From positions 1 through 46,810 of the forward strand of contig JANXTL010000190.1 in the NCBI GenBank assembly GCA_025352375.1: a stretch of DNA of 46,810 nucleotides, read 5' to 3'. Positions 1 through 46,810 of the stretch are shown piece after piece. The notes below the pieces were generated by a model. It did no database searches and was not told where the DNA came from. It saw nothing but the letters and a program-made list of their open reading frames with translations. The stretch is from Acetobacteraceae bacterium (GTDB lineage Bacteria; Pseudomonadota; Alphaproteobacteria; Acetobacterales; Acetobacteraceae). Both the position numbers and the translations under genes were made by a program. Within the stretch, counting starts at the first letter, position 1, and each line of letters begins with the position of its first letter.

Positions 1-70
1 CTGCTCTGAGTTCCGCGACGGCAATGTACCGACCGGGCAGGAATAGTTGCGTGTCATGCAAACCCCAGAG

Positions 71-196
71 TCTGAATGGCAACCGCCGATCCCCGTGTTC
101 GATCGAAAACCGCAGCAGACGGATCAGGAGTGGGCCAACGTCTGCTTCGTCCCGAATCGGGCAGGATACAGCACGAACCGGGCGGATTACCGCTTC
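71..196 (+). pseudogene. IS1380-like transposase remnant
   Basis: A short stretch reads like part of a DDE transposase. It contains EWANVCFVPN followed by RADYRF, which resembles the segment of IS1380-family transposases where a WxxVCFVPN-type motif precedes YRFLAIRE. The similarity stops after YRF and no full-length frame continues. No transposase start, catalytic triad or terminal inverted repeat is visible. The fragment lies just beyond the 3' end of the first solute-binding-protein gene, so it may mark an old insertion that removed what followed. The family assignment comes from memory of the motif, and I am only moderately sure of it. The rest of 1-424 holds no gene I can support. Confidence 0.4.
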
Positions 197-424
197 CACC
201 CGCTCGCCCTTCCGGACCGTGTGGTGCACCACACGCGCAAGTTGATTATCCGATCGCTCCGGTGGGAACGTCCGGGCCACGGCAGACCGGATCATCGCTG
301 CAATCTCGCTTTAACCAACCATCGAATGGGTAACGCTATCGATGCCTCGAAGCCGAGGAGAACGGTCCGTTACGCCGCCGACGAGGTCGCATGGTCCTGG
401 CGGCGCTGCGCGAACGCGGCCTCT

Positions 425-1993
425 TCAACGCCCCTCCCGCCGAGCATTCCAGAAAACGGATAGTCCGGTATTGACCAGCCCTACGATATTCGACCGATGC
501 GCGGCCGGCGGCGAGAATTGCCCCAGGAACATCTGCGGGGCCTGATCCAGCACCCGCAGTTGCATCTCCTTCGCCAGCGCCATCCGTTTCTCGCGGTCGG
601 GCTCAACCTCGAACTGAGCGACCAAGGCGGGCATCCCCGGATCGCAGTTCCAGCCGGGATACGAACCGCCGCAGCTATACGACGTCGTGTAGTGCGACAG
701 CGGGTTGATCATGTCGTAACCGCTCCAGACCACCGGCATCAGGTTCCAGCCGCCTTGCTCGATCGGGTCCTTCTTGGTCCGGCGTTGCGCGAGGGAGCTA
801 TAATCCGATGACACAACGTCCAGATTGAACCCCGCGCGCCGCAACTGATCGATGACGACCAGGGAAATCGGGTTGATCGTGGCGGAGTCGACACTATGCA
901 GCAGCACGATTCTCTCGCCCTTGTAGCCGGCCTCCTTCAACAACGCACGGGCCTTCTCGGCGCTGGGCTCGCGGAGGTAGGCGTTCCCGACATCGGTGCC
1001 ATAGGGGCCACCGCACAGGAAAACCGATTGGCAGAACGGCAAGTACATGTCCGGTGGCAGCCCCATCCCCGCCATGATCTCCTTCTGATCCAGCGCGATC
1101 TGCAATGCTCGGCGCATGCGCACGTCGTTAAAGGGCGGGATCGAATTGTTCACCGACAAACCGCCGGTTGTTTGGGCGTAGGGCGGCATTGCCATGATCT
1201 TGATATGAGGGTCCTTGCGCAGTTTCTCGATGTAATCGAACGTCAGGATCTCGACGTAATCCACGGCCGCGGTCTCGATCGCGGTGACGCGTCCGGCGGG
1301 GTCGGGAATGCTGACGAACTCCACCGTATCGAACCCAGCGACCTTCCCGCCCGCGAACCCATCCGCCGGTTCGGCGCGAGGCCTATACGCCGGATTCCGG
1401 TGAAAAATCCCCCGATCCCCCGGTCGCCATTCGTTGCGGTCGAATGTGAACGGGCCGGATCCGATCGTCTCCGTATTGGCCTTCGTCGCAGGCGTCGCCG
1501 CCATGCGCGCCGGCATCATCACCGGCAGCAAAGCGTTGGGCTTGCCCAATGCCTCAATCACAAACGCGAACGGCCGGGACAGTACGATCTCAAACGTGCG
1601 TGCGTCGACCACCCGCATCTCCGCGGTTGCCGCCATCAGCCGTTTGCCGAACCCATCCAGTTGCGCCCAGCGCTTGATGGAGGCAACGCAATCCTCGGCC
1701 GTCACCGCCGCGCCGTCGTGCCAGGTCAGGCCGGGGCGCAGTGTCATCGTCCAGGTCAAGCGGTCGGCGCTGGCCTTCCAGGAGTCCAGCATCTGCGGAT
1801 GGTATTCGCCTTTCGAATCCATCGCGATCAGCAGGTCGTAAACCATATACCCGAACGCTCGGGTTACCGTCGCCGTCGTCAGGATGGGGTCGAGGACCTG
1901 AAGCTCTATGTTCATCACCGCCCGAAACGGTTCGGCGGCCTGCACCGGTGCGGCCAAGCCGAGGGCCAAAAAGGCCCACCGCAGCGCCCGCAT
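425..1993 (-). CDS. ABC transporter substrate-binding protein, family 5 (DppA/OppA-like)
   Basis: This is a 522-residue periplasmic binding protein of the peptide/nickel (SBP_bac_5) family. A signal peptide is clear: MRALRWAFLALGLAAPVQA, with a cut expected after AQA. Family hallmarks follow: an early region ending in LTWTMTLRPGLTWHDGA around residue 90, then TAEDCVASIKRW, and a GSGPF segment near residue 175. It would bind an oligopeptide or another small organic solute. Its start overlaps the stop of the upstream oxygenase gene by one base (ATGA), so the two are co-transcribed. No permease or ATPase gene follows; the next sequence is a transposase remnant. The ligand cannot be predicted from sequence. 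Confidence 0.9.
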   Translation of the reverse strand: MRALRWAFLALGLAAPVQAAEPFRAVMNIELQVLDPILTTATVTRAFGYMVYDLLIAMDSKGEYHPQMLDSWKASADRLTWTMTLRPGLTWHDGAAVTAEDCVASIKRWAQLDGFGKRLMAATAEMRVVDARTFEIVLSRPFAFVIEALGKPNALLPVMMPARMAATPATKANTETIGSGPFTFDRNEWRPGDRGIFHRNPAYRPRAEPADGFAGGKVAGFDTVEFVSIPDPAGRVTAIETAAVDYVEILTFDYIEKLRKDPHIKIMAMPPYAQTTGGLSVNNSIPPFNDVRMRRALQIALDQKEIMAGMGLPPDMYLPFCQSVFLCGGPYGTDVGNAYLREPSAEKARALLKEAGYKGERIVLLHSVDSATINPISLVVIDQLRRAGFNLDVVSSDYSSLAQRRTKKDPIEQGGWNLMPVVWSGYDMINPLSHYTTSYSCGGSYPGWNCDPGMPALVAQFEVEPDREKRMALAKEMQLRVLDQAPQMFLGQFSPPAAHRSNIVGLVNTGLSVFWNARREGR

Positions 1994-2994
1994 CAGTATT
2001 CGCTCGCGGTGGCGCCAGCCTGACGGTGGGCGAAATTGGTCAGGTTTAGCTTGTGGCGATGATCGGCATACAAAAGCGGCGCGTATCGCGCCGGATTATC
2101 GGCGCTAACACAAGTCGGAACGGGCGCGATGACGGCGTTCAGCCCGGGTCCGTAAAAGAACGGGATGGCATGACGCAGCGCGTTATTGTCGTTGACCACC
2201 CGGTGCGGTGTGGGCGTGAACCGGTCGTTCGAATAGCGTCCCAGCATTTCCCCTGTATTCACCACGAACGCGCCGGGAATGCGGGCGGGCCTGATCCACT
2301 CGCCCTGGGCGGTGCGGACCTCCAACCCTGGTAGCGCCGACTGCGCCAAAAGCGTCAGGAAGTTCGTGTCGATATGCGGGGCGAACCCGAACTGATTGTC
2401 CTCGGCCCCGTCGTGCTTGGGGTAGCGGATCAGCCGCAACGTCCGCGTGGGTTCACCGGTAAAAGCTGAGGTAAAATAATCCGGTGGCAGGTCCAGCCCG
2501 GTGGCGACGGCGGACACCATTTTGTCGGCCAGCACGGTCATGGCCGCGATATAGGCCATCGTGGCGGCCTTGAACCCAGGCATGTCGGGTGGCCAGCGGT
2601 TCAGCCCATACAACGGATCGCCAGCCACGATGCGGGGATCGTCGGCGGCAAGATCGTTGACAATATAGAAGCTCTCGCTGAGGTTGGGCTTGGTGTTGAC
2701 GTTGACTTTCGACGTCCGGACGATCTGCGCCCCATAGGGCAAATACCCGATGTTCAGATTGCCGACTTTCAGCGCCACCTTGAACGCCTCATCCCGGTCG
2801 AAGAACGCCGCCGCCGCCGCGAAACACCCGTCGATCAGCGATTGCGGTATCCCGTGGTTGACGATGACCAGGAAGCCGGTATCGGCGGCGGTCTGGGCGA
2901 TGTCGCGGCTCAGGTCTTCGCGCGCGCCACGTTCGCCGGCCAGGTAGGGGCCAATATCCAAAACGGGAATACGATCGGAAACGGGAGCACTCAT
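1993..2994 (-). CDS. 2-oxoglutarate/Fe(II)-dependent oxygenase, isopenicillin N synthase family
   Basis: This 333-residue cytoplasmic non-haem iron oxygenase has a DIOX_N-type N-terminus (PVLDIGPYL, then GFLVIVNHGIP near residue 45). The Fe(II) facial triad is visible as H207 and D209 in APHIDTNFLTLL and H264 in TPHRVVN. R274 in LRHAIPFF is the likely 2-oxoglutarate-binding Arg of the RxS motif; the Ser is replaced by Ala. Members oxidise small molecules, including amino-acid derivatives, and some form ethylene or close rings. It is the first gene of an operon with the binding protein downstream, so the imported compound or a derivative may be its substrate. The Shine-Dalgarno sequence before the ATG is weak. 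Confidence 0.9.
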   Translation of the reverse strand: MSAPVSDRIPVLDIGPYLAGERGAREDLSRDIAQTAADTGFLVIVNHGIPQSLIDGCFAAAAAFFDRDEAFKVALKVGNLNIGYLPYGAQIVRTSKVNVNTKPNLSESFYIVNDLAADDPRIVAGDPLYGLNRWPPDMPGFKAATMAYIAAMTVLADKMVSAVATGLDLPPDYFTSAFTGEPTRTLRLIRYPKHDGAEDNQFGFAPHIDTNFLTLLAQSALPGLEVRTAQGEWIRPARIPGAFVVNTGEMLGRYSNDRFTPTPHRVVNDNNALRHAIPFFYGPGLNAVIAPVPTCVSADNPARYAPLLYADHRHKLNLTNFAHRQAGATASEY

Positions 2995-3006
2995 GGGCGT
3001 TGGACC

Positions 3007-3581
3007 TTATTTTTGCAGCCAGACATCCTCGAACCGCCAGCCATCATAGGCACTGTTCACCATGATCGTCATGTCCTGCACCCCACCATTGTAGCTCGCC
3101 TGATTAGACGCGGGATTATTGAGCGGCGCCACCGCTCGGTTGACCACGTGGCGGCCGAACCGAAGACCACGCCTGGCTGGCGCATCCGCTCCGTCACCAG
3201 GCTGCCAGATTCCAGCGACACCCCGATCGGCAATCCCGGCGGTAATACGTTGCGGACCCGCTCCAGCAATTCGGCATTGCCATCGGTTTCGTCCTCGATC
3301 GCCAGGCCTCCGGACAGCGCCAGCAGCACGCCATCGACCGGGCGGCGCGCGGCCAGACGGTGCACGAGTTCGACCGCGAGCACATGGAAGGTTTCGCGCA
3401 TCAGCGGCCCGCCCGCGCCGGAAACGGCGGCAATCAGAGGAACGATATCGGCGCCGGCCTGCGCGAACGCCGGCAGTGCGTCCAGGACGGCTTGCTCCCG
3501 GTGCAGCGTGAACGCCTCCATCATCGTCAGCGGCGCCCCTGGTTGGGTTTCGTGGATCAGAGACCCGATCGCGATACGCAT
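3007..3581 (-). pseudogene. Decayed M81 (MlrC-like) metallopeptidase gene
   Basis: From an ATG at 3581, preceded by a good GGGGGA ribosome site, the reading frame begins MRIAIGSLIHET, as M81/MlrC proteins do, and runs about 140 residues with recognisable family sequence (PVDGVLLALSGG, then LPPGLPIGVSLE). It stops at 3069 after 170 residues, while the family is close to 500. The expected metal-ligand sites are gone: the usual DLHGAM segment reads ALSGGL and the usual DLHAN reads ESGSL. The last part of this frame is unlike the family, and another frame over about 3007-3120 reads as an unrelated tail ending GWRFEDVWLQK. I read this as a truncated, inactive gene fused to the end of some other lost gene. 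The tail's origin is unknown. Confidence 0.6.
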
Positions 3582-3662
3582 GCTTCCCCCCGTTTGACGG
3601 CGAAGCTAGCGTCATCCGCCGCGATGCGGCAAACCGGCGCCGACCTACGGGAGACACCGCGC

Positions 3663-5225
3663 ATGTTCCGGATCGCCGCGTTTGCGACGCTGCTCATGGC
3701 CGTCACGGCCGCCCACGCCACCGATATCACCATCGGCCGCGCGACGGAGCAAAACGCGCTCGATCCCTTGTTCTCTGACCTTGGTAACGACGTTTCCACG
3801 GCCGAGAACATGTTCGACAGCCTGATTCGCTTCGACGCCAAGCTGCAGATCCAGCCGGCGTTGGCGGTGTCGTGGACGTTAACCGACCCCCTGACATGGG
3901 AGATCGAACTGCGGCCAAACGTAAAATTCCACGATGGCGCCACGTTCACGGCCGCCGACGTGGCCTATTCGCTCAAGCGGGCGCGCAACGTGCCCAACTC
4001 TCCTGGCCCGCTGTCCAGTTTCGTGCGGTCGGTGAAGGAGACCGAGATCGTCAACCCCCACACCATTCGGGTGCACACCGACACGCCCACCCCGCTGCTG
4101 ATGGACATGATCGGTCGTATCCCAATCATCCCCGCCGCCTTGGGCCCCCAGGTGACAACCGAGGACTTCAACGCAGGCCGAGCGATGATCGGGACGGGGG
4201 CTTACCGGTTCAAGTCTCATCTGCCGGGTGACCGGGTGGTGATGGAGGCGAACCCAGACTATTGGGGCGGCAAGCCGGAATTCGGCACCGTGACAATTCG
4301 CTTCCTCGCTAATCCCGCGGCCCGGTCCGCGGCGCTGTTGTCGGGGTCGGTGGATGTGATCGAGCAAATTCCGCCGTCGGATATCGGGGTGTTCCAGAAC
4401 CGCCAGGACGTCACGCTGTTCTCGGCGGTTTCGACGCGCGTGGTTTACATCGCGATGGATCAGGGCCGCGACGACAGCCCGTTCATCACCGACAGGGACG
4501 GCAAACCGCTGCCGAAGAATCCGCTGAAGGACCCGCGGGTGCGTTTGGCATTGTCAAAGATGATCAACCGCGCGGCCATTACCGAACGCGTGCTGGCCGG
4601 TGCGGGGGAGCCGTCGGGGCAACTGGTGCCGGAGGGCATGGGCGGCTACGACCCCACTTTGGCACCCATGGCCCTGGACCTGGAGGGCGCGCGCAAGCTG
4701 CTGACCGAGGCCGGTTACGCCAGCGGGTTCGGCCTGACGATCCACGGCTCGAACAACCGATTCCCCAACGACTCTCAGCTGGCGCAGGCGCTGGGCCAGA
4801 TGTTCACGCGCGGCGGCCTGAAGGTGAACGGGGTGGAGGTGCTGCCTTACAATGTCTACGCCCCCTCCGCTACGCAGCGGAAATTCAGCGTGTTCCATTT
4901 CAGCTATGGCAGTATCGCCAGTTCGTCCTTGAACGGTTTGATAGGCGTGCTGGCCACGTTCGATGCCGCCGCCGGCACCGGCTCGCTGAACCGAGCCCGC
5001 TATTCCAACAAACAGTTCGATGGGATGTTGGCGCAGGCGGCCGCCGAATTCGATGAGGCCAAGCGCAACAAGCTATTGGCCGATGCGACCCGGATCGCGA
5101 TGGAGGACGGCGCCATCCTGCCGCTGTACTGGCAGAAACTATACTGGGCCGCGCGCAAAGGCTTCATGGTCGACCCCGACCGTGGCGAAGCAACCTCTGT
5201 CCACTTCGTCCACCCCGCTCGGTAG
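3663..5225 (+). CDS. ABC transporter substrate-binding protein, family 5 (DppA/OppA-like)
   Basis: This 520-residue periplasmic protein starts at the ATG at 3663, which has GGGAGA seven bases upstream. The longer frame from 3360 lacks a signal sequence and runs through the decayed gene on the other strand. The signal peptide is MFRIAAFATLLMAVTAAHA. Mature sequence features typical of SBP_bac_5 follow: AENMFDSLIRFD, a WEIELRPNVKFHDGATF segment, TAADVAYSLKRA and GTGAYRFKSH. It is related to the binding protein at 425-1993 but is not a recent duplicate. Oxygenase and hydrolase genes follow on the same strand. No transporter membrane or ATPase component is present in the window, so it must share a permease encoded elsewhere or be a sensor. 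Confidence 0.9.
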   Translation: MFRIAAFATLLMAVTAAHATDITIGRATEQNALDPLFSDLGNDVSTAENMFDSLIRFDAKLQIQPALAVSWTLTDPLTWEIELRPNVKFHDGATFTAADVAYSLKRARNVPNSPGPLSSFVRSVKETEIVNPHTIRVHTDTPTPLLMDMIGRIPIIPAALGPQVTTEDFNAGRAMIGTGAYRFKSHLPGDRVVMEANPDYWGGKPEFGTVTIRFLANPAARSAALLSGSVDVIEQIPPSDIGVFQNRQDVTLFSAVSTRVVYIAMDQGRDDSPFITDRDGKPLPKNPLKDPRVRLALSKMINRAAITERVLAGAGEPSGQLVPEGMGGYDPTLAPMALDLEGARKLLTEAGYASGFGLTIHGSNNRFPNDSQLAQALGQMFTRGGLKVNGVEVLPYNVYAPSATQRKFSVFHFSYGSIASSSLNGLIGVLATFDAAAGTGSLNRARYSNKQFDGMLAQAAAEFDEAKRNKLLADATRIAMEDGAILPLYWQKLYWAARKGFMVDPDRGEATSVHFVHPAR

Positions 5226-5283
5226 CCTATTTTTCGCGCCGGGTTTAATGTGCTGGCGCAGAGGCAGGAGGGAGCTTCGTAAC

Positions 5284-6192
5284 ATGCTGACCATCGAACC
5301 CACGGGTGCGACTTTGGGCGCCACCGTCACGGGCGCGGACCTGTCCATAGCGCTGTCGGAAGCCGATTTTGGCCAAATCCTCAAAGGGTTGGGCGACCAC
5401 GGCGTGCTGCGCTTTCCGAACCAGCATCTCGAACCGGCCGAGGTCTACCATTTCTCGGTCAGGTTCGGAGAGATTCAGGGCCCGTCGCGCGTCGATCCGA
5501 ATGAGGTCGTGGATCCGCTGGCCTATGTCGGCATTCTATCGAATATCAAGGAAAACGGAGAATACATCGGCTCCCCCGACGCGGGGCAGGACTGGCACAC
5601 CGACATGTCGTACCGCGATATCAGGGGCTTCGTGAACGTGCTGTACGGCATGAAAATTCCCCGCCGGAACGGTAAGGCGCTGGGCGGCACGGAGTTTGGC
5701 AACATGGCGGCGGCATACGACGCGTTGTCCGAGGATATGAAGATCCGGCTGGACGGCATGACCGCCACCCACGACTTCGAAAAATTCTGGGAACACATGC
5801 GCCGCGACCGCAACAGCGGCCGCCCACCGATGACGGACGAGCAGCGGAGGCGCCGCCCGCCGGTGGTGCACAAGTTGGTTCTGGTGCACCCGATCAGCGG
5901 GCGGAAAATCCTGTATTGCAACCCCGGCTACGCAATCCGCATCAACGAATTGCCGCAAGCCGAGAGTGACGCGATGCTGCAGTACCTGTTCAAGCATCAG
6001 CTGGAGATGCGGTTCCGCTACACCCATGAGTGGAACGAAAATGACCTGCTGATCTGGGATCACTTGAGCACCATCCACCGCGCCATCGACGACTACGGCC
6101 CGGACGAAATCCGCCTCATGCGCCGCTGCCAGGTGATGGCGACAAAGGTATTCGACCCGGAATTTCTACGGCCGGTGTGGCTGGCGGCATAA
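5284..6192 (+). CDS. TauD/TfdA-family 2-oxoglutarate-dependent dioxygenase
   Basis: This is a 302-residue Fe(II)/2-oxoglutarate dioxygenase. The start is the ATG at 5284 (MLTIEPTGATLGATVTG), which has AGGAGG upstream; the longer frame from 5020 only overlaps the preceding gene. H105 and D107 in DWHTDMSY and H265 in STIHRAID form the iron triad, and the Arg residues in IRLMRRCQV (277-281) should bind 2-oxoglutarate. The family hydroxylates substrates such as taurine, phenoxyacetates and other carboxylates, often releasing an aldehyde. It sits between a binding protein and an FAA-hydrolase-family gene, fitting a catabolic role. The exact substrate is unknown. Confidence 0.92.
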   Translation: MLTIEPTGATLGATVTGADLSIALSEADFGQILKGLGDHGVLRFPNQHLEPAEVYHFSVRFGEIQGPSRVDPNEVVDPLAYVGILSNIKENGEYIGSPDAGQDWHTDMSYRDIRGFVNVLYGMKIPRRNGKALGGTEFGNMAAAYDALSEDMKIRLDGMTATHDFEKFWEHMRRDRNSGRPPMTDEQRRRRPPVVHKLVLVHPISGRKILYCNPGYAIRINELPQAESDAMLQYLFKHQLEMRFRYTHEWNENDLLIWDHLSTIHRAIDDYGPDEIRLMRRCQVMATKVFDPEFLRPVWLAA

Positions 6193-6208
6193 TGGAAAAG
6201 GAAAACTC

Positions 6209-6994
6209 ATGCGCTGGATACGCTTCTCCAAGGACAACCACATCGCCTTCGGTTCGCTGAATGGCGACACCGTCCACGAAATCGACGGAGAACCTTGGGG
6301 CGACGCCAAACCGAACGGCCAGACCCACAAGCTGGCCGACGTGAAGACCGAAATCCCGGTCATTCCGCCGACCTTTTATTGCGCCGGCATCAACTACGCC
6401 GCGCATATCCGCGAAATGGCGCACAAGCGCGGCGTCGAACCCGTGTTCCCCACCAAGGCCGATATCGGCTACCGCGCCAACAACGCCCTGATCGCGGACG
6501 GCGAAGACGTGATGATCCCCGCCGGCGCGCCGCCGAAAATGAACTACGAGGGCGAACTGGTCGTCGTCATCGGCAAAAAAGCCAAGCACCTGACCGAAGA
6601 AAACGCGATGGATTGCGTGTTCGGCTTCACCGTCGGCAACGATGTGAGCGAGCGCACCTGGCAGCGCGGCGATCGCACCTTCTGGCGCGGAAAGAACGCC
6701 GACACTTTCAAGCCGATGGGTCCATGGATCGATACCGATGTCGATCTGGACGCGATGGAAACCGTGATCCGGGTGAACGGCAAGGAAGACCTGCGGTTCA
6801 AAACCAACGACATGATCTTTAGCATCCGGCATTTCCTCGCCGAGACCAGCAAATACATCACCTTCTATCCGGGTGATGTAATGTGGATGGGGACCGATGG
6901 TACCTCCCCCGATCTGGTGCATGGGGACGTGGTAGAAGTCGAGCTGACCGGACTGGGCGTGCTGAAAAACAGGTTCGTCAGGGAGGGGATGTGA
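6209..6994 (+). CDS. Fumarylacetoacetate hydrolase (FAH) family protein
   Basis: This 261-residue cytoplasmic enzyme has the FAH fold. The substrate-entry motif is PPTFYCAGINYAAHIREM (about residues 53-70). The metal-binding acids appear as E114 and E116 in NYEGELVVVIG and D145 in VGNDVSERTWQR. Members hydrolyse, hydrate or decarboxylate acylpyruvates and similar 2-oxo acids at a Mg or Mn centre. A GGAAAA-type site lies just before the ATG. It is 16 bases after the TauD-type gene and one base before the SDR gene, so the four genes from 5284 to 8668 form one unit. It could act on the ring-opened or oxidised product of its neighbours; that part is inference. Confidence 0.92.
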   Translation: MRWIRFSKDNHIAFGSLNGDTVHEIDGEPWGDAKPNGQTHKLADVKTEIPVIPPTFYCAGINYAAHIREMAHKRGVEPVFPTKADIGYRANNALIADGEDVMIPAGAPPKMNYEGELVVVIGKKAKHLTEENAMDCVFGFTVGNDVSERTWQRGDRTFWRGKNADTFKPMGPWIDTDVDLDAMETVIRVNGKEDLRFKTNDMIFSIRHFLAETSKYITFYPGDVMWMGTDGTSPDLVHGDVVEVELTGLGVLKNRFVREGM

Positions 6995-6995
6995 C

Positions 6996-7847
6996 ATGGG
7001 CAAGCTGAGCGGCAAGGTCGCGATCGTCACCGGCGCCAGCCGCGGCATCGGCCAAACGATCGCGGAACTGTTTGCCTCGGAAGGGGCAAAGGTCGTCGTC
7101 TCGGCGCGCACTTTGAATGAGGGAGATCACCGGTTCCTCGAAGGGTCTCTCAATCGCACGGTTTCGCTGATTAAGGACAAGGGCGGGGAGGCGCTGGCGG
7201 TCGCCGCCGATATCTCGAACGAGCCGGACTGCCTGGCGCTGGTGGCCGCCTCCCGCGCGGCTTACGGGCCTGTCGATATTCTTGTGAATAACGCCGCCCT
7301 GTCCTATTATTTGCCCACCATGGACCTGGCGACCAACCGCTGGTGGCGCTGCTTCGCGGTGAACGTGCACGCACCGTTCATGCTGTCGAAAGAAGTGCTG
7401 AACGACATGATCCCTCGCAAATCAGGGGCCATCGTGAATATCAGTTCGGGGTCGGGCATCGGCCCCGGCCGGGGCCCCTACGAGGACCACAAAATCCGGG
7501 GCAATACCATGTACGGTGCGACCAAAGCGGCGCTGGAACGCTTTACCCAGGGTCTGGCACAGGAAGTCGCGCAGCACAGCGGAATCGCGATTTCGGCCGT
7601 ATCCCCCTCCAACCTGGTCGCGACCCCCGGCACCATCCACCACAAGCTGGTCACCGGCATGGACGACCCCGTCGCCGAACCGCCCTCCATGATGGCTCGG
7701 GCGGCGCTGCTTCTGGCGTCCGAGGGCGCGGCCAAAATCAACGGCCGGATTACCTACAGCCAGCAGATTCTCAAGGAGTTTGGCTGGATCCCGGACGCGC
7801 ACGGACGCGGGGTAACGTCCCGAGGCTCCGGCTTTTCGGAAATGTAA
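6996..7847 (+). CDS. Short-chain dehydrogenase/reductase (SDR)
   Basis: This is a 283-residue classical SDR. The cofactor motif TGASRGIG is at residues 12-19, NNA at 98-100, the catalytic Ser in NISSGSG near residue 151, and Y173 and K177 in MYGATKAAL. The enzyme would interconvert an alcohol and a ketone using NAD(P)H. The C-terminus after residue 240 (SEGAAKINGRITYSQQIL) has the form seen in many SDRs of degradative clusters. It starts one base after the FAH-family gene and ends two bases before the hydrolase gene, which indicates translational coupling. The substrate is not known. Confidence 0.93.
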   Translation: MGKLSGKVAIVTGASRGIGQTIAELFASEGAKVVVSARTLNEGDHRFLEGSLNRTVSLIKDKGGEALAVAADISNEPDCLALVAASRAAYGPVDILVNNAALSYYLPTMDLATNRWWRCFAVNVHAPFMLSKEVLNDMIPRKSGAIVNISSGSGIGPGRGPYEDHKIRGNTMYGATKAALERFTQGLAQEVAQHSGIAISAVSPSNLVATPGTIHHKLVTGMDDPVAEPPSMMARAALLLASEGAAKINGRITYSQQILKEFGWIPDAHGRGVTSRGSGFSEM

Positions 7848-7849
7848 CC

Positions 7850-8668
7850 GTGCGAACCGAACTGGTTTCCATCGCGACGCCGACCCTCCCGCTGGACGGC
7901 GCCTTGCATCGGCCCGACGACGCAACCGTGCGCGGCGCGGTTTTGTTGTTCCACGGCAACACAATGAATTTCTACGTTGGTGCCCCGCGGTTCCTGCCGC
8001 CCGCGTTGACGAAACTCGGCTTTGTTTGTCTGGCCTTCAACCGCCGCGGCCACGATATCCTGTCGATCCGCGATAGCCGAGCGGCGGAGGGCGCGGCGTT
8101 TCAGCTGACCCATGAAGGCATCGAGGACAACGCCATCGCTGCCGCGTGGATGGTCGCCCGTTTCCCCGATCCGGCGATCGTCGGCCACAGTAACGGCGGC
8201 ATGTTGGCGGTGCCGCACGTCCTCGCTCACCCGCGAACGCCAGCGATGGTGCTGCTTTCGGCCCATGGCGGTGGGCGTAGCGGGGTCATACGTAGCAGCC
8301 AGGCTGGGCAGCTGGCGGGGAACCGGCTGGTCGAAATCACGGCGCAGGCGCGCACGATGGCGGCCGAAGGACGCGGGCGCCAACTGATGCTGGTCCCGGG
8401 CTGGTGGTATGTCATCACGGCCGAGAGTTTTCTCGATCGTTTGACGGAGATGCCGGACATGCTCGAACTGGCGTCGAAAATCACCTGCCCGGTCTTATAC
8501 ATTCGCGGCGACCAGGAAAACCCCGAGACCTACCCCGCCGAAGCCTTCGCCGCGCGTGCCGGTGGCAAATGCGACGTGGAGATCGTGCCCAAGTGCGACC
8601 ATTTCTACCGAGGGCGGGAGGACGCGGTGACGGAGCTGGTAGCGGGGTGGTTGCACCGAACGCTCTGA
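7850..8668 (+). CDS. Alpha/beta hydrolase
   Basis: This 272-residue protein reads from a GTG two bases after the SDR stop codon. The longer frame from 7343 overlaps the SDR gene and is not needed. The fold is shown by VLLFHGNTMNFY (oxyanion region, about 32-43), the nucleophile elbow VGHSNGG with S114, an acidic segment RGDQENPETYP and the catalytic His in KCDHFYRG near the C-terminus. It probably hydrolyses an ester, thioester or carbon-carbon bond in the same pathway as the preceding three genes. It is the last gene of the unit; the following 111 bases before the convergent methyltransferase hold no gene or clear terminator. Confidence 0.88.
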   Translation: MRTELVSIATPTLPLDGALHRPDDATVRGAVLLFHGNTMNFYVGAPRFLPPALTKLGFVCLAFNRRGHDILSIRDSRAAEGAAFQLTHEGIEDNAIAAAWMVARFPDPAIVGHSNGGMLAVPHVLAHPRTPAMVLLSAHGGGRSGVIRSSQAGQLAGNRLVEITAQARTMAAEGRGRQLMLVPGWWYVITAESFLDRLTEMPDMLELASKITCPVLYIRGDQENPETYPAEAFAARAGGKCDVEIVPKCDHFYRGREDAVTELVAGWLHRTL

Positions 8669-8779
8669 TTGAACATGGCCTCGATCTCCGCGGCTGCCCC
8701 TTCATAAAACTCAGCCACTGTTTGGCCCGTCCGGCCGGAGCGTCCAGCGCCGTCAGTTTCACCCAAGGCTTTAGCCCGA

Positions 8780-9490
8780 CTAAACCGCCTCCGCCAATAT
8801 CAACTGCCGCCGCACCACGGCCCGCACCGGCATACCGGCGTAAACGTCCTTAACCGCCTCCACGATCGTCACCCCGGCCAGCGCCGGGACCAGCCGGCGT
8901 CCGGCCCGCTCGATCAGCGGGGCGGCGCGCAGCACCAACCGCATCTTCATCGGCGGCATCCAAAGCGCCGCATCGTGTCGTTCCGCTCGGAACAGGCCAG
9001 AGGCGAGCAGAAAGTCCAACTGACGCACCGAATACGGATGCCCGTGGCCGAACGGGGTACTCTCCCAATAGGCCCACATGCCGGTGCGATTGGGGGTGAC
9101 GATCAGGACACGGCCGTCATCCTTCAGAACACGCCAAACCTCCCGGAGCATGCGGCGGGCACTTTCGGCGGATTCCAGGCCATGCACCAGCAGGATGCGG
9201 TCGAAGCTGAGGTCGGGGAACGGCAGCGCATCTTCTTCGGACGAGCAGGACAGGTTCGGTGACCCGGACGGCCACCGGGCGGCGCCCATCTGCGCGGGAG
9301 TCAGGGCGATGCACCGCCGCGCATGCTCACGCCACACCCTTAGATAAGGGGCGGTGTGGCCAATCCCGAGCAGGGACTCGCCACGGAGGTTGGGCCAGAT
9401 CGCGGACAGGCGCTCCCGCAGCAGGCGCGCGGTGACAGCGCCTCGGGCGGAGGTGTAGAACGCGGCTGTCGCTTGCGCATCGGCTGCCAT
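8780..9490 (-). CDS. Class I SAM-dependent methyltransferase
   Basis: This 236-residue protein has a Methyltransf_11-like core. The SAM-binding motif I is atypical (ESLLGIGHTAPYLRVW, about residues 38-53, replacing the usual GxGxG). An acidic loop (EEDALPFPDLSFDRILLVHGLE) and the DDGRVLIVTPNRTGMWA segment fit motifs II to III. It lies divergently beside gloB with a gap of only 58 bases, an arrangement I recall from other alphaproteobacteria. The substrate is unknown. The C-terminus (YAGMPVRAVVRRQLILAEAV) is unusual for a small-molecule methyltransferase. The two genes probably share a regulatory region. Confidence 0.85.
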   Translation of the reverse strand: MAADAQATAAFYTSARGAVTARLLRERLSAIWPNLRGESLLGIGHTAPYLRVWREHARRCIALTPAQMGAARWPSGSPNLSCSSEEDALPFPDLSFDRILLVHGLESAESARRMLREVWRVLKDDGRVLIVTPNRTGMWAYWESTPFGHGHPYSVRQLDFLLASGLFRAERHDAALWMPPMKMRLVLRAAPLIERAGRRLVPALAGVTIVEAVKDVYAGMPVRAVVRRQLILAEAV

Positions 9491-9548
9491 GCCGCGATGC
9501 TATAACACAGATGCCGGTTTTCGGCGGTACCGCAAAGGGCCAGAGAAT

Positions 9549-10274
9549 ATGACAATATCCGCGCAATCCGTCCCCATTCTGAAGGACAACTACGCCTGGC
9601 TGCTGAAGGACAGCGAGACGGGCGCCACCGCGATCGTCGATCCCGCGGACGCCAAGCCGATTATCGCGGCGATTGAAGCCCAGGGTGGCCGGTTGGACAT
9701 GATCCTGCTGACCCATCACCACGCCGACCACACGGCCGGAGTGGACGAAGTGCGGGCGCACTTCAACTGCAAGGTCGTGGGTGCCGCAGCCGACGCGCAT
9801 CGGTTGCCGAAGCTGGATGTCGCGGTGAAGGAGGGTGACATGGTCCCCCTGGGCAACGCCAAGGGCCAGGTGATCGACACCCCCGGCCACACCCGTGGCC
9901 AGATCAATTTCTTTTTCCCCGAGGGGCCGGTCCTGCTGTCCGGCGACACGCTGTTCAGCCTGGGCTGCGGCCGCTTGATCGAGGGCACGGCCGGGGAAAT
10001 GTTCGAAAGCCTGCGCAAGCTGGCGGCTTTGCCGGGCGATACCAAGGTGTGCTGCGGCCACGAATACACCGAGAGCAACGCCAAATTCGCGTTGACGGTC
10101 GATCCCGACAATGCCGCCCTGAAGGTGCGCGTTGCCGAGGTCCAGAAACAGCGCGCCGCCGGCAAGCCGAGTGTACCGTCGTTGATGTCGGACGAGTGCG
10201 CCGCCAACCCCTTCCTGCTCGCCAAGGATGTCGCCAGCCTGGCGGATGTGCGTGGCAAGAAAGACCGGTTCTAA
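9549..10274 (+). CDS. gloB: Hydroxyacylglutathione hydrolase (glyoxalase II)
   Basis: This 241-residue cytoplasmic metallo-beta-lactamase-fold enzyme hydrolyses S-lactoylglutathione to lactate and glutathione, the second step of methylglyoxal detoxification. The binuclear metal site is complete: H56, H58, D60 and H61 in THHHADH, H114 in TPGHTRG, D133 in SGDTLF and H171 in CGHEYT. The C-terminal glutathione-binding helical part (NPFLLAKDVA) is present. The start is the ATG at 9549 (MTISAQSVPILKDNYAW), the usual N-terminus of the family. A glutathione transferase follows 13 bases downstream, making a small glutathione-linked detoxification pair. Confidence 0.95.
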   Translation: MTISAQSVPILKDNYAWLLKDSETGATAIVDPADAKPIIAAIEAQGGRLDMILLTHHHADHTAGVDEVRAHFNCKVVGAAADAHRLPKLDVAVKEGDMVPLGNAKGQVIDTPGHTRGQINFFFPEGPVLLSGDTLFSLGCGRLIEGTAGEMFESLRKLAALPGDTKVCCGHEYTESNAKFALTVDPDNAALKVRVAEVQKQRAAGKPSVPSLMSDECAANPFLLAKDVASLADVRGKKDRF

Positions 10275-10287
10275 AGGATCCAAACCC

Positions 10288-10884
10288 GTGAAAATTTACT
10301 ACTCCGGCACCAGCCCCTACGTCCGCAAGGTGATGGCCTGCGCGATCGTGCGAGGCATCGACGGGCGCATTGAGAAGCACCCGTCCAACCCGCACGCGTC
10401 CCCTGCGGACCTGCTGGCCGATAATCCGTTGGCGCGGGTACCCTGTTTGGTGACCGACGACGGAATGTCGTTGTACGACAGCCCCGTGATTTGCGAATAT
10501 CTGGATAGCGTTGGCGAAGCCGGGAAACTGTTCCCCGCCGCCGGCCCGGTACGTTGGCGGGCACTGAAGCTACAGGCGATGGGCGACGGCATCATGGATG
10601 CGGCCGTCCCCTGCCGCGGGGAACTGGCCAAGCCCAAGGAAGATGCTCGGGATGGCCTGATCGCGCGCTATAAGGCAGCCATGGCCCGCACCGTGGACGC
10701 GCTGGAGGCCGACCTGCCTGGGACCGCCCTGGACATTGGCACCATCGCGGTGGCCTGTGCCCTGGGATACCTCGACTTCCGCTACGGGGCCGAACCCTGG
10801 CGCCCTGGCCATCCGAAGCTCGAGGCCTGGTATGGGGCTTTCGCGACGAATCCCGCGATCGCCGCGACCGCCCCCAAGGAATGA
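10288..10884 (+). CDS. Glutathione S-transferase family protein
   Basis: This 198-residue protein reads from a GTG at 10288 (MKIYYSGTSPYVRKV). The thioredoxin-fold N-terminal domain carries SPYVRKVM at the active-site loop (Ser 9), the cis-Pro in ARVPCLV and the glutathione-binding YDSPVICEYLD. An all-helical C-terminal domain follows, with DIGTIAVACALGYLDFRYG. It conjugates or exchanges glutathione on an electrophilic substrate. It lies 13 bases after gloB and probably shares its transcript. It has no Cys in the active-site motif, so it resembles Ser-type bacterial GSTs. The substrate is unknown. Confidence 0.92.
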   Translation: MKIYYSGTSPYVRKVMACAIVRGIDGRIEKHPSNPHASPADLLADNPLARVPCLVTDDGMSLYDSPVICEYLDSVGEAGKLFPAAGPVRWRALKLQAMGDGIMDAAVPCRGELAKPKEDARDGLIARYKAAMARTVDALEADLPGTALDIGTIAVACALGYLDFRYGAEPWRPGHPKLEAWYGAFATNPAIAATAPKE

Positions 10885-11274
10885 CGGATTTGCGCGGTGC
10901 CGATGCCGTTGGCGTCGGTCATCCGCGCGCTCGGGTTGCGCCCCGATCGCGCCGGCGTACTCGTTCGAAGCCTTCAAAATGCGGCACGTATCCGAGGGGT
11001 GACGCTCGGTTGTCGAATCCTGAATTGAGCCGCTTGACTCCCCGTTAGACCGCAACTAGTTTCCGCGCCCTCGGCCCACCCCATGGTTATTCAAGGGTGG
11101 TCGCCGGATCGCAGGCCAAAGATGCAGGCGGCGCCGCTTCCCTCAGGGATGCCTAGGCCGCTTGTTTCAGGGACCCCGCGGGGTGGGACATTCCCACGCC
11201 GGCGGGCTTTGTCTGTTATCCGCGGCCACGACCGGAAAACCGGGGCGGCGATACAGAATTGGGAATCAGGCTCC
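10885..11274. other. Intergenic region and leader of the rpsL operon
   Basis: No gene is supported in these 390 bases. The first 150 hold only weak frames with no family resemblance. A promoter-like pair is at 11034-11062. The stretch from about 11065 to 11274 would be a leader of about 205 bases before rpsL. It contains the palindrome CCCCGCGGGG near 11174 and a 6-bp stem GTGGGA/TCCCAC at 11183-11197. I see no riboswitch or ribosomal-protein mimic that I can name. Confidence 0.6.
11034..11062 (+). promoter_or_regulatory. Putative sigma-70 promoter of the rpsL-rpsG-tuf operon
   Basis: The -35 box TTGACT (11034-11039) and a -10 box TAGTTT (11057-11062) are separated by 17 bases. Transcription would start near 11069, about 205 bases before rpsL. 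The segment closely resembles the promoter-like site ahead of rpsM at 25149, sharing TTGACTCCC, AACTA and CCGCGC in the same order, which supports a functional role. Confidence 0.6.
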
Positions 11275-11646
11275 ATGCCGACCATCAACCAGCTCATTGC
11301 CCACGGGCGCGAGCCACAGAAGACGCGGAACAAGGTTCCGGCGCTGCAGGGCTGCCCACAGAAGCGTGGCGTGTGCACGCGCGTTTATACGACCACGCCG
11401 AAGAAGCCCAACTCGGCGCTTCGTAAGGTCGCGAAAGTGCGCCTGACCAACGGCTTCGAAGTGGTGAGCTACATCCCTGGCGAAGGCCATAACCTTCAGG
11501 AGCACTCCGTGGTTCTGATCCGCGGTGGCCGCGTGAAGGATCTCCCCGGCGTGCGCTATCACATCCTGCGCGGTGTGCTGGATACTCAGGGCCTGCCCAA
11601 GCGTCGTCAGCGTCGTTCGCTGTATGGCGCGAAGCGGCCGAAGTAA
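11275..11646 (+). CDS. rpsL: 30S ribosomal protein S12
   Basis: S12 is a decoding-centre protein of the small subunit. The 123 residues match the family length from [11 protein letters not shown] to GAKRPK. The two segments tied to streptomycin action, [10 protein letters not shown] and GGRVKDLPG, have wild-type-like lysines, so no streptomycin-resistance substitution is seen. The start is the ATG at 11275; the longer frame from 11083 is leader sequence. It is the first gene of the str-type operon, 12 bases before rpsG. Confidence 0.98.
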
Positions 11647-11658
11647 GGGAGCGATCGG

Positions 11659-12135
11659 ATGTCTCGTCGCCGCCGCGCCGTAAAGCGTGAAATTCTGCCG
11701 GACGCCAAGTTCGGTGACGTCGTGCTCAGCCGTTTCATGAATGCGCTGATGTATGACGGCAAAAAGTCCGCCGCCGAATCGATCGTCTATGATGCCCTCG
11801 AGGTGCTGAAGCGCCGCGGTGGGCCCCAGGCCGATCCAATCCGCATGTTCCATGAGGCTTTGGACAACGTGAAGCCGGCCGTCGAAGTGCGCTCCCGCCG
11901 GGTTGGCGGCGCGACCTATCAGGTGCCGGTTGAAGTGCGGACGGAACGCCGGCAGGCGCTCGCGATCCGGTGGCTGATCGATGCGGCCCGCAAGCGCGGC
12001 GAGCATACGATGCAGGACCGGCTGTCGAACGAATTGCTGGACGCGGTGAACAACCGAGGCTCGGCCGTGAAAAAGCGGGAAGACACGCACCGGATGGCCG
12101 AAGCCAACAAGGCGTTCAGCCACTACCGCTGGTAA
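11659..12135 (+). CDS. rpsG: 30S ribosomal protein S7
   Basis: S7 nucleates assembly of the small-subunit head and contacts tRNA at the E site. The sequence is 158 residues, family-typical, from [15 protein letters not shown] to FSHYRW. The conserved segments [12 protein letters not shown] and [11 protein letters not shown] are present. In most bacteria fusA follows this gene; here the next gene, 51 bases on, is tuf. Confidence 0.98.
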
Positions 12136-12186
12136 GACACTAAGACCCTCAACGGACCATCCCTTGGATCCTTGGAGAATACGACG

Positions 12187-13377
12187 ATGGGTAAGGCGAA
12201 ATTCGAGCGGAACCTTCCGCACTGCAATATTGGCACGATCGGCCATGTCGATCATGGCAAGACGTCGCTAACGGCGGCAATCACCAAGGTGCTGGCCGAG
12301 ACCGGCGGCGCTACATACACAGCGTACGACCAGATCGACAAAGCGCCGGAAGAAAAGGCGCGTGGTATCACGATCTCCACCGCGCACGTGGAATACTCGA
12401 CGGCCAACCGTCACTATGCGCACGTCGACTGCCCTGGCCACGCCGATTATGTGAAGAATATGATCACCGGTGCGGCGCAGATGGATGGCGCCATCCTGGT
12501 GGTGTCCGCCGCCGACGGTCCGATGCCGCAGACCCGGGAGCATATCCTGCTCGCCCGTCAGGTCGGCGTGCCGGCGCTGGTGGTGTTCCTGAACAAGGTC
12601 GACATGGTGGACGACCCCGAGCTGATCGAGCTGGTGGAGATGGAGCTGCGCGAGCTGCTGTCGTCCTATCAGTATCCCGGCGATGACATTCCCATCGTCC
12701 ATGGTTCGGCGCTGATGGCCCTGGAAGGCAAGCAGCCGGAAATCGGCCATGACGCCATCCTGAAGCTCATGGCCGCAGTGGACGAATACATCCCGCAGCC
12801 GGAACGCGCGCTCGATCGGCCGTTCCTAATGCCGATCGAAGACGTGTTCTCGATCTCCGGTCGCGGCACCGTCGTGACCGGCCGTGTCGAGCGCGGCATC
12901 GTCAAGGTTGGCGAAGAAGTCGAAATCATCGGCATCGTACCGACGGTGAAGACGGTCGTGACCGGGGTCGAGATGTTCCGCAAGCTGCTCGATCAAGGTC
13001 AGGCCGGCGACAACATCGGCGCCCTGCTGCGCGGCACGAAGCGTGAAGACGTTCAGCGCGGCCAGGTTCTGGCCAAGCCCGGCTCCATCACGCCGCACAC
13101 CAACTTCAAGGCCGAGGCGTACATCCTGACGAAGGAAGAGGGCGGGCGTCACACCCCGTTCTTCACCAACTACCGCCCGCAGTTCTATTTCCGCACCACC
13201 GACGTGACGGGTGTGGTTAATCTGCCGGAAGGTGTCGAGATGGTGATGCCGGGCGATAACGTGTCGATGGATGTCGAGCTGATCGCGCCAATCGCCATGG
13301 ACGACGGGCTGCGTTTCGCCATTCGCGAAGGTGGCCGCACCGTCGGCGCCGGCGTGGTGGCCAGCATCCAGAAGTAA
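12187..13377 (+). CDS. tuf: Elongation factor Tu
   Basis: EF-Tu is the GTPase that brings aminoacyl-tRNA to the ribosome. It has 396 residues. The start is the ATG at 12187 (MGKAKFERN), with GGAG nine bases upstream; a TTG at 12172 is in frame but lies on the ribosome site. The P-loop GHVDHGKT, switch [10 protein letters not shown] and the guanine motif NKVD are intact, and domains 2 and 3 are complete through [11 protein letters not shown]. It directly follows rpsG because fusA is missing from this operon. Confidence 0.98.
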
Positions 13378-13399
13378 AGGCGACCTCGGGCGTCGGCGG

Positions 13400-13441
13400 C
13401 TTGTTCATCCGAACAAGGCGCCGGCTTCCGAAACCGGCGCC
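13400..13441 (+). other. Two tandem hairpins between tuf and rpsJ
   Basis: Two perfect stem-loops sit back to back in the 93-base gap: CTTGTTC/GAACAAG (13400-13417, loop ATCC) and GGCGCCGG/CCGGCGCC (13417-13441, nine-base loop). They share one base. Neither is followed by a T run, so they are more likely an mRNA processing or stability element separating the str and S10 parts, or a weak terminator, than a classical intrinsic terminator. Confidence 0.5.
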
Positions 13442-13470
13442 AGCGTTGGCGGGATCCAGAAGAGCGAATT

Positions 13471-13779
13471 ATGGACAACCAGAATATCCGCATCCGACTT
13501 AAGGCCTACGATCACCGCGTGCTCGATAACAGCACGAAGGAAATCGTGAACACGGCCAAGCGCACGGGCGCTCGGGTACGCGGACCGATCCCGCTGCCGA
13601 CCCACATCGAGCGGTTCACCGTGAACCGCTCCCCGCATGTCGACAAGAAAAGCCGCGAACAGTTTGAAATCCGGACGCACCGCCGCTTGCTCGACATCGT
13701 CGAACCGACCCCGCAGACGGTGGACGCGCTGATGAAGCTCGACCTCGCCGCTGGCGTGGACGTCGAGATCAAGATCTGA
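13471..13779 (+). CDS. rpsJ: 30S ribosomal protein S10
   Basis: S10 belongs to the small-subunit head and also works as NusE in transcription antitermination. The 102 residues are family-typical ([19 protein letters not shown] to DVEIKI), including [20 protein letters not shown]. It opens the S10 operon, 93 bases after tuf and behind a double hairpin. GGGATCCAGAAGAG precedes the start. Confidence 0.98.
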
Positions 13780-13801
13780 GCCGGGAGCAGGGGATCACAT
13801 C

Positions 13802-14494
13802 ATGCGCACCGGACTGCTCGCCAAGAAACTGGGTATGACCCGCATCTTCAAAGATGACGGCACGCACGTACCCGTAACCGTTCTGCACCTCGATCAGCTA
13901 CAGGTCGTGGCCGCGAAGACCGAAGAGAGGGACGGCTATAATGCCGTGCAGCTCGGTTGGGGCAAGGCCAAGGTAAAAAATGTCACACAGCCGCAACGTG
14001 GCCACTTCGCCAAGGCGAAGGTCGAGCCAAAGATGAAGCTGGTGGAATTCCGCGTCGCCGCCGATGCCCTTTTGGAACCCGGCGCGACCCTGTCGGCGGC
14101 GCATTTCGCCGCCGGCCAGAAGGTCGACGTCTGCGGAACGTCAAAGGGTAAAGGGTTCGCCGGCGGCATGAAGCGCTGGAACTATGCCGGTCTTGAAGCG
14201 TCGCACGGCGTGTCGGCTTCCCATAGATCGCTGGGGTCGACCGGTAACCGGCAGGATCCCGGCAAGACCTTCAAGAATAAAAAGATGGAAGGCCATCTGG
14301 GCGTGGAGCGTATCACCACGCTCAACCTCGAAGTGGCCGCGGTCGATGCCGAAAAAGGTCTGTTGATGATCCGCGGCGCCGTGCCGGGTTCGAAGAATGG
14401 TTATGTGCTGGTGCGCGACGCGATCAAGAAGACGCGCCCGGCGGATGCGCCCTACCCGGCGGCGTTGCTCGACGCACCCGCGGTTGCGGGCTGA
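13802..14494 (+). CDS. rplC: 50S ribosomal protein L3
   Basis: L3 is an early assembly protein near the peptidyl-transferase centre. It has 230 residues from [16 protein letters not shown]. The conserved loop that reaches the active site ([20 protein letters not shown]) is intact. About 20 C-terminal residues ([19 protein letters not shown]) extend past the E. coli length, as in other alphaproteobacteria. It lies 22 bases after rpsJ. Confidence 0.98.
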
Positions 14495-14507
14495 GGGGCG
14501 CGAAAAA

Positions 14508-15146
14508 ATGCAAATCGCAATCACAACGCTCGATCAGGGCAGCGCCGGCGAAGCCGACCTTCCCGACGACATCTTCGCCGCGACGCCGCGGGCTGACATC
14601 ATGGCTCGGGTCGTGCATTGGCAATTGGCCAAGCGCCGGTCCGGAAACCACAAGGTTAAGGGGCTGTCGGAAGTTTCTGGCACCACAAGGAAGCCTTACA
14701 AGCAGAAGGGCACAGGCAACGCCCGTCAAGGTAGCTTGCGTGCGCCGCAGTTCCGCACCGGTGGTGTCGTGCATGGTCCGGTCGTGCGCGATCATGGCTA
14801 CAGTCTGAACAAGAAGGTTCGCCGTCTTGGCCTGATTTCCGCGCTGTCGCAGAAGGCGGCCGACGGCAAGCTGGTTGTTCTGGACACCGCATCCGGCGCG
14901 CTGAAGACCGGCGAGCTGGCCAAGAAGTTGAAGGCCCTGGGCTGGAAGTCGGCGTTGATCGTCGACCGCGCCGTGGACGAAGGCTTTCTGAAGGCCAGCC
15001 GCAATATCCCGCATTTCGATTTGCTGCCGACGGTAGGCGCCAATGTTTACGACATTCTCCGCCACGACGTGCTGGCGATCACCACCGCGGGCCTCGCTGG
15101 CCTGTCGGAGCGTCTGAACCCAGCGCCGAAGGGAGAAGCCGCATGA
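14508..15146 (+). CDS. rplD: 50S ribosomal protein L4
   Basis: L4 lines the peptide exit tunnel. It has 212 residues. The start is the ATG at 14508 ([10 protein letters not shown]); the longer frame from 14397 overlaps rplC. The basic tunnel loop ([15 protein letters not shown]) is intact. In enterobacteria L4 represses its own operon; no matching leader structure could be recognised here. Its end overlaps rplW by four bases (ATGA). Confidence 0.97.
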
Positions 15147-15472
15147 GCGATACCGTGAAAAAGCGCAAACCGGTGCTGTCTCGGGAGGCAATGTACAACA
15201 TCATCCGCCGCCCGATCATCACCGAAAAGGCGACCATGCTCTCGGAGCAGAACCAGTTTGTGTTTCAGGTCGCGATCGACGCGACCAAGCCCGAGATCAA
15301 GGTCGCGGTCGAAGCCCTGTTCAACGTCAAGGTCGAGGGCGTGAACACGCTGGTTCAAAAAGGCAAGACCAAGCGCTTCAAAGGGCGTCCGGGCGTTCGT
15401 TCCGACGTCAAGAAAGCCTTCGTCCAGTTGGCGGCCGGTCAGTCGATCGACTTCACCACCGGTCTCTCATAA
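15143..15472 (+). CDS. rplW: 50S ribosomal protein L23
   Basis: L23 sits at the tunnel exit and is the docking point for trigger factor and SRP. It has 109 residues; the conserved part starts at [15 protein letters not shown] after a short basic N-terminal extension (about 16 residues). The start overlaps the rplD stop by four bases, so the two are translationally coupled. The extension makes it slightly longer than the about 100 residues typical of the family; the in-frame ATG at MYNII is an alternative start. Confidence 0.96.
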
Positions 15473-15484
15473 GGCACGAGTCAG

Positions 15485-16315
15485 ATGGCATTGAGACAAT
15501 TCAACCCGGTCACGCCCAGCCTTCGCGGCACGGTGCTGATCGATCGGTCGGAACTGTGGAAGGGCAAACCGCTCAAGGGTTTGACCGAAGGTCAGCACAG
15601 CCACGGCGGACGCAATAACCACGGTCGTATCACCACCCGGTTCCGGGGCGGTGGACACAAGCAGGCCTACCGCGTCATCGACTTCAAGCGCCGCAAGTTC
15701 GACGTGGCAGCGTTGGTGGAGCGTTTGGAATACGACCCCAACCGCACCGCATTCATCGCGCTGATCAAGTACGCCGACGGCGAGTTAGCCTACATCATCG
15801 CGCCGCAGCGTTTGAAGGTTGGCGACTCCGTGGTGGCTGGCGCGCGCGTCGACATCAAGCCGGGTAATGCGATGCCGCTAGGCGCCATCCCGGTGGGCAC
15901 CATCATTCACAATATCGAGATGAAGCTGGGCGCCGGCGGCAAGATCGCCCGTTCGGCCGGAACCTACGCGCAGCTGGTTGGCAAAGACTCCGGCTACGCC
16001 CAGATAAAACTGATGTCCGGTGAACTTCGTATGGTGCGGGCCGAGTGCATGGCCAGCATCGGCGCCGTGTCCAACCCGGACAATATGAACCAGAAGGTCG
16101 GCAAGGCTGGCCGCATGCGCTGGTTGGGCTTCCGTCCGCACAACCGCGGTGTCGTCATGAACCCGGTCGATCACCCGCACGGTGGTGGCGAAGGCCGCAC
16201 CTCGGGTGGCCGTCATCCTGTGACGCCGTGGGGCCTGCCGACGAAGGGCTACAAGACGCGCACCAACAAGCGGACGGATAGCTTGATCATCCGCCGCCGT
16301 AACAAGGGCAAATAA
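15485..16315 (+). CDS. rplB: 50S ribosomal protein L2
   Basis: L2 is needed for subunit association and peptidyl transfer. The 276 residues start [15 protein letters not shown]. The conserved C-terminal segment with the essential His ([19 protein letters not shown]) is intact. The length fits the family. It is 12 bases after rplW and one base before rpsS. Confidence 0.98.
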
Positions 16316-16316
16316 G

Positions 16317-16595
16317 ATGGCGCGTTCCGTCTGGAAAGGTCCGTTCGTCGACGGATACCTCCTGAACAAAGCCGAGGCCTCGCGGGCGTCGGGTCGCAAC
16401 GAGATTATCAAGATCTGGTCGCGCCGTTCGACGATCATGCCGCAATTCGTCGGTCTGACCTTCGGTGTCTACAACGGCCACAAGTTCCTGCCCGTGCAGG
16501 TTAACGAAAACATGGTCGGCCACAAGTTTGGCGAGTTCTCGCCGACCCGGACCTTTACCGGGCATTCGGCCGACAAAAAGGCGAAGCGGGGCTGA
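16317..16595 (+). CDS. rpsS: 30S ribosomal protein S19
   Basis: S19 forms a complex with S13 in the head of the small subunit. It is 92 residues ([16 protein letters not shown] to KKAKRG), with the conserved [15 protein letters not shown] and [12 protein letters not shown]. One base separates it from rplB and from rplV, the tight packing usual in this operon. Confidence 0.98.
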
Positions 16596-16596
16596 C

Positions 16597-16998
16597 ATGA
16601 GCAAGCCGAACACACCGCGCGCGCTCGGGGATACCGAGGCCCAGGCCATCGTCAGCAACCTGCGTATCAGCCCTCGCAAGCTGAACTTGGTCGCTGGAAT
16701 GATCCGCAACCTGCCTGCACAAAAAGCCGTCGCGACGCTGACCTTCAGCAAGCGCCGCATCGCCCAACAGGTGAAAAAGGCGCTGGAAAGTGCCATCGCC
16801 AATGCGGAAAATAATCACCAGCTCGACGTAGACCGCTTGGTCGTCTCGCGCGCCGAGGTAGGTCGTTCCGTGGTCATGCGCCGCTTTCACGCCCGTGGCC
16901 GCGGTCGCGCCGCCCGCATCGAAAAGTGGTTCAGCCATTTGAAGATTGTCGTCGCGGAACGCGCGCAGGTCGTCGAAACCACCGAGGAGGCCGCATAA
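16597..16998 (+). CDS. rplV: 50S ribosomal protein L22
   Basis: L22 lines the exit tunnel. It has 133 residues; the start is the ATG at 16597 ([11 protein letters not shown]), one base after rpsS. The core [17 protein letters not shown] and the tunnel hairpin ([16 protein letters not shown]) are present. A short N-terminal extension and an acidic tail (VVETTEEAA) make it longer than the E. coli protein. Confidence 0.97.
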
Positions 16999-16999
16999 T

Positions 17000-17677
17000 A
17001 TGGGTCACAAAGTCAACCCGATCGGTCTGCGGCTCGGCATCAACCGGACCTGGGATAGCCGTTGGTTCGCCGACAAGGACTATGCCACTCTGCTGCACGC
17101 CGACACCGCGTTGCGCGCGCATCTGCGCAAGAAGCTGCATGGCGCCGGCGTGTCCCGCGTAGTGATCGAACGCCCGGCGAAGAAACCCCGCGTGACCATC
17201 TACGCGGCTCGACCGGGTGTGGTGATCGGCAAGAAAGGCCAGGATATCGAGGTTCTGAAGAAGGAGCTGACGAAGATGGCCAAGGCCGAGGTGTCGCTGA
17301 ACATCGTCGAAATCCGCAAGCCGGAAATCGACGCGACGCTGGTTGCCGAGAACATCGCCCAGCAGCTGGAGCGTCGCGTCGCGTTCCGCCGCGCCATGAA
17401 GCGTGCGGTGCAATCGGCGATGCGTCTGGGCGCGCAAGGGATTCGAATCAATTGCGGTGGCCGCCTCGGCGGTGCCGAAATCGCGCGTGTGGAATGGTAT
17501 CGCGAAGGTCGGGTGCCGCTGCACACGCTCCGCGCCGATATCGACTACGGCGTTGCGACGGCCAAGACGACCTATGGCACCTGTGGCGTTAAAGTCTGGG
17601 TGTTTAAGGGCGAAATCCTGCTGCACGATCCGATGGCGCAAGACCGGCGCGCCGCGGAACAGGCTCCTCAGAGGTAG
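17000..17677 (+). CDS. rpsC: 30S ribosomal protein S3
   Basis: S3 lines the mRNA entry channel and has helicase-related activity. It has 225 residues from the ATG at 17000 ([14 protein letters not shown]). The KH domain motif [11 protein letters not shown] and the C-terminal [11 protein letters not shown] segment are intact. It begins one base after rplV and precedes rplP by seven bases. Confidence 0.98.
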
Positions 17678-17684
17678 ACGGACG

Positions 17685-18101
17685 ATGCTGTCCCCCAAAC
17701 GCACTAAATACCGCAAGCAGCACAAGGGCCGCATTCATGGCGCGTCCAAAGGCGGCACGTCGCTGAACTTCGGTGCCTATGGCCTGAAGGCTCTGCAACC
17801 CGAGCGGATCACCGCGCGGCAGATCGAGTCCGCTCGTCGTGCCATTACCCGCGCTATGAAGCGCGCCGGCCGCGTGTGGATCCGCATCTTCCCAGATGTG
17901 CCGGTCTCCACCAAGCCCGCCGAAGTTCGCATGGGATCCGGCAAGGGGTCGCCGGAATTCTGGGTGGCCCGTGTTGCTCCTGGCCGCATCATGTTCGAGA
18001 TCGACGGCGTGCCCGCCGACATAGCGAAGACCGCCCTGACGCTGGGTGCGGCCAAGCTTCCGATCAAGACCAAGTTCATCGCCCGTATCGGAGACGCCTG
18101 A
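17685..18101 (+). CDS. rplP: 50S ribosomal protein L16
   Basis: L16 organises the A-site region of the large subunit. It has 138 residues starting [16 protein letters not shown]. The conserved [23 protein letters not shown] and [14 protein letters not shown] segments are present; the Arg in that last region is the usual site of hydroxylation in E. coli. The start at 17685 lies seven bases after rpsC. Confidence 0.98.
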
Positions 18102-18102
18102 T

Positions 18103-18327
18103 ATGGCTGGTATCGTTCAAAACAAGGTGTCGGACGTCCGGACCAAAACACCGGACGAGCTGAAGGATCTTCTCCTCGGCCTGCGCAAGGAGCAGTTCAA
18201 CTTGCGTTTCCAGCGCGCCGCCGGCCAAAACGAAGGCATCGCTCGGGTCAAGCAGGTCCGCCGCGAGATCGCACGTGTGAAAACAATAGCGGCGGAGAAG
18301 CAAGCTTCTTCCGCCAGCAAGTCTTAA
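18103..18327 (+). CDS. rpmC: 50S ribosomal protein L29
   Basis: L29 is a small two-helix protein at the tunnel exit near L23. It has 74 residues from the ATG at 18103 ([15 protein letters not shown]). The signature [13 protein letters not shown] is present. It starts one base after rplP. A few extra residues at both ends make it slightly longer than the 65 or so typical of the family. Confidence 0.96.
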
Positions 18328-18339
18328 GGAGCTCGGGCG

Positions 18340-18618
18340 ATGCCAAGGCGCGTCCTCACCGGGCGAGTGACCAGCGACAAAATGGACAAGACCATTACGG
18401 TTCTCGTCGATCGTCGCATCATGCACCCGCTCTATAAGAAGTTCATTCGCCGCTCAAAAAAGTATGCGGCGCATGACGAAGTGAACACCTGCAAGATCGG
18501 CGATCTCGTGCGAATCGAGGAATGCCGGCCGATCAGCAAGCGCAAAACCTGGCTGGTAATCGAACGCAACGGGAAACCGCTGGTCGAGCAAGCCTCGGCT
18601 GAAGGAATCGCGGCATGA
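18340..18618 (+). CDS. rpsQ: 30S ribosomal protein S17
   Basis: S17 is an OB-fold primary binder of 16S rRNA. It has 92 residues: [21 protein letters not shown], then [19 protein letters not shown] and [11 protein letters not shown], all family hallmarks. It overlaps rplN by four bases. Confidence 0.98.
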
Positions 18619-18983
18619 TCCAGTCCGAATCTCACCTCGAAGTCGCCGACAATTCCGGCGCGCGCCGAGTGATGTGTATCAAGGTTCTCGGTGGCTCGAA
18701 GCGCAAGACCGCGTCCGTTGGCGACGTGATCGTGGTGTCGATCAAGGAAGCTATCCCGCGCGGCAAGGTGAAGAAGGGCGACGTGCATCAGGCGGTGATC
18801 GTCCGCACATCTTACCCTGTCCGGCGCGCCGATGGTTCTGCGATCCGTTTCGATCGCAACGCGGCCGTGCTAATCAACAAGCAGCAGGAGCCGATCGGCA
18901 CCCGGATCTTTGGGCCGGTGGTGCGTGAGCTGCGTGGGCGCAAGTTCATGAAAATCATCAGCCTCGCGCCGGAGGTGTTGTAA
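18615..18983 (+). CDS. rplN: 50S ribosomal protein L14
   Basis: L14 lies at the subunit interface. It has 122 residues ([19 protein letters not shown] to SLAPEVL), the standard length, with [10 protein letters not shown] and [10 protein letters not shown] intact. In the E. coli arrangement it is the first gene of the spc operon. Here it overlaps rpsQ by four bases, so the S10 and spc clusters are joined. Confidence 0.98.
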
Positions 18984-19303
18984 TGGCTGCGCGTATTCGC
19001 AAGGGCGACACTGTCGTCGTGATCAGCGGTGCCAGCAAGGGCCGGCAAGGCGAGGTTCTTCGGATCATCCCGAAGGACAATCGCGCTGTTGTCCAGGGCG
19101 TGGCTCTGGCGACCCATCACATCAAACCGACCGGTATGGATCAGCAAGGCGGCATCCAGCAGCGGGAAGCCCCGGTGCATTTGTCCAACCTGAAACTGAT
19201 CGACCCGGTCAGCAGGAATCCGACCAAGGTCGGTTTCCGCGTCCTGGAAGACGGTCGCAAGGTTCGCGTCGCCAAAGCAACCGGCGCCGTGATCGAAAGC
19301 TGA
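18983..19303 (+). CDS. rplX: 50S ribosomal protein L24
   Basis: L24 starts large-subunit assembly. It has 106 residues with the KOW motif [19 protein letters not shown] near the N-terminus. It shares one base with the rplN stop (TAATG), so the genes are coupled. Ten bases separate it from rplE. Confidence 0.98.
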
Positions 19304-19313
19304 GGCAGATATC

Positions 19314-20015
19314 ATGAGCAAGGCCCCCAAAGGCGGCAAACCCGGCAACGCGAAGGGCGCGGCGAGCAATCGCGGCGGCCAAGGCGCGGCCCCTCCGACA
19401 CGCGAAGCCCGTCGCGCCGCGCGCGATGCGCAGACCGCGGGCAGCGAGATGAATCCGGTCGCGTCGCCGGAAGACATGCCCCGCATGAAGAAGCGCTACC
19501 TCGACGAGGTGCGCGGTAAGCTGACGGCAGAATTCGGCTACACAAACCCGATGCAGGTTCCCAAGCTGGAGAAGATCGTCCTCAACATGGGCGTCGGCGA
19601 GGCCACCGGCGATCAGAAGAAACTCGACGCCGCAGTGTTGGAGATGATGGCGATCAGTGGCCAGAAGCCGGTGAAGACGGTGGCAAAGAAGGCCATCGCC
19701 GGGTTCAAGATCCGCAAGGGCCTGCCGATCGGCTGCAAAGTCACGCTGCGCGCGGCCCGCATGTATGAGTTCATGGACCGACTGGTCACCATCGCTCTGC
19801 CCCGCGTCCGCGACTTCCGCGGAATCACGGGTAAGGGCTTCGATGGCCGCGGCAACTTCGCCATGGGCGTCAAGGAACAGATCATCTTCCCGGAAATTAA
19901 CTATGACCGGGTCGAGTCGGTGCGTGGGATGGACATCCAGTTCGTCACCACGGCCAAGACCGATGCTGAAGCGAAAGCGCTGCTCAAAGCGTTCGATCTG
20001 CCTTTCGCGAACTGA
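19314..20015 (+). CDS. rplE: 50S ribosomal protein L5 with N-terminal extension
   Basis: L5 binds 5S rRNA and contacts tRNA in the P site. The core starts around [18 protein letters not shown] and continues through [15 protein letters not shown], and ends FDLPFAN. The first 55 or so residues are an added, low-complexity basic and Gly/Ala/Pro-rich stretch ([14 protein letters not shown] and onward), giving 233 residues against about 180 for the family. A start farther in, at ATG 19449 or 19479, would restore the normal length, but 19314 sits ten bases after rplX, as expected in this operon. I cannot decide between them from sequence alone. Confidence 0.93.
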
Positions 20016-20034
20016 AGCTTTTTTTGGAAAACCG

Positions 20035-20062
20035 TCGGACCTTCGGACAACCCGAAGGCCGA
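20035..20062 (+). other. Stem-loop between rplE and rpsN
   Basis: The 71-base gap carries the hairpin TCGG-A-CCTTCG / CGAAGG-CCGA with a seven-base loop and a one-base bulge. A run of seven T residues (20019-20025) lies upstream of it, not downstream, so this is not an intrinsic terminator. It may be a processing site or a binding site for a ribosomal-protein repressor; in E. coli the spc-operon repressor S8 binds close to this position. That link is inference. Confidence 0.4.
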
Positions 20063-20086
20063 GAGGTTCCGGAGGATATACACAGG

Positions 20087-20392
20087 ATGGCCAAAACTTC
20101 TCAGGTCAACCGGAACGTTATGCGGGAACGCATGGCGAAGCGCGATAAATCGAAGCGTGCCGCGTTGAAGGACGTATTGATGGATCGCACCCTCCCCGTT
20201 GAGGACCGGTTCAACGCGTCGCTGAAATTGGCGCAGTTGCCGCGCAATGGCGCGGCGGTGCGCGTGCGTTTGCGTTGCGAAATTACGGGCCGTTCGCGCG
20301 GGAATTACCGCAAGTTCAAGCTCTGCCGTATCGCACTTCGGGACATGGCCAGCGCGGGACAAATCCCGGGCATGGTCAAGGCCAGCTGGTAA
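20087..20392 (+). CDS. rpsN: 30S ribosomal protein S14 (zinc-free type)
   Basis: S14 is in the head of the small subunit. It has 101 residues from the ATG at 20087, which has GGAGGA upstream. It is the long C-minus form: the CxxC zinc pairs of the short form are absent, and the conserved [27 protein letters not shown] is present. The [10 protein letters not shown] start fits the family. Confidence 0.98.
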
Positions 20393-20407
20393 GGAGGGCC
20401 CAGAACA

Positions 20408-20806
20408 ATGTCGCTTTCCGATCCATTGGGCGATATGCTCACACGCATTCGTAACGCGCAGCGTGCGCGTCATGCGATGTGTCTGTCGCCCGCTTCGAAC
20501 CTGCGCTCCAACGTGCTGGGTGTGCTGAAGCGCGAAGGCTTTATTCGTGGTTATGCCGCCGAGGAACTACGTCCCGGCGTCGCGCAGCTGCGCATCGAGC
20601 TGAAGTATAACGAGGGCGAACCGGTCATCAAGGAGATCACCCGTGTCTCCAAGCCGGGCCGGCGCGTTTACTCGAAGATCAAGGAGCTGCCGCGGGTTTA
20701 CGCTGGGTTGGGCATTTCCATCCTGTCGACGCCGCGCGGCGTGATGAGCGACGCCGAGGCTCGCGCTGCCAATGTTGGCGGCGAAGTCTTGTGTCGCGTG
20801 TTCTAA
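20408..20806 (+). CDS. rpsH: 30S ribosomal protein S8
   Basis: S8 binds helix 21 of 16S rRNA and in E. coli represses the spc operon. It has 132 residues: [20 protein letters not shown], then [23 protein letters not shown] and a C-terminal GGEVLCRVF. All conserved blocks are present. AGGAGG lies just before the start. Confidence 0.98.
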
Positions 20807-20819
20807 GGGAGAGCCGCGT

Positions 20820-21353
20820 ATGTCTCGCGTAGGCAAATATCCTGTGGAAATCCCGGCTGGCGTCCATGTGGCGATCGCCGGCGGCATGTTCACGGCCAAG
20901 GGCAAGCTGGGCGAGCTCAAGCTGTCGCTGACCGAGTTCGTCGAGGCGAAGGTCGAGGGTAACCTCGTCAGCGTCACGCCGAAGAACAAGGAAAGCCAGT
21001 CCCGCATGATGTGGGGCACGACCCGCGCTTTGATCGCCAACATGGTCAAGGGTGTGTCCGACGGCTTTACGAAGTCGCTGGAAATCACCGGCACCGGCTA
21101 TCGCGCCGCGGTCAATGGTTCCAACCTCGAGATCAACCTCGGGTTTTCGCATCCGGTGATCTATCCGGTTCCGGCCGGTATCAAGATCTCCTGCGAGCGT
21201 CCGACGTCCATCAAGGTGGAAGGTGTCGACAAACGCCTCGTCGGTCAGGTTGCGTCTGAAATCCGCGCATTCCGTCCCCCCGAACCCTACAAAGGCAAGG
21301 GCGCGCGCTACACAGACGAAATCGTCCGGCGCAAGGAAGGCAAGAAGAAATGA
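20820..21353 (+). CDS. rplF: 50S ribosomal protein L6
   Basis: L6 sits near the factor-binding site of the large subunit. It has 177 residues from the ATG at 20820 ([15 protein letters not shown]). Both repeats of the fold are present, and the C-terminal [24 protein letters not shown] signature is intact. The stop overlaps the rplR start by four bases. Confidence 0.98.
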
Positions 21354-21712
21354 GCGCCACACAAGAACTTCGGAATCGCCGGCGCAGCCGCCTGCGTTAC
21401 CAGCTCCGCGTCAAATCCAACGGGCGTCCGCGCCTGTCGGTTTTCCGCTCGGGCAAGAACATCTACGCGCAGGTCATCGACGACAGCCAGGGGCGCACCC
21501 TCGCCGCGGCTTCGTCGCTCGACAAGGATCTGCGCGAAGGCATTCGCACCGGCGCCGATAAGGCGGCCGCTGCCGCGGTGGGCAAACTGGTGGCGGAGCG
21601 TGCGCTCGCTGCTGGCGTTACCCAGGTCGTGTTCGACCGAGGCGCTTATTTGTATCACGGCCGCGTGAAAGCGTTGGCCGAGGCCGCCCGCGAAGGCGGG
21701 TTGGCCTTCTAG
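21350..21712 (+). CDS. rplR: 50S ribosomal protein L18
   Basis: L18 binds 5S rRNA with L5. It has 120 residues. The hallmark [20 protein letters not shown] and the C-terminal [28 protein letters not shown] are present. The start overlaps the rplF stop by four bases (ATGA). The N-terminus is basic, as in other members. Confidence 0.98.
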
Positions 21713-21724
21713 GGGAAATCTACG

Positions 21725-22333
21725 ATGGCACGTGAACCCAGAGAAGGTGGCGGCGGCGATCGGGGCCGCGGCCGCGAACGAAGCGGCGGTGGCGATCGGG
21801 AGCCCGATGACGGCATCATCGACAAGCTGGTGACTATCAACCGCGTCGCGAAAGTGGTGAAGGGCGGTCGCCGGTTCGCCTTCGCCGCGCTCGTTGTGGT
21901 CGGCGACCAGAAGGGCCGCGTCGGCTACGGCGCCGGCAAGGCCCGCGAGGTGCCGGAGGCCATCCGGAAAGCAACCGAACGTGCCAAGCGTGGCATGATC
22001 CGGGTGCCAATGAAGGAAGGCCGCACGTTGCATCACGATGTGGTCGGCGAGTTCGGTGCGGGTAACGTCATTCTACGCTCTGCCGCGGCCGGCACCGGCA
22101 TCATCGCCGGCGGCCCGTTGCGCGCGGTGTTCGAAACCCTGGGCATCGGCGACGTCGTCGCCAAGAGCCTGGGCAGCCGCAACCCGCATAACATGGTGAA
22201 GGCCGCCTTCGCCGCGTTGCAAAAGTGCGCTAGCCCGCGTTCGGTTGCCACGCGTCGCGGCAAAAAGGTGTCCGATCTGTTCGGGCGCCCCGGCACCGCG
22301 ACACCGGCAGCGGAGGTGCAGACCAATGCCTAA
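21725..22333 (+). CDS. rpsE: 30S ribosomal protein S5
   Basis: S5 influences decoding accuracy and forms part of the mRNA entry. It has 202 residues. The core starts at [17 protein letters not shown], after a Gly/Arg-rich, charged N-terminal extension of about 37 residues that is common in alphaproteobacteria. The double-stranded RNA-binding fold ([19 protein letters not shown]) and a C-terminal tail ([10 protein letters not shown]) are present. It overlaps rpmD by eight bases. Confidence 0.98.
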
Positions 22334-22508
22334 GGTTCGCGTCACGAAAATGAAGTCCCATTTAGGCCGGAAACCTGGTCAGCACGCAACGCTGATCGGC
22401 CTCGGCCTCAACAAGATCCGGAGCACGCGCGAGTTGGAGGATACGCCTTCCGTCCGTGGCATGATCCGCAAGGTCGCCCACCTGATCAAGGTGGAGGAGC
22501 TTTCCTGA
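22326..22508 (+). CDS. rpmD: 50S ribosomal protein L30
   Basis: L30 is a small protein of the large subunit. It has 60 residues ([19 protein letters not shown]), with [23 protein letters not shown], the family signature. Its ATG lies eight bases inside the end of rpsE, in another frame, and it ends one base before rplO. Confidence 0.97.
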
Positions 22509-22509
22509 G

Positions 22510-22998
22510 ATGAACCTGAACGAACTCCGGGACAATCCCGGCTCGCGCCTAAAGTCGAAGCGTCTCGGACGCGGCATCGGCTCCGGCAAGGGCAAGACCT
22601 CCGGCAAGGGCGTCAAAGGCCAGAAGGCGCGCGAAGGCGTCGCGCTGAACGGCTTCGAAGGCGGCCAATTGCCCATCTATCGTCGTCTTCCGAAGCGGGG
22701 CTTCCACAACCTGTTCCGCAAGGAATACGCGCCGTTGAATCTCGGCTCGCTCGACGCCGCGATCACGGCCGGCAAGATCGATGGTTCGCAGCCGATCACC
22801 GAGGCGTTACTGATTGGCGCCGGCGTCGCAGCCAGCGACAAGCACGGCGTGCGTCTGCTCGGTGTCGGTGCGATTAGCAGAGCGATCACGATCACTGTGT
22901 CGGGGGCTTCGGCCACAGCGCGGGCGGCGGTGGAAGCGGCTGGCGGCACGATCGTGACGACCGTTGCTCCGAAGGCCCCGGCGCAAGCCGACGCTTGA
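22510..22998 (+). CDS. rplO: 50S ribosomal protein L15
   Basis: L15 is a late-assembling large-subunit protein. It has 162 residues: [38 protein letters not shown] is the typical glycine-rich basic N-terminus (quoted in part; key blocks are [11 protein letters not shown] and [15 protein letters not shown]). The C-terminal VEAAGG block is present and a tail ends [10 protein letters not shown]. It is followed by a 139-base gap before secY with a terminator-like hairpin. Confidence 0.97.
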
Positions 22999-23015
22999 AT
23001 CGATATTGACCGTTG

Positions 23016-23060
23016 AACACATAAAGGCACAGCGGATGATATCCCTGTGCCTTTCGTGTT
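23016..23060 (+). terminator. Terminator-like hairpin between rplO and secY
   Basis: A 10-bp perfect stem AAAGGCACAG/CTGTGCCTTT (23023-23032 and 23045-23054, loop of 12) is extended by an outer AACAC/GTGTT pairing. A short T-rich run (CTTTCGTGTTT) follows instead of a long poly-T tract, so read-through to secY is likely. A weak -35-like TTGAAC (23013) lies on the same stretch. It could partially terminate or set the ratio of ribosomal proteins to SecY. Confidence 0.5.
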
Positions 23061-23137
23061 TAATCGACGACCGACGCACCGGCTTGCACTTCGCTTCGCC
23101 CAGGCCGAAAATGGCGCGACCAGCTTAAGGACACCGT

Positions 23138-24463
23138 ATGGCCTCCGCCGCCGAACAACTCGCGTCAAACATGAGCCTCGGGGTCTTTTCGAAGGCCACC
23201 GAACTCAAGCGGCGCCTGTGGTTCACCCTCGGTGCGCTGATTGTGTACCGCATCGGGACCTACATTCCCGTGCCGGGCGTCGACCCCGCGGTGATGGCGG
23301 CGTTGATGCAGGCGCACAGTACCGGATTGGCCGGCATGTTCAATATGTTCGGTGGTGGTGCACTGGGCCGCATGGCCGTGTTCGCGCTGAACATCATGCC
23401 CTACATCAGCGCCAGCATTATCATCCAGCTAATGTCGTCGGCCGTTCCTCAGCTTGAGGCTTTGAAAAAAGAAGGCGAGCAGGGACGTAAGAGGCTCAAT
23501 CAATATACCCGCTATCTGACGGTCATCATAGCCGTGTTCCAGGCTTATGGGATCGCGATCGGGCTTGAGAGTCAGGCCGGCGCGGTGATCGACCCTGGCA
23601 TGTTCTTCCGCATGTCATGCGTCATCACGCTGGTCGGCGGCACCATGTTCCTGATGTGGCTGGGCGAGCAGATCACGTCCCGCGGCGTTGGCAACGGCAC
23701 CAGCCTGATCATCATGTCCGGCATCGTCGCCAATCTCCCGTCCGCGGCGGCGAACCTGCTCGAGATGGGCCGAACCGGCGCGTTGTCGCCGTTCTTCATT
23801 CTGTTTTTCATCGTGTTGGCTGTGGGAACCATCGCCGCCATCGTGTTCATTGAGCGGGCGCAACGCCGGATCAACGTGCAGTATCCCAAGCGCCAGGTGG
23901 GTAACCGCATGTTCGGCGGCGACTCGACTCATATGCCGTTGAAGATCAATACCTCGGGTGTGATTCCGCCGATCTTCGCGAGTTCCATCCTACTGATCCC
24001 AGCCACACTGTCGGGATTTGCGGCGGGTGGCCCGGCGTGGGTGCAGTGGATCTCGAACCAGCTCGGGCACGGGCAGCCCGGGTACATGTTCCTTTATGCG
24101 TTCATGATCATCTTCTTCTCCTATTTCTACACCGCCGTGGTTTTCAATCCTGAGGAGACAGCGGACAACCTCAAGAAATACGGCGGGTTTATCCCCGGGA
24201 TACGTCCTGGCAGCGCAACCGCGGCGTATTTCGATCGGGTGCTGACTCGGCTGACCACGGTCGGCGGTCTCTATTTGGTGGCGATTTGCCTTCTGCCGGA
24301 AATTCTGATCAGCAATTATGGCGTGCCGTTCTACTTCGGCGGCACGTCGATCCTGATCGTGGTGTCCGTCACCATGGACACCGTGACGCAAGTGCAATCG
24401 CATCTTCTAGCCCATCAATACGAGGGGCTCATTCGCAAATCGCGGGTTAAGGGGCGCCGGTGA
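23138..24463 (+). CDS. secY: Preprotein translocase subunit SecY
   Basis: SecY forms the protein-conducting channel of the inner membrane with SecE and SecG. The 441 residues hold ten predicted membrane segments; the first is in [21 protein letters not shown]. Family motifs such as [27 protein letters not shown] and a basic cytoplasmic tail ([13 protein letters not shown]) are present. It lies 139 bases after rplO and overlaps adk by four bases, which links it to that gene for translation. Confidence 0.98.
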
Positions 24464-25113
24464 ACCTCATTCTTCTCGGCCCGCCTGGCGCGGGCAAAGG
24501 CACCCAGGCCAAACGCTTGCAGGATACGCACGGGATCGCTCAAATCTCCACGGGCGACATGTTGCGCGCCGAAGTTGCCACCGGTACGCCGGTGGGCAAG
24601 GAAGCCAAGGCGGTGATGGAGGCAGGGGAGCTGGTGTCCGACGATATCATCGTGCGGATGCTCGCCTCCCGCGTCAGCCAGCCCGATTGCGCCAAGGGGT
24701 TCATCCTGGATGGTTTCCCTCGCACGGTGCCGCAGGCACAGGCGCTGGATCACATGCTGGTCGACACGCAGTTGAAGTTGAATGTCGTGATCGAGCTGAA
24801 GGTGGACGACTCGGCCCTCGTGGACCGCATCGCCGGCCGTTTCACCTGCGCTAAATGCGGAGAGGGCTATCACGACAGCTTCAAACCGACGGCCAAAGCG
24901 GGCATCTGCGACGCCTGTGGTGGCACCGAGTTTATCCGGCGTGCCGACGACAATCGTGAGACCGTCGTCGCCCGCCTTGATGCCTACCACCGCCAGACCG
25001 CTCCGATCCTGCCGCACTATGCCGCCAAAGGCATTTTGCGCTCGGTCGATGGGATGGCGGACATCGATGTTGTAGCCAAGCAGATCGACGCCATTCTGAC
25101 ACAAGTCGGATGA
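24460..25113 (+). CDS. adk: Adenylate kinase
   Basis: The enzyme converts ATP and AMP to two ADP. It reads from a GTG at 24460 that overlaps the secY stop (GTGA), giving 217 residues. The P-loop GPPGAGKGT (residues 7-15), DGFPRT, and the LID with four cysteines (CAKC and CDAC) are intact; those Cys pairs indicate a zinc-containing LID. Conserved [20 protein letters not shown] follows. Confidence 0.98.
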
Positions 25114-25148
25114 GCGTCGAATGCTTGTATGATCCGGCCGATTCTTCG

Positions 25149-25176
25149 TTGACTCCCGGGCCGGCGGAACTATAGT
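25149..25176 (+). promoter_or_regulatory. Putative sigma-70 promoter of the rpsM-rpsK-rpoA-rplQ operon
   Basis: The -35 box TTGACT (25149-25154) and the -10 box TATAGT (25171-25176) are 16 bases apart, within the 176-base gap after adk. It repeats the sequence layout of the site upstream of rpsL at 11034. It would start a leader of about 105 bases before the GTG of rpsM and make this alpha operon partly independent of secY-adk. Confidence 0.6.
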
Positions 25177-25289
25177 CCCGCGCTCCGACGTACCCCCTTT
25201 CTCGAAGGGTTTGCGTCGCTTGCGCATTTCCCAGCCCCAAAAGGGCACGTTAATGGCTCGGCACCAGCCGAGCGACAGGAGAGTCTAGC

Positions 25290-25667
25290 GTGGCGCGTAT
25301 TGCCGGCGTGAACGTCCCGACCAACAAGCGGGTCCTGATTGGGCTGCGCTACATCTATGGCATTGGCCCGACCAAGGCCGCCGAAATCTGCGGTAAGCTG
25401 AGCATCCCCGACGATCGCCGGGTGAACCAGCTGTCCGACGAGGAGATCCTTCACATCCGCGAATTGATCGATCGGGAATACCGGGTCGAAGGCGATTTGC
25501 GGCGTGAAGTCTCGATGAACATTAAACGCTTGATGGACCTCGGCTGCTACCGCGGCCTGCGCCATCGTAAAGGCTTACCGGTGCGTGGTCAGCGGACCCA
25601 CACCAACGCCCGTACCCGCAAGGGCAAGGCAGTGGCGATTGCCGGCAAGAAGAAGGTGACCAAGTAA
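25290..25667 (+). CDS. rpsM: 30S ribosomal protein S13
   Basis: S13 is in the head of the small subunit and contacts the large subunit. It has 125 residues from a GTG at 25290 ([19 protein letters not shown]). The conserved [30 protein letters not shown] (quoted in part: [15 protein letters not shown]) and basic tail are intact. It is the first gene of the alpha cluster and is preceded by an independent promoter-like site. Confidence 0.98.
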
Positions 25668-25687
25668 GGCGCCTCGGCGCTTTTCTT
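25666..25687 (+). terminator. Weak terminator-like hairpin after rpsM
   Basis: The stem AAGGCGC/GCGCTTT (one G-T pair) with loop CTCG begins on the rpsM stop codon and is followed by TTCTT. It could attenuate transcription or act in processing before rpsK, which lies in the same transcript 86 bases on. The stem is short and the T run is broken, so I keep the confidence low. Confidence 0.3.
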
Positions 25688-25753
25688 CACCAAAGCGAAT
25701 TCCCGCGGTGCCGGCTTCCGGTGCCGCCATGAGTTGAGAGCAGGACATACATC

Positions 25754-26149
25754 ATGGCGAAACCCGCCGCTGCCGCCCGACCAAGGCGCAAAGAGCGTAA
25801 GAATATCATCGCCGGCGTCGCGCACGTCGCGGCGACGTTCAACAACACGGTGATCACGATTACGGACGCGCAGGGCAACGCCATCGCATGGTCGTCCGCC
25901 GGCAGCCAGGGCTTCAAAGGCAGCCGCAAGTCCACCCCCTACGCGGCGCAGGTCGCGGCGGAGGATGCGGGCCGCAAGGCGCGCGAACATGGGATGGAGC
26001 AGCTGGAAATCGAAGTCAGCGGCCCCGGTTCGGGACGCGAGAGCGCGCTGCGTGCGTTGCAGGCGGTGGGCTTTCAGGTCTCGGCTATCCGCGACATGAC
26101 GCCGATCCCCCACAACGGATGCCGCCCGCGCAAACGCCGGCGCGTCTGA
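25754..26149 (+). CDS. rpsK: 30S ribosomal protein S11
   Basis: S11 lies on the platform of the small subunit near the E site. It has 131 residues. Conserved [36 protein letters not shown] and the C-terminal [16 protein letters not shown] are intact. A basic N-terminus of about a dozen residues precedes the core. Confidence 0.98.
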
Positions 26150-26214
26150 TCCAAAGCCGCCCGACGATTCACCGGACTGGAGCCGCGCGATGCGGCTCGA
26201 AAGGTTGAGGTAAC

Positions 26215-27246
26215 ATGAGGCAAAGTGCCGTCATTCAGCGGAACTGGCAGTCCCTGATCAAGCCGGAAAAACTCGAAGTCGAGCCCGGCGCCGATCCAAA
26301 CCGTATCGCCACCATCGTCGCCGAACCGCTGGAACGCGGCTTCGGCATGACGCTGGGGAACGCTATCCGCCGTATCCTGCTCTCATCCCTGCAGGGCGCT
26401 GCCGTGACCGCCGTCCAGATCGACGGCGTGCTGCATGAATTCAGCTCGATCCCCGGCGTGCGTGAAGACGTCACCGACATCGTGCTGAACATCAAGCAGC
26501 TCGCGCTGCGGATGCACGGCGAAGGCCCCAAGCGCATGACGCTGAGCGCCACCGGTCCCGGCGAAGTCCGAGCCGGCCAGATCCAGGCCGGTCACGACAT
26601 CGACATCATGAACCCCGACCTGGTCATCTGCACCCTCGACGACGGGGTGAAGCTGGGTATGGAGTTCACGGTCAACCTGGGCAAGGGCTACCAGCCTTCC
26701 TCCGTCAACCGTCCGGAAGACGCGCAGATCGGGCTGATCCCGATCGACAGCATCTACTCCCCGGTTCGCCGCGTTTCTTACCGCGTCGATCCCACCCGCG
26801 TGGGTCAGGTCACCGACTACGACAAACTGCTGCTGACGGTGGAAACCAATGGCGCGGTCACGCCGGAAGACGCGGTGGCTCTGGCCGCCCGTATCCTGCA
26901 AGACCAGCTCCAGCTGTTCATCAACTTCGATGAGCCGCAGGCGGCGCGCGTCGAGGAGGTGCAGGACGATCTACCGTTCAACCGCAATCTGCTCCGCAAG
27001 GTCGAAGAACTCGAGCTTTCGGTCCGTAGCGCGAATTGCTTGAAGAACGACAACATCGTTTACATCGGCGACCTCGTGCAGAAATCCGAACAGGAAATGC
27101 TGCGGACGCCGAACTTCGGCCGCAAGTCCCTGAACGAGATCAAGGAAGTCCTGACCTCCATGGGGCTCGCCCTCGGCATGTCCGTGTCGGGCTGGCCGCC
27201 GGAGAATATCGAAGACATGGCCAAGCGGCTCGAAGAGCCGTTCTGA
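26215..27246 (+). CDS. rpoA: RNA polymerase subunit alpha
   Basis: Alpha nucleates RNA polymerase assembly and contacts regulators and UP elements. It has 343 residues. The N-terminal dimerisation domain ([20 protein letters not shown], about residues 42-61) and the C-terminal helix-hairpin domain ([25 protein letters not shown]) are both complete. The C-terminal domain is followed by a short variable tail (KRLEEPF). Confidence 0.98.
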
Positions 27247-27264
27247 TCGACAAGGAATAATACC

Positions 27265-27693
27265 ATGCGTCACGGTGTTGCCGGCCGGAAGCTCGGCGTT
27301 ACCTCTACTCACCGCATCGCCATGTTCAGGAACATGGCCCATGCGCTGATCAAGCACGAGCAGATCACCACAACGCTGCCCAAGGCCAAGGAATTGCGCC
27401 CGGTTGCCGAAAAACTGATCACGCTGGGCAAAAAAGGCGGCCTCGCCAATCGACGTCTGGCCTATGCCGAACTGCGTGACGATGTGATCGTCGCCAAGCT
27501 GTTTGGCACGCTGGCGGATCGTTACAAGGAGCGCGCCGGCGGTTACTGCCGCGTGCTGCGGGCTGGTGTGCGTTACGGCGATTGCGCCAACATGGCGGTG
27601 ATCGAGTTCATCGATCGCGACGTCAGCGCCAAGGGCCTCGACAGCGGCCCGGTGCAGGTCCGCGCCGAGGAAGACGACGAAGCCGAGGCGTAA
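27265..27693 (+). CDS. rplQ: 50S ribosomal protein L17
   Basis: L17 is an assembly protein of the large subunit. It has 142 residues: [24 protein letters not shown], then [18 protein letters not shown] and the core ends near GYCRVLR. A C-terminal acidic tail (EEDDEAEA) follows. It is the last gene of the alpha cluster, ending before a strong terminator. Confidence 0.98.
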
Positions 27694-27715
27694 GCCCACG
27701 CCTCACGAACGGATG

Positions 27716-27745
27716 AAAAAGGGCGGGAGCAATCCCGCCCTTTTT
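27716..27745 (+). terminator. Intrinsic terminator of the ribosomal-protein block
   Basis: The perfect hairpin GGGCGGGA-GCAA-TCCCGCCC is flanked by A5 on the left and T5 on the right, so it works in both directions. It lies 22 bases after rplQ and just 13 bases beyond the stop codon of the amidohydrolase on the other strand, and probably ends both transcripts. Confidence 0.93.
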
Positions 27746-27758
27746 CGTGGCCCGCGAC

Positions 27759-29774
27759 TTAGCCCCGACCGTTCCGCAGGAACCTACCGGGCAGGGCGCC
27801 CGTCGGCTCTCCGTCCTCGAACGTGATTTGGCCATTCACCAGGATCCAGTTGTAGCCCTTGGACTTCTGGATCCGCCGCCATTCGCCGCCCGGCAAATCC
27901 TCGGCGACTTCCGACGGCAATACTTCCAGTTTCGCCAGGTCATAAACCACGATATCAGCCGGCGCGTTCTCGCGGAGTGCGCCGCGGTCGTGGAAACCGC
28001 CGATATGCGCCGGCAGATAGCTGAGTTTGTAGTGCGCGTCCTCCAAACTCAGGGTTTTCTCGTCGCGTACCAGCCAGGCCAGCATGTCAGTCGGATAAAT
28101 CCCGGCGGTCAGGAATTTGACATGCGCGCCACCATCGGAAACGCCGGGCACGACGACGTTCGAGTTTAATACTTCCGTCGTGAACTGCGCCGCGTCCCGT
28201 CCCTGCGTTTCGGCGAAGAATTCGGTGGCCAGGTCGTCGGCGACGACCATGTCCAGCAACGCGTCGACCAAATGCTTTTTCTGCTCGTCGGCGATTTGCT
28301 GAACCGTCCGGCCCGCCGTGTTGGCGCCCTTCCGATCCGGCACCGACGCAATCAGATGCCCGTCTTTGACGTTCACGACATAGGTTTTCAGCCGTAGTCC
28401 CTCGGCGCTGAGACATTTTCCGCCGTCGTTCTCATATTCATACCCGTGGTTTGGGCACACGAACTTCCCGGCTTCGCATTCGACCGTCCCGCCCTGGTGT
28501 GGGCAAACCCGCGACATCAAGCGGTAGCCGTCCCGTGTCTTTGTCAGGAAATACGACGAGCCGTCAATTTCGACCGCCACGGGCAGTTTCGGAAATGCCG
28601 ATTCTGCGCCGATATCCACCTTCACGTTGCGCGTCCGCAGTATCAGGCTACCAACCGAACCGGGCACGACAGTTGTTGGGCGGACGCCGGAATCCCACTC
28701 TTCCTTCAGACGGCGGCGCATCGCCGGGTCCTGCATTTTCGCCTTTTTCTCGGCTTTCGTTCCGAGCGTGACGTCCCGCCAGGCGTCGGTGTCGTCGAAC
28801 AGGTTCCAGTCCTCGAATGTCATCTCGAACCCGCCGCGCCGCGTGGCGCCCTGGCCGTAAACCGGCAGGCCACGCTCGGTGCAGCTTTCCAGCCATTTGA
28901 TGCGTTCGCGGTGCTGTTCGGGGTGTACGGCATTCGGGGCGACGACCTGGTACAGCACGGGCCGTTTCGCCACGGCCGCGACTTTTTCGAAGAACCGTTT
29001 GGTTTCCTCGGCCAGCGGGCGGCCTTCCTCGCCGGTTTCCTGATAAGCGAGTTCGATGAATCCTTCCTCGCGATCTCCCAGGATTTGGGCGAAGGCCAGG
29101 ATTTCGTGCTCGGACAGCAGGTCCGTGATCATTGGCGTCCCGTCGTAATCCCGCTGAATGGATTTGACACCGAGTACTTGCGCGGACCATCCGGCCGCGC
29201 CGGCATCCATCGCCTCATGGATCAGGCGGCACATTTCCTGCAATTCTGCCTCGGTGGGGCGGCGCTTCTTGGCCTCCTCCCAGCCCATGACCCAGGCGTA
29301 AAGCGGGGTCAGCGGTACGTAGGTCAGACAATTCACACCTTTTGGCGTGCGGATCAGGCTATCAATGAAATCCGGGAACGTGACCCAGTCCCACGGCATG
29401 CCGACCTTCATCGCCTCATACGGGATCGCCTCGTTGCGGGTCATGCTGAGCATCGCTCGGTCCTGATCCTCGACCCGTGATGGCGCGAAGCCGAACCCGC
29501 AATTGCCCAGCGCGACTGACGTAACGCCGTGCCAGCCGGATAATGTGCAGTACGGGTCCCAGAAAATTTGGGCGTCGTAATGGGTGTGCAGATCGACGAA
29601 GCCGGGGGCAACGATGCGGCCCGTGGCGTCCAGGACCCGATGCGCGGTCTTGCCTTTCAGGCCGCCGATTTGGGCGATCTTGCCATCTTTGATTGCGATG
29701 TCGCCGATATAGCGGGGTGTTCGTGTCCCATCGACGATCGTGCCGCCTTTGATGAGAATGTCGTAGTCGACCAT
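27759..29774 (-). CDS. D-aminoacylase-type amidohydrolase with an inserted Rieske domain
   Basis: The start is the ATG at 29774 (GGAGGA ahead; the longer frame to 29921 has no sign of coding). The 671-residue protein begins as an amidohydrolase (amidohydro_3 / N-acyl-D-amino-acid deacylase type): the metal motif DLHTHYD (H63, H65), then LGNCGFGFAP with C92, and near the C-terminus SDGGAHV with D547. Between about residues 384 and 478 lies a complete Rieske-type module: CPH at 424-426 and CPNH at 440-443, spaced by 13 residues, within a beta-sheet sequence, followed by a linker back to the barrel at GRTVQQIADEQ. It should bind a [2Fe-2S] cluster. Two His ligands of classical D-aminoacylase are not evident. 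Function and substrate are unknown. Confidence 0.9.
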   Translation of the reverse strand: MVDYDILIKGGTIVDGTRTPRYIGDIAIKDGKIAQIGGLKGKTAHRVLDATGRIVAPGFVDLHTHYDAQIFWDPYCTLSGWHGVTSVALGNCGFGFAPSRVEDQDRAMLSMTRNEAIPYEAMKVGMPWDWVTFPDFIDSLIRTPKGVNCLTYVPLTPLYAWVMGWEEAKKRRPTEAELQEMCRLIHEAMDAGAAGWSAQVLGVKSIQRDYDGTPMITDLLSEHEILAFAQILGDREEGFIELAYQETGEEGRPLAEETKRFFEKVAAVAKRPVLYQVVAPNAVHPEQHRERIKWLESCTERGLPVYGQGATRRGGFEMTFEDWNLFDDTDAWRDVTLGTKAEKKAKMQDPAMRRRLKEEWDSGVRPTTVVPGSVGSLILRTRNVKVDIGAESAFPKLPVAVEIDGSSYFLTKTRDGYRLMSRVCPHQGGTVECEAGKFVCPNHGYEYENDGGKCLSAEGLRLKTYVVNVKDGHLIASVPDRKGANTAGRTVQQIADEQKKHLVDALLDMVVADDLATEFFAETQGRDAAQFTTEVLNSNVVVPGVSDGGAHVKFLTAGIYPTDMLAWLVRDEKTLSLEDAHYKLSYLPAHIGGFHDRGALRENAPADIVVYDLAKLEVLPSEVAEDLPGGEWRRIQKSKGYNWILVNGQITFEDGEPTGALPGRFLRNGRG
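28341..28625 (-). other. Rieske [2Fe-2S] domain inserted in the amidohydrolase
   Basis: Codons for residues 384-478 form a compact Rieske fold: two beta strands with YFLTKTRDGYRLM, the first cluster loop SRVCPHQGGT, the second cluster loop FVCPNHGYEYEND, and closing strands AEGLRLKTYVVNVKDGHL. The four ligands C424, H426, C440 and H443 are all present. Usual spacing between the CxH and CxxH loops is about 15-17; here it is 13, still seen in some ferredoxin-like Rieske proteins. The frame is continuous on both sides, with no intervening stop, so it is part of the same polypeptide. Confidence 0.88.
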
Positions 29775-29923
29775 GGCGTCCTCCGTTTTGTTATTGATTC
29801 GATAGCGACGTGGGAGCAGCGAACGACCCAAAATTGGAGATGTCAATAGGTGTTCGCATGCAGCACCCTTGCCCCGAACCTCGTCCCGCGCGATCCTTCC
29901 CCCATCACCTGGAGGAAACACAC

Positions 29924-30862
29924 ATGAGCATGTTCGTTATCGGCGGCACTGGCTTCATCGGCACCCGCGTTATCCCGCTGCTCGTTGCACGCGGCGAGTC
30001 CGTGGTCTGCATGGACATCAACCCGCACACCGCCAATTTTTCCGCATTTGGCGACAAGGTGAAGGTCGTACGCGGCGACGTCACCCAATTTGACGACGTG
30101 CTGAACCAGATGCAGGCGTCCGGCGCCGATAGGGTGATGAACCTGTCCTACAATCTGGGCTCGGATCTGCCGCCGCATCTGGCGACCAAGCTCAACATCG
30201 TAGGCATGGACAATTGCTTCGAGGCCGCCCGCATCCTGGGCATCAAACATACCGTTTACGCCAGCTCCCTCGCGGTGAACGGGCAGCAGAAGCACTTCGG
30301 CGACCGCTCGGTCAACGAAGACGATTTGCATATGGGCAACAATCAGTATGCCATGCACAAATCCTTCAACGAGTGGCAGGCCAAGGACTACGTTGCGAAG
30401 TACGGGATGACGATCACCGGCATCCGTCCGGCCAATGTCACGGGCCCTGACAAGGTGCGGGGGTCCGTCGATCACGTGAACATCGTCACCCACCCGGCGC
30501 GGGGGGAGGCGATCACCTTCCCCTATGCCGACGCCATGCGCTGCCCGATTCACGTCGACGACATCGCCGAGGTCTTCACCCGCGTCGTTATGACCGACAA
30601 ACCCAAGCACCAGATCTACAGCTCCGGTGGCGCGGTCGTCAGCCTGGGCGAAATCGCGGCGATCGTGAGATCCTATCTCCCGGACGCGCGGATATCGTTC
30701 GATCACCAGACCGGGGGCAAAGATAGCTCCGGCAACTACCTGATCGACAATGCCCGCTTGATGACGGAATTCGGGGTTCAATATCGCCCCTACCGCGAAC
30801 GCGTGCTGCAAATCGTCAATGCCGTCCGCGAGGAACAGGGGCTGCCCGCTATCAAGGGCTAA
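29924..30862 (+). CDS. NAD-dependent epimerase/dehydratase (extended SDR)
   Basis: The protein has 312 residues from the ATG at 29924, which has GGAGGA upstream. The Rossmann motif GGTGFIG is at residues 7-13, an acidic residue that favours NAD is at D31, SS at 114-115, and Y142 and K146 form the YxxxK pair (QYAMHK). The late part (PIHVDDIAEVFTRVV, then IYSSGGAVVSLGEIA) is typical of sugar epimerase-like proteins, but the substrate could also be a non-sugar. The gene diverges from the Rieske amidohydrolase with a 149-base gap, so both may be co-regulated. An amino-acid-type binding protein follows 49 bases later. Confidence 0.9.
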   Translation: MSMFVIGGTGFIGTRVIPLLVARGESVVCMDINPHTANFSAFGDKVKVVRGDVTQFDDVLNQMQASGADRVMNLSYNLGSDLPPHLATKLNIVGMDNCFEAARILGIKHTVYASSLAVNGQQKHFGDRSVNEDDLHMGNNQYAMHKSFNEWQAKDYVAKYGMTITGIRPANVTGPDKVRGSVDHVNIVTHPARGEAITFPYADAMRCPIHVDDIAEVFTRVVMTDKPKHQIYSSGGAVVSLGEIAAIVRSYLPDARISFDHQTGGKDSSGNYLIDNARLMTEFGVQYRPYRERVLQIVNAVREEQGLPAIKG

Positions 30863-30911
30863 TCCGCATGCTACAGTCTCCTCGGTTCAGCCAATTGGGG
30901 AGACACCGGCA

Positions 30912-31925
30912 ATGATACGCTTGCTTGCTTTCGGCCTTACGATGCTCTTCGGCCTCGCGTCCGCGCAGGCTGGCGTGCTCGATGATGTACGTAAAAAGGG
31001 CCTCGTGTCCTGCGGGGTGAACGTCGGCCTTGGCGGTTTCTCCATGACGGATAGCAAGGGCGTCTGGAAGGGCCTGGATGTCGATGCCTGCCGAGCGGTG
31101 GCGGCGGCGGTGTTCGGGGATGCGGAGAAGGTGAAGTATGTGCCGACCACCGGCACGTCCCGCTTCGCCGCGCTGCAATCGGGGGAGATCGATATTCTGT
31201 CCCGCAATACGACGTTAACCTTTCTGCGCGACGCGACCATCGGGTTGCGGATGATCATGGTGAATTTCTACGACGGCCAGGGTTTCCTGGTGCCCAAAAC
31301 CTCCAAGGCCGCGCATCTACCAGATCTGGCTGGGGCCACGATCTGCATGCTGCAAGGCTCCACGCATGAGCTGAACCTCACCGACTGGATGAAGCAGCAC
31401 AGCATCGACTTCAAAATCGTGCTGCTGGATACGACGGACGTGCTGATCAAGGCGTTGTTGTCCGGCCGTTGCGATGCCGCCTCATCGGACAGTTCCAACC
31501 TTGCGTCCATTCGTGGCGCAGGCGTGCCAAACCCCGACGATTTCGTCATTCTCCCGGATCGTATTAGCAAAGAACCCCTCGGCCCGATGGTGCGCCGAGG
31601 CGACGATCAGTGGGCGGCTGTCGTGCAATGGTCGATGATGGCCATGCTGGAGGCCGAGGAAAACGGGGTGACGTCGACCAACGTCGATAAAATGTTGGCT
31701 GAGAGCACCAATCCCACGGTGTTGCGCCTCCTTGGGAAGACCGGCGATTTCGGCAAACTCATGGGCTTGGATAACGCCTGGGCACTCAACATTATTAAGC
31801 AGGTCGGCAATTACAGTGAAAGTTATGAGCGTAACGTCGGCTTGGTAAGTTCCCTGAAACTGGAACGTGGTCCGAATGCATTATGGAGCAAGGGTGGGCT
31901 GATGTACCCGATTCCGTTCCGGTAA
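30912..31925 (+). CDS. Polar amino acid ABC transporter substrate-binding protein (AapJ-like)
   Basis: This 337-residue periplasmic protein (SBP_bac_3 type) starts at the ATG at 30912; MIRLLAFGLTMLFGLASAQA is a clear signal peptide. The mature part has the family pattern: RKKGLVSCGVNVGLGGFSM, WKGLDVDACRAVAAAVFGD and TGTSRFAALQSGEIDI, similar to the general L-amino-acid binding protein AapJ. It would bind an amino acid. No permease or ATPase gene follows; an MFS transporter starts immediately after its stop. It may share a transporter encoded elsewhere. Confidence 0.9.
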   Translation: MIRLLAFGLTMLFGLASAQAGVLDDVRKKGLVSCGVNVGLGGFSMTDSKGVWKGLDVDACRAVAAAVFGDAEKVKYVPTTGTSRFAALQSGEIDILSRNTTLTFLRDATIGLRMIMVNFYDGQGFLVPKTSKAAHLPDLAGATICMLQGSTHELNLTDWMKQHSIDFKIVLLDTTDVLIKALLSGRCDAASSDSSNLASIRGAGVPNPDDFVILPDRISKEPLGPMVRRGDDQWAAVVQWSMMAMLEAEENGVTSTNVDKMLAESTNPTVLRLLGKTGDFGKLMGLDNAWALNIIKQVGNYSESYERNVGLVSSLKLERGPNALWSKGGLMYPIPFR

Positions 31926-33170
31926 GTGCGCAATAGGCCCCGCTCGCCGCTACTGACGCCGTTCGAGGTCAGAAGCTTTCGGTTCCAGTTTCCTGCCGAT
32001 CTGCTTACATCGTGGGCGATCGAGATGGAGATTATCATTCTCGGCTGGTACATCCTGGTCGAGACCGGATCTGTGTTGCTTCTCACTTTGTACGGCGCGC
32101 TGCAATATCTGGGTACGCTGATCTCCCCGGTGTTCGGTCTGGTCGGGGATCGCTTCGGGCACCGTAACGTGCTGGCAGTCATGCGTGCGACCTACGCCTG
32201 CCTGGCCGTCGTGCTGACGGTGCTGTCGTTCGTGCATGCGGTCGATGCAGTCACGGTATTCGTGATCGCCACCATCGCGGGCATGGTCCGTCCGTCCGAT
32301 CTCGCGATGCGGAATGCCCTGGTTGCCGAAACCATGCCGGGCGACCGGCTGATGGCGGCGATGGGCGTCTCCCGCACGACATCGGACTCCGCCCGCGTCG
32401 TCGGTTCCCTTGCCGGTGCCGCGGTCTTCGCGCTGCTCGGCATGGGGTGGGCGTACTTCGTGGTGTCGGCGTTCTATGCCGGCGGTTTCTGCCTGACGCT
32501 GGGCGTGGGTGCCGTGCGCACCGCCGGGGACCGCCTGGCACGCATGTCGCTTTGGCGCGACTTGATGGAGGGGATGCACTTCATCGCTGACTCACCCCAG
32601 TCGCTGGCCGCCATGCTGCTGGCATTCATGGTAAATATGACGGCGTTCCCCATGACCCACGGGCTGCTGCCCTATGTCGCGCGGGACATCTACCACATCG
32701 GGCAGGCGGGACTGGGTACGTTGGTGGCAAGCTTCGCGGCTGGGGCGCTGATCGGATCGGTGGTCGTCAGTATGGCGGGCCGGAAACTGCGTCCCGCGCG
32801 CATGATGATGGTGTTCGCGGTCGCATGGTACGTTTTGGTGTTGGCATTCGTGTGGATGCCCAATCCCGCGCTCGGGCGGATCATGTTGGTGGCGGCGGGC
32901 TTGGCGCAAAGCCTGTCGATGGTGCCCATGGCCGTGATGCTGCTGCACAGCGCCGGCACGCAGTTTCGCGGCCGGGTAATGGGCGTGCGGATGCTGGCGA
33001 TCTACGGGCTGCCGATCGGGCTGGTGTGCGCCGGGTGGCTGATCGAGCGCCTGGGCTTCGCCGGGATGGCAACGGGTTATTGCGCATTCGGTCTGGTATG
33101 CACCGCCGCGATCTGGGTGCGTTGGCGGGCCGCCTTGTGGCCCAAGGACGCCGTGGCGAACGCGCGGTAG
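31926..33170 (+). CDS. MFS transporter (EntS/MFS_3-like)
   Basis: The protein has 414 residues and reads from a GTG directly after the stop of the binding protein. Eleven or twelve hydrophobic helices are visible, with the MFS loop motif GDRFGHRNVLAVMR after helix 2 and an equivalent (MAGRKLRPARMMM) in the second half. MFS_3 members such as the enterobactin exporter push small molecules outward. The gene is fused tightly to the amino-acid binding protein gene but is not part of an ABC system. The exported compound is unknown. Confidence 0.88.
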   Translation: MRNRPRSPLLTPFEVRSFRFQFPADLLTSWAIEMEIIILGWYILVETGSVLLLTLYGALQYLGTLISPVFGLVGDRFGHRNVLAVMRATYACLAVVLTVLSFVHAVDAVTVFVIATIAGMVRPSDLAMRNALVAETMPGDRLMAAMGVSRTTSDSARVVGSLAGAAVFALLGMGWAYFVVSAFYAGGFCLTLGVGAVRTAGDRLARMSLWRDLMEGMHFIADSPQSLAAMLLAFMVNMTAFPMTHGLLPYVARDIYHIGQAGLGTLVASFAAGALIGSVVVSMAGRKLRPARMMMVFAVAWYVLVLAFVWMPNPALGRIMLVAAGLAQSLSMVPMAVMLLHSAGTQFRGRVMGVRMLAIYGLPIGLVCAGWLIERLGFAGMATGYCAFGLVCTAAIWVRWRAALWPKDAVANAR

Positions 33171-33171
33171 G

Positions 33172-34524
33172 CTATTGCGCCGCGATTGCCGTCGATTTCC
33201 AGCGGCTAACCGGGTTCGGCAATCCTAAATTCTCCCGCAGCGTCGTTCCTTCGTACTCCGTCCGGAAAAGGCCGCGCCGTTGCAACTCCGGGATCACCAA
33301 GTCGACGAAATCGGTCAGTGAGCCCGGCAGCCACGCCGGCATCACGTTGAACCCGTCGCACGCGCCGTTACGGAACCAGTGCTCCATCGTATCGGCGATT
33401 TGTTCCGGTGTGCCTATGGACAGCAGATGCCCGCGCGGCCCGGCGTTCAACAAACACAGCTCCCATAACGTCAAATTGTCCCGGCGGGCGGCTTCCAGAA
33501 GCAGGCGCTGGCGGGACAAAGGACCATTGGTGTCACCCATATCGGGCACCGGGCCATCGAGCGGAAATTTATCGAGCCCGCCGACCCCGATGGTGTGCTC
33601 CAGCACCGCGATGCCGACGCTGGGGTGAATCAGCGACTGCAAATAATCGAATTTCTCCCGCGCTTCGGCCTCGGTTCGGCCAACCACCGGGTATATTCCA
33701 GGAAGAATACGAACATTGTCCGGGCCGCGGCCGAAACGCGGCAGCCGGCCCATTACATCGGCATAAAACTCCGTCGCCTGCTCGAAGGTCGTTTGCGCGG
33801 TGAACACGACCTCGGCCGTGTGCGCCGCCAGATCGCGGCCCGTGTCCGAGGCGCCAGCCTGCACCAATACCGGCCGTCCTTGTGGGGAGCACGCGACGTT
33901 CAACGGTCCGCGCACGGAAAAATATTTCCCGCGATGATTCAGTGTGTGCATTTTCGCTGGGTCGTAATAAATGCCGGACTCCTGGTCGCGGATGAAGGCA
34001 TCCGGCTCCCATGAATCCCATAGTCCGGTGACGACTTCGGCGAATTCCCCCGCCATGTCGTACCGGTCGGCGTGGGCGGCGTGCTTGTCGCGGCCGTGGT
34101 TGAACGCCTCGGCCTCGTTGTTCGATGTTACGAGATTCCAGCCCGCTCGCCCGCCGCTGATCTGGTCCAGAGATGCGAATTGCCGCGCGAGGTTATAAGG
34201 ATCGTTGTAGGTGGACGACGTGGTGGCAACTAACCCGATATGCGACGTGACCGCGGCCAAAGCGGACAGGATCGTCATCGGCTCGAATTTCACTAATTTG
34301 CCCATACGGCCCCGCGACTCCGGGGAGCCGAAAATGCTGACGGCGGCGCTGTCGGCGAGGAAGAAAAGGTCGAACAACCCGCGTTCGGCGGTGCGCGCGA
34401 CGTCGGCAGCCTGCGCGAAGTTGGTGCCGGACTCGGCATAGGCGCCAGGGTGGCGCCAGGCGGCGACGTGTTGGCCGGTTTCGTGAACGAAGGCGCCGAG
34501 TTTCATCATGCGGACCGTGGTCAT
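33172..34524 (-). CDS. NtaA/DmoA-family FMN-dependent monooxygenase
   Basis: This 450-residue enzyme is in the luciferase-like monooxygenase fold. Family features include MKLGAFVHETGQHVAAWRHP near the N-terminus, GLFDLFFLADS, TSHIGLVATTSSTYNDPYNLAR, LDQISGGRAGWNLVTS and QAGASDTGRDLAA. NtaA, SnaA, DszA and DmoA members use reduced FMN from a partner reductase to oxidise nitrilotriacetate, sulfur heterocycles or dimethyl sulfide. Its start overlaps the stop of the neighbouring flavin monooxygenase by four bases, so the two are an operon. The end faces the MFS gene across one base. Confidence 0.92.
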   Translation of the reverse strand: MTTVRMMKLGAFVHETGQHVAAWRHPGAYAESGTNFAQAADVARTAERGLFDLFFLADSAAVSIFGSPESRGRMGKLVKFEPMTILSALAAVTSHIGLVATTSSTYNDPYNLARQFASLDQISGGRAGWNLVTSNNEAEAFNHGRDKHAAHADRYDMAGEFAEVVTGLWDSWEPDAFIRDQESGIYYDPAKMHTLNHRGKYFSVRGPLNVACSPQGRPVLVQAGASDTGRDLAAHTAEVVFTAQTTFEQATEFYADVMGRLPRFGRGPDNVRILPGIYPVVGRTEAEAREKFDYLQSLIHPSVGIAVLEHTIGVGGLDKFPLDGPVPDMGDTNGPLSRQRLLLEAARRDNLTLWELCLLNAGPRGHLLSIGTPEQIADTMEHWFRNGACDGFNVMPAWLPGSLTDFVDLVIPELQRRGLFRTEYEGTTLRENLGLPNPVSRWKSTAIAAQ

Positions 34525-35528
34525 GGTCGGTGGCTCCCGGTTTCGCGCGATGTTGCATCCGATAGGGGCAGGGACGCAAACCCTCGCAACGTCTCCCGCG
34601 AATTCCCCAGGATGTTCAACAACAAGTAATGCACGCCCGCGTCATGCAACGCCGCGATTTTCGGGGCGACGTCCTCCGGTGTCCCGTATAGCGCGGCCTC
34701 CGCCCGAGCCTCCGGCCGGTCGGCCCAGGCGAGGATGTGGGAACCGCCGTCGCGGCCGGGGGTGCGGGCGGCGTCGATCATCCGCTGATGCCCCGCCGCC
34801 CGCCGGCGGAGCGCATCCGCCGCATCCACCGTCAGGCAGGCGTCGCGCGCCACCGCGACGGACATGGGATCGAACGCCCGGCCGTTCGCTTCGACCGTCG
34901 CGCGATACAGCGCGATCCGTTGCCGGATAATATCGACTGGCGAGAACTGGTCCAGCAGCAGCCGGTACCCTCGTTCAGCAGCTCGGATGATCGACGCATC
35001 GCGGCCGGCGCTGACCCAGATCGGCGGGTGCGGCCGTTGCAACGGCGGCGGTTCCAGCACGATGTCGTCGAACCGCCAGAACCGGCCGCGATGGGAAAAA
35101 CGTTCCGCCGATGTCCAGGCGCGGGTCATCACCGACAACGACTCCTCGAACCGCGCCTCGGCCTCGGCGTCGTCCATGGCAAAGCCATGGAATTCGTTGT
35201 GCCGATAGCCGCGTCCGACGCCCAATTCCAGCCGCCCGCCGGACAGCACGTCCACTGTCGCCGCCTGCTCGGCCAGCAAAATGGGATTGTGCCACGCCAG
35301 AACCATGACGGCGGTGCCAAGGCGCAACGTGGTCGTGTGGGCAGCAAGCCAAGTGAGCAAATGCAGCGGCGCCGACACCTGCCCCCATCCGGTAAAGTGG
35401 TGCTCGGTCAGGAAGCAGCCGCGATAGCCGAGTGCCTCGGCTTCCAGCAAGAAGTCGAGGTAATCGCGGTAACCCCGGGCGGGGTCCGATGCGGCGGACT
35501 GGGCGCCGCCGAACAGGCCGAATTGCAT
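34521..35528 (-). CDS. LLM-class flavin-dependent oxidoreductase
   Basis: This 335-residue luciferase-like monooxygenase begins MQFGLFGGAQ, then GYRGCFLTEHHFTGWGQVSAP and LRLGTAVMVLAWHNPILLAEQ, and has the SGGRLELGVGRGY motif for flavin contact. The exact oxidation is unknown. It is the first gene of the operon with the NtaA-type gene. Its ATG is two bases from the left 116-bp repeat, so its ribosome site would lie in the repeat, where only a poor AGATC-type match is present. Confidence 0.9.
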   Translation of the reverse strand: MQFGLFGGAQSAASDPARGYRDYLDFLLEAEALGYRGCFLTEHHFTGWGQVSAPLHLLTWLAAHTTTLRLGTAVMVLAWHNPILLAEQAATVDVLSGGRLELGVGRGYRHNEFHGFAMDDAEAEARFEESLSVMTRAWTSAERFSHRGRFWRFDDIVLEPPPLQRPHPPIWVSAGRDASIIRAAERGYRLLLDQFSPVDIIRQRIALYRATVEANGRAFDPMSVAVARDACLTVDAADALRRRAAGHQRMIDAARTPGRDGGSHILAWADRPEARAEAALYGTPEDVAPKIAALHDAGVHYLLLNILGNSRETLRGFASLPLSDATSRETGSHRP

Positions 35529-35530
35529 GC

Positions 35531-35646
35531 TAGACCATGATCTTTTGAGGTTGCATGCGATCTCGGCGTTGGATCATGGTCTAAGCCTTTGTTTGAGAGG
35601 GTGATTCACGCCCGAGGTTGAAGTCAACCTCAGGCGATCACGCTCT
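35531..35646. repeat. Left copy of a 116-bp inverted repeat (two-hairpin, REP/MITE-like)
   Basis: Unit A (35531-35583) is bounded by the 12-base inverted repeat TAGACCATGATC/GATCATGGTCTA. Unit B (35596-35646) is an imperfect palindrome centred on GAGGTTGAAGTCAACCTC. The whole element is repeated in opposite orientation at 37951-38066 with two mismatches (114/116). It is bounded by TAG/CTA and resembles the two-hairpin, REP- or BIME-like or small nonautonomous elements of alphaproteobacteria. No transposase is linked to it. Confidence 0.95.
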
Positions 35647-36523
35647 AGCCTCCGTTTGCCGGCAATGCCGTCTGGCCGAGCACCCAGCCCTCCCATCTGG
35701 TCAGCCACGGGTCGGGCGGCGTGCCATCCGGCCGGTTGCCGGCCAACACGTTGATCACGCATAGCAGGCCGAGGACGCAGTCGAACCGGTCCTCCCCCGC
35801 CGCGTCGGGGCCGAACCCGTCCCGCACGGCGGCCTCCATTTCCGAATCCGGCACGACGCGCAGGTGGGCCATCGCGGCCAGCAGCGCGTCAGCGACGGCC
35901 GCGCGGTCGGACTGGCGGCGCTTGCTGCCCTTCGTGGGGATGTTCAGATGGCGCATCGCCTCCGCCGGGTAGGTTTCGGCAATCACGATCGCGCCCGGCG
36001 CAAGCAGCGCGCGGAAATTCCCGTCGAACGGCCATAGCCGGACGGGGTCCAGCGCCGGGACCAGCATGTCCCGCCAGGCCGTTATCGCAGCCTTGCCGGT
36101 TTGATTGGCCCCCAGCGTCCAAAACAGCGGCGCCCCAGCCGGCCGTTCCCCCGTCGCTCGGTCGCAGACTCGCGACAGGCCCGCTGGCCCACCCAGACCC
36201 AACGCCGCCGCGTGGGCGGCCCGTGTCATGCCCTTGATGCCGCGCGCCGGGTAGAATGGGCGCTCCAGGCTGAGTTCGTCCAAGGAGGCGCAGACGCGGT
36301 AGAAATCCGGCCATCCGGAAGTCCGCGCGAGAAAATCCCGAAAATCCTGTTCGGGGCGCAGCACGGCGTACGCGCGCGGCACGCCGATTGGCAGGTCGGC
36401 GCCCAAGGCAACGGATGCGCCGCCAGCCTCCGCCCGCAACCGATCGAAAAGGCTCGAAAGATCGCCCACCGGCCGGGGCCGTCCAACCCGCCACCCATCG
36501 CCGACTCCGCGCGCGACCGACAT
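35645..36523 (-). CDS. DUF429-like protein
   Basis: The called frame has 292 residues from the ATG at 36523. Features include GADLPIGVPRAYAVL, an FYPARGIKGMTRAAHA segment, GAIVIAETYPAEAMRHL and a late DRFDCVLGLLCVINVLAGN, a pattern I associate with the DUF429 group (RNase H-like fold, function unknown). In-frame coding-like sequence (ADWSVDPRKRW) continues upstream of the ATG but no ATG, GTG or TTG is found before the small gene at 36573, so the true start is unclear. The stop codon TAG lies at the end of the left repeat. Role unknown. Confidence 0.6.
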   Translation of the reverse strand: MSVARGVGDGWRVGRPRPVGDLSSLFDRLRAEAGGASVALGADLPIGVPRAYAVLRPEQDFRDFLARTSGWPDFYRVCASLDELSLERPFYPARGIKGMTRAAHAAALGLGGPAGLSRVCDRATGERPAGAPLFWTLGANQTGKAAITAWRDMLVPALDPVRLWPFDGNFRALLAPGAIVIAETYPAEAMRHLNIPTKGSKRRQSDRAAVADALLAAMAHLRVVPDSEMEAAVRDGFGPDAAGEDRFDCVLGLLCVINVLAGNRPDGTPPDPWLTRWEGWVLGQTALPANGG

Positions 36524-36572
36524 CCAGCGCTTGCGCGGATCGACGCTCCAATCCGCGTGGACGGCGAGCGTG

Positions 36573-36794
36573 CTACTTCCCCAGCGGCTTTTGGGCGCGT
36601 TCCAGCAAACGCCCGAAGAAGCCGGGCTTCTTGGCCGGTTTCGGCGGTTCGGTGGCCTTCAGGCGTGCCTTTTCCTCGGCTTCCTGCTCCCGGCGCTTCG
36701 ATTGCAGCCATTTGTCCAGGCTCATGCCGGCCTTGGCGGCCCGCTTGGTCTCGTAGGCCCGCTGGCCGTCGGTCATGGTTAGGGGTGTTTTCAC
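36573..36794 (-). CDS. Small basic protein of unknown function
   Basis: I take a GTG at 36794 with GGGAG six bases upstream, giving 73 residues; an ATG at 36776 (MTDGQRAYE) is an alternative with no ribosome site. The sequence has a helical middle (GMSLDKWLQSKRREQEAEEK) and a Lys/Pro-rich part (PPKPAKKPGFFGRLLER). It has no signal peptide or membrane segment. It lies just upstream of the DUF429-like gene on the same strand and likely shares its transcript. I do not recognise a family. Confidence 0.6.
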   Translation of the reverse strand: MKTPLTMTDGQRAYETKRAAKAGMSLDKWLQSKRREQEAEEKARLKATEPPKPAKKPGFFGRLLERAQKPLGK

Positions 36795-36890
36795 GCTGGT
36801 CTCCCGCTCGAGGTCCCTATGTCGCAGCAAGGGACGCGCCGATCAAGCGGGGCTATGGTGGGCGCCCGACCACACAGGGAACCGAAGACC

Positions 36891-37952
36891 ATGCAACCTG
36901 GACTGGACGGCGTCGTCGCGGCCGAAACCATTCTGTGCCTGACCGACTCCGCCAAGGGCATGATCTGGGTGCGCGGTGTGCCTTTGCCCACGCTGCTGGC
37001 GGATCATGGTTTCGAGGGCACCGTGGCCCTGCTGTGGGACGGTTTCGCTGGCGATGGCCTGACCCGACACACTATCCAGGCCGCATTCGGGCAAGCCCGT
37101 GACGCCGCGTTCGCCGATTTGGAGCGGTGGTTGCCCCTGGCGCGCGGTACATCTCTGTTCGAGGGCGTGCGCCTCGCTTTGGCCACCCAGCCCGACAGCA
37201 GCGGGCCGGCCGATCTGGTGGGGGCGATGACGGTGGCTGTGGCCGCGCTGCTGCGTGCTCAGCGCGGGCTTACGCCGGTGGCGCCCGACCCAGCGCTGTC
37301 CACCGCCGCAGACCTGCTGCGGATGTTCCACGGTGCCCCAGCGCCGGCCAGTGCGATCGATGCGTTGGATACCTATTTCACTGCTTTGGCCGAAAGCGGC
37401 CTCAGTGCCTCAAGTTTCACGGCCAGGGTGGTTGCGTCCACCCGCGCGTCCCTGGCGTCAGCGGTGCTGGGCGCCTGGGGGGCCTTCACCGGGGCGCTGC
37501 ACGGCGGCGCGCCCGGCCCGACGTTAGACATGCTGGAGGCGGCCGAGGCAGCCCCCGACCTCGACGCGTGGATCGAAGCCAAACTACGCGCGGGGGAGCG
37601 CCTGATGGGCTTCGGCCACCGTGTTTACAGCGGCAACGACCCGCGGGCCGAAGCGATGCGGGAGTCGCTGCAACGCATGGGGCAGCTGGCAACACGGCTG
37701 GATTTCGCCACGCGGCTCGAAGCAGCAGTCGCGGCCGCGATCGAGCGGGTGAAGCCCGGACGCACGCTCCCCCCAAACGTGGAGATCGTGGCGACACTGC
37801 TGCTGGATGCCGTGGGCTTCCCGCGGGAGGGGTTCACGCCGGTCTTCGCGGCATGCCGGGTCGCCGGCTGGTTGGCGCATGCGATGGAGCAGCAGAAGAC
37901 GGGACGGATGATCCGCCCGACGTCGGCGTATGTAGGCCCCCCCGTGGGTTAG
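36891..37952 (+). CDS. Citrate synthase-like protein
   Basis: The protein has 353 residues from the ATG at 36891 (MQPGLDGVVAAETIL), matching the usual family N-terminus (the frame can extend back to 36819). The fold and two catalytic His are present: H204 in TGALHGGAPG and H243 in GFGHRVYSGNDPR. The usual catalytic Asp region NVDFYSG reads NVEIVAT, with Glu 298 at the Asp position. It resembles the short citrate/2-methylcitrate synthase group. Because of the Glu change it may be a divergent enzyme (for example with another acyl-CoA), or weak. Its stop codon overlaps the right repeat by two bases (AG of TAG). Confidence 0.85.
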   Translation: MQPGLDGVVAAETILCLTDSAKGMIWVRGVPLPTLLADHGFEGTVALLWDGFAGDGLTRHTIQAAFGQARDAAFADLERWLPLARGTSLFEGVRLALATQPDSSGPADLVGAMTVAVAALLRAQRGLTPVAPDPALSTAADLLRMFHGAPAPASAIDALDTYFTALAESGLSASSFTARVVASTRASLASAVLGAWGAFTGALHGGAPGPTLDMLEAAEAAPDLDAWIEAKLRAGERLMGFGHRVYSGNDPRAEAMRESLQRMGQLATRLDFATRLEAAVAAAIERVKPGRTLPPNVEIVATLLLDAVGFPREGFTPVFAACRVAGWLAHAMEQQKTGRMIRPTSAYVGPPVG

Positions 37953-38066
37953 AGCGTGATCGCCTGAGGTTGACTTCAACCTCGGGCGTGAATCACCCTC
38001 TCAAACTAAGGCTTAGACCATGATCCAACGCCGAGATCGCATGCAACCTCAAACGATCATGGTCTA
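37951..38066. repeat. Right copy of the 116-bp inverted repeat
   Basis: This is the reverse complement of 35531-35646, with two mismatches (a T/G and a T/A). The two inverted copies face each other across about 2.3 kb. This copy provides the end of two stop codons: the AG of the citrate synthase TAG (37950-37952) and the TAG of the metalloprotease on the other strand (38064-38066). Its hairpins may also end transcription from both sides. Confidence 0.95.
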
Positions 38067-39023
38067 GGCGCGTTGCCGCCGTCGCAACCGCAACAGACCC
38101 GCGATGCCGATGGCGAATAGCGCGTATGTTCCGGGTTCGGGAACGTTGTAACCGATCGCGGTCAGGGCCGCGATCTCGGCCGGGCCCAGGGTTGGGCTCG
38201 CACCTGGTGTCCCGAACGCGTCCTGCACCCGCGGGACGGCGCCGGACTGCCAGTCGGCGTGGTCGGCGCCGTTGTTCGTGTTGTTGAACTGGGCCAGATC
38301 CGTGGTGCCGTCGATCGAGAAATAGGCGTTGGTGGTGGCGGTGGTAAAGCTGCGGGTGCCGTCGCTGGCGTAGCGGAAGAGATCTTCCGGCGAGGGCACG
38401 TTCGTGCAGGGCCCGGTATTTGGACTAAACCCGCAAGTTTGGCCGCTGAGTCCCAGACCCAGCGTAGATCCGAGGCCGAGGATTTCGTCGATCTCATGTT
38501 CGACGACGGTCAGCAGCGAATATTGGCTGGCACTGCCTGGGCTGCCAGGCGTGGTCAGGCTGGTATTCAGGGTGATGGTCCCAGCGCTGGCACAGCCCGA
38601 GGCACCGTTACCGAAGAGTGCGTCGATATTCGCGCACTTCATCAGGATGTCGTTGGTTCCGGTTACGGGGTTGAACAGCGAGATCGGGTTCGCGGCAACG
38701 GCCGCCAGTTGGGTTGCGTTCATCGTCGTGTGAGCGTTGTTGTAAAGCGCCGTCGAAAACGCGCTGTACGAAATGTCGAACAGACTGAACGAACTGCCGC
38801 CGAGCCCGCCGCCTTCCTGGAAGGTAATCGCGACGTCGATCGGGTTGGTAAACAGATGCTCGTACGTCAGGATCGCCGAGTTGATGGTTGCCTCGATCGC
38901 AGCGGCGTTCAAGTCCGAGGTGATAGAACCACCGAACGTCGGCGTAATGGTCAGATTAGCCGTCGCCGGCCCGGCTGCGGCGAGCGCACCGGCGGCGGCC
39001 AGAATAACCGTCCAACGGGTCAT
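38064..39023 (-). CDS. PEP-CTERM metalloprotease (NF038122-like)
   Basis: This 319-residue protein is exported: MTRWTVILAAAGALAAAGPATA is a signal peptide. The zinc motif HEIDE (176-180) in VEHEIDEILGLGS, an active-site-like region SPEDLFRY (211-218) and a late AEIAALTAIGYN fit the NF038122 metalloprotease group. The C-terminus has VPEPGTYALFAIGIAGLLRLRRR: the VPEP signal, a membrane helix and a basic end for exosortase sorting. A paralogue with an RTX tail is the next gene upstream on the same strand; the two may be co-transcribed. No exosortase is in the window. The stop codon lies in the right repeat. Confidence 0.85.
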   Translation of the reverse strand: MTRWTVILAAAGALAAAGPATANLTITPTFGGSITSDLNAAAIEATINSAILTYEHLFTNPIDVAITFQEGGGLGGSSFSLFDISYSAFSTALYNNAHTTMNATQLAAVAANPISLFNPVTGTNDILMKCANIDALFGNGASGCASAGTITLNTSLTTPGSPGSASQYSLLTVVEHEIDEILGLGSTLGLGLSGQTCGFSPNTGPCTNVPSPEDLFRYASDGTRSFTTATTNAYFSIDGTTDLAQFNNTNNGADHADWQSGAVPRVQDAFGTPGASPTLGPAEIAALTAIGYNVPEPGTYALFAIGIAGLLRLRRRQRA

Positions 39024-39025
39024 GC

Positions 39026-40915
39026 TCAGTTATGCAGAATGTTGTTGGCACCGATATTCTGCAAGCCGCTGATGCCGATTAGCATGTTGGTCGCGGACAG
39101 AGCTTCCGAACCGCTGGAGGTGTTGACGTAGATATAGGTGTTGCCGCCCGACGTCTGATACCCGATGGATTTCGCCGCCAACGTGGAGATGGACAGCGAG
39201 CCCACGAAATTGAGATGCGTGGCGCCGACCCCGGTCAGATCGATAAAGTCCCTGTTGGCGGCGAAGTTGTAAAGGGAGTCCATTCCGGCCCAGGCGGAGT
39301 CGCTGGCTGCATTATAAAGGAAGGTGTTCGGTCCGCTGCCGCCGATCATGATGTCGGCCCCCGCGCCGCCATCGAACCACAGTTTGCCGGTCATGCCGCT
39401 GCCGTTGAGCGTATCGTTTCCGGCGAGGCCGTAAATGAAGGTCGGGGCCGCTTTGGACGCGGCACCGACAAGTGTCGCGATGGAAACGGTATCGCGGCCG
39501 CTGCCGCCAATGACGACGTCGAAGGCCGAAGCAGTGGACGACAATCCGGTGGTGGTGTCCGTCGCTTGCAAGGTCAGGGCATACACTTTGCCATTGGCGC
39601 CGCCCGTCGCGCCGGCGGCTCCAACTGACAAGGTCGCGGTCTTGTTGGCGTTGGCGGTGAGCTGGAACGACCCAGCGTTGGTGCCGCCGAGTTTGTAGGC
39701 GATCGGATCGCCGGCGACCCCGCCGACGGCGGTCAAAGTCCCGAGCGCGCTGTTGGCATTCAGCCCCGACGTGCCCTGCGCTGCCGCGAGGGCCCCGGTG
39801 ATCGGTGCGATGGCAACCGCGCCTGGCGGCGCCACGACAGGCGCCGGTGTTGGTGTTGGTGTGGGTGTCGGTGCCGGCGTGGTGGCACCGTTGAGCGTCC
39901 ACCCAATGGCGTTCAGTTCGGTGATGTCGCCGCTGGTGACCGGATTGACCACGCCCGAATTGGAGAACGCGTCGAACGCGTTGTTGCCCATGCTGGACGC
40001 CCAGTCCGCCGCATCGCCACCGGAGACCGTGTTGAAGTTGCCGCCGTTGGTGACACCTCCATTGGCCGAGAAATACCCTGGCGTGCTGGCCGAGAAGTCC
40101 CGAACGCCGGGGGCCGAATAGTGCAACAGGTCCAGAAGGGCGTAGCTGTTGGTGTAGGGCCCGATGGAGCCGCCCGTCAGCATTATACGGCCCATGACCT
40201 CGGCGATCTCATGCCAGGCGACCGCGTTGAAATCGTAAGTGCCCACGGCAACGCTGCCGCCGTTTCCGTAGGTAAACGCATAGGCACTGCTGAGGCCGAT
40301 GTAGCCATCGAGACCGGTGCCGTTGGCGGGAGCCAAGCCGAGCGCCTTCGCTTGTGCGGTGGTCACCCAGATATTGCCGTTGACCGGCTGATTCGATGGC
40401 AAGGACGCAAGCACCGCGGCGGTCGTTGCATTGCTGTTATGGGCCGCCAACGCGGTCCGGAGCGACGCGTAGCTGACCGATTGCAAAAAGGACTCGCTTT
40501 CGCCCAGCGCGCCGCTGCCCATCGAGGTGCCGGCGATTTCCCCGTATCCGACGTCGAGGTCGATCATGATGGCGTTGTTGAAGTTGGCCTCCCACGCCTG
40601 CGCCGCGGCGATCACGCCCGTCATGAACGCGCTTGGCGCGGACGCCACGCTGGTGTCCCAGGTGATTTTGATCGTCAGCGCCGAACCCGCTGTCGTGACG
40701 GTCGTCGGCGCCGGTGCGGCCAGACCGCCGGAAATGAACTGAAACGATCCAGCACTGCCCGTACCGGCGTCACCCATGGCGAACAGTCCGCTGGGGGCTG
40801 ACGACGCCCCAACATCGACCGCATCCAAGCCAAGCCTATTGGACGAATAATCGGTGTCGATTCCCTGCCCGTCGTCGGAGCCGAAGGACGTCTTCGTCTT
40901 ATGGTTTAAAGACAT
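39026..40915 (-). CDS. RTX-tailed metalloprotease (NF038122-like)
   Basis: I choose the ATG at 40915 (MSLNHKTKT, AGGA nine bases upstream) over 40924, giving 629 residues. The protein has no signal peptide. Positions below count from the longer form. A metalloprotease domain with HEIAE (238-242) in AWHEIAEVMGR matches that of the neighbour; both then have a LLxY- and ADW-type sequence before an ELNAIGW end. A Pro-rich linker (PTPTPTPTP, near 350-362) leads to RTX-type calcium repeats: GGSGRDT (473), GLAGNDT (499) and GGAGADIMIGGSG (519). This points to type I secretion. It is separated from the PEP-CTERM gene by two bases. Confidence 0.85.
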   Translation of the reverse strand: MSLNHKTKTSFGSDDGQGIDTDYSSNRLGLDAVDVGASSAPSGLFAMGDAGTGSAGSFQFISGGLAAPAPTTVTTAGSALTIKITWDTSVASAPSAFMTGVIAAAQAWEANFNNAIMIDLDVGYGEIAGTSMGSGALGESESFLQSVSYASLRTALAAHNSNATTAAVLASLPSNQPVNGNIWVTTAQAKALGLAPANGTGLDGYIGLSSAYAFTYGNGGSVAVGTYDFNAVAWHEIAEVMGRIMLTGGSIGPYTNSYALLDLLHYSAPGVRDFSASTPGYFSANGGVTNGGNFNTVSGGDAADWASSMGNNAFDAFSNSGVVNPVTSGDITELNAIGWTLNGATTPAPTPTPTPTPAPVVAPPGAVAIAPITGALAAAQGTSGLNANSALGTLTAVGGVAGDPIAYKLGGTNAGSFQLTANANKTATLSVGAAGATGGANGKVYALTLQATDTTTGLSSTASAFDVVIGGSGRDTVSIATLVGAASKAAPTFIYGLAGNDTLNGSGMTGKLWFDGGAGADIMIGGSGPNTFLYNAASDSAWAGMDSLYNFAANRDFIDLTGVGATHLNFVGSLSISTLAAKSIGYQTSGGNTYIYVNTSSGSEALSATNMLIGISGLQNIGANNILHN

Positions 40916-40953
40916 CAAAAACATTCCTGTCGATATAAGGTTGCAGTGTTCGT

Positions 40954-40982
40954 TTTATGCCACCAGAGGCGTATTGACGCAA
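40954..40982 (-). promoter_or_regulatory. Possible promoter of the metalloprotease pair
   Basis: On the minus strand a -35-like TTGCGT (40977-40982) and a -10-like CATAAA (40954-40959) are separated by 17 bases. It would start transcription about 32 bases upstream of the chosen ATG at 40915. The match to consensus is modest, so the call is tentative. The rest of 40925-41048 holds no gene. Confidence 0.3.
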
Positions 40983-41048
40983 CCGATGCTTCCCGGCCCG
41001 CGTGTAAAATACGGTGTCACAATACTTCAAGTTATCTTGTGGTGCAGA

Positions 41049-42707
41049 CTATGGTATGTTCTCGGGCCGCATGCGTGCCGGCAGTGTAGAAAGACTGTCG
41101 GTTGTATCGAAGTCGCGCAGCACCGCGTCGTCGGCCATTTCCACTTCGATGACTACGTTAGCGTGTTTGCCGACCAGGAAACGCGCGCCTGAGTCGCCGG
41201 TAATACCGAGAATCTCGGGGAAAAAACGGCGATCCCAAAGCATGGGATTGCCTTGCTTGCCGCGGAATGTCGGTTGGACGATCAACCGGCCGGCGTCGGG
41301 GTTGTACATTGAGATCAGGCGGTCGATCATCCGTCCGGTGACCAGTGGCATATCCCCAAGGCATACGATGGCAGCGGCGCAATCCGGCGGAATCGCCGCG
41401 ACGCCAGCTTTCAGGCTCGCGGACAGGCCCTCGGCGTAATCCGCCGCATGCACGTACCGCACAGGACGCCCGCCCAGTGCGTGCTCGATCTGCTCCGCCT
41501 GATGACCGGTCACCACCATGATGGGGCGGGCATTGGACGATAAAACATTGTCCACCACACGGGCGATCATCGATTTTCCGGCCTTGTCGGCGACCAGCAG
41601 CTTGTTGTGCGGCGCCATGCGGCGCGACCGCCCGGCCGCCATCACAACCGCCGCGATCACCGGCGCGGTGCTCGGTGCGGCGCCGGAGCGTTCGGTAGCG
41701 GGGGCCTTTTCGCGCGGCAACGGACGAGTTTCGGTTTCCGAGAGCAACCCCCCAACACCCATCCGCATGATATCGGTGGGGGTCACTTTGATGCCGGCGA
41801 AGAGCCGTGACAGGACAAAATCGATCCCGTTCAGCACCGGGCTGCGAGCGCACCCCGGCAGCACCAGTGCCGGTTTGTCGTGCAGCCGTCCCACGCAGAT
41901 CAGGTTGCCGGGATCGACCGGCATGCCGAAATGCAGAATTTCGCCGCCCGCGCGCACGATGCCCGCCGGCCCGACATCGCGCCGGTCCACCACCGCCGAG
42001 GCGCCGATGATGAGCAGCAAATCCGCGCCATCTGCCAGCAGTTTATCGAGCGCCCGCGCTACCGACTCCTCATCGTGATGGCAGCGCACCGGTGTCAGCA
42101 AGGTGCCAGTCAGAGCGGTCACCCGTTGGTCGGTGACCGCGATGGTCTTGTCGGTGACACTATCTTTGAGGCCCGGCAGTTCCGTCACCACCAGCCCGAC
42201 CTTCAGATGCTGGAATGGATGCAGCCGGATGGGGGAGCCGCCTTGCCGCACCAGTGCTTCCGCCACCGCCAGGACTTTGCCGGGCACCGACAAAGGCACA
42301 ACCTTGATCGTCGCCACCAGATCCTTCAGCGCCACCACCGAATAGTCCGGCAGCGTGCCAACGGTCAGCGCTTCGTCGATCGTGTTCAACCGGTCGATCG
42401 CGGCCGTGTCGATCCGCAGCAGGCCCGGAACCTCAGCCGACAGGTTGACCCGCCCCGTCGCCGCGCGCGACCGAGCAATCAGCGGCGAAACCAGGGGCGT
42501 GGCCAGGCGGTCGGCGGCGATGTCTTCCGGGACATCGCCGGGTTCGAGTTGGGCGCAAATGACCTCGATCCGCCCCGCGGCCCGTAAGGCTGCGATCATA
42601 TCGGCGTCGAGCAGCGATCCTTTACGGATCATGCGATCCCCGACCTTCTGGCTGTGGGCCAGGATGGCGCCAAGGGCCTCGTCGAGCAGGGCGGGTCCAA
42701 ATTTCAT
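41049..42707 (-). CDS. Molybdopterin-binding/nucleotidyltransferase fusion (MoeA-like + MocA-like)
   Basis: The protein has 552 residues from the ATG at 42707; upstream frame to 43040 is shadow. The first half has a MoeA/MoaB-like molybdopterin-binding domain (HHDEESVARALDKLLADGADLLLIIG, about 210-235; PGCARSPVLNGIDFVLSRL at 284-302). The second half starts VIAAVVMAAGRSRRM (350-364), a MobA/MocA-type nucleotidyltransferase: LGDMPLVTGRMID and GNPMLWDRRFFPE follow. Such fusions attach or swap nucleotides on the molybdenum cofactor (MCD for molybdenum hydroxylases). It overlaps the XdhC-like gene by four bases and is the last gene of the operon. Confidence 0.88.
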   Translation of the reverse strand: MKFGPALLDEALGAILAHSQKVGDRMIRKGSLLDADMIAALRAAGRIEVICAQLEPGDVPEDIAADRLATPLVSPLIARSRAATGRVNLSAEVPGLLRIDTAAIDRLNTIDEALTVGTLPDYSVVALKDLVATIKVVPLSVPGKVLAVAEALVRQGGSPIRLHPFQHLKVGLVVTELPGLKDSVTDKTIAVTDQRVTALTGTLLTPVRCHHDEESVARALDKLLADGADLLLIIGASAVVDRRDVGPAGIVRAGGEILHFGMPVDPGNLICVGRLHDKPALVLPGCARSPVLNGIDFVLSRLFAGIKVTPTDIMRMGVGGLLSETETRPLPREKAPATERSGAAPSTAPVIAAVVMAAGRSRRMAPHNKLLVADKAGKSMIARVVDNVLSSNARPIMVVTGHQAEQIEHALGGRPVRYVHAADYAEGLSASLKAGVAAIPPDCAAAIVCLGDMPLVTGRMIDRLISMYNPDAGRLIVQPTFRGKQGNPMLWDRRFFPEILGITGDSGARFLVGKHANVVIEVEMADDAVLRDFDTTDSLSTLPARMRPENIP

Positions 42708-43405
42708 GGTTTGGGCTGCCGTACGCCGAGCGGTGAGCCGCGGCGAACCGCGATCAGCTCGGCGATGATCGACAATGCGATTTCCGGGGCGGTGACCGCT
42801 TCCAGATCCAGACCGACCGGTCCGCGAATCCGGGCCATCGCTTCGTCGGTGTGGCCGAGGGCTTTCAGGCGGCCGAGGCGCGCGGCATGTGTGCGACGGG
42901 ACCCGAGGGCACCAATGTAGAAGGCGTCGGATTTTAGTGCGCGATCCAGCGCCGGGTCGTCCAGTTTGGGATCGTGGGTCAGGGTCACGACGGCGGTGCG
43001 GCTGTCCGGCTTGAATTCCTCCATAGCTTCGTCGGGCCACGCATTGGAAATGACGATGCCGGGGAAACGCTCATCCGATCCAAACGACCGGCGCGGATCG
43101 ACCACCGTGATCGAGAACCCGCAGGGTGCGGCAAAAGGCGCGAGGGCTTGGGCAATATGCACCGCACCGACCACGATCAAGCGCAGCGGCGGGTTGTGGG
43201 CGTGGAGGAACCAGTCGGTGCCGTCGATCCGCACCGTGGTGCTCTCGTCGGATCGAAGCACCTGGGCCGCGGCTTCGTTAAGCGTTGTGGGCTGGGCGGG
43301 ATCCGGCAGCAGGTATTGATCCCCATCCGGCAAGCTTGTCGCCAGCACCACCGGCCGTTTGGCCGCCTTCGCTTCTTCCAGGGCAGCGAGAATATCCGGA
43401 GTCAT
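42704..43405 (-). CDS. XdhC/CoxF-like Mo-hydroxylase maturation protein
   Basis: The protein has 233 residues from the ATG at 43405 (MTPDILAALEEA); the frame extends to 43462 with no better start. Its C-terminal XdhC Rossmann domain is clear: RLIVVGAVHIAQALAPFAAPCGF, ITVVDPRRSFGSDERFPG, LTHDPKLDDPALDRAL and YIGALGSRRTHAARLGRL. The N-terminal part is short. XdhC proteins bind Mo cofactor and help to insert the sulfurated form into xanthine dehydrogenase-family enzymes. Its stop overlaps the MoeA-like start, so the two are coupled. Confidence 0.9.
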   Translation of the reverse strand: MTPDILAALEEAKAAKRPVVLATSLPDGDQYLLPDPAQPTTLNEAAAQVLRSDESTTVRIDGTDWFLHAHNPPLRLIVVGAVHIAQALAPFAAPCGFSITVVDPRRSFGSDERFPGIVISNAWPDEAMEEFKPDSRTAVVTLTHDPKLDDPALDRALKSDAFYIGALGSRRTHAARLGRLKALGHTDEAMARIRGPVGLDLEAVTAPEIALSIIAELIAVRRGSPLGVRQPKP

Positions 43406-43478
43406 GATCGTTCGTCCCGTGGCAGCACAGCGCTTGATAGCCGCGTTTGCCGGATGGAGCAAAGAAACACGTTACGGG

Positions 43479-44273
43479 TCAACGCGGCACCATCCGCACC
43501 TCGACCCGGCCGAGGCAGCCGAAATCCGCAACAGCATGCTGGCCGCTCTCGATTGCGACCGGGGGCATGACGATGCCGGTGGTGATATAATCGCCCGCCC
43601 GGACGGTTTGGCCTTTTTCGGCCAGTGCATTGGCCAGCCACGCGGCGGCACCGAATGCCCCGCCATCGACGTTACGGCCCTTTCCCTCACCCCGTCGCAC
43701 CCCGTCGATGTCCAACACGATGGGTGCGTCCAGCAGATCCAGGCCGGACCAATCCCGGATCGGTTCCCCCATGACCCAATGCGCGAAGGCGGCGTTGTCG
43801 GCGATCAGGTTGGGCGCGCCGGCTTCCGTCCAGGGCGTGAAATGGCTCCCGACGAGTTCGATGGCGGGCAGTACGGCCTGCGTCGCGGCCTCGATCGCGG
43901 CGGCGTCGAACGGCGCGCCGGAACGTTCCAGGTCGCGGCCGATCTGGATGCCAATTTCCGGCTCATAGGCTTTGAAGAAATCGGGCACGAACGGAACGGC
44001 AGCGGGGGAGGGACCGGCCATCTGGCGGTAGAGCCGGCCATGGAACGGCCTGTCGATGCCCAGGAAATCGCGGGCGACCCTGTTGGATGCTCCGATCTTG
44101 TAACCGATCGGCACATACCCCTGCTCGGCCCGCAGAATGGCGTCTCCTGCGGCCTGGATCGCGTAGGCCTGGGGAAAGTCCTCCAGCCGCTGGCCTTTCG
44201 GCAGCACCGGGTTGGCGGTGCCGCTGGCGCGATGGCCGAGTAGGGTGCGGGCGGCTTGTTCGGGGGACGGCAT
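43479..44273 (-). CDS. 2-keto-4-pentenoate hydratase family (MhpD-like) protein
   Basis: The protein has 264 residues. Features of the MhpD/2-oxopent-4-enoate hydratase group are visible: IGYKIGASNRVARDFLGIDRP, KAYEPEIGIQIGRDL with metal-binding acids, AIELVGSHF, LIADNAAFAHWVMG and a closing GDYITTGIVMPPV. Members hydrate a 2-oxo-pentenoate in aromatic meta-cleavage. The gene is inside a maturation operon for molybdenum hydroxylases, three bases after the CoxI-like gene, which is unusual. The 73-base gap to the XdhC-like gene holds nothing recognisable. Confidence 0.88.
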   Translation of the reverse strand: MPSPEQAARTLLGHRASGTANPVLPKGQRLEDFPQAYAIQAAGDAILRAEQGYVPIGYKIGASNRVARDFLGIDRPFHGRLYRQMAGPSPAAVPFVPDFFKAYEPEIGIQIGRDLERSGAPFDAAAIEAATQAVLPAIELVGSHFTPWTEAGAPNLIADNAAFAHWVMGEPIRDWSGLDLLDAPIVLDIDGVRRGEGKGRNVDGGAFGAAAWLANALAEKGQTVRAGDYITTGIVMPPVAIESGQHAVADFGCLGRVEVRMVPR

Positions 44274-44275
44274 GG

Positions 44276-44602
44276 CTAGAGAAGCTTTTCGACGAACACC
44301 TTCACCTTGCCGCCGCAGGCGAGGCCGACTTCCCAGGCACGTTCATGCGACACGCCGAAGTCGAGAAGCTGGGGCGTGCCGGTTTCGATGGTCTTCATGG
44401 CGGCGTCCGCCACGGCGCCCTCGATACAACCACCGGAAACGGAGCCGGCCATTTTGCCGGATTTCGTCACCGCGAGGCGGCTGCCGGCCGGGCGGGGGGA
44501 GCTGCCCCAGGTTTCCGTGACCGTCGCGACGGCGACCAGTTCGCCGGCGGCGCGCCAGCCGGCGGCGGTGGCCAGGATGTCCTCGGAGTCCGCTTGGTTC
44601 AT
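44276..44602 (-). CDS. XdhC/CoxI-like N-terminal domain protein
   Basis: The protein has 108 residues and consists only of the XdhC_CoxI domain: AAGELVAVATVTETWGSSPRPAGSRLAV, GKMAGSVSGGCIEGAVADAA and SHERAWEVGLACGGKVKVFVE. It has the GSSPRP and GGCIE family blocks, the Cys in GCIE and LACGG. It lacks the Rossmann domain carried by the other XdhC-type gene, so the two make up a split pair. It overlaps the CoxE-like gene by four bases. Confidence 0.92.
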   Translation of the reverse strand: MNQADSEDILATAAGWRAAGELVAVATVTETWGSSPRPAGSRLAVTKSGKMAGSVSGGCIEGAVADAAMKTIETGTPQLLDFGVSHERAWEVGLACGGKVKVFVEKLL

Positions 44603-45777
44603 GGCTTGGTCCTCAATGATTGGGTCGGGCGGGACAACAGATCGATCAGGCCGCGCAGGCTTTCAAGGTTATGCACCGGGCGGAATTCGTCGACGTGGGG
44701 CAGCATCGCCTTGATACCCTGCGATTTCGGCTCGAATCCGCTCCAGCGCAACAGGGGGTTCAACCATATCAGCTTGCGGCAGGACCGGTGTAGGCGATCC
44801 ATGTTGTCCGACAGGCCGTGCGCGCCGTCCCGATCGAGGCCGTCGGTGATCAGCAGCACAATGGCGCCCTGTCCGAGCACGCGGCGGGCCCAAAGTTGGT
44901 TGAAGGTGGCGAGGGCCTCGCCGATGCGGGTGCCGCCGGACCAGTCGGGCACGGCGTGGGCGACCATCTGGAATGCAACCTCGGGGTCCCGCGCTTTGAG
45001 CTGGCGGGTGACGTTTGACAGGCGGGTGCCGAAAAGGAAGCTGTGCACCCGGTCGCGCTGGTTGGTCACGGCGTGCAGGAAGTGCAGCAGAACCTGGGCG
45101 TAGCGGGACATGGAGCCGGAGATGTCGCACAGGACCACCAGCGGCGGCGTTCGTGTGCTGCGGCGGTTCCTGGCGATTTGGAAAATCTCGCCGCCCTGGC
45201 GCAGGCTATTGCGGATGGTGCGGCGCAGGTCGGTGATCGGGCCGTTCGGGTCGGGCCGGGTGCGGCGGGTACGCCGCAGGTCCAGCGGCAGCGTGAGGCG
45301 CTGGATTTCGCGCTTGGCGGCGGCGATTTCGTCGGCGCTCATGGCCTCGAAATCCATGGATTGCAGGCGCTCCTGGTCGGAGACGGTCAGGACCGCGTCT
45401 TTTATGGGGGGCTCGTCCTGGGTTTGCGGTTTGCGGTCGGTTTTCGGTGCGAAAGCCTCCGCGATCCGGCGGGAGGCCGGGGGCGGGCGCTCGAGCTTCT
45501 TTTCTTTCTGGGCCTCCAGCAGCGCCATGGCGGCGGCTTGTTCGGCGGCGGACGAGTCGCGCCAGAACAAGGCGAAGGCCTGGTCGAACACCTCCTGGTG
45601 TTCGTGATGGTGGATCATGGATGTGCGCAGCGCGGTGCGGGCTTCGGTTTTGGAGGCGATGTCGATGCGGGTCAGCGCGTCCTGCGCGGCTATCGTCTCC
45701 GCCGGTCCGACGGGCAGGCCGGCGCGCCGCAGCAGGCGCGCGAAATGCATGACGTTGGCGGCGAGGGTGGGCTCCAT
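44599..45777 (-). CDS. CoxE-like VWA-domain protein
   Basis: I take the ATG at 45777, giving 392 residues; a TTG at 45813 is also in frame, and neither has a good Shine-Dalgarno. The N-terminal LLRRAGLPVGPAETIAAQDAL is typical of CoxE. A charged middle is followed by a von Willebrand A domain with the MIDAS motif DISGSMS (D218, S220, S222), then SGGTRIGEALATFNQLW and ITDGLDRDG. In carboxydotrophs CoxE works with the AAA ATPase CoxD in building the [CuSMoO2] site of CO dehydrogenase; here it probably acts for another Mo hydroxylase. No coxD and no enzyme subunits are in the window. Confidence 0.9.
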   Translation of the reverse strand: MEPTLAANVMHFARLLRRAGLPVGPAETIAAQDALTRIDIASKTEARTALRTSMIHHHEHQEVFDQAFALFWRDSSAAEQAAAMALLEAQKEKKLERPPPASRRIAEAFAPKTDRKPQTQDEPPIKDAVLTVSDQERLQSMDFEAMSADEIAAAKREIQRLTLPLDLRRTRRTRPDPNGPITDLRRTIRNSLRQGGEIFQIARNRRSTRTPPLVVLCDISGSMSRYAQVLLHFLHAVTNQRDRVHSFLFGTRLSNVTRQLKARDPEVAFQMVAHAVPDWSGGTRIGEALATFNQLWARRVLGQGAIVLLITDGLDRDGAHGLSDNMDRLHRSCRKLIWLNPLLRWSGFEPKSQGIKAMLPHVDEFRPVHNLESLRGLIDLLSRPTQSLRTKP

Positions 45778-46271
45778 GGACGCGAGAGGAACGCTTTGGG
45801 GCGGTGGGCGCAAGGGGGGATCAGTGGATGTAGGCGTACCCGCCGCTGAAGGTCGTGTGGTTTGCGAGAAGATCGGCGGCCGTCTCGGTCGTCGCCATGT
45901 TCAGTAGCACGATGCCGTGCGAGAGATCCGTGCTGCTGGCGAGGGCGATTGCGTGGTTGCCCCCCACCGAGGTGTCGAAAGCGCGCAGCGTGCTATTCGC
46001 CATGCTGTCGGCGAAGACAGTCAAGTTGTCGAGGCCGAGGATGAAGTTCGCGACTGTCTCGATCCCGCTGGACGGTGCCAGATCGTAAAGGATGGACGTT
46101 GGATGAAATTCGAGCGTATAGGCGTTTGGGGATCCAATGAAGTTGAGGGTTGGTGCAGAAAGGCCTGCACTAGCGAGCGCAGTATTAGAAGAAGGGCCAA
46201 TGTCCTGAGGGGTTATGGTTACGTTGGGTACGAGCATCAACGAAGAGCCGTAGACGCTCGACGATGGCACG

Positions 46272-46406
46272 CCGACCGTGCCGTCGCCGTTCAAATCCTG
46301 ATTGAAGGTGGTTTCGATATTCTCCAGCGCCGGGTCGGTGCCCGACACCACACCTGTCGGGCTGGAGAGGTAGATGCCGTTCGCATCGGTATACCAAACG
46401 ATATAC
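46272..46406 (-). repeat. Module repeat, copy 1 (in dockerin-like gene)
   Basis: A 135-base segment encoding roughly YIVWYTDANG, GVVSGTDPALENIE and DLNGDGTVG is repeated at 46649-46783. Start-to-start distance is 377 bases, one short of 126 codons, which agrees with the frameshift between the copies. Confidence 0.85.
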
Positions 46407-46648
46407 TGTTGGTCGCGCCGCTTATTTTCCACGCCACCTCGAACCCGGTCGCGGTCGCTTCCGCCCCGATCGGGTTCACCGTCGCCCCGAATTCCCCGAC
46501 CGTCACCGCCGCGCCATTGTATTTCAGAACCGTGCCCATGTTGCCGCCCGTCGGGAGCATCGCATACTCGTTCCCGACCTGGCCTAGCGTCGTCGCCCCG
46601 GTATCCAGGGGCGTCGCGGCAGAGGACTCGATCACCGTCGGCGCGAGA

Positions 46649-46783
46649 CCGACCGTGCCGTCGCCGTTCAAATCCTGATGGAAGCTGACCTCGATATTCT
46701 CCAGCGCCGGGCCGGTGCCCGACACCACACCCGTCGGGCTGGAGAGGTAGTTGCCGTTCGTATCGGTATACCAAACGATATAC
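46649..46783 (-). repeat. Module repeat, copy 2 (in dockerin-like gene)
   Basis: This is the second copy of the 135-base module. It differs from copy 1 at a modest number of bases, mainly in the segment between DLNGDG and ENIE. More copies probably continue past the right edge. Confidence 0.85.
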
Positions 46784-46810
46784 GAGTTGACCGGGCCGCT
46801 TATCGTCCAC

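Follow-up and report, generated by a model that had tools for sequence, protein, structure and literature searches.

The analysed window, a stretch of 46,810 nucleotides from an Acetobacteraceae bacterium, encodes a 671-residue protein in which a small, complete Rieske [2Fe-2S] ferredoxin breaks up an Amidohydro_3 barrel, the presence of the bound cluster being inferred. That a Rieske domain lies in frame between the two parts of a D-aminoacylase-type barrel had been predicted from the sequence alone, and this is upheld by Pfam, by structure prediction and by sister proteins in which the insert is absent. The best explanation for the alignments and predicted structure places the ferredoxin within the insertion domain, which follows strand 7 of the barrel and precedes strand 8 (strand numbers inferred). 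A carrier domain in the expected active-site region, together with pairs of neighbouring genes in relatives, suggests an enzyme that may be oxidising rather than purely hydrolytic. We thus propose, with a confidence that does not rise above an even balance, that the insert is a built-in donor feeding a barrel metal for oxidative chemistry, where activity, metal and electron transfer are all inferred. The nested ferredoxin would take electrons from a cellular reductase and deliver them to a redox-active metal with H63, H65, D547 and C92 as its ligands, where the barrel would convert a small molecule by O2-dependent or other redox chemistry. The protein would then act like AibH2 or SfbO with a Rieske partner, the partner being built in. 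Since Rieske ferredoxins have been described as partners of amidohydrolase-superfamily oxygenases, 'new oxidative chemistry' is favoured among the three guesses of the original prediction, ahead of a redox switch or a structural cofactor, and is still unproven.

Architecture and acquisition of the fused gene

The coding sequence (Table 1) starts at an ATG at position 29774 with GGAGGA 4 nt upstream, and M1 is aligned in all 13 fused sequences; the frame itself remains open upstream as far as a GTG at 29921. Both domains named in the original prediction score above the Pfam cut-offs, Amidohydro_3 (PF07969) with E 8e-20 and 72.2 bits (cut-off 29.7) and Rieske (PF00355), at residues 392-464, with E 3.4e-7 and 30.5 bits (cut-off 20.3). 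Amidohydro_1 also matches residues 537-625 (E 7.9e-7), and no family other than Amidohydro and Rieske was matched at E up to 10. Searched at E up to 1, PF07969 and PF00355 are found in 13/13 fused members (best E for PF00355 8.8e-8). The alignment used for structure prediction contained 60 of the 76 rows described below. When folded alone, the insert resembles Rieske domains, as had been anticipated, and matches both Rieske ferredoxins and the Rieske domains of oxygenases. A viral fold library gave no meaningful match. The cluster ligands C424, H426, C440 and H443 are present exactly as predicted, and so is the SDGGAH motif at residues 546-551; HTHYD, given as 62-66, and GNCG, given as near 91-94, have to be moved to 63-67 and 90-93, respectively.

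Table 1. Features of the fused gene and its locus (window coordinates).
Feature	Position	Strand	Evidence
rplQ, left flank of empty site	27265..27693	+	Comparison with empty-site congeners
Hairpin and T-run after rplQ	27721..27745		Also in five empty-site congeners examined; no terminator scan behind it
Acquired segment, approximate	27754..29865		Homology to the empty site of five congeners lost within 27749-27771, regained at 29866-29868
Rieske-amidohydrolase CDS, 671 aa	27762..29774 (stop codon 27759-27761)	-	Translation; Pfam; GGAGGA 4 nt before ATG
Residues 1-380: beta-domain strands, barrel strands 1-7, first part of insertion domain (strand numbers inferred)	28635..29774	-	Pfam; AF2 secondary structure; split point from insert-less sister
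HTHYD, residues 63-67 (candidate metal ligands H63, H65)	29574..29588	-	H63, H65 and D67 invariant in 86/86 rows
C92, in place of D-aminoacylase metal Cys	29499..29501	-	Invariant in 86/86 rows; role from PMC12017989
Inserted Rieske ferredoxin, about residues 381-487	28314..28634	-	Alignment with insert-less L141/L142 and stand-alone SAR202 ferredoxin
PF00355 Rieske match, residues 392-464	28383..28601	-	Pfam; also in whole-genome search
Cluster ligands C424, H426 (CPH)	28497..28505	-	Invariant in 13/13 fused rows
Cluster ligands C440, H443 (CxxH)	28446..28457	-	Invariant in 13/13 fused rows
Residues 488-671: end of insertion domain, barrel strand 8, C-terminal beta-domain	27762..28313	-	Pfam; AF2
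D547 to H551 (DGGAH), D547 in place of catalytic Asp	28122..28136	-	Both invariant in 86/86 rows
NAD-dependent epimerase, right flank of empty site	29924..30862	+	Pfam; congener comparison

At this locus, the fused gene was acquired singly, on a segment of roughly 2.1 kb that separates rplQ from the epimerase gene, and some congeners show the empty site. The acquired gene runs toward the hairpin and T-run from the side opposite to rplQ, and its base composition is unremarkable (GC3 0.76 vs 0.75-0.83 in its neighbours). No linked reductase accompanies it, the gene having arrived alone, which means that its neighbours here tell little of its function and that a luciferase-like pair at 33-35.5 kb, considered as a functional partner, is unsupported. 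Neighbour clustering likewise revealed no conserved operon: apart from one luciferase-like family, which occurs in seven, no family is common to most of the 13 fused loci. Flavin monooxygenases are expanded in some SAR202 groups (PMC6946804). A whole-genome search of the source genome returned 19 PF00355 matches, the fused gene included, from which we infer that reductases serving Rieske centres are likely to be present.

Distribution and history of the insertion

Among 115 confirmed relatives, 80 were kept as loci, and a survey for the same architecture, as the original prediction had advised, found the insert in full-length proteins at 12 of these loci, from 11 genomes, with 77-84% identity. 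The fused homologues belong to SAR202/Chloroflexota and to one Alphaproteobacteria MAG. Public records name the relatives amidohydrolase or D-aminoacylase. In a family-level search, the fused architecture was present in 10/50 genomes of one SAR202 family; in a class-level sample around the genome of L003 it was seen in only 1/393, namely that genome, because the sample was drawn evenly. In a plasmid collection, 128 records each have their best place below 60% identity and none looks fused among the 20 matches listed; one annotated plasmid region has no Rieske gene in its gene table, which is incomplete.

Once ORFs with unknown residues or failing to span query residues 6 to 640 had been removed, the alignment contained 76 rows (13 fused and 63 insert-less), extended to 86 with 10 of 14 paralogues tried and to 88 with two sisters. 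The 13 fused sequences form one clade, and the gain is placed on a single branch (SH-aLRT 100), showing that the insertion arose once on the tree. The two insert-less sisters (59-63% identity), L141 and L142, come from one genome of the SAR202 order and join the fused clade with support 99, marking the insertion point at about residues 381-487. The insert is the faster-evolving part, with a mean pairwise identity of 67% vs 87-88% for the barrel. Its dN/dS is about 0.05-0.13 in the pairs L001-L002, L006-L053 and L007-L009 and 0.45, based on few changes, in the close pair L008-L011, distant pairs being saturated. Positions at which the fused clade alone is fixed and sister L141 differs are enriched in the stretch adjoining the insert (8/56 in residues 488-543 vs 12/489 elsewhere; Fisher p 3.6e-4), a region that was picked after viewing the data.

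A close kin of the insert also exists on its own. Over about 100 residues, a 122-aa SAR202 Rieske protein shares 45-63% identity with the inserts; it has their CPHQGG loop and aligns through its residues 20-121 with residues 380-480 of the window protein; unlike the nested insert, it is encoded by a separate gene (L100:211-615 and L102:3250-3693). In two SAR202 genomes that also hold the fused gene, its distance to an insert-less paralogue is ~235 and 70 bp, the two genes being convergent (tail-to-tail) and not an operon. In a ferredoxin tree that included 12 non-kin Rieske sequences in all, with 5 of the 19 Rieske regions of the source genome, this protein falls among the inserts (92/88), which makes fission from the fused gene as possible as fusion. 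In a second insert-less clade, a different Rieske ferredoxin gene of ~105 codons directly adjoins L038, L042 and L039 (the last cut by a contig end), and an interrupted Rieske ferredoxin gene lies alongside insert-less L041. Across the 68 insert-less loci searched (970 kb with the genes), two motif patterns detected no further Rieske gene of ferredoxin size, and near most insert-less loci no separate ferredoxin was seen. Association with a small Rieske protein, as in the AibH2-type oxygenases, is observed in part of the subfamily, fused in 13 rows, separate and adjacent in L038, L039, L042, L100 and L102 and interrupted in L041, no background rate of Rieske neighbours being available. In addition, putative Rieske-oxygenase alpha-subunit ORFs, recognized by motif and length and not by Pfam, occur within 1.5 kb of insert-less L158-L161 and beside or near L055 and L063.

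The metal site and the role of the insert

The residue set of subtype V D-aminoacylases (catalytic Asp, HxH and metal Cys) is present as D547, H63, H65 and C92. In the rows counted, H63, H65, H551, D547, D67 and E115 are invariant, each of them being no more than a candidate metal ligand. Metal-site residues are identical between fused and insert-less relatives (86/86 rows), so that the insert could ride on an ordinary hydrolase, and the only residues that separate Rieske-associated rows from the others are G38, K637 and E656, none of them at the metal site. The original prediction that two His of classical D-aminoacylase seem missing is borne out: the beta-site His on strands 5 and 6 (His222 and His252 of PpOngB) are absent, with no His at residues 236-283. 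This absence is a trait of the subfamily. A His occurs in 239-249 in 5/88 rows and in 272-283 in 27/88, and in both regions only in L100 and L102, that is, in 2/75 insert-less rows. Insert-less rows thus seldom have a His in both regions, which rules out His loss as a result of the insertion.

An insert that feeds electrons to its own barrel is supported by the invariance of its ligands (13/13), its low dN/dS in three pairs and its single gain. Further support comes from the stand-alone kin near an insert-less paralogue, the ferredoxin genes adjoining other insert-less relatives, the gathering of fused-only positions next to the insert, the precedents of AibH1H2 with AibG and of SfbO, and the reductases inferred for the source genome. 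Counting against it are the metal site unchanged relative to insert-less relatives, the absence of metal-site residues among those that separate Rieske-associated rows, the dN/dS of 0.45 in L008-L011, the lack of any PF04909 match in the window protein (Pfam, E up to 10), the lack of a linked reductase, the missing separate ferredoxin near most insert-less loci, the convergent SAR202 pair and the faster evolution of the insert. A narrower version, in which an oxygenase evolved on the D-aminoacylase barrel with H63/H65/D547 and C92 holding one Fe or Mn fed by the nested ferredoxin, is offered tentatively and is, on balance, doubtful. We take H63/H65/D547 to be a candidate counterpart of a 2-His-1-carboxylate site; the strand 5/6 His are absent, and electrons would pass across the pocket wall. 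If true, a Rieske oxygenase would have evolved a second time, with a TIM barrel as its scaffold, and its single gene would have passed from SAR202 Chloroflexota into other bacteria. It is also conceivable, but in our judgement unlikely, that the barrel is a hydrolase whose tethered Rieske domain acts as electron donor for a separate oxygenase in the same pathway. The putative alpha-subunit ORFs near some insert-less relatives, the match of the insert to ferredoxins and oxygenase domains alike and the unaltered metal-site residues would all fit, but a pocket-lining domain is an odd site for a carrier serving another protein, and the presence of another kind of small ferredoxin gene beside the barrel gene in L038, L039, L041 and L042 points to the barrel as the client.

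Quite unlikely, in our view, is a hydrolase in which the [2Fe-2S] cluster gates the pocket or stabilizes its lid as a redox switch or structural cofactor, damage or reduction inactivating the enzyme. The insert does lie in a stretch matching the PpOngB insertion domain, which carries substrate-binding residues (PMC12017989), and both the unchanged metal site and an insert that changes faster than the barrel speak for such a role. What it leaves unexplained are the separate Rieske ferredoxin genes beside some insert-less relatives. Those adjoining genes, the invariance of all four ligands, the low dN/dS in three pairs and the retention of the insert through its spread between phyla are similarly difficult to reconcile with a passive passenger, a ferredoxin that landed in a tolerated loop with no functional link to the barrel; only the rapid evolution of the insert and the dN/dS of L008-L011, with its few changes, would favour this very improbable reading. 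Finally, an artefact of assembly or gene calling, in which a Rieske gene was joined to an amidohydrolase gene, might be suspected in a source genome that is a fragmented draft of 355 contigs, with fused homologues that come, by their record titles, from metagenome-assembled or uncultured genomes. It has practically no chance of being correct, refuted as it is by the recurrence of the architecture in 11 genomes (three titled whole chromosomes) and in the SAR202 family, and by an empty site with matching flanks on both sides at the window locus.

Comparison with known systems

The original prediction knew of no described protein with this architecture, and none was found in the literature searched either, the domain databases being limited to Pfam and NCBIfam; nor did that literature contain an amidohydrolase branch with a Rieske partner outside PF04909. 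The nested and neighbouring Rieske genes mean that at least part of a D-aminoacylase-like subfamily may be redox enzymes. Moreover, the domain insertion is traceable, one bacterial order containing the fused form, an insert-less sister and a related ferredoxin that stands alone. As a role for SAR202 bacteria in oxidising resistant dissolved organic matter is under discussion (PMC6946804), the substrate of the fused enzyme could have wider interest.

The best sequence and fold matches to the window protein are subtype V D-aminoacylase, N-acyl-D-glutamate deacylase and PpOngB (1m7j, 3gip, 9g5m and 9kb1). The likeness extends to the barrel with its beta-domain, HxH, the metal Cys (C92), the catalytic Asp (D547) and an insertion domain after strand 7; the differences are the missing beta-site His on strands 5/6 and the Rieske domain inside the insertion domain. 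The alpha subunit of Rieske non-heme iron oxygenases combines a Rieske domain and a 2-His-1-carboxylate site in one chain. By analogy, the window protein is similar in having a Rieske domain and a candidate H63, H65 and D547 site in a single chain, but it is built on a TIM barrel and has no oxygenase catalytic domain (Pfam, E up to 10). In the solved relative PpOngB, the insertion domain lines the substrate pocket (PMC12017989).

The amidohydrolase-related dinuclear oxygenases AibH1H2, SfbO and PtmU3 all belong to PF04909, and AibH1H2 is served by a separate small Rieske ferredoxin, AibG (PMC7782822; PMC10401708; PMC10811679). In AibH2 and SfbO, three His and three carboxylates coordinate two metals, a site from which that of the window protein is expected to differ. 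AibH1H2/AibG shares with the window protein an amidohydrolase-superfamily barrel and a small Rieske ferredoxin, but in that system the ferredoxin is a separate gene and the barrel is PF04909 rather than PF07969. The fused protein offers a single-chain system in which to study electron delivery to an amidohydrolase metal site.

Architecture and distribution of the fused form

Pfam bore out the original prediction of an amidohydrolase with a Rieske domain nested in its barrel, since both families were matched in the 671-residue window protein: a Rieske match at residues 392-464 (E 3.4e-7), which exceeds the cut-off, lies between an Amidohydro_3 match (E 8e-20) and a C-terminal Amidohydro_1 match (residues 537-625). 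Every one of the 13 fused proteins collected gives a PF00355 match with an E-value no higher than 1 (best 8.8e-8), and the cluster ligands C424, H426, C440 and H443, located exactly as claimed, are invariant in these 13 rows; two of the accompanying motif positions were off by one residue. Mean pairwise identity is 67% in the insert versus 87-88% in the barrel. The dN/dS of the insert is 0.05-0.13 in three pairs and 0.45 in the closest pair (L008-L011), which shows few changes, distant fused pairs being saturated. Long open frames on the plus strand (27717-28166 and 28398-29477), antisense to the fused gene, recur opposite its homologues, as codon usage would predict, and are probably not genes.

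The architecture is not confined to the window. A contig scan of genomes yielded 115 confirmed relatives, and 12 of the 80 loci kept, from 11 genomes, encode the same full-length fusion with 77-84% identity to the window copy, no Rieske motif being found in the matching frame of the other 68. By their titles, two of the 12 belong to one Alphaproteobacteria metagenome-assembled genome (MAG), the others to SAR202, Dehalococcoidia or Chloroflexota. The fused gene is present in 10/50 genomes of the family, and 10/250 of the order, of the genome carrying the homologous locus L003 (an 11th in that order has insert-less matches). It was found in one genome among 33 of the window's genus, 200 of its order and 385 of its class, each time the window's own, while three congeners carry insert-less relatives. 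Of 39 genomes in the family to which the Alphaproteobacteria MAG (G580) belongs, one, the MAG itself, has it, in two copies. These copies (L001 and L002), on separate contigs, show 84 and 83% identity to that of the window; the fused-gene genomes listed from L003's family have one each.

Origin of the insert and arrival in the window genome

In a tree built without the insert columns (86 rows), the 13 fused rows form one side of a single branch (SH-aLRT 100). Their sisters (support 99, 88 rows) are two insert-less proteins, 63 and 59% identical, that share a genome within L003's order; aligned with them, the stretch between window residues 381 and 487 shows the Rieske domain in place of some twelve residues. 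Of the stand-alone Rieske proteins compared, the one closest to the insert has 122 residues and occurs in SAR202 genomes G584 and G581 (45-63% identity to the inserts over ~100 residues, E 8e-35 to 1e-49, 107-144 bits); for twelve further Rieske sequences the best values are 38% identity and 48 bits. The gene for this protein runs tail-to-tail with an insert-less paralogue from the same subfamily, at a distance of ~235 bp in one genome and ~70 bp in the other, and both genomes also have the fused gene. The tree of inserts and ferredoxins cannot say whether a ferredoxin became the insert or the insert a ferredoxin; fusion and fission are both compatible with it.

In the window, the fused gene stands between rplQ and an NAD-dependent epimerase gene. 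The rplQ neighbourhood was compared at 29 loci of congeners, with at most 1.5 kb taken from each: the epimerase follows within ~65-140 bp in six (L112, L113, L115, L116, L117 and L130) and lies 600-700 bp away in L118 and L140, no match to it being found in the other 21 over the stretch fetched. Because homology with five of these six stops between 27749 and 27771 and restarts at 29866-29868, a ~2.1-kb segment with only the fused gene was acquired there. The window copy groups in one clade with the pair from Alphaproteobacteria (support 100), next to SAR202 copies, which makes transfer from SAR202 likely, although this is inferred.

Coordinates and placement of the fused gene, small Rieske genes beside insert-less relatives and other window features
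Feature	Location	Strand	Remarks
Rieske-amidohydrolase CDS, 671 residues	window 27762-29774 (stop 27759-27761)	minus	translation
Rieske ferredoxin gene	L038, upstream of amidohydrolase		PF00355 confirmed by Pfam
Rieske ferredoxin gene	L039, upstream, cut by contig end		PF00355 confirmed by Pfam
Rieske ferredoxin frame	L041, about 2330-2660, upstream of amidohydrolase		interrupted by frame change
Rieske ferredoxin gene	L042, ~30 bp downstream of amidohydrolase		
Two tandem luciferase-like monooxygenase genes	window 33172-35528	minus	Pfam Bac_luciferase
Two adjacent secreted-looking proteins	window 38064-40924	minus	

The 5.1-Mb genome contains 19 PF00355 matches including the fused gene. The query matches it in 14 rows spread over eight places, which leaves seven amidohydrolase loci besides the fused one; the organism is thus rich in both kinds of enzyme. 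The luciferase-like pair adjoins genes for a family-3 solute-binding protein and an MFS transporter. The family of its second gene also occurs near 6/12 other fused loci, perhaps merely reflecting the abundance of such genes. Judged from sequence alone, the first secreted-looking protein ends in a PEP-CTERM-like tail, and HExx-like motifs occur in both (HEIDEILG, HEIAEVMG); a GGAGAD repeat is present in the longer of the two.

Active site and predicted structure

H63, H65, C92, D547 and H551 are invariant in 86/86 rows, and what remains of the site looks like the alpha, or second, site in D-aminoacylase. Subtype V enzymes are marked by histidines of the beta site, located on strands 5 and 6 (PMC12017989). 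Two classical histidines had been noted as missing, and indeed the window protein has none between residues 236 and 283. The absence is not peculiar to the fusion: a histidine occurs in the strand-5 region in 5/88 rows, in the strand-6 region in 27/88 and in both only in L100 and L102, and the loss is therefore a subfamily trait. A strict subtype V deacylase was rejected on this criterion.

AlphaFold2 modelled the window protein (60 aligned sequences) with mean pLDDT 88.4 and pTM 0.84, its Foldseek matches being D-aminoacylase, N-acyl-D-glutamate deacylase and PpOngB. Within this model, ten-residue pLDDT means of the insert are 68-88, except 43 at 451-460 (ligand loops 68-77). Modelled alone (13 sequences), the insert is predicted to fold by itself as a Rieske domain (pLDDT 82, pTM 0.73), matching Rieske oxygenase domains, nitrite-reductase small subunits, Rieske ferredoxins and cytochrome Rieske proteins. 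PpOngB has substrate-binding residues on an insertion domain after strand 7 (PMC12017989). Strand 7 of the window protein is 305-309, and D547 lies just past strand 541-543 (strand numbers inferred). Because its position corresponds to that insertion domain, the Rieske domain lies within a domain that should line the pocket; the cluster-metal distance is unmeasured. Positions that are fixed in fused proteins alone and differ in sister L141 cluster beside the insert, at 8/56 in residues 488-543 versus 12/489 elsewhere (p 3.6e-4, the region having been picked after looking at the data), the pattern that packing of the Rieske domain there would produce.

Rieske partners and possible function

In an insert-less clade (L038, L039, L041 and L042, ~50% identical), a ~105-codon Rieske ferredoxin gene directly adjoins the amidohydrolase; the Pfam scan covered only the first two, and the frame change in L041 could be a draft-contig sequencing error or gene decay. 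Over the 970 kb that the 68 insert-less loci span, genes included, two motif patterns revealed no further ferredoxin-sized Rieske gene, the remaining matches being oxygenase-like frames (L055, L063) and a chance one (L060), and there was no small one at 30 further loci with 1.5-kb flanks, the window's own among them. None was found near L098, L099, L101, L108-L110, L141 or L142. As these searches found so few, insert-less relatives mostly lack a Rieske gene in their vicinity; the rate for random genes is unmeasured. Of the 30 loci, L168 gave a chance match, and L158-L161, insert-less members that all come from a single family in the window's class, have within 1.5 kb a frame resembling a Rieske-oxygenase alpha subunit, which hints at pathways served by these amidohydrolases.

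In one clade a barrel of this subfamily has its small Rieske ferredoxin in cis, and in two other lineages it has one in trans; of the trans ferredoxins, that of SAR202 is kin of the insert and the L038 type more distant. The pairing argues that the barrel is the ferredoxin's client. By analogy, the fused protein would be a redox enzyme that works in the manner of AibH1H2/AibG but belongs to another Pfam family, a reading of inferred activity that we hold at about even confidence. No metal-site residue was found to separate Rieske-associated rows from the others, which counts against an adapted metal site. That the protein is a hydrolase carrying electrons for another oxygenase seems unlikely, and a redox switch or structural cluster slightly more so. 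It is not itself a Rieske oxygenase alpha subunit, whose catalytic domain is absent, nor a member of the AibH2 family, as PF04909 is not matched.

No description of this architecture, for which the original prediction knew of none, was found among the 5.39 million open-access papers searched, subscription papers being mostly outside their scope. A categorically new reading of the fused protein is left open, but Rieske-served enzymes of the amidohydrolase superfamily are known. AibH1H2 with its Rieske ferredoxin AibG hydroxylates 2-aminoisobutyrate, amidohydrolase-Rieske pairs served to find SfbO, and both oxygenases have two metals and belong to PF04909 (PMC7782822, PMC10401708, PMC10811679).
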